From positions 1 through 45,724 of the forward strand of contig CAMDBU010000026.1 of the NCBI GenBank assembly GCA_945889495.1: a stretch of DNA of 45,724 nucleotides. Direction: 5' to 3'. The stretch is from Syntrophobacter sp. SbD2. Its GTDB lineage: Bacteria > Desulfobacterota > Binatia > UBA9968. The position numbers were made by a program, and so were the translations under genes. Positions 1 through 45,724 of the stretch are shown here, one piece after another. Numbering within the stretch: the first letter of the stretch is position 1; each line of letters starts with the position of its first letter. Under the pieces are notes generated by a model that did not search any database, had not been told where the DNA came from, and saw only the letters and a program-made list of their open reading frames with translations.

Positions 1-141
1 CAACTGTTCGAGCTTTTTGGGAGCCACGATGGGACGGTCCATGCTACAAAACGGTCTCCAAGGACCGAGGGGCGAACGGCCTGTCCCATCCTGTTTCGTG
101 TTAAACAATGTGCATACAGACACTTCAATTTCATTATACAA
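1..141 (-). mobile_element. Probable insertion-sequence end cutting hsdM (partial, family unknown)
   Basis: Reading the minus strand, the HsdM protein matches its family up to the residues EMLAP (codons ending at base 142). The expected continuation into SAM motif I is then replaced by unrelated sequence. The replacement is AT-richer and contains a possible start codon at base 42, followed by [14 protein letters not shown] to the window edge. An abrupt switch inside a conserved domain, with a new start codon about 100 bases further in, is what an IS end with its transposase start would look like. I do not recognise the transposase family from 14 residues, and the inverted repeat cannot be paired because the other end is outside the window. 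Confidence 0.45.
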
Positions 142-765
142 GGGGGCGAGCATCTCGACGAGGCAGCGCACGACGCAGGACGGGGTGTAGAACTGGCCGC
201 CGTTCTTGCCCTCGGCGCTGGCGAAGCGGGTGAGGAAATACTCATAGACGCGGCCGAGCAGATCGACGGAGCGGTGGGTTTTCTCGCCCTCGCTGGCGGC
301 GGTGAGGCTGATTGTGGCGATGAGGTCGATGAGTTCGCCGAGGCGCTGTTTGTCGAGGCCGGGGCGGGCGTAGTCTTTGGGCAGGACACCTTTGAGGCGC
401 GGGTTGTCGCGCTCGATGGCGACCATGGCGTCGTCCACGGTCTTGCCGATGGTGGGCTGCTTGGCGCTGGCCTGGAGGTGCGACCAGCGGGCATCGGCGG
501 GCACCCAGAAAACGTTCTCGGCTTTGTATTCGTCCGGGTCTTCGGCATTGGCCCCGGCGTAGTCGCCTTGGCCGGCGAGGAGCTTGGCGCGGTGTTCCTC
601 GAAGGTGTCCGAGATGTATTTGAGGAAGATGAGGCCGAGAACGACGTGCTTGTATTCCGCCGCGTCCATGTTGTTGCGGAGCTTGTCGGCGGTGAGCCAG
701 AGCTTGGCCTCGAAGCCGATGGTGGCGGAGGATTGATTAGCGGCGTTGGGTTTCGTACGGGCCAT
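142..765 (-). pseudogene. hsdM: Truncated type I restriction-modification DNA methylase (M subunit), N-terminal part
   Basis: HsdM is the SAM-dependent adenine methylase and specificity-complex subunit of type I restriction-modification systems. The visible 208 codons start at ATG 765 and carry the N-terminal HsdM helical domain ([37 protein letters not shown]). They then enter the methylase core ([34 protein letters not shown]). The family next has the SAM-binding motif I (DPxxGSGGM), but here the sequence changes at about base 141 to unrelated DNA, so motif I and the NPPF catalytic motif are absent. The reading frame stays open to the edge, which would give a chimeric tail. No hsdS or hsdR gene is visible; they may lie beyond the edge. 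Probably inactive because of an IS insertion, unless this is an assembly join. Confidence 0.85.
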
Positions 766-1084
766 GGTTAGAGCGTGACAGTAGCGAAGTTCATTAGATG
801 CCTTACCTTCCAACGGCGAGCCCACAACTCGGCCGCATTAGGCGTTACATTACTAGAATCGCCGGCGGTCTGACAAGGGGCCGAGCGCCGCGCCCGGCTC
901 GAAGGGGTGCTCCGCCACTACACGCCGAGCAAATTCATCAAACGAGAGATGAAACAGGTAGGCTACTGGCTGTGAGAAGAACTGAAGTTTCGCGACCGCC
1001 AGTCATATGTGGGATTGGCCACTTGTCAGCTAAGACAATGGAAGACCTGCGGCTGTGAACCGCCACCGCGCTGCCTGGCCTCAC
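766..1084. other. Intergenic gap with a possible plus-strand coding remnant
   Basis: No convincing gene lies in this 319-base gap between the hsdM start and the 3' end of otsAB. On the plus strand, codons 874-975 read like the tail of a protein (ends RHYTPSKFIKREMKQVGYWL then stop). They have an in-frame stop immediately upstream and no start, so this could be a decayed gene end. I do not recognise the family. No clear promoter or terminator is visible. Confidence 0.3.
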
Positions 1085-3349
1085 TTACCGGCTCTGATGC
1101 ACCGCCCGCTTGGGCGGGTTCTGCGCCCAGCGCAGCTCTTCGAGTAATTTGATGACGTCCTTGGGTTCGCGCAAGTTGAAGCGGGCGGCGGTGCGGACGA
1201 TGCCGACGCGGATCGAGTAGCCATGGGGCGGCAACGCCGCGAACAGCTCCTCGTCGTCGTGATCGTCGCCGATGGCGAGAGCGAAATCGAATTCCTGGTC
1301 GCGCAGCCAATGGCGCAGTGCCGCCGCCTTGCCGCCGCCGGAGCTTCTAACTTCCACCGATTTACCGCCCTGCACCACCTGGACATCGATATTGCCGGTG
1401 AAGTTGAGCAGATCGTCGGTGAGTGCGCGCGCCACCAACACGCCCTGCTCGACGTCGGCGCGCCGGTAGTGCCAGACTAGCGAATATTCTTTTTCCTCCA
1501 CCAGGGCGCCGGGCAGACGCTCGGCGTAAATTTCCATGAGCGGTTTGAGTTTGGCCTTCCACTCGGTGCCGCGCGGGCGCGCCAAGCGCCATTCTTGGGC
1601 GCGCTTTTTGAGCCACACGCCATGTTCAGCGGCTAGCCCAATGGGCAACCAGGCGAACCAATTGTGCAAACTCGTGCGATCCCGTCCGCTGATCAGGACC
1701 ACTTCGTTGCTCGGATCGGCGGTCAAGCCGGCGAGCAAACTTAGCAAGCCGCCGCTCGGTTTGGTATCGCGCGGATCGGCGCCGATCGGTACCAAGGTGC
1801 CGTCGAAATCGAGCACCACCAGGCGGCGCTGGGCGACCCGATAATGTTCGACCAGGGCGCGGCTTTCGGCGGGGCCGAGCAGCTTGGCGAGGATGCGTTT
1901 GCGTTCCGGCTCCACCGCGGCCAACTCGGCGACAAATCCACCGGCCCAGTGCGCCAGGTCGAAGCGGCGCAAGCGCGCCTGCATGATCTCCATGCGCCGG
2001 CGTTGTTCCGCCGGCGCCATGGTCAAAGCTTCGATGAGCGCGCCGGCGATCTCCTCGCGGCTGTTGGGATTGACGATGATCGCCTCGCCCAGTTCGCGCG
2101 CCGCGCCGGCCATCTCGCTCAAGATCAACACGCCATTTTTCTCCGCCCGGCAGGCGATATATTCCTTGGCGATCAAGTTCATGCCGTCGCGCAGCGGCGT
2201 CACCAGGGCGACGTCGCAGATGGCATAGAGCGCCACCAGCGCGGCGTTGGATAAACTGCGGTACTGATAAATGATCGGCGTCCAGCCGACGCCGCCGAAC
2301 TTGCCGTTGATGCGGCCGACCAGCTGCTCAATGTGATTCTTCATCTGCTCATAGTCTTCGATGCCGATGCGCGACGGTACCACGACCATCATCAAGGTGA
2401 CCGCGCCGCGCCATTCGCTATGGGCTTCGAGCATCGCCTCGAAGCCTTGCAGGCGGTGCAGAATCCCCTTGGAGTAATCTTGCCGGTCGATGGACAACAC
2501 CAACTTGGTATGAGGCAAACTGGCGCGAATCGCCTGCTTGCCTTCAGCCACCGGCACGCTCAACGCCGCCGCCGCGAACTGCTCGAAGGGCACGCCCATG
2601 GGAAAGGCCCCGACTTTGACGCTGCGGTCGTCGATCGAGAGTTTGCCCATTTGGTTTTCATGGCCGAGCACGCGCAGCACGCAACGCAAAAAGTACTGGC
2701 CATAATCGAAGGTATGAAAGCCAATGACATCGGCGCCGAGCAATCCTTCGAGCAGGTGACGGCGCCACTGCGCCGGCAAGAGCTGAAAAATCTCGTAGTG
2801 GGGGAACGGGATATGGAGAAAAAAGCCGATCGACAAATGGGCCATTCGGGCGCGAATCAAGCGCGGTAGCAACATCAAATGATAATCGTGAATCCACAGC
2901 AGATCGCCAGGCCGAAGCACTTCGAGGGCGGCGTCGGCAAAGGCCTGGTTGACCTTGAGATAATGCTGCCAATACTCCGGTTCATGACGGGTGTACTGCG
3001 GGAAATAGTGAAACAGCGGCCACAGCGTCTTGTTGCAAAAGCCGGCGTAGAAGGTCTCGATCTCAGCCTCGGACAAAAACACCGGCGAGGCCCGATAGCG
3101 CGCCAGCGCCTCGGCGCGCACGCGCGGGCGCAGCTCCTCGGCCACCGCGGCGCCGGGCCAGCCGATCCAAAGATATTCGCGGTTATCGCCCACCTCGGCT
3201 TGGGCCGAAGTCAAAAGCGCGTGCAGACCGGAGGCGACGCCGCCGGCGCTCGGCTCAAAGACAATATCTCTGCCCGGTTGCGCCACCGTGAACGGCAAGC
3301 GATTGGAGATCAGAACGATTCTTTGCGCCGGCTGATTTTCCATTTGCAT
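1085..3349 (-). CDS. otsAB: Bifunctional trehalose-6-phosphate synthase / trehalose-6-phosphate phosphatase
   Basis: A cytosolic two-domain enzyme. The GT20 domain joins UDP-glucose to glucose-6-phosphate to give trehalose-6-phosphate, and the C-terminal HAD phosphatase then releases trehalose. GT20 features in order: SNRLPF near the N-terminus, LWIGWPG, LHIPFPHYEIFQLLP, VIGFHTFDYGQYF, DRQDYSKGI (donor-binding Arg and Lys) and PLRDGMNLIAKEYIA. The HAD part begins about two thirds along with LVVLDFDGTL (nucleophile Asp), then LISGRD, AEHGVW, and the Mg-binding AIGDDHDDEELF. Length (754 aa) fits OtsA-OtsB fusions. The frame is open to a GTG at 3373, but ATG 3349 has GGTGGA about seven bases upstream, and ATG 3343 is also possible. 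It lies 24 bases after treT on the same strand, so the two are probably cotranscribed. Nothing is missing. Confidence 0.93.
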   Translation of the reverse strand: MQMENQPAQRIVLISNRLPFTVAQPGRDIVFEPSAGGVASGLHALLTSAQAEVGDNREYLWIGWPGAAVAEELRPRVRAEALARYRASPVFLSEAEIETFYAGFCNKTLWPLFHYFPQYTRHEPEYWQHYLKVNQAFADAALEVLRPGDLLWIHDYHLMLLPRLIRARMAHLSIGFFLHIPFPHYEIFQLLPAQWRRHLLEGLLGADVIGFHTFDYGQYFLRCVLRVLGHENQMGKLSIDDRSVKVGAFPMGVPFEQFAAAALSVPVAEGKQAIRASLPHTKLVLSIDRQDYSKGILHRLQGFEAMLEAHSEWRGAVTLMMVVVPSRIGIEDYEQMKNHIEQLVGRINGKFGGVGWTPIIYQYRSLSNAALVALYAICDVALVTPLRDGMNLIAKEYIACRAEKNGVLILSEMAGAARELGEAIIVNPNSREEIAGALIEALTMAPAEQRRRMEIMQARLRRFDLAHWAGGFVAELAAVEPERKRILAKLLGPAESRALVEHYRVAQRRLVVLDFDGTLVPIGADPRDTKPSGGLLSLLAGLTADPSNEVVLISGRDRTSLHNWFAWLPIGLAAEHGVWLKKRAQEWRLARPRGTEWKAKLKPLMEIYAERLPGALVEEKEYSLVWHYRRADVEQGVLVARALTDDLLNFTGNIDVQVVQGGKSVEVRSSGGGKAAALRHWLRDQEFDFALAIGDDHDDEELFAALPPHGYSIRVGIVRTAARFNLREPKDVIKLLEELRWAQNPPKRAVHQSR

Positions 3350-3373
3350 ATCTTTTCCACCGATCGCCAGCAC

Positions 3374-4594
3374 TCATAGATGGACGATGTCGCCTTTGTG
3401 CTCCAGCGACAGAAACGCCAACAAGTAGTCTTTGATATGGCGCGTGATCAGAAAGTTGTTCTTGATATGCTCGCGGCCGTTGACGCCCAGCTTGCGGGCG
3501 TATTCGGGCTCATGAATCAGCTGCTTGATCCAATAGGCGGTGCCCTCGACGGTGCGGGTCAGGATGCCGGAAAATTTATGGGCGACTTGCAGCGGAATGC
3601 CGCCCACCGCGCTGGCGATCACCGGTTTGCCCTTCCACAACGCTTCGGACACCGTCAGGCCAAACCCTTCCTTGAGCGATTTTTGTAAGATCACCGTGGA
3701 CGCGCGCTGCAACGCGTTGATTTCAAGATCGCTCGCCGGCGGCAAGAACAGCACGAAGATATCTTTGTCCTGGGCCGCTTCGGCTGCCACTTCGGCCATC
3801 ACCTTGGGTCCCTCGGGATCGTCGGTGGCGCCGCCGCCGGCCAGCACCAGTTGGGCATCGGTGTAGCGCTTGACCATCTTATAGGCCTTGATCACGCCCA
3901 CCGGGTCCTTCAAATAATCGAAGCGCGAGATCTGGGTGATAATCCGGCGCGACGGATCGATGGCGAATCTCTCGAGCACTGCGTCGATCTCGGGCTGCGA
4001 CAACTCTTTGTTCTTATCGCTCAACGGATCGATGGACGGCGCGATCAATAGTTGCTTGATCGCCAACTCGCGGGCGAAGGAGGGGGCCGAGAATACCGCG
4101 CCGTCGTAGAGTTCGACGTAGTGGCGGAGAAAATTCCAGGTGCGCAGATCGGGCCGGGAAAAATCGACATGACCGCGCCACAGCCAATGACCGCCGCATT
4201 TTTGGCGCTGCTCGACCAGCGCCACCGGCTGGGGATCGTGGACAAACACGAAGTCGGCGTGCAAGTCCATTTCCGCGGCATTGCGCCGGTTGGTTTCCAC
4301 GAAATAGTCGAACTCGGCGTCGCTGATCGCCGCCGGCACGCCGTGCAGCGCATTGTGAATCGATTTGGTGATGGCGAAAAAGTGCTCGTCGCCCTTGATC
4401 ACGTCCCACTTAGCGTTGACGCCGACTTCGCGCAAGAGCGGCACCATGCGGGTAAGAATCTCGGCGACGCCGCCACCGACGGCAGTAGAATTAATATTTA
4501 ACACCGACTTGCCGGCCAACTTGCCGCCGAGCAGCAGCAGTTCTTCGAGAGCCTGCGCGCCGATCACCGCGCCGTAGTCGTTAATCGTCGGCAT
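3374..4594 (-). CDS. treT: Trehalose synthase TreT (GT4 trehalose glycosyltransferring synthase)
   Basis: TreT makes trehalose in one step from NDP-glucose and glucose, reversibly, and belongs to retaining GT4 glycosyltransferases. The 406-aa protein starts MPTINDYGAVIG at ATG 4594. The same frame is open further upstream to 5266, but that stretch is only a shadow of the preceding gene. Visible motifs: NINSTAVGGGVAEIL (acceptor side), VFVHDPQP, HWLWRGHVD, PSIDPLSDKN, the Rossmann donor-site stretch QISRFDYLKDP, and SLKEGFGLTVSEALWKGKP with the GT4 E-x7-E pair. It overlaps the upstream gene by 14 bases (4581-4594), which suggests translational coupling, and is followed by otsAB. Two different trehalose routes in one operon is notable. 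Confidence 0.9.
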   Translation of the reverse strand: MPTINDYGAVIGAQALEELLLLGGKLAGKSVLNINSTAVGGGVAEILTRMVPLLREVGVNAKWDVIKGDEHFFAITKSIHNALHGVPAAISDAEFDYFVETNRRNAAEMDLHADFVFVHDPQPVALVEQRQKCGGHWLWRGHVDFSRPDLRTWNFLRHYVELYDGAVFSAPSFARELAIKQLLIAPSIDPLSDKNKELSQPEIDAVLERFAIDPSRRIITQISRFDYLKDPVGVIKAYKMVKRYTDAQLVLAGGGATDDPEGPKVMAEVAAEAAQDKDIFVLFLPPASDLEINALQRASTVILQKSLKEGFGLTVSEALWKGKPVIASAVGGIPLQVAHKFSGILTRTVEGTAYWIKQLIHEPEYARKLGVNGREHIKNNFLITRHIKDYLLAFLSLEHKGDIVHL

Positions 4595-5231
4595 AACGCT
4601 CCACGATGGCGATGAGCGCCTGGCGCAGCCCTTCCAACGTATAGGTGTAGGGATCGAGCCGTAACAACTGATCGGCCAAGCGCGGTTTCCCCTGGGCGCG
4701 AAACCACAAGGAAAAATCGTTTTCACCCTGGGCCAAACGCAGCGTGGCATCGAACACATGGAAATAAATCGATTGGATGCTGATATGACGCAACGCCGCG
4801 GCAAACTCCGCCAAGTCGCGCGCCTCGTAGCGGGTCGCCAGGACGAAAGTTTGGGTCGACATGAAGTAAAACTCCTGTCCCTCCGGCGCGTCCACCGAGC
4901 GGTAGACCGATTGCAGATAGCCGTCGAGCAGATCGGCGATGCGTTGACGCAGCGCGGCGATGGCATGAAACTGAATGATGTCGACGCTCGACAGCTGTTC
5001 GCCCAAGGTCGCCTCGTTGAGCACCTGGGTGGTCCAGTAGGCGAAATCGTTGGGCGGCTCGGGGGACAGATAGTGGTGCTGCTGGAGAAACTTATGGGTA
5101 TGATAATAAATCGACGCGTCGGGCACGCTACGCACCCCCTGGCAAAGTTCGCCGACGTTGCGCGCCTTCTTGCCCAGTAGCAGAGTCTGATCGAATTTCG
5201 TATTGAAGCGAAAGGTTGCGCCCGGCGCCAT
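4581..5231 (-). CDS. DUF5752-like protein upstream of treT
   Basis: A 216-aa soluble protein with no signal peptide or membrane segment, starting MAPGATFRFNTKFDQTLLLG. The ATG is preceded by a strong purine run (GGAGGGGGAG). It is rich in aromatic and His residues (SIYYHTHKFLQQHHYLSPEP, SVDIIQFHAIAAL). From memory this resembles the DUF5752 family, which often stands beside TreT-type trehalose synthases. Biochemical role unknown; its 14-base overlap with treT argues for a linked function, perhaps regulation or carbohydrate binding (inference). The 630-residue frame that overlaps it is not the real product. Confidence 0.75.
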   Translation of the reverse strand: MAPGATFRFNTKFDQTLLLGKKARNVGELCQGVRSVPDASIYYHTHKFLQQHHYLSPEPPNDFAYWTTQVLNEATLGEQLSSVDIIQFHAIAALRQRIADLLDGYLQSVYRSVDAPEGQEFYFMSTQTFVLATRYEARDLAEFAAALRHISIQSIYFHVFDATLRLAQGENDFSLWFRAQGKPRLADQLLRLDPYTYTLEGLRQALIAIVERYADD

Positions 5232-5262
5232 AAATCTCCCCCTCCACCGTCCCTCGCCCGAA

Positions 5263-5511
5263 TCAAAAAGCGATCTCGCTCACTTTGCCGTCTTTGTCGT
5301 TGGTCTTGACCGTCACCCGGGCGCCTTCTTTGGCATGCTCACTGCCCTTGACCCCCTTGACGTCCAACATCTCCTCCCCCTTATCGGTGCGGATAGTGAT
5401 TTGATTCTTCGCTTTGTCCGCTTTGACCACCGTGGCCTTGAACTCTCCCGCCAGAATGGCCAACGGGCTCAACAGTATTGCCGTCAGAACGATCGCTAAT
5501 AGCTTCATCAT
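5263..5511 (-). CDS. Small exported protein, unknown function
   Basis: An 82-aa protein whose N-terminus MMKLLAIVLTAILLSPLAIL is a typical cleavable signal peptide ending near AILAGE. The mature part (EFKATVVKADKAKNQITIRT, then DKGEEMLDVKGVKG) looks like a small lysine-rich beta-strand protein of the kind that forms an OB- or SH3-like barrel. Start chosen at ATG 5511 because AGGAG lies seven bases upstream; ATG 5508 is adjacent. It sits just upstream of the trehalose block on the same strand. I do not recognise a named family. Confidence 0.7.
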   Translation of the reverse strand: MMKLLAIVLTAILLSPLAILAGEFKATVVKADKAKNQITIRTDKGEEMLDVKGVKGSEHAKEGARVTVKTNDKDGKVSEIAF

Positions 5512-5561
5512 CTGAATTCTCCTTTGCAATTTTTCCCCAACCGGCCTCGACTAGGTTGATT

Positions 5562-5789
5562 TTACTTGGTCCCCTGCGCGGCACCGCCTTCGCGATTCGC
5601 TTCCGCCGCGCCATCGCCGCTCGGACTCGCCGCCGGCCGTTCGCTCACCGGGGTGGGCGCGGCGAGCTCCGCCGTCTTGCCCGCCACCGGCGATTCCGCC
5701 AGCTTCTTTTCCTCGCGAGCTTCGCCGGCCAAAACCAACGCCAGGCCGAAAGCCAAAACCACTCGCCGCTTTACGCTAGGATTATTCAT
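5562..5789 (-). CDS. Small exported low-complexity protein
   Basis: A 75-aa ORF starting MNNPSVKRRVVLAFGLALVL with a plausible signal peptide or single anchor. The tail is rich in Ala, Glu, Pro and Ser (AAPTPVSERPAASPSGDGAA) and probably disordered in the periplasm. GGAGG stands seven bases before the ATG, which supports it as a real gene. It has no recognisable domain. It lies between mlaC and the small exported gene at 5263-5511, all on the same strand. Confidence 0.55.
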   Translation of the reverse strand: MNNPSVKRRVVLAFGLALVLAGEAREEKKLAESPVAGKTAELAAPTPVSERPAASPSGDGAAEANREGGAAQGTK

Positions 5790-5830
5790 GTCAGCGCCTC
5801 CATCGATTAATGCAGTTAATGTTTACCCAA

Positions 5831-6475
5831 CTACTTCACGCCCACCGCCGCCGGACCGCCGCGCATGGCTTGGAGCAAGTCGGCGAACGAGCCTTTGGCG
5901 AGAATCCGATTGAACTGCGAACGATAGTTGTTGACCAAACTGACATCGCCGAAGACCACGTCGTAGACTTTCCACTCACCGTCGGCGCCGAGCAGTTTGT
6001 AATTGACCGTAAACTCGTCGCGCTTGGCGCCAACGATTTTCGACTCGACCTCGGCAAAGTTCTGCTCCTGGCGCTCGCGGCCGAAAACAATCTTGTCGCC
6101 TTGAAAGGCTTCGATTTGGTCGGCGTAGGCTTTTTCCAGAAGCGCGGTGAACAGACCGACAAACTCACGTTGCTCTTCCGGCGTGCGCCGTTGCCAGTTT
6201 GCGCCCAAGGAGCGCTTGGCCATTTCGTTGAAGTCGAAACGGGCGCCGATCACCTGGCGCAGCCGTTCGCGCCGCTCGGTTTGCCGGTTGGCCGCCTTGA
6301 AACTGGGATCCTGGATCACCGCCACCACCCGGTCGACGGTGTCGCGCATCTGCTCGGTCGCTAAGCCCGCCCAAACCGGGGACTGGCTAGCTGACCCTGC
6401 CAGCAACAGCGTGACGACGCCGATTAAGATCATTCGCCGTCCCATGTGAACACGGTTATTCATAGAAATAGTCAT
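5831..6475 (-). CDS. mlaC: MlaC/Ttg2D-like periplasmic phospholipid-binding protein
   Basis: MlaC-family proteins ferry phospholipids across the periplasm between outer-membrane MlaA and the inner-membrane MlaFEDB complex. The 214-aa product has a signal peptide (ILIGVVTLLLAGSASQSPVW) and the family's pattern: DTVDRVVAVIQDPSF, RRERLRQVIGARFDFNEMAK, EQREFVGLFTALLEKAYADQ, VNYKLLGADGEWKVYDVVF and NNYRSQFNRIL. ATG 6475 overlaps the stop of the preceding small gene (ATGA), hinting at coupling; ATG 6463 or 6445 are alternatives. No mlaD, mlaE or mlaF is present here, so the rest of the system must be elsewhere. Confidence 0.85.
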   Translation of the reverse strand: MTISMNNRVHMGRRMILIGVVTLLLAGSASQSPVWAGLATEQMRDTVDRVVAVIQDPSFKAANRQTERRERLRQVIGARFDFNEMAKRSLGANWQRRTPEEQREFVGLFTALLEKAYADQIEAFQGDKIVFGRERQEQNFAEVESKIVGAKRDEFTVNYKLLGADGEWKVYDVVFGDVSLVNNYRSQFNRILAKGSFADLLQAMRGGPAAVGVK

Positions 6476-6639
6476 TCCCACGATAACTCCCGCGGCTTGG
6501 CGCCTTTGAACAGATCGGCCAAGATGAACGACACCAAAGCGTAGGTTTTCTGCTCGTCGCGCTCCGGGCCGCCCACTGCATCGGTCAGCGCGACAATCAA
6601 ATCGCCCAAGGTGGTTTGCCACTTTTCCGATTGCTTCAT
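6472..6639 (-). CDS. Small hypothetical protein upstream of mlaC
   Basis: A 55-aa soluble protein starting MKQSEKWQTTLGDLIVALTD and ending PRELSWE. The ATG at 6639 has AGGGG eight bases upstream, so it is preferred over ATG 6657 and over the longer open frame to 6726. The hydrophobic/charged pattern suggests two helices. Its stop codon overlaps the mlaC start (ATGA), which supports a two-gene operon. Family not recognised. Confidence 0.6.
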   Translation of the reverse strand: MKQSEKWQTTLGDLIVALTDAVGGPERDEQKTYALVSFILADLFKGAKPRELSWE

Positions 6640-7118
6640 TATCAACGCCCCTTTCATCGCATGCTGCGGTTTTCGCGCACACCCCTGCGGCTGCGCTGAG
6701 ACCGTCTCAACGCACTGTGGACCCATGACATAGTTGCAACTTAGCGAAGCTGCGGGCCGGGCGGACCGCGCCCGAATTTATTTGATTGCCGTGCTCAAGC
6801 TAGCCACTCAATTAAATTCCCCCTCGGTGGTCTCGCTCTCGCTCACGGTTCTCCGCAAGCTCCGTACCAATTGCCACAGAAATATCCTAAGTGACTTAGA
6901 ATGAAGCACTTAGTCTAATTCAGCCGATCCATCGCGACGGCGCAGCACCACCGCCTTGTATGAGATCGCCTACCGGCAAAAAACCGCACCAACCAACTAA
7001 CTCCGTGATATTGGGAAACTAATCGCTGTAGGATTAACCTGCGCGAATTGTCTTGCGCTCGCCGCGCGAGTTTTTAAAAGTTTTGCCGATGCATGGTGAC
7101 GACTCCCGCAGCTAGCGC
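6640..7118. other. 479-base divergent intergenic region
   Basis: Lies between the divergently transcribed mlaC pair (minus) and helicase gene (plus), so promoters for both should be here. I see no gene and no convincing RNA. A weak hairpin (CTCGC-CGC-GCGAG, 7058-7070) followed by TTTTT at 7071-7075 resembles a small intrinsic terminator on the plus strand, but the stem is only five pairs. An imperfect AAGTGACTTAG / AAGCACTTAG repeat lies near 6890-6915. Confidence 0.35.
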
Positions 7119-9221
7119 GTGACGGTTATAAGAATGGTTGGCAAAATGCTCCGGCAATTTATCCAAGTCGCTTGCCCGGCTTCGAGAAAATCGGTACTTT
7201 ACCCCGAAACCGGAGATTACTTGACCACCACTTACATTCTCAAAGACTTAAGCGAACCGATCCGCGGCAACTCAGGAATCGACTACCGCAAAGAGTTGAA
7301 CGAGGCGCAGTACGAGGCGGCTTCAGCGGTGGACGGGCCGCTGCTGATCATCGCTGGCGCCGGCACCGGCAAGACCCGCACCCTGGTCTACCGGGTCGCC
7401 CATCTGATCGAGCAGGGCATCGATCCGCGCTCGATCCTGCTCATGACCTTCACCCGGCGCTCGGCGGAGGAAATGATCCGCCGCGCCAGCATGCTGATGG
7501 ACGGCCGCTGTAACCAGATCGCCGGCGGCACTTTCCATTCCTTCGCAAACTTGGTGCTGCGTGTCCATGGCCGCCATGTCAACTTGGCGCCGTCGTTCAC
7601 GATCATGGACCGGCCCGACAGCGAGGACATCATCCAGACGATCCGCTCCGACATGGGGCTCAATACCAAGGAGAAACGTTTCCCGCGCAAGCAGACGGTG
7701 GCGGAGATTTTGAGCATGTCGCTCAACAAGAAAATCCCGCTGGGCGATCTGATCGAGCTCGAATATCCCCATCTGGTCGAGGTCAGCCAAGAGATCGGCG
7801 AGATCCAGCGCCGCTACGTCGACTACAAACGGACTAAATCTTTAACCGACTACGACGATCTATTGACCAAGCTGCGCGATCTGTTGGCCGATCATGCCGA
7901 CATCCGCGAGCGGCTGTCCGATACCTATCGCTACATCATGGTCGACGAGTATCAGGACACCAATCATTTGCAGGCCGAGATCGTTCGGCTCCTGGCCAAC
8001 ACCCATGACAACGTCGCCGTGGTCGGCGACGACGCCCAGAGCATTTATTCTTTTCGCGGCGCCAATTTCCGCAACATCATGGATTTCCCCAAGGATTTTC
8101 CCGGCACCCGGATCATCAAGCTGGAAGAAAACTATCGCAGCACCCAGCCGATCCTGAACGTCACCAACGAGATCATCAGCCGGGCCAAGGAAGGCTACGA
8201 GAAGCGCCTGTTCACGCGCAAAAGCGTCGGCACAAGGCCCAAGCTGGTGCAGGCGGGCAGCGAGCAGATGCAATCGCAGTTCGTCTGTCAAAAGGTTTTG
8301 GAGCTGCGCGAGGCCGGCGTGCCGCTTTGGGACATCGCCGTGTTGTTCCGCTCGAGCTTTCATTCCTTCGATCTGGAAATCGAGCTGGCGCGCCACAACA
8401 TTCCATTTGTCAAAAGAGGCGGCTTTCAGTTCATGGAAGCGGCCCATGTGAAAGATTTACTGGCCCACCTGCGGATTATCGCCAATCCGCAAGACGCGGT
8501 GTCGTGGAACCGCGTCTTGATGCTCCTCGAAGGCATCGGTCCGGGCGCCAGCCAGAAGATTATCAAATGGCTCATCGAAGGCGGCAACGCAGTGGAGCGG
8601 CTGCGCAGCTACAACGCCAAGGGCAAGATCGCCCAGGGGCTGAGAACGCTAGCGCAGGTGCTGGAAGAAACCGCCAAGGCCGAGCTACCCTCCGAGATGG
8701 CCCAGTACCTGATGCAATATTATCTGCCGATCTTGAAGCAAAATTATCCCGACGATCATCCCAAGCGGCTGCGCGACATGGAACATTTCCAGGGCATGAC
8801 CGAGCGCTACCGCGACTTGCAGCGGCTGCTCAGCGACATGGCGCTGGAACCGCCCAACGATAGCATTGGCGGCGTGCTGGCGGTGGACCCCGACGAGGGG
8901 CCGCTGATTTTGTCGACGATTCATTCGGCCAAGGGGTTGGAGTTTCACTCGGTGTTTATTATTTGGGCGCTGGAAGGCCGCTTTCCGTCGCTTTACAACA
9001 CCAACACCCAGGAAGACTTGGAAGAAGAGCGCCGGCTGCTCTACGTCGCCGCCACCCGGGCCAAGCACAACTTGTTTATTTCCTACCCGACCCGGGTGTT
9101 CGACAAAACTTTGCGCATGGTGTTGTCCCAGCCTTCGCAGTTCATCGACGGCATGTCGTCGCGCATGCTCGAACCGGTGGCGCTGGTGCCCGAAGGCTCC
9201 TATTGGAATTGGGAGAGTTGA
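7119..9221 (+). CDS. UvrD/PcrA/Rep-like ATP-dependent DNA helicase
   Basis: A superfamily 1A 3'-5' DNA helicase, probably in repair or replication restart. Motifs in order: Q-motif region KELNEAQYEAASA, Walker A GAGTGKT at residues 80-86, motif Ia (MTFTRRSAEEM), motif II VDEYQDTNHLQ, motif III VGDDAQSIYSFRGA, motif IV LEENYRS, motif V STIHSAKGLEFHSVF, and motif VI YVAATRAKHNLFIS. 700 aa is usual for the family, and the C-terminus lacks an obvious extra domain. The start is uncertain: the frame opens at GTG 7119, with ATG at 7134 and 7149 and no strong ribosome site. Two bases separate its stop from the next gene. Confidence 0.92.
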   Translation: MTVIRMVGKMLRQFIQVACPASRKSVLYPETGDYLTTTYILKDLSEPIRGNSGIDYRKELNEAQYEAASAVDGPLLIIAGAGTGKTRTLVYRVAHLIEQGIDPRSILLMTFTRRSAEEMIRRASMLMDGRCNQIAGGTFHSFANLVLRVHGRHVNLAPSFTIMDRPDSEDIIQTIRSDMGLNTKEKRFPRKQTVAEILSMSLNKKIPLGDLIELEYPHLVEVSQEIGEIQRRYVDYKRTKSLTDYDDLLTKLRDLLADHADIRERLSDTYRYIMVDEYQDTNHLQAEIVRLLANTHDNVAVVGDDAQSIYSFRGANFRNIMDFPKDFPGTRIIKLEENYRSTQPILNVTNEIISRAKEGYEKRLFTRKSVGTRPKLVQAGSEQMQSQFVCQKVLELREAGVPLWDIAVLFRSSFHSFDLEIELARHNIPFVKRGGFQFMEAAHVKDLLAHLRIIANPQDAVSWNRVLMLLEGIGPGASQKIIKWLIEGGNAVERLRSYNAKGKIAQGLRTLAQVLEETAKAELPSEMAQYLMQYYLPILKQNYPDDHPKRLRDMEHFQGMTERYRDLQRLLSDMALEPPNDSIGGVLAVDPDEGPLILSTIHSAKGLEFHSVFIIWALEGRFPSLYNTNTQEDLEEERRLLYVAATRAKHNLFISYPTRVFDKTLRMVLSQPSQFIDGMSSRMLEPVALVPEGSYWNWES

Positions 9222-9223
9222 CG

Positions 9224-10741
9224 ATGGTGCAGTTGCTCCATTACCTGGTGGTATTCGTCAGCGGCGCGGTGTTGATGGCGTTGGAGATCGCCGGCAGCCG
9301 GATCTTGGCGCCCAACTTCGGTAGCTCGATCTTTGTCTGGGGCAGCTTGATCTCGGTGGTCATGACCGCGCTCAGCATCGGTTACTTCTGGGGCGGTTGG
9401 ATGTCGGCGCGGGAGCCCAGCTATAGTAAGCTCGCCACTCTCCTGGTGATCCCCGGCGTGGTGATTTTTTTTCTACCCTACGTTTACCCAACCATCACCG
9501 ACTCCATCGCCGCCATGGATCTCGGCAACCGCATGAGTCCGCTGGTCGCCTGTAGCGCGCTGTTTCTTTTTCCCGGCGTGTTTATCGGCACCATATCGCC
9601 CTACGTCATTCGCCTGGCGGCGACCCAGTTGAATACCGTCGGCAGCACCGCCGGCAACCTCTACGCGGTCTCCACCGCCGGCAGCATCTTTGGCACCTTG
9701 CTTACGTCATTCTATTTGATACCCGTGTTAGGGGTCAGCAATATTATACATTCCTTGGGGGGAACTCTGGTGGTTTTATCGTTAATTGTAGTACCTTTGA
9801 TGAAACTTCAACGCGCCGCCGTAGCGCGCGCCGTCACCGTGGGTTGGCTCTTTCTAGCGTCCTTCGGCGGTTACAACTTGGCGTCAGCACCGGCCGCTTG
9901 GGCGAAAACCTTGCTGCAAAAAGACACTTTCTATCATCGCATCCGCGTCGAAGAGGATGAAGAAGCGCGCTACATGTACTTCGACCGCACCTTGCAGAGC
10001 GCCATGACTTTGAAAGATCCGACGGCGCTGCGCTTGGTCTATTCGCGCTACACCTCGGTGGCCATGACCTTTCGCCCCGACGCCAAACGCATGCTGCTGA
10101 TCGGCGTCGGCGGCGGCTCGATACCGAAGAAACTCAATAAAGAATTTCCCAACATGGCGATCGACGCCATCGACCTCGACCCCGAAGTGATCCGCATCGC
10201 CAAGGATCATTTCAATCTGGCGGAAAATAAAAACCTTGCCCTGCATGCCCAGGACGGCCGCCTGTTCATGGCGCGCACCCAGCATCAATACGACATCATC
10301 ATGCTCGACGCCTACTTCACCGACTCCATGCCGTTTCACCTGGCGACCAAGCAATTTTTTGAATTGGCGCGTAAAAAGCTCGCGCCGGGCGGCATCGTCG
10401 TGGCCAATTTGATCAGCGCCGTCACCGGCCCGTCGGGCAAGATCGCGCGCTCCTTTGTGCGCACCCAGAAACAAGTATTTCCCCAGACCTATGTGTTCGC
10501 CTCGCGCCGGCCCGACAACGTCAGCCTCGAAACCATTCAGAACGTGATCGTCATCGCCACTCAAGACAAACAACGCGTCGACATCAAGGAGATCGTCAAA
10601 CGCGCCACGGCCATCGACAAGGGGCTGTTTCCCGATCCGATCCAAGACCTGGCCGTCGCCTACTACGACCGGCCGCTACCCGAAGATGCGCCGATCTTAA
10701 CCGATGATTTCGCCCCGACCGATAATCTGCTCAATCCTTAG
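9224..10741 (+). CDS. Membrane-anchored spermidine-synthase-like protein
   Basis: A 505-aa protein with an N-terminal half of about seven to eight hydrophobic segments and a C-terminal aminopropyltransferase-type Rossmann domain. The membrane part begins MVQLLHYLVVFVSGAVLMAL; the start at ATG 9224 has GGGAGAG upstream. The soluble domain shows LLIGVGGGSIPKKL (SAM or decarboxy-SAM loop), AIDLDPEVIRIAKDHF, LHAQDGRLFM and YDIIMLDAYFTDSMPFHL. Such fused proteins are usually annotated spermidine synthase, but their substrate is rarely tested, so polyamine synthesis is only a family-based guess. The frame open upstream to 8963 is a shadow of the helicase. Overlaps the next gene by 38 bases. Confidence 0.85.
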   Translation: MVQLLHYLVVFVSGAVLMALEIAGSRILAPNFGSSIFVWGSLISVVMTALSIGYFWGGWMSAREPSYSKLATLLVIPGVVIFFLPYVYPTITDSIAAMDLGNRMSPLVACSALFLFPGVFIGTISPYVIRLAATQLNTVGSTAGNLYAVSTAGSIFGTLLTSFYLIPVLGVSNIIHSLGGTLVVLSLIVVPLMKLQRAAVARAVTVGWLFLASFGGYNLASAPAAWAKTLLQKDTFYHRIRVEEDEEARYMYFDRTLQSAMTLKDPTALRLVYSRYTSVAMTFRPDAKRMLLIGVGGGSIPKKLNKEFPNMAIDAIDLDPEVIRIAKDHFNLAENKNLALHAQDGRLFMARTQHQYDIIMLDAYFTDSMPFHLATKQFFELARKKLAPGGIVVANLISAVTGPSGKIARSFVRTQKQVFPQTYVFASRRPDNVSLETIQNVIVIATQDKQRVDIKEIVKRATAIDKGLFPDPIQDLAVAYYDRPLPEDAPILTDDFAPTDNLLNP

Positions 10742-11357
10742 CGCGCTGCTGCTCGCCGGCTGCGCGATCTTCCAAGCGGCGCCGCCGATGCGCGTGGTTC
10801 GGATCAAAGCGCTCGCCGACCTGCCGTTCAGAACCCGAAATCCCGGCTGGGAACGCGAAGCGCGCGGACTCATCGAGGCGGCGTCAGATTACTACGAGGA
10901 AGAGTTCGCCATCCGGCTGGTCACCCAGAGCGTCGCCGCCTGGCCGGACCAAGAACGGGTGCCGTCGACGCCGACTTTATTGGCGCGCTTGAAGAAAGAA
11001 CTTCCCATCCCCGCGGGCGATGGCGGCTACGACATCGTCGTGGCTTTCTCCGGCGAAAATGTCAGCCGCATCCTCACCGACGGCCGGCCGCGGGTCGACC
11101 GCATCGGCAATTGCAGCCAAGGCCTGGCGCGCTACATCGTCCTACCGACGCGAAAACTATTTCGCTACAGCGGGGTTCACGGCGAGCTGGAAACCGATGT
11201 CGTGACACTGATTCACGAGATCGCCCATGTCTTCGGCGCCGAACATGTCGAAGACAGCAACTCGATCATGAACGAGAACTTCGACTACCGCACTCAATTC
11301 GACGCCAAGAACCGCGCCGTGATCCAAACCAACCGCGGCTGTCCGTTTGCCAAATAG
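10704..11357 (+). CDS. Metzincin-like zinc protease lipoprotein
   Basis: A 217-aa predicted lipoprotein. The signal sequence ends in a lipobox (LLLAGC, Cys20), so it is likely anchored to a membrane facing the periplasm. Residues 171-181 are HEIAHVFGAEH, the metzincin zinc site HExxHxxGxxH with His171, His175, His181 and catalytic Glu172. SIMNE around residues 187-191 would supply the Met-turn. I do not recognise a named subfamily. The start lies inside the previous gene (38-base overlap), which suggests coupling. The substrate is unknown. Confidence 0.75.
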   Translation: MISPRPIICSILSALLLAGCAIFQAAPPMRVVRIKALADLPFRTRNPGWEREARGLIEAASDYYEEEFAIRLVTQSVAAWPDQERVPSTPTLLARLKKELPIPAGDGGYDIVVAFSGENVSRILTDGRPRVDRIGNCSQGLARYIVLPTRKLFRYSGVHGELETDVVTLIHEIAHVFGAEHVEDSNSIMNENFDYRTQFDAKNRAVIQTNRGCPFAK

Positions 11358-11371
11358 ATAAGAAGGCAATA

Positions 11372-11430
11372 TGGAAAGGCACGAGGCTTGAGGGGGGTTC
11401 TGACTCATGCCTCACGCCTCACGCCTTTAA
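11372..11430. repeat. GGCACGAGG / CCTCACGCC dispersed repeat
   Basis: The gap holds GGCACGAGGCTTGAGG followed by tandem GCCTCACGCCTCACGCC. The two halves can partly pair. A related piece (ACTCACGCCTCGTGCC) occurs at about 24346-24361. Confidence 0.5.
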
Positions 11431-11436
11431 CAACCC

Positions 11437-12195
11437 ATGCTTGCTAATATTCGCATAGTGATGGTCCGGCCGCGCGGTTCGGGCAACATCGGCTCGGTGG
11501 CGCGCGCCATGAAGAACTTCGGCGCCAGCGAGCTGGCCATCGTCGGCACGGCGCGCACCGAGAGTTTTTGGGCCAAGGCGATGGCAGTGCATGGCCGCGA
11601 CGTGCTGAGCGAGGCGAAATTCTACGACACCATCCGCGCCGCCATCGCCGACTGCACGCTGATCGTCGGCACCACCTGCCGCGAAGGGCTATACCGCGCC
11701 CATAGCCAATCGCCGCGCGAAGTCGCGCCCATGGTCGCCGCCGAAGCCCAACGCGGCAAAGTCGCGCTCATCCTCGGCCCCGAAGACCACGGTCTCAGTA
11801 ACAAAGATCTCGAACACTGCCAGCTGTTGGTCGACATCCCATCCCATCCCGATTACCGCTCGCTTAACGTCGCCCAGGCCGCGGTGGTGTGTTTGTATGA
11901 GTTCTACATCGCCGGCTTGGAGACCACGGCAGAGGAACCGATCCAACGCGCCGAGGGCGAAGCCATCGAGCGGCTGTTTGATATTATGCGCGACGCGCTG
12001 CTCAAAATCGGCTTTCTGGATTCCGAGAACCCGGATCATATGCTGCTCGCCTTCCGGCGCATCCTCGGCCGCGCCGGCTTGGAAGACAAAGACGCGCGCA
12101 TCCTGACCGGCATGTTCCGCCAGATCCAATGGTATTCCAAGGACGGCTGGAAGATCGCCGAACAAAAAGAATCGCAGGGGAACAAGATCAAATAG
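11437..12195 (+). CDS. TrmJ-like tRNA/rRNA ribose 2'-O-methyltransferase (SPOUT family)
   Basis: A 252-aa SpoU/TrmH-superfamily RNA methylase, closest in pattern to TrmJ, which methylates the ribose at tRNA position 32. Visible signatures: IVMVRPRGSGNIGSVARAMK (motif 1), LILGPEDHGLSNKDLEHC (motif 2, knot), and IPSHPDYRSLNVAQAAVVCLYE (motif 3), which together form the trefoil-knot SAM site. The C-terminal extension of about 90 residues fits TrmJ rather than shorter TrmL. The start MLANIRIVMVRP at 11437 is the only reasonable one. The next gene lies after a repeat-filled gap. Confidence 0.87.
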   Translation: MLANIRIVMVRPRGSGNIGSVARAMKNFGASELAIVGTARTESFWAKAMAVHGRDVLSEAKFYDTIRAAIADCTLIVGTTCREGLYRAHSQSPREVAPMVAAEAQRGKVALILGPEDHGLSNKDLEHCQLLVDIPSHPDYRSLNVAQAAVVCLYEFYIAGLETTAEEPIQRAEGEAIERLFDIMRDALLKIGFLDSENPDHMLLAFRRILGRAGLEDKDARILTGMFRQIQWYSKDGWKIAEQKESQGNKIK

Positions 12196-12210
12196 ATATA
12201 GCTCGGATTA

Positions 12211-12318
12211 TCTCCCGCAAAGACGCCAAGGCCGCAAAGTTCGGAGAAACTCAACGAACAAATTTTATTTCCCCCTTCTCTTGTCCGAACTTTGCGTGCT
12301 TTGCGCCTTTGCGAGAGA
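12211..12318. repeat. CGCAAAGACGC...GCGCCTTTGCG palindromic repeat
   Basis: The left arm (CCCGCAAAGACGCC...GGCCGCAAAGTTCGGA) is the inverted complement of the right arm (TCCGAACTTTGCGTGC...GCGCCTTTGCGAG), so a long hairpin can form. Related copies occur at 17021, 18651, 21726 and 24203. Confidence 0.75.
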
Positions 12319-12353
12319 CATTTCCGAATTCTGACTTGGGGAGGCAACCACCG

Positions 12354-13358
12354 ATGAAACGTCTCGCACTCATTGCCGCAATCATCGCCATCCTCAATTT
12401 GCCAACCTCCGGCACCGCTTCGCACCGCCAGTCGCTGCGCGTCGCCTACCCAAGCCTGGGTTTGCCCCAAGCACCGCTGTGGATCGCCAGCGAAGCGGGT
12501 TATTTCGCCGAAGCCGGCCTGCGCGTCGAGTCGCTGTTCGTGCAGAACAGCTCGACGCTGGTGCAGTCGCTGCTCGCCGATGAGATCGATTACGCCATGG
12601 TCGGCCCGGCGCCGGTGGTGGCGTCGAACCTACGCGGTGCCGATCTCGCCATGATCGCCACCACCATTCCGACGCTGATTTTCTACGTGGTGGCGCGCCC
12701 GGACATCCTCAGAGTCGAAGACTTGAAAGGTAAGTCTCTCGGCTTCGGCCGCTTCGGTTCGAACACCGACTTCGCCGCCCGCCTGCTACTAGAAAAATAC
12801 AAACTCATCGCCAATAAAGATGTCGCCTTGATCCAAACCGCCGGCGGCATCGCCACCGTGCTCGCCGTCAGTACCGGCAAAGTCCACTCCGGCATCACCA
12901 CCGATGTCGGCATGCTCGAAGGCAAAAAGTTGGGCCTGCGCGAGCTCTATGCCTTCAAAGACTTGGGCATCCCCTTCGCCCACGCCGGCTTCGCGGCGAA
13001 AAAATCTTTCCTGAAGAACCACGAGAACGACACGCTGAAATTTTTAAGCGCCATCTCCAAGGCGGTCTACCGCATGATCGCCGACAAACCGTTCAGTACG
13101 CGGGTGATCCAGAAAGTCGCGCGCCTGGAGGACAAGGCGGTCGTCGATGCCGGCTACGAGCTTCACGCCACGCAGTTCTTGCAGAAAAAACTTTTTACCA
13201 CCGCGCCAATGATCCAGACGGTGCTGCGCCAGGTCGGCGAGACCGTTCCGGCGGCGCTCAATGCCAACCCGCTGGACTTCATGGACAACCGCTACGCCCA
13301 GACTCTCGACCAGCGCGGTCTCTACGCGGAGCTGGACCGCATCTTCAAGCCGCGCTAG
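12354..13358 (+). CDS. NMT1/SsuA-type periplasmic substrate-binding protein
   Basis: A 334-aa ABC-transporter binding protein of the NMT1/THI5-like (SsuA/TauA) fold. This fold typically captures sulfonates, nitrate, taurine or pyrimidine-like ligands in the periplasm. The signal peptide MKRLALIAAIIAILNLPTSG is followed by RVAYPSLGLPQAPLWIASEA and GYFAEAGLRVE, the classic NMT1 start. VQSLLADEIDYAMVGPAPVV and LKGKSLGFGRFGSNTDFAA mark the ligand-cleft hinge regions. Start 12354 chosen from the GGGGAGG ribosome site and signal peptide; the frame open to 12129 is not used. No permease or ATPase lies next to it, so it may act with distant transporter parts. Ligand unknown. Confidence 0.88.
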   Translation: MKRLALIAAIIAILNLPTSGTASHRQSLRVAYPSLGLPQAPLWIASEAGYFAEAGLRVESLFVQNSSTLVQSLLADEIDYAMVGPAPVVASNLRGADLAMIATTIPTLIFYVVARPDILRVEDLKGKSLGFGRFGSNTDFAARLLLEKYKLIANKDVALIQTAGGIATVLAVSTGKVHSGITTDVGMLEGKKLGLRELYAFKDLGIPFAHAGFAAKKSFLKNHENDTLKFLSAISKAVYRMIADKPFSTRVIQKVARLEDKAVVDAGYELHATQFLQKKLFTTAPMIQTVLRQVGETVPAALNANPLDFMDNRYAQTLDQRGLYAELDRIFKPR

Positions 13359-13396
13359 AGTGCGCGCAGCAAAATCGATCATGCGCCAGGAGGACA

Positions 13397-14035
13397 ATGA
13401 ACGTCAACGATTTCAATCTCAAGAAAACTGCGCTGCTCTTTTTCGACATTCTCAACGGCTACGTCGCCGAGCCCGCGCCGGGCCAGCCGCGGGTCTTGAA
13501 GCCGTGGATTCAGAACGCGGTGAAGCTTAGCAAAGCCGGACGCGCCGCCGGCCTGCCGGTATTCTTCGCCAAAGGCAACCACCGCCCCGACAACGCCACC
13601 ACCGCGCTGATCGCCACCGACACCAACAACTCTTTAACGCCTTGGCCCAACGGCGAGGTGACGAAAACTAAAATGCATGTCATCGCCGGTGACAAAAGCT
13701 CCGACGTGCTCGCCGATCTGGGCCCGGCGCCGGACGACTATTACATCGTCAAATACCGCTGGAGCGCCTTTCACCAGACCTACCTCGATCTGGCGCTGCG
13801 CAGCCGCGCCATCGACACGCTGATCGTGTCGGGCGGTTCCACCGATGTCGGTGTGACCTCGACTTTGTATTCCGCCCGCGACTTGGACTACAACACCATC
13901 GTCGTCAGCGACGCCTGCGGCACCTCCCACGACCAGCGTGCCCATGACATGCTCATGGAGCTGGTCTTCCCGCGCATGTCGCGGGTGCGCACCACGGCGC
14001 AAACGATCGCGATGATCGAGAAGGCTGCAAAGTAA
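13397..14035 (+). CDS. Isochorismatase-fold hydrolase with Gly in place of the catalytic Cys
   Basis: A 212-aa cytosolic cysteine-hydrolase/isochorismatase superfamily protein. Asp17 (LLFFDILNGY) and Lys119 (YYIVKYRWSAF) occupy the usual Asp-Lys positions. In the nucleophile motif, usually GxxTxxCVxxT, it reads GGSTDVGVTST, so position 152 is Gly rather than Cys. From family knowledge, true isochorismatases (PhzD/EntB type) also lack the Cys and use the Asp to hydrolyse an enol ether. The gene could therefore act on an enol-ether-like substrate or be non-hydrolytic, and an amidase role is unlikely. AGGAGG precedes ATG 13397. It sits 38 bases after the binding-protein gene, probably the same operon. 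Confidence 0.8.
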   Translation: MNVNDFNLKKTALLFFDILNGYVAEPAPGQPRVLKPWIQNAVKLSKAGRAAGLPVFFAKGNHRPDNATTALIATDTNNSLTPWPNGEVTKTKMHVIAGDKSSDVLADLGPAPDDYYIVKYRWSAFHQTYLDLALRSRAIDTLIVSGGSTDVGVTSTLYSARDLDYNTIVVSDACGTSHDQRAHDMLMELVFPRMSRVRTTAQTIAMIEKAAK

Positions 14036-14045
14036 AATGAAGGTA

Positions 14046-14069
14046 GGGGCGAAAGATTTTTCGCCCCTT
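14046..14069 (+). terminator. Perfect hairpin after the hydrolase gene
   Basis: GGGGCGAAA (14046-14054) pairs exactly with TTTCGCCCC (14059-14067) across the four-base loop GATT, 11 bases after the hydrolase stop. Only two Ts follow before TATAAT (14071-14076), so it is a weak intrinsic terminator at best. GGGGCGAA palindromes are also common dispersed repeats. Confidence 0.45.
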
Positions 14070-14123
14070 GTATAATGCTACTTCGTGGCAAGATAAACCT
14101 TTCCCGCAGAGAAGGAGTCACCC

Positions 14124-15260
14124 ATGGCAGAAAACATCATCGCCCCAGTCGGCATCAGCAAGAACATCAAACAGATCGGCCGCATGGATCTGCCCGGCGG
14201 CGGCTCGGTGGTGGTCGAAAACGGCTACGCCTACGTCGGCCACATGGACCCGCCCCACGGCACCTCGATCATCGACGTCAAGGATCCGAGAAACCCCAAA
14301 ATCGTAGCGCATATCGAGATCGCCGAAGGGCTGCACTCGCACAAAGTGCGCGTTCACGGCGACATCATGCTGATCAACTACGAGCGCTACAAACCCAAGC
14401 AGGAACTGCAATCGGGATTGAAGATCTTCGACATTTCGAACAAGGCCAAGCCGCGCGAGATCGCCATGTACAAGACGCCGGGTAAGGGCGTGCACCGATT
14501 CACCTACGACGGCCGCTACGCCTACATCTCGCCGACCATCGACGGCTACCAAGGCAACATCGCCATGATGCTCGACATGAAAAATCCCGAGAAGCCCGAA
14601 GAAGCCATGCGCTGGTGGATGCCCGGCCAATGGGTCGCCGGCGGCGAGACGCCCAACTTCAAAGGCGCCGACACCCGCTGCCATCACCCGATCCGCCGCG
14701 GCGACCGCCTTTACATCAGCTACTGGCATGGCGGCTTCGCCATCGTCGATATTTCGAACCTGAGCAAGCCGAGGACCGTGAGCATGCTCGACTGGAGCCC
14801 GCCCTACCCTTGCCCGACTCACACGACGCTGCCGCTGCTGAATAAAGTTATGGAGCGCGATTGGTTGATCGTCACCGACGAAGAGGTCGGTGAAAAGTTG
14901 AACGAAAGCCACAACGCCTTTCTCTGGGTGGTCGACATCACCAAAGAAGACCTACCGCTGCCGGTGGCGACCTTCATCGTGCCATTCGAAGGAAAATCAA
15001 CGCCGCATAATCGCTTCGGCGCCCACCAACCCGCCGAGCAGGTCTACAGCAACACGCTTTATGTCACCTGGTTCGCCGGCGGTCTGCGCGCGGTCAATTT
15101 CGATAATCCCTACCAGCCCAAGGAAGTCGGCTACTACGTACCAAACCCCGGCAAAGGCCAGAACGTCGTCATGAGCAACGATGTATTTCACGACAAGGAC
15201 GGCAAGCTGTACTTGATGGACCGGTACGATGGTTTGGAAATACTCGAACCGCAGCTCTAA
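14124..15260 (+). CDS. LVIVD-repeat beta-propeller protein
   Basis: A 378-aa protein built of LVIVD-type blades, each with an 'x-I-V/F-D-I/V-x-(N/D)-P-x-x-P' turn. Examples are TSIIDVKDPRNPKIVAHI, GLKIFDISNKAKPREIAMY, GFAIVDISNLSKPRTV, GLRAVNFDNPYQPKEVGYY and the closing DGLEILEP. No signal peptide is visible, so it is probably cytosolic, although some LVIVD proteins are exported. Conserved His clusters (LHSHKVRVHGD, CHHPIRRGD, TPHNRFGAHQP) may bind a metal and recall the selenium-binding-protein/methanethiol-oxidase fold. AGAAGGAG precedes the ATG. It lies in a catabolic-looking run between the hydrolase and a GST. The exact reaction is unknown. Confidence 0.78.
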   Translation: MAENIIAPVGISKNIKQIGRMDLPGGGSVVVENGYAYVGHMDPPHGTSIIDVKDPRNPKIVAHIEIAEGLHSHKVRVHGDIMLINYERYKPKQELQSGLKIFDISNKAKPREIAMYKTPGKGVHRFTYDGRYAYISPTIDGYQGNIAMMLDMKNPEKPEEAMRWWMPGQWVAGGETPNFKGADTRCHHPIRRGDRLYISYWHGGFAIVDISNLSKPRTVSMLDWSPPYPCPTHTTLPLLNKVMERDWLIVTDEEVGEKLNESHNAFLWVVDITKEDLPLPVATFIVPFEGKSTPHNRFGAHQPAEQVYSNTLYVTWFAGGLRAVNFDNPYQPKEVGYYVPNPGKGQNVVMSNDVFHDKDGKLYLMDRYDGLEILEPQL

Positions 15261-15272
15261 AACATCCGAACA

Positions 15273-15332
15273 AAGGAGCGCGGACATTCCTGTCCGCGAT
15301 TCAATCGCGGGTTAGAAAACCCGCGCTCCTTT
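15273..15332. repeat. 60-bp structured repeat, copy 1 (upstream of the GST gene)
   Basis: The outer arms AAGGAGCGCG and CGCGCTCCTT pair. Inside are two hairpins (GCGGACATTCCTGTCCGC and GCGGGTTAGAAAACCCGC), giving a three-way, Y-shaped structure. A near-identical direct copy lies at 15959-16019. Confidence 0.8.
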
Positions 15333-15364
15333 AAAGTCGGCAACGTTTTGAACGGAGGTTGTGT

Positions 15365-15958
15365 ATGAAATTATACAACGTCGCCTACTCCGGCAATTCA
15401 TACAAAGTGCGCCAATTGCTCGCGCAGCTCGGCATACCCTGCGAGATCGTCGAAGTCGATATCCTGAAAGGCGAAAGCCGCACACCGGAGTTCTTGCAGC
15501 TCAACCCCAACGGCCGCACGCCGGTGCTCGACGACGACGGTTTCATCCTGGCCGAATCCAACGCCATCCTCGCCTACCTCGCAAAAGGAACTAAATACCT
15601 CCCCGACGATCGAAAACAGTTCGGCCAAGTATTCCAATGGATGTCCTTCGAGCAATACAGCCACGAACCCTTCATCGCCACCTCGCGCTTCTGGCTCCAA
15701 CACAAACCCGACTCGCCGGAAAAAACAGGGCTGCTGGCGTCGAAGCGCGAAGGCGGCTGGGCCGCGTTGAAAATTATGGAAGACCATCTGGCGAAAAACG
15801 ACTTCTTCGTCGGCGACTACAGCATCGCCGACATCGCCCTGTTCGCCTACACCCATGTAGCCGACGAAGGCGGGTTTCCGCTGGATGATTTTCCGAAAGT
15901 CCGCGCGTGGATCGAGCGGATCCAAGCACAGCCTAGCTTCATCTCGATGGATTCTTGA
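15365..15958 (+). CDS. Glutathione S-transferase family protein
   Basis: A 197-aa cytosolic GST: an N-terminal thioredoxin-fold domain (MKLYNVAYSGNSYKVRQLLA, then NPNGRTPVLDDDGFILAESN, with cis-Pro and the Glu-Ser glutathione site) and a C-terminal all-helical domain (FFVGDYSIADIALFAYTHVA, the N-capping box). The N-terminal Ser in YSGNSYKV is a plausible catalytic residue, as in bacterial Beta/Nu-like GSTs. Start 15365 chosen because GGAGG lies six bases upstream. The gene is flanked on both sides by the same 60-bp palindromic repeat. Confidence 0.9.
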   Translation: MKLYNVAYSGNSYKVRQLLAQLGIPCEIVEVDILKGESRTPEFLQLNPNGRTPVLDDDGFILAESNAILAYLAKGTKYLPDDRKQFGQVFQWMSFEQYSHEPFIATSRFWLQHKPDSPEKTGLLASKREGGWAALKIMEDHLAKNDFFVGDYSIADIALFAYTHVADEGGFPLDDFPKVRAWIERIQAQPSFISMDS

Positions 15959-16019
15959 AGGGAGCGCGGACATTCCTGTCCGCGTAGTTCAACGCGGGCT
16001 AGAAAGCCCGCGCTCCTTT
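15959..16019. repeat. 60-bp structured repeat, copy 2 (downstream of the GST gene)
   Basis: Same orientation and architecture as copy 1: GGAGCGCGGACATTCCTGTC, then GCGGGCTAGAAAGCCCGC, then CGCGCTCCTTT. It begins within a few bases of the GST stop codon. Confidence 0.8.
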
Positions 16020-16048
16020 ATTGTCCAAAACGTCTTGAACCTGCGAAA

Positions 16049-16945
16049 TCATTTACGTCCCTCTTCAAGTTCCTCCAACGTCCGCGGCCAGTCGTCTTTG
16101 AGCAATCGCGATAGCGAACGGTCCGCCAACAGCTTGCCGCCAGTCTGGCACTTGGCACAGTAGTTGGTCTCATTCTCGGCGTAGACAATCCGCTGCACTG
16201 GCGCGCCGCACACCGGGCAGGGCTTACGATATTTGCCGTGGACCGCCATGTCGTCGCGGAAGGCGGTGACGCGCTCGGGAAAGTTCTGGCCGGTGTCTTT
16301 GCGTAGACGTTCGATCCACTCGGCCATGCAGTCGCGCGTGGCGTGGAACAGCCGGTCGATGTCGTCATCGTCCAAGAGCTTGGTCTGTTTGATCGGCGAC
16401 AACTTGGCGCGGTGCAAAATCTCGTCGGAATAAGCGTTGCCGATACCGCTGAACACATGGGGATCGGTCAGCGTTCGCTTCAGCGTGTGATTCTCCCGCG
16501 TCAGCGCGGCGCGGAAGGATGCCAGATCGGCGTCAATGATTTCCAACCCGCCGGGATCGTGGGCGGCGAGATTCACGCGGCCTTGGACCAGATGCAGCGA
16601 CGCCCGCTTCTTGGTGCCCATCTCGGTGAGCAGCAAAGTCGCCATGGGAAAGTCGAACGCTGCGTGGCCGTACTTGCGCGGCACCGCGATGCCGCGCTTC
16701 TTCCAGTGGAACCGGCCGGTAATCATCAGATGAAACACCAGGAACAGTTCGTCTTCCAATTCAAAGACAATGCGCTTGCCGATGCGCTGGAAACCAACGA
16801 CCTTTTTACCTTCGGCCGAGCGAATCGACGGTTCGAAGGTGCGCAACAGAAAAGGATTGCCGAGACGAATTTTCTCTAGCGGCTGGTTCAGTAACCGCGA
16901 CTCCAGCGCCTCGATGTAGATCGTAATGTCGGGCAGCTCAGGCAT
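16049..16945 (-). CDS. mutM: Formamidopyrimidine-DNA glycosylase (Fpg/MutM family)
   Basis: A base-excision repair glycosylase/AP lyase of the Fpg/Nei family, 298 aa. [18 protein letters not shown] gives the catalytic N-terminal Pro2 and Glu3. The helix-two-turn-helix segment reads [21 protein letters not shown] zinc finger lies near the C-terminus: CPVCG, then YCAKCQ. The Fpg consensus is PELPEV, and the 'PELPDI' opening plus long C-terminal tail suggest an Fpg/Nei subgroup. 8-oxoguanine as main substrate is therefore probable, not certain. The ATG is fixed by the need for Pro at position 2. It is transcribed alone on the minus strand. Confidence 0.9.
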
Positions 16946-16952
16946 GGGAGTA

Positions 16953-16988
16953 CAAATTGATAATGGAGAATAGATAATTGAAAATGGA
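16953..16988. repeat. AT-rich dispersed repeat (AATTGATAATGGAGAAT family), copy 1
   Basis: AATTGATAATGGAGAATAG followed by ATAATTGAAAATGG, just upstream of the mutM start. The same unit appears at 27409-27444 and 35188-35220. Confidence 0.7.
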
Positions 16989-17020
16989 AGATCGTTACCT
17001 TCAATTCCTTTTCTTCTTTG

Positions 17021-17112
17021 AGAACTTTGCGTTCTTTGCGGCTAATTCTCCGGATCCGTATCGGGCCGGTCATGACCGGCCCGGTTTTTTGGGATCTATG
17101 TGCTCTTTGTGG
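17021..17112. repeat. ACTTTGCGTTCTTTGCGG-type repeat
   Basis: AACTTTGCGTTCTTTGCGGC at the left and TGTGCTCTTTGTGG at the right are half-copies of the CGCAAAG family. They are split by the palindrome listed separately and run up to the stop codon of the carboxyltransferase gene. Confidence 0.6.
17063..17090 (+). terminator. Perfect 20-bp palindrome with T tract
   Basis: GGGCCGGTCATGACCGGCCC (17063-17082) is a perfect palindrome followed by GGTTTTTT. By form it is a plus-strand intrinsic terminator, but both neighbouring genes are on the minus strand. It may instead act as a hairpin at the end of the 17113-18534 transcript or be a mobile palindrome. Confidence 0.5.
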
Positions 17113-18534
17113 TTAGTTCTGAATTCCGCTCTCCCGCTTGGTCAAAAACTCCTTCGCCTGCATGGGAAACAACACGCCCAAGAGTAAATCTTCATCGCAC
17201 TTGGCCAGCGGGCCGAGATCTTTCGCCGCTTTGTCCCAGTCCGCCGGGTCGGCCATTTCACCGGAGCGGATCGAGTAGTCGGGCTGTTTGTCCTTCATGA
17301 TTTTCTTGATCAACTCGGGACTCACCGTGCCTGGCGGCCGGCCGTATTTGCCTTTGACGTAGTCACTAGTTTCTTTCGTTACGATCTTGTAGCGCTCGCC
17401 GGCGAGCACGTTCAACACCGCTTGGACGCCGACGATCTGGCTGGTCGGCGTGAGTAGCGGCGGATGGCCCAAGTCCTTTTCCACGCTCGGCGTCTCTTTC
17501 AACGCCGCGTCCATCAAATCCATGCGCTTGGCTTCCTTCAACTGCGCCACCATGTTGGAGATCATGCCGCCGGGGACTTTGTGGATGAACACCTCCGCGC
17601 TGACGCCGGTGTAGCCGGTCTCGTATTTTTCATACTTCTCTTTGATCTGGCGGGTGATCAGCGCCGGCTCTTCGAGGACTTTCAAATCGATGCCGGTGTC
17701 GAAGGGCGTGCCGGCCAAGGACGCCACCATCGTTTCCGTGGCCGGATGAGCCGAGCCGAAAGATAGCGGCGACAGCACCGTGTCGATCATGTCGACGCCG
17801 GCCAACACCGCCATCAGATGACACATGCTCGAGGTTCCGCCCATGTCATGGCAATGCAGCAGCACCGGCAGCTTGCCCTTGGTCATATCTTTGATGCCTT
17901 TGATAATCCGGTAGGCGTTGAACGGCGTCAAAATCCCAGTCGCATCTTTGAGCGACAACCAATCGGCGCCCACTTCGATCAATTGCTCGGCGTACTCCAG
18001 CCATTTCTCCAACGTGTGCACCGGGCTGACGGTGTAGTTCACTTCGACGTGCGCTTCGCCGCCAAATTCTTTAACCGCCTTGGTGGCGGTTTCGATGTTG
18101 CGGAAATCATTGGTGGCCTCGAAGACGCGAAACACGTTGATGCCGTTGGCCACCGCGCGCTCGACAAACTTGTAAACGATCTTATCGGTGTAGGGGCGAT
18201 AGGCGAGAATATGCTGGCCGCGCAGGAGCATCTGCAGCTTGCTCTTGGGCATGACAGATTTAATGCGCCGCAGCCGGTCCCAGGGATCTTCGTTCAGATA
18301 ACGCATGCAAACGTCAAAGGTCGCGCCGCCCCAAACCTCGACGGCGTAAAAGCCGCAGTTGTCGATGGACGCGCACAGCGGCAACAGATCGTCGGTGGTG
18401 ACCCGGGTGGCGAGCTTGCACTGCTGGCCATCGCGCGGCGTTAGGTCCGTGATCTTCACCCGCCGGCTGCCCGCCGGCTCGCTGAGCAGCTTGTTCATGT
18501 CGCCGGCCAACTGGTTCAATATTTCATCGCTCAT
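17113..18534 (-). CDS. Biotin-dependent carboxyltransferase subunit (PycB/OadA/5S-like)
   Basis: A 473-aa DRE-TIM carboxyltransferase, related to pyruvate carboxylase subunit B, oxaloacetate decarboxylase alpha and transcarboxylase 5S. It moves a carboxyl group between carboxybiotin and a 2-oxo acid. Visible: DLTPRDGQQ (catalytic loop), VEVWGGATFD, RVFEATND, LSLKDATG (the metal-site/lysine region), LLHCHDMGG (metal-ligand His pair) and KVPGGMISNM. No biotinyl domain (no MKM motif) is present, so biotin must be on a separate subunit that is not in this window. GGAG seven bases before ATG 18534 supports the start. Metabolic direction (anaplerosis or decarboxylation) cannot be told from the sequence. 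Confidence 0.88.
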   Translation of the reverse strand: MSDEILNQLAGDMNKLLSEPAGSRRVKITDLTPRDGQQCKLATRVTTDDLLPLCASIDNCGFYAVEVWGGATFDVCMRYLNEDPWDRLRRIKSVMPKSKLQMLLRGQHILAYRPYTDKIVYKFVERAVANGINVFRVFEATNDFRNIETATKAVKEFGGEAHVEVNYTVSPVHTLEKWLEYAEQLIEVGADWLSLKDATGILTPFNAYRIIKGIKDMTKGKLPVLLHCHDMGGTSSMCHLMAVLAGVDMIDTVLSPLSFGSAHPATETMVASLAGTPFDTGIDLKVLEEPALITRQIKEKYEKYETGYTGVSAEVFIHKVPGGMISNMVAQLKEAKRMDLMDAALKETPSVEKDLGHPPLLTPTSQIVGVQAVLNVLAGERYKIVTKETSDYVKGKYGRPPGTVSPELIKKIMKDKQPDYSIRSGEMADPADWDKAAKDLGPLAKCDEDLLLGVLFPMQAKEFLTKRESGIQN

Positions 18535-18650
18535 GAAATTTCTCCTCTACGAACTCCGCCCATCAATTGATCCAGAGTTCGAACCGTTTATAGGCCATTT
18601 CCCCAGCGACAGCAAAGAGTTCATGCGCCTTGGTGATGACTATGTCCAGC

Positions 18651-18742
18651 CGAACTTTGTGTACTTTGCGTCCTTTGCGGCCAATCATCCGAATCCCAAC
18701 CTCTTCCGATTATTTTGTGCCCCTTGTGCTCTTTGTGGTTAA
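18651..18742. repeat. ACTTTGCGTCCTTTGCGG / GTGCTCTTTGTGG repeat
   Basis: A degenerate member of the CGCAAAG family, lying between the divergent carboxyltransferase and cupin genes. The bases 18535-18650 beside it look unique, but I see no gene in them. Confidence 0.6.
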
Positions 18743-18790
18743 ATATTCTTCTCCTTGCATTTCCGCACCGATTCTCCTACAAACCGGCAG

Positions 18791-19138
18791 ATGAAGATCA
18801 CCAGACTCTACACCGGCAGCGACAACGAATCTCATTTCGAAGAGATCGAAGTCGAGATGAATCCCGCGGGCGTCGACATGGCTTCCCCGTTGTACCCGGC
18901 CCATGGCGTGATGTTCCGCACCGCGCCGCCGAGCCACAGCAGCGATTTTCACAACGTGCCGCGGCGCCAATACGTCATCACGCTGGCCGGCCATTCCGAG
19001 ATCGAGACCGGCGACGGCACCGTGCACGGCTTCGGCCCCGGCGACATCATGCTCGCCGAGGACCTCACCGGCCGCGGCCACAAGACCCGCGTGGTCGGCG
19101 GCGAGCCGCGCCACTACGTTTTCATCCCGTTGAAGTAG
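18791..19138 (+). CDS. Single-domain cupin protein
   Basis: A 115-aa small beta-barrel protein starting MKITRLYTGSDNESHFEEIE. The second cupin motif is recognisable: TVHGFGPGDIMLAEDLTGRG, then HKTRVVG. The first motif is unusual: SSDFHNVPRRQYVITLAGHS has His plus Gln/Tyr rather than the full HxH-E set, so metal binding is uncertain. The start at 18791 is preferred to the open frame from 18755. Its TAG stop is in the same frame as the MFS gene that follows. Function unknown; possibly a sugar- or acid-binding accessory of the transporter. Confidence 0.78.
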   Translation: MKITRLYTGSDNESHFEEIEVEMNPAGVDMASPLYPAHGVMFRTAPPSHSSDFHNVPRRQYVITLAGHSEIETGDGTVHGFGPGDIMLAEDLTGRGHKTRVVGGEPRHYVFIPLK

Positions 19139-19216
19139 GAAACGCTCATCGACCCGCAACCCCTGTCGCGCCGCCACGAGCGCCTGTCCGTTGCCATCGT
19201 TCCCTGTTCGAACCTG

Positions 19217-20323
19217 ATGCCGTCCATGATGGTGGCGACCTTGGGCATCGCTCTGCCGGAAATCCGCCAGACTTTTTTATTAACCGAACTGCAAGCCGGC
19301 AGTTTGTTTTCCGTCATGATGCTGATCGCCGCGGTCACCAGCGTTGTCGCCGGCCGGCTGGCCGATCGCATCGGCCGCAAAACGGTTTTGATCACCGGCT
19401 TGAGTTTGCTCGCCCTGGGCTTTGGCTGCGCCGGCGTCACCGGCCATCCGGTGCTGTTCTTCCTTTTGCTCGCCGTCACCGGCATCGGCTACGGCTTCAC
19501 GCCGCCGTCGCTCTACGCCATCATGTCCGACCTGTTGCCCAACCGGCGCGGTCTCGGTGCAAGTCTGGTTTCCGTGACCTATGGAATCGGCGGCGCCATC
19601 GGCGCGGTGCTGGCGAGCCGGGTCACCGCCGCCTTCGGCTGGCGCACCGCGTTTGTCGCCGTCGGCGTCATCGCCGCCGCCGACATGCTGCTGCAGCTTT
19701 TGTGGATTCGCGACACTCATCGAAGAAGGACGGCGGCGCAATCCGGTTCCTTCCGTGACGCGCTGACGCTGCCGATTTTGATTTTAGCTCTGGCGGAATT
19801 TATCGGCGGCTCGGTGTTCTGGGCTTCGGCGGCGTGGACGCCGACGTTGTTGCGCACCGCCAAACATCTCAGTCTGCAAGAAGCCGGTTGGGTCATGGGC
19901 ATCTTGAGCGTCGCCAACATGACGGGCTCGTTCACCCTCGGCAATCTGTCCGACCTGTTCGGCCGCCGGCGCGTCATCGCGCTGAGCGCCTTTCCGGCCG
20001 CCGCCGCCGCCTTCGTATTGTTCTACTGGCTGCAATCGCCCGTCGCGCTCGCCATCGGCATCGCCGTCTTCGGCGTCATCAAAGCGTCCGTGCCGGCGCT
20101 GGTCGTGGCACTCGCCCAAGAAGCCGCACCGGCCGGCAACGCCGGTACCGCCAGCGGCATCATCATGGCGCTACATTACTTCGCCGGGGTGGTCGCGCCG
20201 CTGATCGCCGCGCAAATCATCGCCGCCACCGGCGACATCGTCCTGGCGATGATTTTGACCACGGCATTGCCGTTGGTGTTGTACGGTTGTCTTATCAGCG
20301 CGGTGCGCGAGCGGAATCGTTAA
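19217..20323 (+). CDS. MFS transporter with unclear start
   Basis: A 12-helix-type major facilitator (368 aa from ATG 19217). The motif-A loop GRLADRIGRKTVL lies between helices 2 and 3, with its counterpart NLSDLFGRRRVI in the second half. The first transmembrane helix appears to begin upstream, since in-frame codons before 19217 read LSVAIVPCSNL. No ATG, GTG or TTG lies between the cupin stop (19136-19138) and 19217. Either a rare codon is used (ATC 19148 has AGGA seven bases upstream), the cupin stop is read through, or a start was lost. The substrate is unknown, likely a small organic acid or drug. Confidence 0.8.
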   Translation: MPSMMVATLGIALPEIRQTFLLTELQAGSLFSVMMLIAAVTSVVAGRLADRIGRKTVLITGLSLLALGFGCAGVTGHPVLFFLLLAVTGIGYGFTPPSLYAIMSDLLPNRRGLGASLVSVTYGIGGAIGAVLASRVTAAFGWRTAFVAVGVIAAADMLLQLLWIRDTHRRRTAAQSGSFRDALTLPILILALAEFIGGSVFWASAAWTPTLLRTAKHLSLQEAGWVMGILSVANMTGSFTLGNLSDLFGRRRVIALSAFPAAAAAFVLFYWLQSPVALAIGIAVFGVIKASVPALVVALAQEAAPAGNAGTASGIIMALHYFAGVVAPLIAAQIIAATGDIVLAMILTTALPLVLYGCLISAVRERNR

Positions 20324-20330
20324 GATTACT

Positions 20331-20405
20331 CACCACAGAGAACACAGAGACCACAGAGAGAAGATAAAAAATTCCCCCTCTGTGAACTCTGTGCCCTCTG
20401 TGGTG
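20331..20405. repeat. CACCACAGAG...CTCTGTGGTG palindromic repeat
   Basis: The arms CACCACAGAGAACACAGAGA and CTGTGCCCTCTGTGGTG are inverted complements around a short AT-rich centre. It lies between the converging MFS and azlD genes, where it could also act as a two-way terminator. Confidence 0.75.
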
Positions 20406-20434
20406 AAAATAATCTTCGCTTTCAACCTGCCCAA

Positions 20435-20755
20435 TCACCGCAACCACGAAAACCCCAACACCAGCACCATCCCAACTAACATACCGGTCACCGCGCTTTT
20501 GGTTTTGTAGGCGATGGCGATGGTCACCGCCAATGCCACGCCGCGGTAGGGTGCGGCTTGGACGTCGAAGCGCGGCCCCGACATGAACAGCGTCATCGAG
20601 ATCAAGCCGCACAGGAGCGCGTAGGACAGATAGCGCAGTAAACGATCCCAAGTGTCGGGAAAACTTTTGCCGACGAGAAACAGCTGCGGCAAAGCGCGCA
20701 GGACGAACGCCGACAGGCCAAGTATGAAGATCAGCTCTAAGCGCGTGAAAGCCAT
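20435..20755 (-). CDS. azlD: AzlD-like branched-chain amino acid exporter small subunit
   Basis: A 106-aa membrane protein with four hydrophobic segments (ELIFILGLSAFVLRALPQLF; LSYALLCGLISMTLF; GVALAVTIAIAYKTK; VTGMLVGMVLVLGFSWL). This is the AzlD family, which forms a two-part exporter with AzlC. The start at ATG 20755 gives a 19-base overlap with azlC, the usual AzlCD arrangement. The longer open frame to 21487 is a shadow of azlC. Confidence 0.85.
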   Translation of the reverse strand: MAFTRLELIFILGLSAFVLRALPQLFLVGKSFPDTWDRLLRYLSYALLCGLISMTLFMSGPRFDVQAAPYRGVALAVTIAIAYKTKSAVTGMLVGMVLVLGFSWLR

Positions 20756-21459
20756 TTTTCCAAACTCCAGCCGAAGATCGCGATCAGCGCCGAGGTCAAA
20801 AGCCAGCCCCAGCCGAGATTGAATAGCGCGCCGGGAATCGCCGTGACGATGCTGGCGAAGCAAATCAACGGCATGGTCTTGCCCTTCATCTCCGCCACCA
20901 GAAGGCCGGCGAAATAACCGGGCAAGATAAAGCGCAACGCTTCTTCGAAGCCGGTGGGAAAACTCAGCGCCACGCCGTAACCGGCGGCGGTGCCGACCAC
21001 CCAGACCGTGAACGCGGTGGCGCCAATGCCGGCGAAGAAACCCAAATTGCCATAACCGTCGGCCACCGAACTGCCACCGCTGGCTGCGCGCTCTTTTTGA
21101 AATTGTAAGTAGGGAACGATGAAACTGCTGGCGCTGATCACATGGGCAGCCAGGGTCAGCGGCAGACGCTTGACGCCGCGAAAGAACGGCGCCAACGCCG
21201 TGCTCATTGGCACGAAACGCAAGTTCATCAGCAAACCGGCGATCAACACCGTCGCCGCCGACTTGCCTTCGGCGAGCGGAACCAAAACAGCGAACTGCGC
21301 CGGCCCGGAATAAACCCAGGCCGACATGAGGACGATCTCCCCCAACGTCAGCCCGTGTGCCTGCGCCGCGATGCCCCAGGCGAGCGAGGACGGCACGAAA
21401 GCGATCCAGATCGGAATCGCCGCCTTCATCCCCTGGCGAAAGCGCGGCGCGAAAGACAT
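20737..21459 (-). CDS. azlC: AzlC-like branched-chain amino acid exporter large subunit
   Basis: A 240-aa inner-membrane protein with the AzlC pattern: GMKAAIPIWIAFVPSSLAWG, LMSAWVYSGPAQFAVL, AGLLMNLRFVPMSTALAPFF, and a C-terminal run of hydrophobic segments. Family members export leucine, isoleucine or their analogues together with AzlD. ATG 21459 is chosen; GTG 21462 is adjacent and no strong ribosome site is visible. It is upstream of and overlaps azlD. Confidence 0.87.
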   Translation of the reverse strand: MSFAPRFRQGMKAAIPIWIAFVPSSLAWGIAAQAHGLTLGEIVLMSAWVYSGPAQFAVLVPLAEGKSAATVLIAGLLMNLRFVPMSTALAPFFRGVKRLPLTLAAHVISASSFIVPYLQFQKERAASGGSSVADGYGNLGFFAGIGATAFTVWVVGTAAGYGVALSFPTGFEEALRFILPGYFAGLLVAEMKGKTMPLICFASIVTAIPGALFNLGWGWLLTSALIAIFGWSLEKWLSRA

Positions 21460-21608
21460 CACATTGGGTTAACGGAGGAACCAGCAAAGATCAATGGAAA
21501 GTTGGCGAAGCGAGAAAAATCTTTTCACCGCGAAGTGTTTCATGTCCTGGCGCACGCCCACAGACAATGAAAATAACCGAATACGCCTCTGAGGCTCATT
21601 TACTCGAT

Positions 21609-21688
21609 CCGTCATTCCGGCGCAGGCCGGAATCCAGGTGTGGCGGAGCGGGGTCTCGCCTGGATACCCGCTTTCGCGGGTATGACGG
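21609..21688. repeat. CCGTCATTCCGG...GTATGACGG dispersed palindromic repeat, copy 1
   Basis: CCGTCATTCCGGCGCAGGCC begins it and CTTTCGCGGGTATGACGG ends it. The inner halves AATCCAGG and CCTGGAT also pair. The same family occurs at 22888-22999 and 26171-26240. Confidence 0.8.
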
Positions 21689-21725
21689 AACCAACGAGAC
21701 CTTTCTGCTCGTTTGTATTTTCGAA

Positions 21726-21796
21726 GGAGACACGAAGCGCGCGAAGTTCGGAATTATTTTATCCGAAACCTGCGTGTCCTTCGTGCCTTCGTGGTG
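21726..21796. repeat. GACACGAAG...CTTCGTG palindromic repeat
   Basis: ACACGAAGCGCGCGAAGTTC pairs with the right-hand ACCTGCGTGTCCTTCGTGCC and its continuation CTTCGTGGTG. It is a variant of the CGCAAAG family downstream of the first binding-protein gene. Confidence 0.65.
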
Positions 21797-21824
21797 AATA
21801 AAATCTTCCAACAACCCAACCAAA

Positions 21825-23027
21825 CTACTGCTTCAGCATCTTGACCAGCTCTTCGTTCAACTTGGCGCCGCCGCCTTTGAGATAAAAGTTGAACAGCTCT
21901 TTGGGCTCTTGCAGCTTGATCTTATGATCGCGCAGATGCTTCGCCATGCGCGAGCTTTCGACCAGGTGGGACGAGCGGAACTCATGCTTCTCGATGATCG
22001 CTTGGCCTTCCTTGGAAATCATGAAGGCGGCGAACAGTTTGGCGAGATTAGGATGGCCGGAATTTTTCGGCACGCCGAGATGAAAATACGAAGTATCGCC
22101 GGGCGTGGAGCCGAGCACCGCGGTCAGCGGCGCGCCCTTGGCTTGCCATTTCCATTGAGTCGCCAGCGCGTCGCCAATGTTGGCCATGATCGGAAACTCG
22201 CCGCTCAACACTCGCTCCTCTTCGCCGTAGCGCAGCCAGCCGCCGTTTAGCGCCACCAGCTTGCGGGTGAAATCTTTCAAGCGCTCCTCGCCCCAGATCA
22301 GCGCCAACTCGACCAACCAGTTGGGATAGGGCGGCACGGCAATCTTGCCGGCCCAAGTTTGGCTCAACTTGGGATCGACCAGATCTTCGTAACTCTTAGG
22401 CGCCTTATCGGCTGCGATCAGATTGGAATTGTAAATAATCCCGCGCGGCGACGAGTAGACCAGTACGCCGCGGCGCGACACCGTCTCTTCCATCGCTTTG
22501 GCGATCCACGGAAATGTTCCCGACCAGTTGATCTCTTCCAGCGCGTTCTCGCGCACCAGGTTGGCGAATTGACCAAGCGAGCCCAAGTAAATATCGCTGG
22601 TCGCCTTGCCGCCGGCTTTGAATTCGCTGATCACCCGCGCCGCCATGGCGTTCATCTCCGGCCCGGCGCTGAAGCGAATCTTGGCTTCGAAGCCGAAGCG
22701 CTTAGCGAAGGCCCCTTCGATCTCAGCCAACCCCTTCTTACCGCCGAAGGTGGTCGGCCCGGCGATGAAAGATAATTCTTTTTCATTCTTGGCGGCGGCA
22801 ACAATTTGATCGAGGGATTGGGCTGGCGCTGAACTGAACCACGTCATGACCAAAAGCACGACGGCGATAACCAGAAGACTCTTTCTTCCGTCATTCCGGC
22901 GCAGGCCGGAATCCAGGTTTTCTTCAACCTCGCAGCACAAGCGAAGATGGATGCCGGCCGGAGTCCATCCTGAGCGTGGTCGAAGGGCCGGCATGACGGA
23001 TCCTAAAGACGCTAATCTTGTTGCCAT
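21825..23027 (-). CDS. FbpA-like periplasmic binding protein 1, with a repeat inserted in its signal peptide
   Basis: A 400-aa extracellular solute-binding protein, family 1/FbpA-like fold. Key stretches: FIAGPTTFGGKKGLAEIEGA, AGPEMNAMAARVISEF, SDIYLGS, GVLVYSSPRGIIYNSNLI, AGKIAVPPYPNWLVELALIW, and a C-terminus KLNEELVKMLKQ. Strongly similar to the proteins at 26332-27411 and 28615-29682. ATG 23027 is two bases after the Rieske stop and has GGAG seven bases upstream, so the start is firm. Residues about 10-47 are encoded by a dispersed palindromic repeat. Removing them leaves a normal signal peptide (MATRLASLG joined to RKSLLVIAVVLLVM, then APAQ). Export may be slowed or use an abnormal N-region. 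Confidence 0.88.
   Translation of the reverse strand: MATRLASLGSVMPALRPRSGWTPAGIHLRLCCEVEENLDSGLRRNDGRKSLLVIAVVLLVMTWFSSAPAQSLDQIVAAAKNEKELSFIAGPTTFGGKKGLAEIEGAFAKRFGFEAKIRFSAGPEMNAMAARVISEFKAGGKATSDIYLGSLGQFANLVRENALEEINWSGTFPWIAKAMEETVSRRGVLVYSSPRGIIYNSNLIAADKAPKSYEDLVDPKLSQTWAGKIAVPPYPNWLVELALIWGEERLKDFTRKLVALNGGWLRYGEEERVLSGEFPIMANIGDALATQWKWQAKGAPLTAVLGSTPGDTSYFHLGVPKNSGHPNLAKLFAAFMISKEGQAIIEKHEFRSSHLVESSRMAKHLRDHKIKLQEPKELFNFYLKGGGAKLNEELVKMLKQ
22888..22999. repeat. CCGTCATTCCGG...GCATGACGG repeat lying inside a coding sequence
   Basis: Terminal inverted heptamers CCGTCAT (22888-22894) and ATGACGG (22993-22999) enclose a mosaic containing GGCCGGAATCCAGG and CATCCTGAGCGTGGTCGAAGG-type blocks, both typical of dispersed intergenic palindromes. 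All of it is translated in frame within binding protein 1. Confidence 0.82.
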
Positions 23028-23029
23028 CC

Positions 23030-24175
23030 TTACACTCCGCTGGTCGCCACCAACTTTTCCGGCCTACTCCATTGCTTCAGCGCTTGCCCCGCCGCCAGCG
23101 CCGCCAGCTCGCGCTGCCAGATTTGCCGCATGAGAATAATCGCCACGTCCGAGCGGCCGAGCCGTTCGTTGACCCGGTCGGCGATGGCACCTTGGCCTTC
23201 CTGGGCGACGTGATCTTGGATGTTGACGATGTCGGGGCGCTCTTCGATATCGTGCACGCTGATTTGTCCGGCCAGCACCCGCGCCGCCATCTCGTTGGAC
23301 GACGGCAGGTTGGCGACGATTTCTTCCTGGCGCCGCTGGCGCTCGCGAAAGCGCTCGGCGGCGTCGCCGCTGACATGGATTAACGCGATATTGAAACTGC
23401 GATGGCTAACATCGTCCACCGGCACGCGCCAGGCGAACGCTTCGCGCCAGCCTTCCCGCGCGCTCTCCGGCGAACCTTTGATGTAGAGAATATTCGGCAT
23501 GAGGTAATGATTGATGCGCGCTTTGCCGTCCGTGCGCGTGCCGTACATGGCGATGCCGTAGTCGGTTTCCCCGGCGCTGATCACCGGGATGTCCCAGTTG
23601 AGACCGAACTTGGTAAAGCCCGATTTGGCGTGGGTGAACGGTACATGCACTTGATCGATGCCGTTCTCCAGCGTGCCGAAATAATTGCAGTGGCGAATGT
23701 AGCTGCCGACGTCGATCTCACCTTGTTCCGATAACTCAGGATAGTCGGGGAATGGCGGCGCGGCGCCGTCACCAAAGTAGGCGAAGATCAGCCCGAGAAA
23801 TTCATGGGTCGGGCAGCTGCGAATTTTGACCTTGGCCGCGAACGCCGCGTCCTCCGCCGGCTGCTCGACGCATTGGCCACTGCCGTCGTATTTCCAGCCA
23901 TGGTAGAAACAGCGAAGGCAATCCTCCTCGACCCAACCCACCGACAACTGCGTGCCCCGATGGGCGCAACGAAAGTCGACGACATAGGCCGCGCCGCTGG
24001 CGCCGCGGTAAAGCGTGAAATCCTCGCCCATAATGCGAATCGGCACCGCGTAACCGGTCTGCAACTGCGCTGAGACAAACACCGGCTGCCAAAACCGCCG
24101 CAAATATTTCCCCGCTATGGTTCCCGGCCCGGTGTGGACGAAATCGATTTCGCCGCTATCGCTGTTAGTGGTCAT
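23030..24175 (-). CDS. Rieske non-heme iron oxygenase 1 (alpha-subunit type)
   Basis: A 381-aa aromatic-ring-hydroxylating-type oxygenase component. The Rieske cluster ligands are Cys70, His72 (RCAHRG) and Cys89, His92 (RCFYHGW), counted from ATG 24175. The mononuclear iron site has Asp174, His177 and His182 (NGIDQVHVPFTH). This is the phthalate/carbazole-type architecture without a beta subunit. It needs a reductase for electrons, and none is in the window. Start chosen by AGGA nine bases upstream; ATG 24184 is an alternative. Its stop is two bases before binding protein 1, so the pair is translationally linked. Substrate unknown. Confidence 0.9.
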   Translation of the reverse strand: MTTNSDSGEIDFVHTGPGTIAGKYLRRFWQPVFVSAQLQTGYAVPIRIMGEDFTLYRGASGAAYVVDFRCAHRGTQLSVGWVEEDCLRCFYHGWKYDGSGQCVEQPAEDAAFAAKVKIRSCPTHEFLGLIFAYFGDGAAPPFPDYPELSEQGEIDVGSYIRHCNYFGTLENGIDQVHVPFTHAKSGFTKFGLNWDIPVISAGETDYGIAMYGTRTDGKARINHYLMPNILYIKGSPESAREGWREAFAWRVPVDDVSHRSFNIALIHVSGDAAERFRERQRRQEEIVANLPSSNEMAARVLAGQISVHDIEERPDIVNIQDHVAQEGQGAIADRVNERLGRSDVAIILMRQIWQRELAALAAGQALKQWSRPEKLVATSGV

Positions 24176-24202
24176 GGTCTCCATTCCTGCTCGGATTCGG
24201 AA

Positions 24203-24284
24203 TATCTCTCGCAAAGACGCAAAGGCGCAAAGTTCGGAATCTTATTATTCTTAACTTCGCGCCTTTGCGCTTTGGCGGGAGATA
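24203..24284. repeat. TCTCGCAAAGACGC...GCGCTTTGGCGGGAGA palindromic repeat
   Basis: The best-preserved copy of the CGCAAAG family here: CGCAAAGGCGCAAAGTTCGG on the left, AACTTCGCGCCTTTGCGC on the right. It fills the gap between the permease and Rieske 1. The rest of the gap (to 24379) holds TTTGCGTTCTCTGCGG and CTCACGCCTCGTGCC pieces. Confidence 0.78.
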
Positions 24285-24379
24285 CTCCGGCTTCTTTCCA
24301 TGAGCCCTTTGCGTTCTCTGCGGCCAATCCCATCCGGTCCGAACTCACGCCTCGTGCCTCAAGCCGCACGCCTTCTCTA

Positions 24380-26122
24380 CTACGCCGATCCGGCCACCTG
24401 CTGCTGTTTGCGGGCGTAGATCCAAAAGCTCGTCACCACCGGTGACATCACGGCGATCATCATGATCGCGATCGCCGCGGCGTCGCCCAAGCCGCCGCCA
24501 TGCCATTGGCCCCAGATGTAGGTCGACAGCACCTGGCTCTTGGGCGACGAGAGAAACACCGCCATGGTCAGCTCGCGGTAGGCCGACAGCGAGGTCCAGA
24601 TCCAGGTGTAAATCAGCCCAGGCTTGATCAGCGGCACGATGATTTTCGCGAGAATGTTAAACGACGACGCGCCACCCACTTGCGCCGCTTCTTCCAACTC
24701 GCGATGCACTTGGATCATGCTGTTGTTCAACACCCGAGTGCCGAAGCTGATCCAGCAAACGATATAGACCGCCATGATGACGAAGATCGTGCCATATACC
24801 GGCACGACGTTGGAGACCAACAAGGCGAGATAAGCGATCGCCAGGGCGAAAAGCAAATTCGGCACCGGGTGGGGCAAAAACGCCACCGCGTCCAAGGCGA
24901 CGCGCCAGCGCAGCTTCGAGCGTGTGACGATCCACGACACCGCGGCGCAGATCAATACGATCAAGGTCGGCACCGCGACCATTAACAGAATCGTGTTCAA
25001 CGCCGCGTCGAGGATCGCACTATCGAAGGCCGCCGTGGTGTAGCGCTCGAAAGTAAGCGTCGACAGCGCCTGCCAGGACGGCGCCTGCACATAGGGCAAG
25101 AGCGACACCCAAAAGATCGCCAACAGCGGCAGGACGAACGCTAGGGTGAAATAAAGACCCAGCAGCCCCCAGGCGGTCCAGCGCCAGCGGCCCAACTCCA
25201 CCGGCCGCGGCTGATAAGCCTTGCCGGAAATGATTTGATACTTGTGGCTCTGCTTGAGCGCGATGAAGTACGGGATCATCAAGATCAGCGACAAGCCGAC
25301 CATGATCGTGCCGTAAGCGCCGCTCAGGCCGTAGCGCGGCAAGCCTTCGTTGGGATTGATCATGAAGTAGATCGCCGTGGCGAAGGTGAAAATATTGTTG
25401 GCCATACCGATCACGCCCGGCACGTCGAAGGCGGCGATCGCCACGGTGAACATCCAGATCACCGCCGAGAACAGCGCCGGCCAGATCAGCGGCAGCTCGA
25501 TGCGCACCAGCGTGCGCCACTGGCTCACGCCATGGACGCTGGCGGCCTCCACCAGCGCCGGGTTCATGCTTTTCAGCGCGGCCGAGATCATCACGTAGGC
25601 GAGCGGCGTCAAGGTCAATCCCTGCACCCAGCCGATGCCGGTCAGCGTCGCGATGTTGAGCGGCGCCGAGGTCAGGCCAAACAGCTGCATGAGAAAAATA
25701 TTGATCATGCCGATGCGCGGATGGAGCAAAAACACCCAGCCCATGGCCTTGAGAAAAGTCGGGAACAAAATGCCGATGCTGAGCAAACTCATCGCCAGGG
25801 CTTTGTACGGCATGTCGGTGCGCTCGACCAACCAGGCGAAGATAAATCCCAACGGCACCGCCACCGCGATGGTCACGGCGGAAAAATACAGCGTCGTCCA
25901 CATCACCTTGTAGGTGTAAGGATCGTTGAGGATCGCCGCGTAGTTTTTCAACGAATAGTCCGACGGCTGCCCCGGCACGCCGGTGCGCAGGCTCATCCAG
26001 ATAATCATGCCCAGGAGCACGAGAATCGACAGCGCGGCCAGGCCGCCGACGGCGACCAGGGATAATTGCGACCAATTGATCTGGCTGCCGCGCGGCTCGG
26101 GCATGATGACTTGAGTGGACAT
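24380..26122 (-). CDS. Two-domain FbpB/ThiP-like ABC transporter permease
   Basis: A 580-aa inner-membrane permease with about 12 helices in two homologous halves, the form used by ferric-iron, thiamine and related family-1 solute importers. Each half has an EAA loop that docks the ATPase: VEAASVHGVSQWRTLVRIEL in the first and EEAAQVGGASSFNILAKIIV in the second. The N-terminus (MSTQVIMPEPRGSQINW) is cytosolic. It lies inside the binding-protein/Rieske run, after binding protein 2, and is the only permease there. No ATPase gene is in the window, so the ATP-binding subunit must be supplied from elsewhere. The three binding proteins may share this one channel. Confidence 0.9.
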   Translation of the reverse strand: MSTQVIMPEPRGSQINWSQLSLVAVGGLAALSILVLLGMIIWMSLRTGVPGQPSDYSLKNYAAILNDPYTYKVMWTTLYFSAVTIAVAVPLGFIFAWLVERTDMPYKALAMSLLSIGILFPTFLKAMGWVFLLHPRIGMINIFLMQLFGLTSAPLNIATLTGIGWVQGLTLTPLAYVMISAALKSMNPALVEAASVHGVSQWRTLVRIELPLIWPALFSAVIWMFTVAIAAFDVPGVIGMANNIFTFATAIYFMINPNEGLPRYGLSGAYGTIMVGLSLILMIPYFIALKQSHKYQIISGKAYQPRPVELGRWRWTAWGLLGLYFTLAFVLPLLAIFWVSLLPYVQAPSWQALSTLTFERYTTAAFDSAILDAALNTILLMVAVPTLIVLICAAVSWIVTRSKLRWRVALDAVAFLPHPVPNLLFALAIAYLALLVSNVVPVYGTIFVIMAVYIVCWISFGTRVLNNSMIQVHRELEEAAQVGGASSFNILAKIIVPLIKPGLIYTWIWTSLSAYRELTMAVFLSSPKSQVLSTYIWGQWHGGGLGDAAAIAIMMIAVMSPVVTSFWIYARKQQQVAGSA

Positions 26123-26170
26123 GGGGGCCTGGTACTTTCGATGCTTGCTTCGCTCAGGAGAATCTTTATT

Positions 26171-26240
26171 GCGTCATTCCCGCGAAAGCCGGAATCCAGG
26201 CTTCGAAGCGGATGGATACCGCCCTACGCCGGTATGACGG
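26171..26240. repeat. GCGTCATTCCCGCG...GTATGACGG dispersed palindromic repeat, copy 3
   Basis: GCGTCATTCCCGCGAAAGCC opens the copy and GCCGGTATGACGG closes it. It is followed by a GTTTGTCCTGAGACCTGTCG, then AAGG block, another common dispersed element. It lies between binding protein 2 and the permease. Confidence 0.78.
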
Positions 26241-26331
26241 ATCACGGGACTAGTGACAGCCGGTTAATTTGCAACCGCCCGCCGTTTGTCCTGAGACCTG
26301 TCGAAGGATTCCGGGCGAGCGGTACGCGTCA

Positions 26332-27411
26332 CTATTTCAACAAAATCTTATTCAGCTCTTCTTCAAGGCCGTTGTCGGCCTTGAGGAAGACTTCGTTCAA
26401 CTGTTTGGGATCCTGGAGCTTGATCTTGTTCGACTTGACGAATTTCGCCAAGATCGTGCCTTCGACCAAATGAGAACTGCGATAATCCTGCTTCTCCAAC
26501 ACGCTCTGTGCCTCGCGGGTGGTCATAAAAGCGATAAACAGTTTGGCCATGTTCGGATGCACGGAATTCTTCGGCACTCCCAGTTGATAATAGGACGAAG
26601 TCGCCGGCGACGACCCCGCCAAACCGACCAGTGGCGCGCCTTTGGGCTGCCATTTCCACATCGCTTCGAGCGGCCCACCGGTGCTCGCCATGATCGGAAA
26701 TTCACCGCTGACGATGCGCTCCTCTTCGCCCTGGCGCAGCCGGCCGCCGGCGAGCGGTGCTAGTTTGCGCGCGAAGTTGAGAACTTTTTCCTTGCCCCAG
26801 ATTGGCGTCAGCCGGATCAACCAGTGAATATACGCCGGGATCGCCATCTTGCCGGCCCAGGTCGGCGACAGCGCCGGATCGATCAGATCTTCGTAGCTCT
26901 TGGGCGCCTTGTCCTTGGGAATCGCGTTACTGTTGTAAATAATGCCGTGAAACGATGAGTAGACCAGTAACGACTCCTGCGGGCTGATCTCCATCTCCTT
27001 GGTCACCCAGGGAAAGATGCCCGCCCAGTTAACCTTCTCCAGCGCCTTCTCTTCATGCATGTCGGCAAACGTGCCGTCCGAACCCAGATACATGTCGGTG
27101 GACGATTTGGAGCCCGCCTTCTGCTCGGTAATGATCCGCGCCGCCATCTGCGGAAAGCTCGGCCCGCCGCTCAAGTTGAGCTTGGCCTTGAAGCCGTAGC
27201 GCTTGGCGAACAAGGCTTCGAGTTCGGTGAAGCCCTTCTTGCCACCGAAGGTCGAAGTGCTGGCGACCAACGTCACCTCGCCCTCCTTCTTCGCCTCGGC
27301 AACGATCTGCTCCAACTTCTGCGCCGCCGCCAATTGCGGCGATAACAACCAAAACGCGATCAAGACGTTCAGCAGCGCAAGACGTCTTACTACGGTCAAT
27401 CGATCCGTCAT
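26332..27411 (-). CDS. FbpA-like periplasmic binding protein 2
   Basis: A 359-aa paralog of the other two binding proteins in this operon. Signal peptide from MTDRLTVVRRLALLNVLIAF to about LAAAQ. Mature part: VASTSTFGGKKGFTELEALF, GGPSFPQMAARIITEQ, GIIYNSNAIPKDKAPKSYED, EERIVSGEFPIMAST. ATG 27411 is preferred over the longer frame because a GGAG lies eight bases upstream. That GGAG is inside an AT-rich dispersed repeat. Where its paralogs read FxAGPEMNxMAARV it has GGPSFPQMAARI, so its ligand pocket probably differs. It sits between Rieske 2 and the permease. Confidence 0.9.
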   Translation of the reverse strand: MTDRLTVVRRLALLNVLIAFWLLSPQLAAAQKLEQIVAEAKKEGEVTLVASTSTFGGKKGFTELEALFAKRYGFKAKLNLSGGPSFPQMAARIITEQKAGSKSSTDMYLGSDGTFADMHEEKALEKVNWAGIFPWVTKEMEISPQESLLVYSSFHGIIYNSNAIPKDKAPKSYEDLIDPALSPTWAGKMAIPAYIHWLIRLTPIWGKEKVLNFARKLAPLAGGRLRQGEEERIVSGEFPIMASTGGPLEAMWKWQPKGAPLVGLAGSSPATSSYYQLGVPKNSVHPNMAKLFIAFMTTREAQSVLEKQDYRSSHLVEGTILAKFVKSNKIKLQDPKQLNEVFLKADNGLEEELNKILLK

Positions 27412-27444
27412 TATCAATTCTCCATTATCCATTCTCAATTAATT
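27409..27444. repeat. AT-rich dispersed repeat (AATTGATAATGGAGAAT family), copy 2
   Basis: On the minus strand, TTAATTGAGAATGG, then ATAATGGAGAATTGATAATG. It covers the stop codon of Rieske 2 (27439-27441) and the ribosome site and ATG of binding protein 2. Confidence 0.75.
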
Positions 27445-28566
27445 TAACGCTTCGACCGCGTCTCGGCTTGAGTCAAAAACAATCTGCCCATCAGCCTGGC
27501 GCAGGATGGCGAACGGCTCTTTGCCCTGGGCCACCGCGTCGATGGAGTCGCGGATCATTTTGCGCAGCATGATGATCCCTTGGTCCCCGGTCGCCAGATG
27601 TTCCTTGGTCCGGTCGGCGATCACGCCTTGGGTTTCCTGGGCGACCCGATCCTGCTCGCGGTTGGGCAGATCCCACCAGCCGTCTTTGACTCGCGTGTAC
27701 ACCCCCGGCTCGCTTTTGCGAAACTTGCGCGTCAACAGCGGCTCGGGTCGGGTCGGTTTACCGTCCTTGTGCGGGTAGAAGTCGATGTAAAACGTGTTGG
27801 TCGTGTAGTCATCCTTGGGCACCCGGAAGCGGATCACCTGGCGCGGCTGCTCGTCAATTCGAGCAGCGGAGTGGCGGATATGAGACGGAAAAATGAAATG
27901 CGATATGCGCGGCTTGGACACGCCTTCGACCAAAGTGGTTTCTTTGATGCCGAAGGGCGTCGGCTCCCATTTGATTGTCGGCCGCTTCATCGCCATGTTG
28001 GGATAGCCGGCGGCATGGAGCGCGATGGAGTGGGTGCCGTCGGCGGAGTTCTCGGCGCGCTGTAGCCAATTGCAAAACTCCTCGCCGCCGCCGATCACCC
28101 GGCAGCCATCATCGCGCACCAGTAAATCATAGGGCGGCAAGAGCGGCACGGGATCGGGGCCGATATAGGCGAAGATCAATCCGGCGGCATCCTGGGCATG
28201 AAAAGCCGGATGCTTGACCCGATCCTTGAACGTGCTGTCGGCGGGCTCCGCCGGTTGATCGAGACAATTGCCGCGCGCGTCCCAGAGCCAGCCATGGTAA
28301 CAGCAGCGGATGCCGTTCTCTTCCACCCGGCCATACTCCAACGACGTGCCGCGGTGCGAACAATGCAGCGCCACCAGCCCCAACTTACCCGCGCCGTCGC
28401 GGAACAAGACAAAATCCTGCGCCAACAACGTCACCTTGGTCGGCGCCGCCTTGGCCTGCACCTGATCGGTAAACGCCACCGGCCACCAATAACGCCGCAA
28501 CATCTCCCCCGCCGGCGTCCCCGCGCCGACCCGGGTCATCAGTTCATTTTCTTCCGCACTTAACAT
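27439..28566 (-). CDS. Rieske non-heme iron oxygenase 2 (alpha-subunit type)
   Basis: A 375-aa oxygenase component. From ATG 28566 the Rieske ligands are Cys69/His71 (HCSHRGTSLEYG) and Cys88/His91 (RCCYHGWLWD). The iron-site residues are Asp176, His179 and His184 (ENSADGTHSIALH). The C-terminal region (DRVAQETQGVIADRTKEHLA) is shared with Rieske 3 and, more weakly, Rieske 1. GGAGGGG ten bases upstream supports the start. The stop codon is provided by an AT-rich repeat, so the natural C-terminus may once have been different. Likely a phthalate-dioxygenase-like oxygenase; substrate unknown. Confidence 0.9.
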   Translation of the reverse strand: MLSAEENELMTRVGAGTPAGEMLRRYWWPVAFTDQVQAKAAPTKVTLLAQDFVLFRDGAGKLGLVALHCSHRGTSLEYGRVEENGIRCCYHGWLWDARGNCLDQPAEPADSTFKDRVKHPAFHAQDAAGLIFAYIGPDPVPLLPPYDLLVRDDGCRVIGGGEEFCNWLQRAENSADGTHSIALHAAGYPNMAMKRPTIKWEPTPFGIKETTLVEGVSKPRISHFIFPSHIRHSAARIDEQPRQVIRFRVPKDDYTTNTFYIDFYPHKDGKPTRPEPLLTRKFRKSEPGVYTRVKDGWWDLPNREQDRVAQETQGVIADRTKEHLATGDQGIIMLRKMIRDSIDAVAQGKEPFAILRQADGQIVFDSSRDAVEALN

Positions 28567-28588
28567 GTTTGCTCGACCCCTCCGAAAC

Positions 28589-28615
28589 GAATTCACTAGT
28601 CACTATCCACTAATT
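28589..28615. repeat. ATTCACTAGTCACTA short AT-rich repeat
   Basis: ATTCACTAGTCACTATCCAC followed by TAATTCACTG repeats the unit TCACTA/TTCACT and separates binding protein 3 from Rieske 2. The pattern resembles a small dispersed element. Confidence 0.4.
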
Positions 28616-29682
28616 CACTGCTTTAGCATCTTCGTCAGCTCTTCCTTAAACTCCAGCCCGCTATCCTCGCCTTGCAGATAGAAGTTGATCGATTCCTTGG
28701 CTTCCTGCAACTTCAATTTGTTCTGTTTCAGATACCGGTTCATCATCGTGCCTTCAACCAGGTGCGAGGTACGGAAGTCTTGTTTCTCGAGAATCGCCTG
28801 GGCTTCCTTGGACGCCATGAAGCCGGTGAACAGCTTGGCGAGATTGGGATGGGCCGAATTGCGCGGCACCGCCAGCTGGAAATAGGACGGCAACACCGGC
28901 GTCGAGCCCATCACCGCCACCAGCGGCGCGCCCTTGGCCTGCCACTGCCACATCTGTTCGGTGGCGCCGCCCATGTTGGCGGCGATGGGAAATTCGCCGC
29001 TGACCACCCGCTCCTCTTCGCTGTAACGCAGCCGGCCGCCGCTCAAACTGACCAGCTTCTTGGTGAAGTTCTTGACCTTGTCCTCGCTCCAGATCATCGA
29101 CAGCTCGACCAGCCAGGAAACGTACGGCGGGATCGCCAGCTTGCCAGCCCAGGTCGGACTCAACTTCGGATCGACCAAGTCTTCGTAGGTCTTGGGCGCT
29201 TTGTCCTTGGGGATAATTTTGGAATTATAAATCATGCCGCGCAGCGAGGTGAAGATCAGCACCCCTTCGTTGGGGAAAATCTCCATCGGCTTGCTGATCC
29301 AGGGAAAGATGCCGGAGTAGTTGACCTGCTCCAGCGCCTTCTCCTTGTGCAGTAGCGACACATGGGACTGCGAGCCGTGATAAATATCGCTCGACGCCTT
29401 GCTGCCGTTTCTGAGTTCGGTAATCACCCGCGCCGCCATGGAGTTCATCTCCGGCCCGGCGGCAAAGCGAATCTTCATGTTGAGACCGAAGCGCTTGTTA
29501 AAAGCCGCTTCGAGCAGATTCAAAGTCTTCGGCCCGCCAAAGGTCTGCGCCCCAGCGATGAAGGTGAGTTCCGACTCTTTCTTCGCCCCGGCGATCAACT
29601 GCTCCAACGTCTCGGCCGCCACATGCGAATGAAGCGACACAGACATCAACGACCAGGCAGCGACCTTGGCAGATATCTTCAT
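28615..29682 (-). CDS. FbpA-like periplasmic binding protein 3
   Basis: A 355-aa paralog. Signal peptide from MKISAKVAAWSLMSVSLHSH, cleaved near HVAAET. Conserved stretches: FIAGAQTFGGPKTLNLLEAA, AAGPEMNSMAARVITE, SDIYHGSQ, RGMIYNSKIIPKDKAPKTYE, AGKLAIPPYVSWLVE, EERVVSGEFPIAANMGG, and the end FKEELTKMLKQ. It shares most of its core with binding protein 1 (for example the GPEMN motif), suggesting similar ligands. GGAGAG precedes ATG 29682. It lies between Rieske 3 and Rieske 2 on the same strand. Confidence 0.9.
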   Translation of the reverse strand: MKISAKVAAWSLMSVSLHSHVAAETLEQLIAGAKKESELTFIAGAQTFGGPKTLNLLEAAFNKRFGLNMKIRFAAGPEMNSMAARVITELRNGSKASSDIYHGSQSHVSLLHKEKALEQVNYSGIFPWISKPMEIFPNEGVLIFTSLRGMIYNSKIIPKDKAPKTYEDLVDPKLSPTWAGKLAIPPYVSWLVELSMIWSEDKVKNFTKKLVSLSGGRLRYSEEERVVSGEFPIAANMGGATEQMWQWQAKGAPLVAVMGSTPVLPSYFQLAVPRNSAHPNLAKLFTGFMASKEAQAILEKQDFRTSHLVEGTMMNRYLKQNKLKLQEAKESINFYLQGEDSGLEFKEELTKMLKQ

Positions 29683-29698
29683 CCCACTCTCCGATCCG

Positions 29699-29738
29699 AA
29701 ACGACTTGAACGGTTGGAACGTTTGGAACGACTGGAAC
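29699..29738. repeat. TTGGAACG tandem repeat
   Basis: Four to five degenerate copies of (T)TGGAACG in a row (CTTGAACGG, TTGGAACGT, TTGGAACGA, CTGGAACC). They lie in the 67-base gap between Rieske 3 and binding protein 3. Confidence 0.65.
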
Positions 29739-29749
29739 CTTCAAGCGAG

Positions 29750-30898
29750 TTAGTCGAGCATTTCTTCCTTGGGCTCCAAGCGAATCAGCTCATTCTTTTT
29801 GGCATCGCGAATGACGCCGAGCGGATCGCGCCCCTGCTTGATCGCGTCGATGCCGTCCTTGTAGATTTTGCGCAGTAGAATAACGCCCTTGTCGGTGGTC
29901 ACTAGATGTTCGCTGGTGCGGTCGAAGATCACCCCCTGGCTTTCCTGCGCCGCGCGGTCCTGATCCTCGCGCGCCAGCCAGCCGATCTCGTCGTCCCAGC
30001 GGTATTTGCCGAAGACCGTATCCTGCACGCCTTCGGTCGAGCGGTCTTTCATCAACTTCGAAGTAATCTTGCCGTCGACCTCGTTGGCGAACTCGACGGT
30101 GTAGTGGATCGTGCTGGTATCGTCGATGGGTACGCGCCAACGCATCACCTCGCAGGCGCTGCTGGCGCGGTGCTCGGTGGGATGGCCTTCTTCGACATTG
30201 CCGGTCTTGTTGATCGTCGGCATGACGAAGAAGTTCACATGGGCCCAGTTATGGCCGGACACCCGCCGGGTGTAAGTGTTGAGCACGCCATGCTCGAAGA
30301 GCTGCGGATTGATCTCGCCGTCTTCCCAGGTCGGCGTGGTCAGACCGCGGTGAAGCCACTTCAAGTGATTCTGGTCCACTGAGTTCTCAATCATCTGGAA
30401 GTAATTGCAGTTGACGATGCGCGCGCGCATCGCCCGCTGCCCGTCGGTCCGCGCCACCACGTCATAGCGCGGCAACAACGGCGCCGGCTGCGGCCCCATG
30501 TAAACGAACAAGACACCGCCCAACTCTTGAACCGGATAGGAAGGCTGGCGAATGCGCTGCTTGAACGTGCTGTCGGCGCCCTCCCCCGGCGTCTCCAACA
30601 CCTTGCCGTCAACGTCGAACAGCCAGCCATGATAGCAACAACGAATCCCGCCGCTCTCGATGTGGCCAAACTCCAGCGAAGTGCCCCGGTGCATGCAACG
30701 CAACGCCAACACACCAAACTTGCCAAACTCGTCCTTGAACAATACAACGTCTTCGCCAAGAATCCGCTTCTTCTTGGGCTTACCCTGCAACTCGTTGGCG
30801 AAACCAATCGGCTGCCAATAGCGCCGCAAGAGCTCCCCGGCAGGCTTGCCCGGCCCGACCTGGGTCAACATGTCGTTCTCTTCTTTGCTCAGTGCCAT
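29750..30898 (-). CDS. Rieske non-heme iron oxygenase 3 (alpha-subunit type)
   Basis: A 382-aa oxygenase component and the first gene of the operon. From ATG 30898 (GGGA seven bases upstream) the Rieske ligands are Cys68/His70 (RCMHRG) and Cys87/His90 (CCYHGW). The iron-site residues are Asp175, His178 and His183 (ENSVDQNHLKWLH). Its N-terminus, MALSKEENDMLTQVGPGKPA, is repeated exactly in a relic at 31804-31922. The C-terminal half shares QDRAAQESQGVIFDRT and LLRKIYKDGIDAI with Rieske 2. A TTGACA promoter precedes it. The frame open to 30973 is not used. Substrate unknown, aromatic acid suspected. Confidence 0.9.
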   Translation of the reverse strand: MALSKEENDMLTQVGPGKPAGELLRRYWQPIGFANELQGKPKKKRILGEDVVLFKDEFGKFGVLALRCMHRGTSLEFGHIESGGIRCCYHGWLFDVDGKVLETPGEGADSTFKQRIRQPSYPVQELGGVLFVYMGPQPAPLLPRYDVVARTDGQRAMRARIVNCNYFQMIENSVDQNHLKWLHRGLTTPTWEDGEINPQLFEHGVLNTYTRRVSGHNWAHVNFFVMPTINKTGNVEEGHPTEHRASSACEVMRWRVPIDDTSTIHYTVEFANEVDGKITSKLMKDRSTEGVQDTVFGKYRWDDEIGWLAREDQDRAAQESQGVIFDRTSEHLVTTDKGVILLRKIYKDGIDAIKQGRDPLGVIRDAKKNELIRLEPKEEMLD

Positions 30899-30943
30899 GA
30901 CCGTTTCCCTTTGCTGAGAAAATTTTTCGCGTTTGTTTAGTAA

Positions 30944-30973
30944 CGAATATCCGAGTCGCGCCAAAGGTGTCAA
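30944..30973 (-). promoter_or_regulatory. Probable sigma-70-type promoter of the Rieske/binding-protein operon
   Basis: On the minus strand TTGACA (30973-30968) is followed after 16 bases by GATATT (30951-30946), or after 18 bases by TATTCG, about 45 bases before the Rieske 3 ATG. The block with the -10 region (ACGAATATCCGAGTCGCG, plus strand) and the TTGACA are preserved in the duplicated copy at 31968-31997, while the bases between them and the gene have diverged. That pattern argues for a functional site. Confidence 0.6.
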
Positions 30974-31086
30974 GCTAAGCGGCGCCGTCGATCCCGCTTT
31001 ACGTACGAGCGAAGCAGAATGAAATTTGGACTTATCCCATTTTTCTTCTCTGGAAAAACACGGGGAGCCGGTCTATAAAGGCCAGC

Positions 31087-31545
31087 ATGGCTCGTCAGAA
31101 CCGAAAAATTCTCTATCTTGACGTTTGCACCCTCTGCCGTCCGTTCGACGATCAGAGCATGATGCGAATTCGGCTAGAGACGAACGCCTATTATTTGGTG
31201 CTCCAAGCGGTCCAAGATGAAAAATATACAATGGTTGTCTCTCCCGTTCACTTTGAAGAAGTCAATGCGATTAGCGACACTGAAGAAAGACGAGAAGTCT
31301 TGGCAGTGCTGGAAAAACTTGGAACAACGTCTGAATGCGACTTGACAGCAGCAAGAGCGAGGGCTGTAGACCTCCACACCAGGAAATTTGGCATTGCAGA
31401 TGCCGCTCATGTCGCGTTTGCTGAAGCTACTGCGGACTTCTTCATTACCTGCGATGACCGGTTGTTGAGGAAGTGCAAAAGGGAAAGAGTTGCTATAATA
31501 GCGATGAATCCAGTTGAATTTACTATCACGGAGGATCTGAAATGA
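31087..31545 (+). CDS. PIN-domain protein (VapC-like ribonuclease toxin)
   Basis: A 152-aa PIN-fold protein, probably a metal-dependent RNase toxin. ILYLDVCTLCRPFDDQ gives the first acidic residue (Asp12). FGIADAAHVAFAEATADFFI followed by TCDDRLLRKCK gives the later Asp cluster. Its stop overlaps the next start (ATGA), so the two form one unit, with the toxin-like gene first. Base composition here is AT-richer than the surrounding catabolic genes, consistent with transfer. Confidence 0.8.
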   Translation: MARQNRKILYLDVCTLCRPFDDQSMMRIRLETNAYYLVLQAVQDEKYTMVVSPVHFEEVNAISDTEERREVLAVLEKLGTTSECDLTAARARAVDLHTRKFGIADAAHVAFAEATADFFITCDDRLLRKCKRERVAIIAMNPVEFTITEDLK

Positions 31546-31766
31546 AAGCCTGTATCTTTACAGACGAGGAGCAGCTTATCACGAAAGCGGTTGATGTCCT
31601 GGTAAAAGAACTCGGACCGGTTGAGGCCAGCCGTTTCTTAGCCCTGCCCAAGAAGAAACGCATGGAATCGGTGAAACGCCATCGTCAATGGCAGGCTCAG
31701 TTACAGCCAGCGGAGTTCTTCGACCGCGTGTTTGGCGGCCGAGCGAAAGGAGCCATTAGGAAGTAA
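31542..31766 (+). CDS. Small partner of the PIN-domain protein, possible antitoxin
   Basis: A 74-aa basic protein starting MKACIFTDEEQLITKAVDVL and containing ALPKKKRMESVKRHRQWQAQ, with no recognised DNA-binding fold. The four-base overlap with the PIN gene suggests coupled expression, and antitoxin is the natural guess. It does not look like the usual AbrB, RHH or Phd types. The 3' end lies close to the Rieske relic, which reads the other way. Confidence 0.6.
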   Translation: MKACIFTDEEQLITKAVDVLVKELGPVEASRFLALPKKKRMESVKRHRQWQAQLQPAEFFDRVFGGRAKGAIRK

Positions 31767-31803
31767 AGAGCGGCAGAAAAGGGATGGGAGTCGTTTCTTG
31801 GAG

Positions 31804-31922
31804 TTACCCTGCAACTCGTTGGCAAACCCAATCGGCTGCCAATACCGCCGCAACAGCTCCCCCGCCGGCTTGCCGGGCCCGACCTGGGTCAACATATCGT
31901 TCTCTTCTTTGCTCAGTGCCAT
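31804..31922 (-). pseudogene. Relic of a fourth Rieske gene (first 39 codons)
   Basis: ATG 31922 starts MALSKEENDMLTQVGPGKPA and continues identically to Rieske 3 for about 39 residues (to NELQG). It then diverges and runs into the end of the PIN module. The DNA differs from Rieske 3 at about eight positions, all silent. The rest of the gene, including all iron ligands, is missing. The open frame continues to 31701 as unrelated sequence. Confidence 0.88.
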
Positions 31923-31967
31923 AACCCTGCCCTTATATTTGTGGAATCGCTCACGTTTGTACCATCA

Positions 31968-31997
31968 CGAATATCCGAGTCGCGCTTGGAGTGTCAA
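31968..31997 (-). promoter_or_regulatory. Promoter copy upstream of the Rieske relic
   Basis: TTGACA (minus, 31997-31992) with the same 16-base spacing to GATATT (31975-31970) and the same CGCGACTCGGATATTCG block as the promoter of Rieske 3. It may still drive transcription through the relic toward the PIN module, antisense to it. Confidence 0.5.
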
Positions 31998-32131
31998 GCA
32001 ATGCTGTACTAACCAGGGGTTCCGCGCACGAGGCCGATTAGACACTGACAAAATCGATATTGGATAAGGATAGTCAGGCTCCGTTGAATCCACTATTATC
32101 CAAGTTCTGAAAAGTGTTACGGTAGCTGCAA

Positions 32132-32764
32132 ATGAGACTCATTCAAGCCGCGTCCCTGATCGTTATACCTGTATTCTCATCCATATTCCTCTTCGCGGCG
32201 GAGCTAAAGGAACTAAAGATCACGGCAGTCGAGTCCTACAAAGACAAGATCGAGCATATTGGAGAAGTGGACCGAACCACCGTTGTGCTAAGCAACGGCC
32301 AGCGGCGACACATTCCGCTGTTTCGAGCGAAACCGATAGCCGTACTCCGTTCAGCTGACGGTTCACACTCGCTGTTGGTCGAAGGCGCCGACTGCGTGAT
32401 GTGCGACGAGCCCACAACCATTAGATTTTTTTCACTGGGACCGGGCGAATTGAAGATATCAGATAGGCGATATCCCTATCCTGGAACCCAACGAGATTTC
32501 AGAACCCATAAGCAAGTTACCCAAACCCGCGTCTTCTATGGCCGTTGCATCGGCAACCAGGGTGACATTGTCGTTTGGTTCGAGGAACGCGTCGGTAACG
32601 ATGGGCAATGGCGCAAAGTCAAATCGATCGTTCGACCTTTCCGAAATGGCGAAACCCTCACAACGATAAAAGACCCAGGGGCATCGCTGGTGTCTATACT
32701 GCGCAATGTCGGCAGAGGACTCTGCAAGGAAATGGCCGGAGTGGACGGAGTAACAGAACCGTAA
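32132..32764 (+). CDS. Exported protein of unknown function
   Basis: A 210-aa protein with an N-terminal signal peptide (MRLIQAASLIVIPVFSSIFL, then FAAELK). The mature part contains a Cys pair (GADCVMCDEPTTIRFFSLG) that might bind a metal or form a disulfide, and two further single Cys residues. No domain recognised. It stands alone between a PIN module and a second toxin-antitoxin pair, in DNA of lower GC than the catabolic block. It may be recently acquired. Confidence 0.6.
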   Translation: MRLIQAASLIVIPVFSSIFLFAAELKELKITAVESYKDKIEHIGEVDRTTVVLSNGQRRHIPLFRAKPIAVLRSADGSHSLLVEGADCVMCDEPTTIRFFSLGPGELKISDRRYPYPGTQRDFRTHKQVTQTRVFYGRCIGNQGDIVVWFEERVGNDGQWRKVKSIVRPFRNGETLTTIKDPGASLVSILRNVGRGLCKEMAGVDGVTEP

Positions 32765-32970
32765 GCCTGGCACTGTGACCCGCTATTTCCCAAGACCACC
32801 TTGGAAATCTCTTTATCGTTGCGTGGAGCTTAGGAAGCCAGCGTCGATCCTTGATACCATGATAATCTTCGCTCGTGCTCCTCGGGAGGGTCCGGGATCG
32901 TTATTCACGGCGGGCTTCACGATTCTGTTAAAAAACTTTATCTTCGTGCGACGCTCCGGGCCGGCCCGCG

Positions 32971-33390
32971 CTACAACGTAGCAAGGAACACTCTAGGCGT
33001 TACGATGCGGACATTTCCGTACGACTGGAGCGACAGCAAATGCTTGTCCCCCGATACGACGAACTGCGCTCGACCTTCCACCGCAGCTTCGATGTACTTA
33101 TCATCATCAGGGTCAGCGGCGACCGCATGAATGCGCACAAGGCCATCCACCGGTTGAGCGACAAGTTCGAGCGACGCCACCCAGAGCGCTAAATCCGCGT
33201 CTGAAGCTTTGATGTACTTGCGGACCTTAGGGTAGGCGAGGGAGCGGCGGACTTCCGCTAAGATGGCGGAAGAGATGACTAACTCGAAAGTGTTGTCTTG
33301 CAGCAAACTGCGTAGAATCTGCCCGGACGCGCCTTTGGGCTGAATCAGCCCACTGATGATTACGTTGGCATCGAGGACCGCCCGCAGCAC
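32971..33390 (-). CDS. PIN-family toxin (COG1569-like)
   Basis: A 139-aa PIN-domain RNase toxin. The start is GTG at 33390, three bases after the antitoxin stop. MLRAVLDANVIISGLIQPKG gives the first catalytic Asp7. AADPDDDKYIEAAVEGRAQF followed by VVSGDKHLLSL gives the remaining acidic residues and the SGDKHLL motif typical of the 'putative toxin, PIN family' group. Acts presumably on RNA when freed from its antitoxin. Confidence 0.88.
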   Translation of the reverse strand: MLRAVLDANVIISGLIQPKGASGQILRSLLQDNTFELVISSAILAEVRRSLAYPKVRKYIKASDADLALWVASLELVAQPVDGLVRIHAVAADPDDDKYIEAAVEGRAQFVVSGDKHLLSLQSYGNVRIVTPRVFLATL

Positions 33391-33393
33391 GGT

Positions 33394-33666
33394 CTACCTG
33401 CGCCGGGCCTTGCGCGTGCCGTGCTTGGCTTCATTGGCTAAGCGCTCGGCTTGCGCTTCAGTGGGTTTTTCATCCTGGCTCTCAAGGACTTGCAGCAAGT
33501 GCAAGCGCGCCGCCCGCCGCATCTGCTCGAACCTCTCCATTGGCACGACAGCCGCGAGCGGTTTACCTCGGCGTTCGACAATGAATTGGTCGTTCTTAAG
33601 CGACACTCGACTTAGGACGGAGCTGAGGCGCTGGCGAATTTGTCCGGTCGAAATTTTCTCAGTCAT
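33394..33666 (-). CDS. Phd/YefM-type antitoxin
   Basis: A 90-aa antitoxin. The N-terminal Phd/YefM DNA-binding fold (ISTGQIRQRLSSVLSRVSLK, IVERRGKPLAAVVPMERFEQ) is followed by a basic, helical C-terminus (KHGTRKARRR) that would wrap the toxin. It starts at ATG 33666; the frame open to 34077 is a shadow of selA. It is upstream of its toxin with a three-base gap, the standard antitoxin-first order, and is probably autoregulated. Confidence 0.87.
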   Translation of the reverse strand: MTEKISTGQIRQRLSSVLSRVSLKNDQFIVERRGKPLAAVVPMERFEQMRRAARLHLLQVLESQDEKPTEAQAERLANEAKHGTRKARRR

Positions 33667-33741
33667 GGTGAAATAATAATAGGGGTTAAAGGTCGGACGG
33701 TCAATCACAGCTTGAGGCGCCTTTAACGTAGAAATGCTGGA

Positions 33742-33772
33742 GGGAACTTCAACCCACCTAAGTTGAATTCCC
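33742..33772. other. Strong hairpin upstream of selA
   Basis: GGGAACTTCAAC (33742-33753) pairs with GTTGAATTCCC (33762-33772) with one bulged C, around the loop CCACCTAA. It lies 29 bases before the selA ATG and is followed by a run of Cs rather than Ts. It could be an untranslated-leader control structure or a terminator of the antitoxin side. No tRNA-Sec gene is recognisable here. Confidence 0.45.
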
Positions 33773-33801
33773 CCCCACCCTGTGCAAATCTTTGACTCCT
33801 C

Positions 33802-35187
33802 ATGGCCGACCCAAACGCGACTTTGCTGCGCGAACTGCCTTCTATCGATCGCCTGCTCAATCATGGGCGCTGCGCGGCTTTGCTGACCCGGTACAACCGC
33901 GATTACGTGACGCAGAAATGCCGCGCGGCGTTGGATCGGCTGCGCGCCGATATTCGCCAGGGCAAAAGCCAGCTTTTGAATGACGACGCCATCATCGATC
34001 AGGTCGAGGCTTGGATCGAGTTGGAAAGCCGCCCCGGCCATATTCGCGTGGTCAACGCCACTGGCACGATCCTGCATACCAACTTAGGTCGCGCGCTACT
34101 ATCGCAAGCGGCCATCGACGCGATGGTCGCGGTGGCCGGCAAGCCGGTTAATTTGGAATACGATCTCGCCGCCGGCAAGCGCGGCAAGCGCGAAGAGACG
34201 CTGCAGCAACTGCTGGTGGATTTGACCGGCGCCGAAGCGGCCACCGTGGTGAACAACAACGCCGCGGCGGTGTTGCTGGGCTTGAACTCGTTGGCGCAAG
34301 GCAAAGAAGTGATCGTATCGCGCGGCGAGTTGATCGAGATCGGCGGTGCATTTCGGATTCCCGAGATCATGGCCAAGAGCGGCGCCAAGCTGCGCGAGGT
34401 CGGCGCGACTAACCGGACCCACCCGGCGGATTACGAAAACGCTATCAACGACAAGACCGCGCTGCTGTTGAAAGTCCACACCAGCAACTACAAAGTCGTC
34501 GGCTTCACCGCCGAAGTGACCCTGGAACAGATGGTCGCCATCGGCAGGAAGCACAATCTACCGGTGATGGAAGATTTGGGCAGCGGCGCGCTCATCGATT
34601 TGAGCAAGTACGGCTTGCCCAAAGAGCCGCTAGTCGGCGAACGAATCGCCGCCGGCGCCGATGTGGTGACATTTAGCGGCGACAAAATCCTCGGCGGCCC
34701 GCAAGCCGGCTTGATGGTCGGTAAGAAAGAACTCATCGGCAAGATCAACAGAAATCATCTGCAACGCGCGCTGCGCTGCGGCAAGCTGACGCTGGCAGCC
34801 CTGGAAGCGACGTTGCGCCGCTACCGCCAGTCGCCCAACATCACCGAAGAAATCCCCACACTGCGCGCCTTCACCCGTTCAGTGGACGAAGTCCGCGCCA
34901 TGGGCCAATCCGTATTGCCGAAACTCGCAGCCGCCCTCGGCGACGGCTACCAACTGTCGCTGCAAGACTCGACCTCGCAAATCGGCAGCGGCGCCATGCC
35001 GACCGAAGAGCTGCCGACCGTCGTCATCACCGTCGAATCGACCAAGCAAAGCGCCAACGCCATCGCGAAACGATTCAGACAAGCCGATCCACCGATCATC
35101 GGCCGCATCCAAGAGGATCGCTTTCTCTTAGACCTACGCACCATCTTCGACGCCGATGATTTAATCCCGCAGCTGCGCTCCGAATAA
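33802..35187 (+). CDS. selA: L-seryl-tRNA(Sec) selenium transferase
   Basis: A PLP enzyme that converts seryl-tRNA(Sec) to selenocysteyl-tRNA(Sec) using selenophosphate; a large homomultimer in the cytosol. 461 aa is the family length. Visible: NATGTILHTNLGRALLS, GKRGKREETLQQLL, VVNNNAAAVLLGLNSLA, SRGELIEIGGAFRIPEIM, VHTSNYKVVGFTAEV and the PLP-lysine stretch TFSGDKILGGPQAGL. Start at ATG 33802 (MADPNATLLRELPSIDRLL), with no strong ribosome site. selB begins 38 bases after the stop, across an AT-rich repeat, and selD follows. The three form one selenium operon. Confidence 0.96.
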   Translation: MADPNATLLRELPSIDRLLNHGRCAALLTRYNRDYVTQKCRAALDRLRADIRQGKSQLLNDDAIIDQVEAWIELESRPGHIRVVNATGTILHTNLGRALLSQAAIDAMVAVAGKPVNLEYDLAAGKRGKREETLQQLLVDLTGAEAATVVNNNAAAVLLGLNSLAQGKEVIVSRGELIEIGGAFRIPEIMAKSGAKLREVGATNRTHPADYENAINDKTALLLKVHTSNYKVVGFTAEVTLEQMVAIGRKHNLPVMEDLGSGALIDLSKYGLPKEPLVGERIAAGADVVTFSGDKILGGPQAGLMVGKKELIGKINRNHLQRALRCGKLTLAALEATLRRYRQSPNITEEIPTLRAFTRSVDEVRAMGQSVLPKLAAALGDGYQLSLQDSTSQIGSGAMPTEELPTVVITVESTKQSANAIAKRFRQADPPIIGRIQEDRFLLDLRTIFDADDLIPQLRSE

Positions 35188-35220
35188 TTATCCATTCTCA
35201 ATTATCAATTATTAATTAAT
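35188..35220. repeat. AT-rich dispersed repeat (AATTGATAATGGAGAAT family), copy 3
   Basis: TTATCCATTCTCAATTATCA followed by ATTATTAATTAAT fills almost the whole selA-selB gap. It is the inverted form of the unit at 16953 and 27409. Confidence 0.7.
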
Positions 35221-35225
35221 CCCCC

Positions 35226-37154
35226 ATGCCCTACATCATCGGCACCGCCGGCCACATCGACCACGGCAAAACCAGCCTCATCAAAGCACTGACCGGCACC
35301 GACACCGACCGCTTGAAGGAAGAAAAAGAGCGCGGCATCTCCATCGACTTGGGCTTCGCCCATCTCGATCTGCCCGACGGCACCTCCGCCGGCATCGTCG
35401 ACGTGCCCGGCCATGAGCGCTTTATTAAAAATATGCTCGCCGGCGCCCACGGCATCGATCTGGTGCTGTTCACCGTCGCCGCCGACGACGGCGTCATGCC
35501 GCAGACCGAAGAACATCTCGACATCGTTCATTTGCTCGGCGTCAAGATGGCGATCTTCGTCATCACCAAGGCCGATCTTGCGCCCACGCATATCGCCGAT
35601 GTCGAGGAAGAGATCGACATCCTCACGCTCGGCACCATCTTGGAAAACTCGCCCAAGATCGCGGTGTCCTCGGTCACCGGCCAAGGTTTGGAAGAGTTGA
35701 AGCAACTGATTACCACGACGTTGAAAAGCGCCAACCACGCCGCGCCCAACGGCTATTTTCGTCTGCCGGTGGACCGCGCCTTTGTTCTGCAGGGCCATGG
35801 CGTGGTCGTCACCGGCACGTCGCTCGCCGGCGAGATCAAGGTCGGCGAGCAGGTGCGCTGCCTGCCCGGCGACAATTTGTTTCGCGTGCGCAGTCTTCAA
35901 GTGCATGGCCAGTCGGTCGAGCGCGCCGGTTGGGGCCAGCGGGTGGCGATGAACTTGACCGGCCCCGAGCGCGCGTCCATCGAACGCGGCCAGGTCATCT
36001 GCCAGGAAAAATTGGCGCTCACCTCGCAACGCTTCGACGCGTTTCTGGAAGTGCGCCCGGCGGCGGCCAAGGGCATTAAAAATCATCAGCGCCTACGCAT
36101 CCACATGGGCGCCGCCGAACGCTTGGGCAAGATCGTCTTGCTTGGCGACAAGGACAAAGCCGAGCCAAAAGAATCAGTTTACTGCCAGATTACGCTGGAA
36201 GAACCGCTGTTGGTCCTGCGCGGCGACCGCTTCGTCGCCCGCGACGAAACCGCCCAACGCACCCTCGGCGGCGGCACCATCGTCCATCCCTGGTCGGCGC
36301 GCCACAAACGCAGCGAAGCGAACTTGTTGGAACGGCTCAAAGCGCTGCACAGCGGCGACTTCGGTCAGGTGATGGAAAATTTTTTGAACGACAGCGGCGA
36401 GTTCACCCTCGGCATCGACGCCATCTATCAGTTCTTGAACCTGCGCGAAGAAGAAGCGCGCCAGAAGGTCGACGGCTTGAAATCCCTGCGCGCGGTCAAC
36501 GCCGAGGGCGAGCGGGTCTACACCACCGAGCCCAAATGGAGCCGGCTGAAAGAGCGCTTGCTCAAGACGCTCAAAGAGTTTCACGCCGCCCATCCGTTGG
36601 TGCCGGGCATGGACATGGAAGAGCTGCGCGGCAAGCTCGGTTACCAACTCTCGCCAAAAATCTTTCGCGTCCTGGTCGACCTGTTCAGCAAGGAAAAACT
36701 CATCGCCAAGGAAGAAAACTTCCTGCGCCTGGCGAGCCACCAGCTCCAACTCGGCGGTCAGGAAAAAGTCCTGATGGACAAGATCAAGAAAATCTTGGGC
36801 GAGCAGCCGCTGGCGCCGCCGGACTTGAAGGAAGTCGAGAAACAAGCCGGCGTGCCGCGCACTCGCCTGACCGAGGTAATCCGGCTCCTCGAGCGCGACG
36901 GCTCGGTGGTGCGCATCACCACCGACATGTACTTTCTCGGTTCGAGCATCGAACAGCTGCGCGCCACGCTGGTGCAATTTTTAACCGACAAGGGCGAGAT
37001 GAACGCCGCTGCGTTTCGCGATCTGATCGGGTCGAGCCGCAAGTACACGATCCCGCTACTCGAATATTTCGACCGTGTCGGCCTGACAATTCGCATCGGC
37101 GACATCCGCAAGCTCAAAGTACCACTGGCAGCGGCGAAACCAGCGGGACGTTGA
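35226..37154 (+). CDS. selB: Selenocysteine-specific translation elongation factor
   Basis: SelB brings selenocysteyl-tRNA to UGA codons that carry a SECIS hairpin. The 642-aa protein has an EF-Tu-like GTPase domain: GHIDHGKT at residues 9-16, then [28 protein letters not shown] and ITKADL. Two beta-barrel domains follow ([18 protein letters not shown]). A C-terminal series of winged helices, which reads the mRNA hairpin, runs from about residue 380 to the end ([40 protein letters not shown]). Length and domain order are typical. It lies between selA and selD. Confidence 0.96.
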
Positions 37155-37187
37155 ATTCAGTAAACATTCGATCTACAGTTGCCGCCT

Positions 37188-38243
37188 ATGATGCTCGGCA
37201 AAAAGAAGCCGGTACGATTGACCCAGGAAGTCAAAAGCGCGGGTTGAGCTGCTAAGCTCGGTCCGGGTGACCTGGCGCAAGTACTACACGACTTACCAAA
37301 GTTCAACGATCCCAACATGCTGGTCGGCACCGAAACGGCCGACGACGCCGGGGTGTACCGTTTGCGCCCCGACTTGGCGATCGTCAACACCGTGGACTTC
37401 TTCCCCCCGATGGTCGACGACCCCTATTTGTTCGGCCAGATTTCCGCCGCCAACTCGCTGAGCGACGTCTACTCCATGGGTGGCGATCCCAAGACCTGCA
37501 TGAACATCGTCTGCTTTCCCAAGGGCAAGATGGACATCTCCATCCTGGGCGATATTCTGCGTGGCGGCGCCGATAAGGTCAAAGAAGCCGGCGCGGTGAT
37601 CATCGGCGGCCACAGCATCATCGACGAAGAGATCAAGTACGGCATGTCGGTCACCGGCGTGATCCATCCCGACAAAATATTCCGCAACGTCGGCGTCCAA
37701 GAAGGCGATGTCCTGATCCTAACCAAGCCGCTCGGCACCGGCATCATCACCACCGCCCTCAAACGCGGCAAAGCCTCGGCGGAAAGCGTCGACCAAGCCG
37801 TAGCGTCCATGACCACGCTCAACGCCGCGGCGTCCTACGTCGCGCGCCGATTTCCGGTGCACGCGGTTTCCGATGTCACCGGCTTTGGCGTCCTCGGCCA
37901 CGCCCAGGAAATGGCCAGCGGCAGCGGCATCACGCTAATTCTTGAATCGGCCAAACTCCCCTTGCTCAAGGACGCCGTCAAGCTCGCCGACAAGGGCTAC
38001 ATCACCGGCGGCTGCAAGCGCAACCGAGACTATCTCGACGACAAGATGGTGATCGAGAAATCGGTCAGCGACGGTTTGGCCGAGGTCGCCATCGACCCGC
38101 AGACCTCCGGCGGCCTGTTGATCGCCGTCGGCAAGCAACACGCCGATAAAATCATCGCGGAACTCCACGCCGCCGGCGTCACCGTAGCCTGCGTAATCGG
38201 TTACGCCACCTCGCAGCAAAAGCCCTGGGTCAGGTTGGTCTGA
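37188..38243 (+). CDS. selD: Selenide, water dikinase - a UGA-containing selenoprotein
   Basis: SelD makes selenophosphate from selenide and ATP. The uninterrupted ORF begins only at ATG 37317, but that would miss the ATP-binding N-terminus and the catalytic residue. Reading upstream in the same frame gives ATG ATG at 37188-37193, then KPVRLTQEVKSAG, TGA (37245-37247), AAKLGPGDLAQVLHDLPKFN and straight into LVGTETADDAGVYRL. This matches SelD, where the TGA falls on the catalytic Cys/Sec site before K-x-GPGDL. So the product is 351 aa with Sec20. Other motifs: VDFFPPMVDDPYLFGQISAA, NALSD-type NSLSDVYSMGG, GGHSIIDEEIKYG, DVTGFGVLGHA, GGCKRNRDY and DPQTSGGLL. The start is 33 bases after selB. 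The ribosome site is weak, so TTG 37179 is also possible. Confidence 0.93.
37256..37276 (+). promoter_or_regulatory. Bacterial SECIS-like hairpin for the selD UGA
   Basis: Starting eight bases after the UGA: G56-C76, C57-G75, U58-G74 wobble, one C/U mismatch, then GGUC (37260-37263) paired with GACC (37269-37272), loop CGGGU (last two digits give base numbers). The loop begins 16 bases after the UGA and has G in its first two positions, fitting the general description of bacterial SECIS elements. Predicted by eye only. Confidence 0.6.
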
Positions 38244-38315
38244 GCACCGACTGATCCCGCCCGCAACCTCTCACTCAGATAAGCTTCTTCAGCGTTGACC
38301 ATCAACGCCGTAGCA

Positions 38316-38837
38316 TCAATTCTTCGGATAAATATAACCGATGGGATTTGTTTTCGCTGGCGGCGGCGCCAGCAGTGTTTGCAGGTTGTCGAACAGCACG
38401 GCGATTTGCCGGTCATGTTGAGCAACTTTTCGGGCCAGCTCTTCATTGGTCGCGAGCATTTCGCGAAGCTTGACGAAGGTGCGCATGATGGCAATATTTA
38501 CCTGTACAGCACGCTTGCTCTTGAGTACCGAAGACAACATCGCCACACCCTGCTCCGTGAATGCCATCGGAGCATACTTGGAATACCGCCCACGCCCTTT
38601 TTCTAAAGTCACAATTTGTGACCTTAGAGACGCCGCTTCTTTTTGACTGAACTGAAACATAAAGTCTTTGGGAAACCTTTCGGCATTACGCCGGACCGCT
38701 TAATTGAAGACTTTAGTCGGCACCGCGTAAAGTGCGGCCAGATCGGCGTCGAGAATTACCTTAAGACCGCGAATCACGTAGATGCGGCTGGCGATGCGTT
38801 CGAGCGGAACGGCGACCTGTGAAGCGGTCTTAGCCAT
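38316..38837 (-). pseudogene. ORF6N-domain (phage antirepressor-like) gene with one nonsense codon
   Basis: ORF6N/KilA-N type proteins are phage- or plasmid-derived DNA-binding or antirepressor-like proteins found in many chromosomes. From ATG 38837 the frame gives VPLERIASRIYVIRGLKVIL, DADLAALYAVPTKVFN, then TAA at 38702-38700. It continues in the same frame AVRRNAERFPKDFMFQF, GRGRYSKYAPMAFTEQGVAM, LSSVLKSKRAVQVNIAIMRT to the stop at 38318-38316. The family normally has Gln at the stop position, so a single CAA-to-TAA change explains it. It is TAA, not TGA, so selenocysteine is not an explanation. A separate start near 38660 could give a C-terminal fragment. Confidence 0.85.
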
Positions 38838-38952
38838 TGCCGGCGATATTTGTCGATTCGCGATCCTCCTGCCAAGCCCAGACATCGCGGTCCATGGGCG
38901 CTGCAATTTTTCGGTAAATCGTTCCAGCCTCTGCTAAACTGTCGTGAAATCC

Positions 38953-41046
38953 ATGGCCATGCCCAACGCCCTGCAGCGCCTCGCGCGTTACTACAAAATC
39001 CAATCCAGCTACCGTGACGGTCTGGGCCAAGCGCGCCAAGCACCGGTGGACGCTGTGCTCCAAGTGCTCCAAGCGCTAGGAGCGCCGATGCAGCGCATTG
39101 ACGATGCTGGCGATGCGTTGAGGCTGCGCCGCCAACAGCTCTGGCAACAAGTCATCGAGCCGGTGACCGTGGTTTGGCAAGATCAATCGCTCGCAGTGAA
39201 GGTTCGGGTAACCGAAGCGCTGGCCCGGGCAAAGTCGAACTATCGCATTGTCCTAGACAACGGCGCGACCATCGACGGCACGCTGAACGACCGCTCCACC
39301 GGCGCGCCGCTATGCCGTGAGATCGAAGGACAGCGTTATCTAGTGCGCCGTCTGGACGGGCCGGGGCAGATTCCACTCGGTTACCATCGGCTCTACTTGC
39401 GCATCGGGGCTCTCGAAGTCGAGAGTTTTCTCATCTCCGCGCCGCCCCAAGCCTACGCGCCCAGCGATGGCAAAAAACGTTGGGGGCTCTTCTGTCCGCT
39501 CTACGCGCTCGACTCCGCGCGCGGTTGCGGCGCGGGAGATTTTGCCGATTTGAACCAGCTCGTCGAATTCACCGCCCAACTCGGCGGCCACGCGGTCGCG
39601 ACCCTACCCATGCTGGCGAGCTTTTTGGACCAGCCGTTCGATCCCAGCCCCTACGCACCGGTGAGCCGGCTTTTCTGGAACGAGTTTTATCTCGACATCG
39701 AACGCATTGCGGAGTTGCCGGGTTGTCCTGAAGCGAAAACGCTTCTCAGCGCCGCCAACTTCGCGCCACTACGCACCGCGCCGCTGGTACAGTACCGCGA
39801 AGTGATGGCGCGCAAGCGCGCGGTGCTCGAAGCGTTGCTGCGCTCTCTGCTCAACAGATCTTCGCCCCGGCGCGATGCCTTTGAATCCTACATCGCCACC
39901 CACCCGGTGGCCCAAGACTACGCCGAGTTTCGCGCCAAGACCGAACGGGAAGAAAAAGTCTGGAGCCAATGGCCGCTGGAAAATCGCCAAGGCAAGTTGG
40001 TAGCGCCTGACTTCGACGACTTCGCCAAGCGCTATCATCTCTATGTCCAATGGCAGTGCGCCGAGCAGATCGCCGCGCTGGCTGAGCATGCGCGCAGCCG
40101 CGGCGCCGCCCTCTATCTCGACTTCCCGCTGGGCGTCAACCGCGATGGCTACGACGTTTGGCGTGAGCGCGACTTATTCGCCCTCGGCTGCAACGGCGGC
40201 GCGCCGCCCGATGGGCTGTTTATCAAAGGCCAGAACTGGGGCTTTCCGCCGCTCCATCCCGAACGGGTTCGCCGGCAGGGCTACCGCTACTACATCGATT
40301 GCCTGCGCCACCATATGACCGCCGCCGGCATGCTGCGCATCGATCATGTCATGGGACTTCATCGCGCCTACTCGGTGCCCGAAGGCTTTAGCGCCACCGA
40401 CGGGGTCTACGTGCATTACCGCGCGCCCGAGTTCTACGCGATTTTGAATCTCGAATCCGAGCGCCACCGCGTCCAGATCGTCGGCGAAAATCTCGGCACC
40501 GTGCCGGACTTCGTCAACGCCACAATGGCACGGCGGAAAATCTTCGGCATGCATGTGGGACAATTCGGCGTCAACACCGACACCGATCGCGCGCTGGACG
40601 CGACTCCCGCCAACGTCGTCGCCAGTCTCAACACCCACGACACCGCGACCTTCATGGGCTTCTGGCAGGAAAAAGATATCGACGACCGAGTCGACTTGGG
40701 CCTGCTCGATATTCAACAAGCCGGCCACGAGCGCAGCTACCGGGCCGCCCAGCGCGCCGCGCTGATCGCTTACTTGCGCGGACAAGGTTGCCTCGGCGCC
40801 GACGATTCAGCCGCGGCGGTGCTGCGCGGCTGGCTGACCATTCTCGCCGGCCAGCCGGCCGAATTTCTGCTGATCAATTTGGAAGACCTCTGGCTCGAGC
40901 CGGCGCCGCAAAATGTTCCCGGCACCTGGCAAGAGCGGCCCAACTGGCAGCGCAAGGCGCGCTACACAATAGAAGAGCTCGCTGGCCATACGGAATTGAC
41001 CGTCCTTTTACAGACAATTAGCGACATCCGTAACCGGATGGTTTAG
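38953..41046 (+). CDS. malQ: 4-alpha-glucanotransferase (amylomaltase)
   Basis: A GH77 enzyme that transfers maltooligosaccharide segments between alpha-1,4-glucans in the cytosol. The long N-terminal region (about 190 aa) before the barrel is the E. coli-type MalQ extension. Catalytic stretches: [17 protein letters not shown] (nucleophile Asp), [11 protein letters not shown] (acid/base Glu) and [14 protein letters not shown] (third Asp). Also [20 protein letters not shown] and [19 protein letters not shown], typical of GH77. Start uncertain: GTG 38944, ATG 38953 or ATG 38959. It stands 10 bases before glgB, first in a malQ-glgB-glgA-glgC operon. Confidence 0.93.
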
Positions 41047-41056
41047 AATAGCGCTC

Positions 41057-42967
41057 ATGTCCGATGCGCCGCCGTTCAGCCTGCTGACCGCCCACGACAG
41101 CTACCTTTTCAACGAGGGCAGCCATTTTCGTTTGTACGACAAACTCGGCGCCCGGTTGGTCACTGTCGACGGTGTCAGCGGCGGCTATTTTGCCGTCTGG
41201 GCGCCCAATGCCGAGCGGGTTTCGCTGATCGGCGACTTCAACGGTTGGAACCAAGCAAGCCATCCGCTCCAACCCAAGGGCCAAACCGGCATCTGGGAAA
41301 TCTTCGTCGCCGGTGTCGGCAAAGGCGCGCTTTATAAATTTCATATCGAGTCCCGTTTCAACCTTTACCGCGCCGACAAGGCCGACCCCTTTGCGCTGTT
41401 TAACGAGATCCCGCCCAAGAGCGCGTCGATCGTTTGGGATCTCGACTACGCTTGGCAGGATCGCGACTGGCTCGCCAGCCGGCCGCGGAAAAACCGCCTC
41501 GACCAGCCCATGGCGATCTATGAAATGCATCTGGGCTCCTGGCGGCGCGTCGCCGGCGAGGGCAACCGCTCGCTCTCCTACCGCGAGCTGGCGCCGCAAT
41601 TGGCCGACCACATCGAGCGGTTGGGTTACACCCATGTGGAACTCTTGCCGGTGATGGATCATCCGTTCTTCGGGTCCTGGGGTTATCAGATCACCGGCTA
41701 CTTCGCGCCGTCTGGAAACTTCGGCACGCCGCAAGATTTGATGTTTTTGATCGACACCCTGCACCAGCGCGGCATCGGCGTCATCCTCGACTGGGTGCCG
41801 TCCCATTTTCCCAGCGACGAGCATGGCCTGGGCTACTTCGACGGCACTCACCTTTTCGAACATGCCGACCCGCGCCAGGGCTTTCACCCGGACTGGAACA
41901 GCTACATTTTCAATTACGGCCGCAATGAAGTGCAGAGTTTTTTAATCAGCAACGCGCTCTTTTGGCTCGACAAATATCATATCGATTGTTTGCGCGTCGA
42001 CGCGGTGGCCTCGATGCTTTACCTCGACTACGCGCGCAAGCCGGGTGAATGGATACCCAATCGCTACGGCGGCCGGGAGAATCTCGAAGCCATCGAATTT
42101 CTCCGCCGCTTGAACCACGTCATCTACGAAAACCATCCCGACACGCAGACCATCGCCGAGGAGTCCACTGACTGGCCGATGGTGTCCAAGCCGACGCACC
42201 TGGGCGGCTTGGGCTTCGGATTGAAATGGGACATGGGCTGGATGCACGATACGTTGGAATATTTTCACAAGAATCCGGTGCACCGGCGCTTTCATCAGAA
42301 TAATTTGACCTTCCGCATGATCTACGCCTTTCACGAGAACTTCGTCCTACCGCTGTCCCACGACGAGTCGGTGTATGGCAAAGGGTCGTTAATCGAAAAA
42401 ATGGCCGGCGACGATTGGCAGAAGTTCGCCAACCTGCGCGCACTCTACGGCTACATGTACGCCCAGCCGGGGAAAAAATTATTATTCATGGGCGGCGAAT
42501 TCGCCCAGCGCCGCGAATGGGCCCATGACTCCAGTCTCGACTGGGATCTGCTCGACTACCCGGCCCATGCCGGCGTGTTGGCTTGGCTGCGCGACTTGAA
42601 TCAGCTCTATCGCAAAGAGCCGGCGCTCCACGAGCTCGACTGCGAGCCGGCTGGATTCGAATGGATCGATTGCGACGACGCCGAGAGCAGCGTGGTCAGC
42701 CTGTTGCGCAAGGGCAAATCGACGGCGAATTTGGTCTTGGCGCTGTGCAACTTCACGCCGGTGCCGCGCTACGGCTACCGTCTGGGCGTGCCGCGCGGCG
42801 GCTTTTGGCGCGAGGCGTTAAATAGCGATGCGCTGGAATATAGCGGCAGCGGCGTCGGCAATCTCGGCGGCGTCGACGCCGAAGCGCAGCCCGAGCATGG
42901 GCGGCCGTTTTCCTTGCTGCTCACGCTGCCGCCGTTATCAGTGTCGTTTTTCGTTAACCAGCTGTGA
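41057..42967 (+). CDS. glgB: 1,4-alpha-glucan branching enzyme
   Basis: A GH13 branching enzyme that makes the alpha-1,6 branches of glycogen. N-terminal CBM48-like domain ([24 protein letters not shown]), then the (beta/alpha)8 barrel. Conserved regions: [52 protein letters not shown] (nucleophile Asp), [10 protein letters not shown] (acid/base Glu) and [15 protein letters not shown] (third Asp). The last differs from the usual SHDEVVHGKGSL at two positions, without loss of the catalytic Asp. 636 aa is typical of the shorter GlgB type. Tightly packed between malQ and glgA. Confidence 0.95.
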
Positions 42968-42984
42968 ATTATTGATCGCCAACC

Positions 42985-44424
42985 ATGAAGATCGCCCTGA
43001 TCGCCTCCGAGGCCAACCCCTTCGCCAAGACCGGCGGCCTGGCCGATGTGCTGGGCGCGCTGTCCCTGGCGCTCGAACGGTTGGGCCATGAAATTGCGCT
43101 GATCCTGCCGGCCCATCGGAGCGTGCTGCGCGGCGATTATGCGCTGCAAGACAGCGGCATGACTGTCACCGTGCCGGTATCCGAGCGCCAGGAAACCGCG
43201 ACCATCCTAACCACCACCATCGGCAATGATGTCACGGTCTATTTCATCCGCGCCGATAAATATTTCGATCGCGAGTTTCTCTACGGCACGCCGACGGCGG
43301 ACTATAGCGACAACGCCGAGCGCTTTGTCTTTTTCTGCCGCGCCGCGCTGGAAATACTCAACGCGAATCCAGTCGACATCGTCCACGGCCACGATTGGCA
43401 GGCCGCCTTAGCGATTGTCTACCTAAAGACCCAAGCCGACCGCTACCGGGCCATCGCCGGAGCTAAGACCGTGTTCACCATCCACAACTTGGCCTTCCAA
43501 GGACTGTTTGACCAGCGCGACTGGCACCTTTTGAATCTCGATAGCGAATTTTACCGGCCGCAGTATTTAGAGTTTTACAACCACATTAATTTCCTCAAGG
43601 GCGCCCTGGTGCTGGCAGATAAAATAACCACCGTGAGCCTATCCTATGCCCAGGAAGTGATGACTCCGGAGCAGGGCTTCGGTCTCGACGGCATCATGCG
43701 CCAGCGCGCCCGCGACTTGGTCGGCATCTTGAACGGTATCGACGATAACCAATGGAACCCCTGGACCGACCCGCAGATTTCGCATCGCTACGGCGAGCAC
43801 AGCGTGGCGATCAAGGTCAGCTGCAAGAATTCCTTGCGCCAACAGGTCGGGCTGGCCGACCATGGCGAGACGCCGATCGTCGCGATGATCTCACGGTTGA
43901 CCTCCCAAAAGGGCTTCGATTTGGTGGAACAATGCTTCGACCAGCTGCTGCAACGCGATGTTCAGTTCATGCTGCTGGGCAGCGGCGAGCCGCGTTACGA
44001 ACAGTACTTTCGCGCAGCCTCAGCGCGTTACCCTGGCCGGGTCGCCGTGCGCATCGGTTTCGACGAGCAGCTGGCGCACCAGATCGAGGCCGGCGCCGAT
44101 CTATTCTTGATGCCATCGCTCTTTGAGCCCTGTGGCTTGAATCAAATGTACAGTTTGAAATATGGCACCGTGCCGATCGTCCGCGCGGTCGGCGGTCTGA
44201 AAGATTCCGTGCAGGATTACGATCCGGCGAACCGCTCGGGCACGGGATTGGTTTTTACCGACTACGATGCCAACTCCATGCTCGCGGCCATCGATCGCGG
44301 ACTAGCGGTCTATCGGAACCAAGCCGATTGGACCGGGCTACGCCGGCGCGCCATGGCGATGGATTTTTCCTGGGAGCGCTCGGCGCGGCTCTACAGCGAT
44401 CTATACCGCGGTTTGTTGGCGTGA
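42985..44424 (+). CDS. glgA: Glycogen synthase (ADP-glucose type)
   Basis: A GT5 glycosyltransferase that extends alpha-1,4-glucan from ADP-glucose. The N-terminal KTGGLADV motif (KIALIASEANPFAKTGGLAD) binds the ADP-glucose. Further on are HGHDWQAALAIVYLK, TIHNLAFQGLFD, GILNGIDDNQWNP, MISRLTSQKGFDLVEQC, and near the C-terminus MPSLFEPCGLNQMYSLKYGT with the retaining-GT catalytic Glu. 479 aa is the expected length. It begins 17 bases after glgB and ends 24 bases before glgC. Confidence 0.96.
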   Translation: MKIALIASEANPFAKTGGLADVLGALSLALERLGHEIALILPAHRSVLRGDYALQDSGMTVTVPVSERQETATILTTTIGNDVTVYFIRADKYFDREFLYGTPTADYSDNAERFVFFCRAALEILNANPVDIVHGHDWQAALAIVYLKTQADRYRAIAGAKTVFTIHNLAFQGLFDQRDWHLLNLDSEFYRPQYLEFYNHINFLKGALVLADKITTVSLSYAQEVMTPEQGFGLDGIMRQRARDLVGILNGIDDNQWNPWTDPQISHRYGEHSVAIKVSCKNSLRQQVGLADHGETPIVAMISRLTSQKGFDLVEQCFDQLLQRDVQFMLLGSGEPRYEQYFRAASARYPGRVAVRIGFDEQLAHQIEAGADLFLMPSLFEPCGLNQMYSLKYGTVPIVRAVGGLKDSVQDYDPANRSGTGLVFTDYDANSMLAAIDRGLAVYRNQADWTGLRRRAMAMDFSWERSARLYSDLYRGLLA

Positions 44425-44448
44425 CAAAAAGATAACGGAGCGACAAAC

Positions 44449-45585
44449 ATGTTGTACGTGCTAGGAGTAGTGATGGCGGGCGGACGCGGCGAACGGCTTT
44501 ACCCATTGACCCAACATCGGGCCAAGCCGGCGGTGCCCTTCGGCGGCCGTTATCGAATCATCGATTTCGTTCTGTCGAATTTCATCAACTCCGGCATCCT
44601 GTCGATCTACGTCGTCACCCAATTCAAAGCCCAATCGCTGTTGGAGCATCTCGACCGCGGCTGGCGGGCGACCGATTTTTTAGGCGAACATTTCATCACC
44701 CCGGTGCCGGCGCAGATGCGCTCGGGCGACGACTGGTATCAGGGCACCGCCGACTCGGTGTATCAAAATCTCTACCTGCTCGAACGGCACAAACCGACAC
44801 TAGTCGCGGTGTTCGGCGCCGATCACATTTACCGCATGAACATCCGCCAGATGATCGACGCCCATCGCAACAAATCCGCCGACGTCACGGTGGCGGCGAT
44901 TCCGGTGAAGATCGAAGAAGCCAGCCAGTTTGGCGTCATCGAAGTGGACGCCGACTGGCGCATCGTCGGCTTCGAGGAAAAGCCCAAGGAACCCAAAGCG
45001 ATTCCCGGCGAGCCGGATTACGCGCTGGTCTCCATGGGAAATTATCTTTTCAACAACGATGTCTTGATTGAGGCCTTGAAAGCCGACGCCGCCGACCCGG
45101 CGAGCAATCATGATTTCGGCCGCGATCTGTTGCCGGGCTTTGTCGACGCTGGCCGCATGTTCGCCTATGACTTTCGCCAGAACCACGTGCCAAGCCCGTC
45201 CAAGGGCGAGGAACCCAGCTACTGGCGCGATCTCGGCACCATCGAAGCCTACTACGACGCCAGCATGGATCTGTGCTCCATCGATCCATCCTTCAATTTA
45301 TACAATCGCGCTTGGCCGCTACGCACCGTCGGCTACGCCGACCCGCCGGCGAAATTCGTCTTCGATTGGGAGGACCGCAAGGGCATGGCGGTCAATTCGG
45401 TGGTCGCCGAGGGCACGATCATCAGCGGCAGCGATGTCCGCAACTGCATCGTCGGCCGCAACGTCCGCGTCCACAGCTACAGCCATATCGAAAACTCAGT
45501 GATCATGGATTGGGTCGAGATCGGCCGCAACTGCCGCATCCGCAACGCCATCATCGACAAGGCCAACATCATCCCATTGTTGTAG
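44449..45585 (+). CDS. glgC: Glucose-1-phosphate adenylyltransferase, C-terminus cut by an IS
   Basis: GlgC makes ADP-glucose from glucose-1-phosphate and ATP, the committed and allosterically controlled step of glycogen synthesis. Visible: VVMAGGRGERLYPLTQHRAK (nucleotide loop), PFGGRYRIIDFVLSNFINSG, GTADSVYQN, GADHIYRMN, GVIEVDADWRIVGFEEKP and PSYWRDLGTIEAYYDASMDL. The C-terminal left-handed beta-helix starts (GTIISGSDVRNCIVGRNVRV) but stops after RNAIIDKANIIP-LL. Relatives continue some 30 more residues (usually PGTxIGxxxxxD...). The break at about 45577 leads into IS-like DNA. The lost tail includes part of the subunit and allosteric region, so activity is uncertain. GGAG eight bases before the ATG. 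Confidence 0.92.
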   Translation: MLYVLGVVMAGGRGERLYPLTQHRAKPAVPFGGRYRIIDFVLSNFINSGILSIYVVTQFKAQSLLEHLDRGWRATDFLGEHFITPVPAQMRSGDDWYQGTADSVYQNLYLLERHKPTLVAVFGADHIYRMNIRQMIDAHRNKSADVTVAAIPVKIEEASQFGVIEVDADWRIVGFEEKPKEPKAIPGEPDYALVSMGNYLFNNDVLIEALKADAADPASNHDFGRDLLPGFVDAGRMFAYDFRQNHVPSPSKGEEPSYWRDLGTIEAYYDASMDLCSIDPSFNLYNRAWPLRTVGYADPPAKFVFDWEDRKGMAVNSVVAEGTIISGSDVRNCIVGRNVRVHSYSHIENSVIMDWVEIGRNCRIRNAIIDKANIIPLL

Positions 45586-45724
45586 CAAAGTGAATCTGTC
45601 AGGGTCTAACGGCAACGTGAATATGTCAGGGTGGAAGGATGAGAACCCTGACGATGAGAGACGAGAAACGACTAGACATCATACAACGATCGTTACGTAA
45701 TGAGCTGACGATGGTGGAAGCCGC
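45577..45724 (+). mobile_element. Left end of an IS1202/ISNCY-like insertion sequence
   Basis: Sequence unrelated to glgC begins at about 45577. Two near-identical 16-mers, GTGAATCTGTCAGGGT (45590-45605) and GTGAATATGTCAGGGT (45617-45632), lie 27 bases apart, like terminal transposase-binding repeats. A transposase-like ORF starts just after. The rest of the element lies outside the window. Confidence 0.7.
45639..45724 (+). CDS. Transposase, N-terminal fragment (IS1202/ISNCY-like)
   Basis: The ORF opens at ATG 45639 with MRTLTMRDEKRLDIIQRSLR, then NELTMVEA to the edge. ATG 45654 (MRDEKRLDII) is an alternative start. The pattern 'ExxRLxxIQRxxxxELTxVEAA' is the usual opening helix of the helix-turn-helix domain in IS1202-group transposases, recalled from family knowledge. 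Only 28 codons are visible, so the family call is provisional. Confidence 0.65.
   Translation, partial: MRTLTMRDEKRLDIIQRSLRNELTMVEA

Follow-up and report, generated by a model that had tools for sequence, protein, structure and literature searches.

The 45,724-nucleotide stretch of Syntrophobacter sp. SbD2 DNA analyzed here (the window) contains an operon in which three Rieske oxygenase genes (R) are each paired with a gene for a substrate-binding protein (S, the receptor) around a single permease gene. This pairing is real and conserved, and the partners are constant across genomes. We lean toward regarding the operon as a modular ABC system for uptake and first oxidation. Such an array was not found described in the accessible parts of the literature on Binatota Rieske enzymes and on receptors and transporters of this kind.

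Organization of the operon and its products

ORF and domain searches identified seven ORFs, all on the minus strand, in the order R1-S1-R2-S2-permease-R3-S3 and spanning positions 21825–30973 (Table 1). The domains attributed to these seven same-strand genes by the original prediction were recovered: PF00355 in three (64.8–73.4 bits), SBP_bac_8/1/11/6 in three and BPD_transp_1 in the permease (PF00528, two stretches, 52.9 bits). The most likely start of R1 is the ATG at 30898, in agreement with the end coordinate proposed there. All seven operon genes are under purifying selection, with dN/dS values of 0.08–0.18 relative to a congener (genome G001; the source genome is G000).

Table 1. Features of the operon and its upstream region.
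Feature	Position	Strand	Evidence
R1, Rieske oxygenase alpha subunit, phthalate-dioxygenase-like, alpha clade	29750..30898	-	PF00355 64.8 bits; tree
S1, exported substrate-binding protein	28615..29682	-	SBP_bac_8/1/11/6; type II binding-protein fold
R2, Rieske oxygenase, delta clade	27439..28596	-	PF00355 65 bits; tree
S2, substrate-binding protein; true start probably internal	26332..27438	-	SBP_bac_8/1/11/6; S tree
Permease, one chain with two BPD_transp_1 stretches, PhnU2-like (score far under that model's cut-off)	24380..26122	-	
R3, Rieske oxygenase, clade other than that of R1/R2	23030..24214	-	PF00355 73.4 bits; tree
S3, substrate-binding protein; in-frame repeat precedes signal peptide	21825..23027	-	SBP_bac_8/1/11/6; S tree
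Probable operon promoter TTGACA-N16-GATATT	30946..30973	-	
R0, remnant of fourth Rieske gene, first ~65 codons	31767..31961	-	

The promoter pattern upstream of R1 is conserved in four genomes, the remaining upstream DNA having diverged; it has two matches in the window and none in 100 shuffles. A general promoter scan revealed no excess (5 found, 3.5 expected), and a loose pattern sought as a promoter common to the units on contigs C137 and C1 and other units matched none of eight. The remnant R0 scores 73.7 bits to model positions 3–57, is 84% identical in DNA to the start of R1 over 193 columns and carries a separate promoter copy at 31970–31997.

Residues C73/H75/C92/H95 and D180/H183/H188/D319, which we take to be the metal ligands, are invariant across R1, R2, and R3, consistent with the full metal sites predicted for all three proteins. 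The CxH...CxxH motif, D-x2-H-x4-H and a further acidic residue are also invariant in 10 related rows of the alignment. R2 and R3 share 43 and 32% identity with R1, and all three have 7fhr as their best solved relative, the best stretches against solved relatives mostly covering the first 190–270 residues, with the exception of R2 aligned to 7fjl (11–360). In the Rieske tree, from which three fragments of genome G015 were dropped, R1 and R2 form one clade and R3 falls in another; this tree and the S tree were both flagged with long-branch warnings.

The three receptors are clear paralogs, as predicted, belonging to one family, with S2 and S3 being 56 and 61% identical to S1. All exceed the Pfam cut-offs of SBP_bac_8/1/11/6, and neither NCBIfam models nor Pfam TctC matched any of them at E ≤ 0.001. 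The predicted model of S1 (pLDDT 73) has a type II binding-protein fold, with MctA as the best structural match (Z 20.3, rmsd 3.8, 300 residues) and Z values of 17.6–20.3 among the 50 matches listed. Because the ligands of these listed matches are many and unlike (metal-citrate, sugar phosphates, iron, opines, polyamines), the fold is a weak guide to the substrate class. At least 103 genes in the source genome encode receptors of this clan, a count based on the 150 candidates scored out of 192.

The term “triplicated” used in the original prediction holds for the three receptors of one family and for R1 and R2. A simple triplication is unsupported, because R3 belongs to another Rieske clade whereas S3 groups with the S family. 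The S and Rieske trees rule out joint duplication of all three pairs as far as pair 3 is concerned; for the other pairs, the AU test (p = 0.186) neither rejects nor proves joint duplication.

Conservation of the oxygenase-receptor pairs

Congener G001 (contig C70) carries all seven genes in identical order, and the azlC gene that comes after them is the same as well. The S family occurs in 12 of 193 genomes searched, including the source, all within its order; the family threshold was picked after score gaps were seen, and a match in genome G005 (contig C79, 245 bits), lying outside the S clade, was excluded. An immediate same-strand Rieske neighbor was found for 22 of the 26 S-family genes in these 12 genomes, two having none and two lying at contig ends, so the predicted adjacency is indeed kept elsewhere. 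Around the paralogous permeases (L124, L153–L161), none of 10 regions contained a Rieske match.

In a phylum-wide sample comprising few genomes of the order, S (E ≤ 1e-60) and the permease (E ≤ 1e-180) were each detected in one of 395 genomes, the source itself. One scan of genome contigs revealed six close loci (66–88%) in MAGs and three weak ones (26–28%), and a plasmid scan yielded 10 records at 26–32%.

Over 17 R-then-S pairs from seven genomes, 14 of them from the four genomes with several pairs, the R/S correlation was 0.80, a value reached by one of 20,000 within-genome partner shuffles. The MAGs used are fragmented; excluded from this test were G015, those units of G027 and G032 in which S precedes R, and any unit truncated by a contig end, and the partner in G013 is a 188-residue piece. 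In 46 of 54 comparisons, the best R match and the best S match in another multi-pair genome came from one and the same pair. In genome G019, where the order is beta-S4, alpha-S1, epsilon-S, permease, ATPase, two pairs keep their partners despite the changed order, and the C137 pair remains paired outside the operon. For pairs 1 and 2 and the C137 pair the trees gave no sign of independent histories, the partners being constant; according to the same S and Rieske trees, the S partner of the epsilon oxygenase is not constant.

Permease, ATPase, and electron supply

The permease, one of 15 of this kind in the source genome, scores below all 22 NCBIfam cut-offs listed for it, including that of the 2-aminoethylphosphonate importer component PhnU2 (TIGR03262, 134.3 bits against a cut-off of 593.25). 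Pfam assigns the system non-TctC receptor families and an ABC permease rather than TctA/TctB, at variance with a TTT identity.

The absence of ATPase, ferredoxin and reductase genes, noted in the original prediction, holds within the operon, but not genome-wide for the ATPase: a matching, unlinked gene lies at G000:C1:56361-57422, beside another oxygenase of the Rieske family. At E ≤ 1e-118, a threshold set after paralog scores and score gaps were seen, one copy of this ATPase is present in each of 10 of the 35 genomes of the order, the G015 copy matching residues 2–224 of 357 only. Permease matches of at least 850 bits occur in nine genomes, all among these 10; in the tenth, G003, a permease start lies at a contig end. 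The ATPase gene follows the permease in G002, G006, G013, G015, G019, G027, and G032, and is unlinked to it in G000, G001, and G003. The window permease belongs to a 99/99 clade that excludes G002, and the C1 ATPase to a 100/99 clade that includes it. These topologies suggest that permease and ATPase derive from two sister operons and make up a hybrid importer, in which one ancestral operon probably supplied the permease and a sister operon, its own permease lost, the ATPase. The parts of an FbpA/AfuA-clan ABC importer, which uses a type II receptor, are all present (receptors, permease and a genomic ATPase); the C1 ATPase would be the one driving this permease.

No FNR-type reductase domain was detected in any of the five genomes of the genus, despite the 39 Rieske places in the source genome, where PF00175 also had no match. 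Fer2 was detected at 17 places in this genome, with a best score of 36.3 bits (YeaX scores 53.9). Candidates for a part in electron supply are two small Rieske ferredoxins (contigs C29 and C94) and a GltD-like flavoprotein (C16). The absence of a detected FNR-type reductase in the genus makes electron supply a testable question.

Proposed function and relation to known systems

In the proposed mechanism, three exported receptors would capture a set of related small acids, probably aromatic ones, in the periplasm, as their fold and family imply; all three would dock on the single permease, which the C1 ATPase would power; and each neighboring Rieske oxygenase, judging from the intact metal sites and conserved pairing, would carry out the first oxidation of its receptor's cargo. 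A homolog of gentisate/5-aminosalicylate dioxygenases in the G015 array (291 and 312 bits, below both cut-offs) hints at hydroxybenzoate-type substrates. A further substrate hint is a maleylacetoacetate isomerase gene (290 bits, above cut-off), the second gene upstream of the C1 ATPase. Each R-S pair behaves as a cassette that can be duplicated, stand alone, as on C137, or take another oxygenase, as with R3. More tentatively, and doubtful as a whole, the pairs may be exchangeable substrate cassettes on a common hybrid importer, a new substrate being gained by pair copying or oxygenase swap, with electrons coming from a donor that belongs to none of the usual reductase classes.

Two very large gene families, with 39 Rieske places and 104 SBP matches in one genome, could become neighbors by chance. 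Yet a same-strand SBP gene lies within 2.5 kb of 12 of the 39 Rieske places, where 2.08 would be expected and no more than 8 occurred in any of 2000 random sets (the null is uniform and ignores SBP clustering), and related arrays occur in other genera. In view of this excess and the conserved operon of the congener, chance adjacency is rejected as exceedingly improbable. Outside contigs C26 and C137 the excess is modest: the count there was 7 of 34 Rieske places (1.71 expected), equal to that of the largest random set. It is possible, though rather unlikely, that the pairs are conserved as genomic blocks only, amplified receptors feeding one or a few common substrates and the oxygenases using various, partly internal ones, with no matching. 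The higher identity between receptors (53–64%) than between oxygenases (29–56%) within the source genome, the origin of R3 in another clade and the wide amplification of receptors, seen in the many receptor genes and 15 permeases of the genome, agree with this; constant partners across genomes, even through the different order in G019, and the persistence of the C137 pair away from the operon argue against it. Specificity matching itself is put forward as a proposal, because conserved gene order alone can yield constant partners. The changing S partner of the epsilon oxygenase, the divergent clade of R3 and the two S genes lacking a Rieske neighbor also speak against the modular reading.

It is improbable that the receptors bind metals or metal chelates, in the style of FbpA and MctA, and supply iron to the iron-containing oxygenases. 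The receptor of the ferric-iron importer FbpABC has adjacent tyrosine iron ligands, in a region that lies outside the short stretches aligned to HitA/FbpA. The best fold matches include the metal-citrate binder MctA and the iron binders FutA and HitA, the last with a weak sequence match as well. The sequence match to HitA/FbpA is, however, confined to short stretches, ligands of many kinds are bound within the fold family, and a dedicated iron receptor for each of three oxygenases would have little purpose.

Where uncultured soil bacteria carry dozens of Rieske oxygenases, most of their substrates have yet to be named. Should each receptor match its oxygenase, as in the preferred reading of a modular uptake and oxidation system, a binding screen of the easily made receptors would point to substrates of the harder-to-assay oxygenases. 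The array is also a natural set of gene pairs in which the joint evolution of uptake and catalysis can be studied.

Receptor-oxygenase sets sharing one membrane unit are already known as a TTT system, going by the accessible text of the two reports. In Comamonas sp. E6, the receptor genes tphC and iphC are located within the gene clusters for degrading their substrates, the membrane proteins (tpiBA) are encoded elsewhere, TTT membrane proteins being able to accept different receptors (PMC13040137, PMC8556258). The present array resembles TphC/IphC with TpiBA in having receptors encoded together with their oxygenase and a single membrane unit common to them. It differs in combining an ABC-type permease with SBP_bac receptors, whereas the Comamonas system operates without an ATPase, and in that its pairs are arrayed in tandem about a single permease, with no gene for a reductase or a diol dehydrogenase in the array. 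The o-phthalate ABC importers of Burkholderia and Rhodococcus serve phthalate catabolism as single transporters, with one receptor in that of Burkholderia, and the available text mentions no receptor-oxygenase cassettes (PMC13040137). Phthalate 4,5-dioxygenase-type oxygenases (7fhr, 7fjl) have the two metal sites common to R1–R3, but the source genome has no detected FNR-type reductase domain. FbpA/AfuA/PhnU2-type ABC importers share the receptor fold and two-domain permease, from which the array is set apart by a permease that misses 22 of 22 listed NCBIfam cut-offs and by receptors that no NCBIfam model matches at the threshold given above.

Operon content and conservation of the receptor-Rieske pairing

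The genome of Syntrophobacter sp. SbD2 (G000; 5.64 Mb, 239 contigs) carries the operon on contig C26. Its seven genes are transcribed from the reverse strand in the order R1-S1-R2-S2-permease-R3-S3. Pfam matches place Rieske domains in the oxygenases R1–R3, SBP_bac families in the receptors S1–S3 and two stretches of BPD_transp_1 in the permease, in agreement with the gene set originally predicted. Phthalate 4,5-dioxygenase (7fhr) is the closest solved relative of R1, R2 and R3 alike. Type II binding proteins match along most of S1 (predicted model, pLDDT 73); MctA, a metal-citrate binder, is matched at Z 20.3 (300 residues, rmsd 3.8) and AfuA, a sugar-phosphate binder, at Z 19.8 (280 residues, rmsd 3.5). 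These are fold matches that name no ligand. Across the seven genes, dN/dS relative to the congener G001 is 0.08–0.18. In G000, at least 103 receptor genes of the S1–S3 clan were counted versus 15 two-domain permeases, unfused permeases lying outside this count; receptors far exceed two-domain membrane units in number.

The S family is sharply delimited within G000, its four members scoring 559–709 bits and the next receptor 147. At E ≤ 1e-70 it was found in 12 of the 193 genomes searched (G000 included), all of the same order. Conservation of the receptor-Rieske adjacency elsewhere had been set beforehand as one part of the test of the original prediction, and the adjacency is indeed kept: contig C70 of G001 contains the identical seven genes in identical order, followed by the same azlC gene, and 22 of the 26 receptor rows of the family clade have a direct same-strand Rieske neighbor. 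Two others are located at contig ends (G005:C204 and one in G006), and two lack such a neighbor (G002:C8:99417 and G004:C392). No Rieske match was found in ten regions around paralogous permeases (L124, L153–L161). Among the arrays of other genomes, the long open frame of G019 is either a receptor-permease fusion or the result of a missed stop, and a frame-split Rieske gene in G015 (L127, G015:C69) and receptor gene in G013 (L126, G013:C42) reflect either decay or assembly error.

Location of the operon and associated features
Feature	Contig	Position	Strand	Remark
Seven-gene operon	G000:C26	21825-30973	-	
Hairpin-forming repeat at S3 start	G000:C26	22870-22996		In frame; ~40 extra codons ahead of signal peptide
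PIN-domain-like gene and 74-codon partner	G000:C26	31087-31766	+	PIN 23.3 bits; Pfam cut-off 23.6
R0, truncated Rieske start	G000:C26	31767-31997	-	Own promoter copy
selA, selB, selD cluster	G000:C26	33802-38243		All three over cut-off
In-frame TGA of selD	G000:C26	37245-37247		Apparent catalytic position
ATPase	G000:C1	56361-57422		Unlinked to operon
967-codon open frame	G019:C8 (L128)	4627-7530	-	Single frame spanning receptor and permease

Origin of the pairs and of the operon 5' end

For 17 Rieske-then-receptor pairs from seven genomes, the two identity matrices are correlated at 0.80, a value reached once when partners were shuffled 20,000 times within genomes; 20,736 such arrangements are possible, the true one being among them. 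In 46 of 54 cases, the best Rieske and best receptor matches in another multi-pair genome belong to the same pair. Whole loci inherited as units may account for most of this partner constancy. The arrangement in G019 is more informative: its beta-S4 and alpha-S1 pairs share a single array ahead of the permease, while in G000 the beta-S4 pair forms a separate locus on contig C137. The epsilon oxygenase has different receptor partners in different genomes.

The proposed triplication holds for the receptors, with S3 placed within the S family, but not for the oxygenases. R1, R2 and the C137 oxygenases fall into one 27-row clade (support 98/96), while R3 of G000 and G001 belongs to a separate clade with five other G000 Rieske rows (support 100/100), for which the tool issued a long-branch warning. 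The third pair was thus not copied as a whole.

Upstream of R1, the pattern TTGACA-N16-GATATT is kept in G000, G001, G003 and G004, although the surrounding DNA has diverged. The window has two matches to it, compared with none across 100 shuffles; a general promoter scan gave no excess above chance. The second copy is that of R0, the remnant of a fourth Rieske gene. The PIN-domain-like gene and its partner are located between intact R1 and R0, which looks like an insertion plus partial duplication of the operon 5' end. The repeat at the S3 start has 25 BLAST matches in 30 stretches of G000 and, by eye, is missing from S3 of G001. The window also contains a selenium gene cluster, in which SelD is probably itself a selenoprotein, as suggested by the in-frame TGA of its gene.

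Energy and electron supply

The predicted lack of an ATPase applies to the operon and not to the genome, in which a matching ATPase is encoded on contig C1. With the G006 copy as query, ten of 35 genomes from the order gave a single match each at E ≤ 1e-118, that of G015 comprising 223 residues only. Nine of the ten are exactly the nine in which the permease match reaches at least 850 bits; in the remaining one, G003, a contig end carries the first 63 residues of the permease. The permease is followed by the ATPase in G002, G006, G013, G015, G019, G027, and G032. The ATPase lies on a different contig in G000, G001, and G003, with one or two Rieske genes downstream of it. Maleylacetoacetate isomerase is encoded by the second gene upstream of the C1 ATPase, and look-alike genes were seen by eye upstream of the ATPases of G001 and G003. 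The window permease groups with those of G001, G006, G013, G015, and G019, with G002 outside, while the C1 ATPase groups with that of G002. The simplest reading of these sequences is that there were two sister operons and that the genus would have kept the permease of one and the ATPase of the other; alternatively, the ATPase may have been translocated and then diverged faster.

Rieske domains occur at 39 places in G000, and two small Rieske ferredoxins are encoded. The FNR-type NAD-binding domain PF00175 was found in none of the five genomes of the genus, while the positive control, the E. coli Rieske reductase YeaX, was detected at 36.3 bits; within the order, 11 of 35 genomes contain the domain, including the array carriers G013 and G019. 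With YeaX as a query, no homologue was found in 127 stretches, representing part of the G000 genome. Fer2 has 17 places in G000 (top score 36.3 bits), and five inspected comprised two CoxS-like proteins, one NuoG-like, one SdhB-like (by eye) and one cyclase. Eight proteins were scanned from the 26 Pyr_redox_2 places: glutathione reductase and lipoamide dehydrogenase (both over cut-off), two thioredoxin reductases (one over, one just under), two sulfide-dehydrogenase/SQR-like proteins, one GltD-like protein and, near one end of contig C159, a short protein of 203 residues. Because the latter weakly matches the dioxygenase ferredoxin reductases AndAa (38 bits) and HcaD (35.6 bits), alongside SQR (45.6 bits), all far under cut-off, it may be a candidate glutathione-reductase-type partner of the Rieske oxygenases.

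Possible substrates and comparison with known systems

The G015 array includes, on the same strand, a homologue of gentisate/5-aminosalicylate 1,2-dioxygenase (291 and 312 bits, under both equivalog cut-offs); an amino-acid-racemase-like gene and one for an NMT1-type receptor accompany it. On its upstream side, the C137 pair is flanked by genes for a citryl-CoA-lyase-like protein and enoyl-CoA hydratase, as in G001. These neighbors point weakly to aromatic acids as substrates.

In passages of PMC13040137 and PMC8556258, the receptors TphC and IphC are sited with their dioxygenase, and the TpiBA membrane proteins are common to them. The ABC importer and the tandem array differ from the system portrayed there, so that the operon is not a member of the TphC/IphC-TpiBA family, although by its likeness it would work in the same way.
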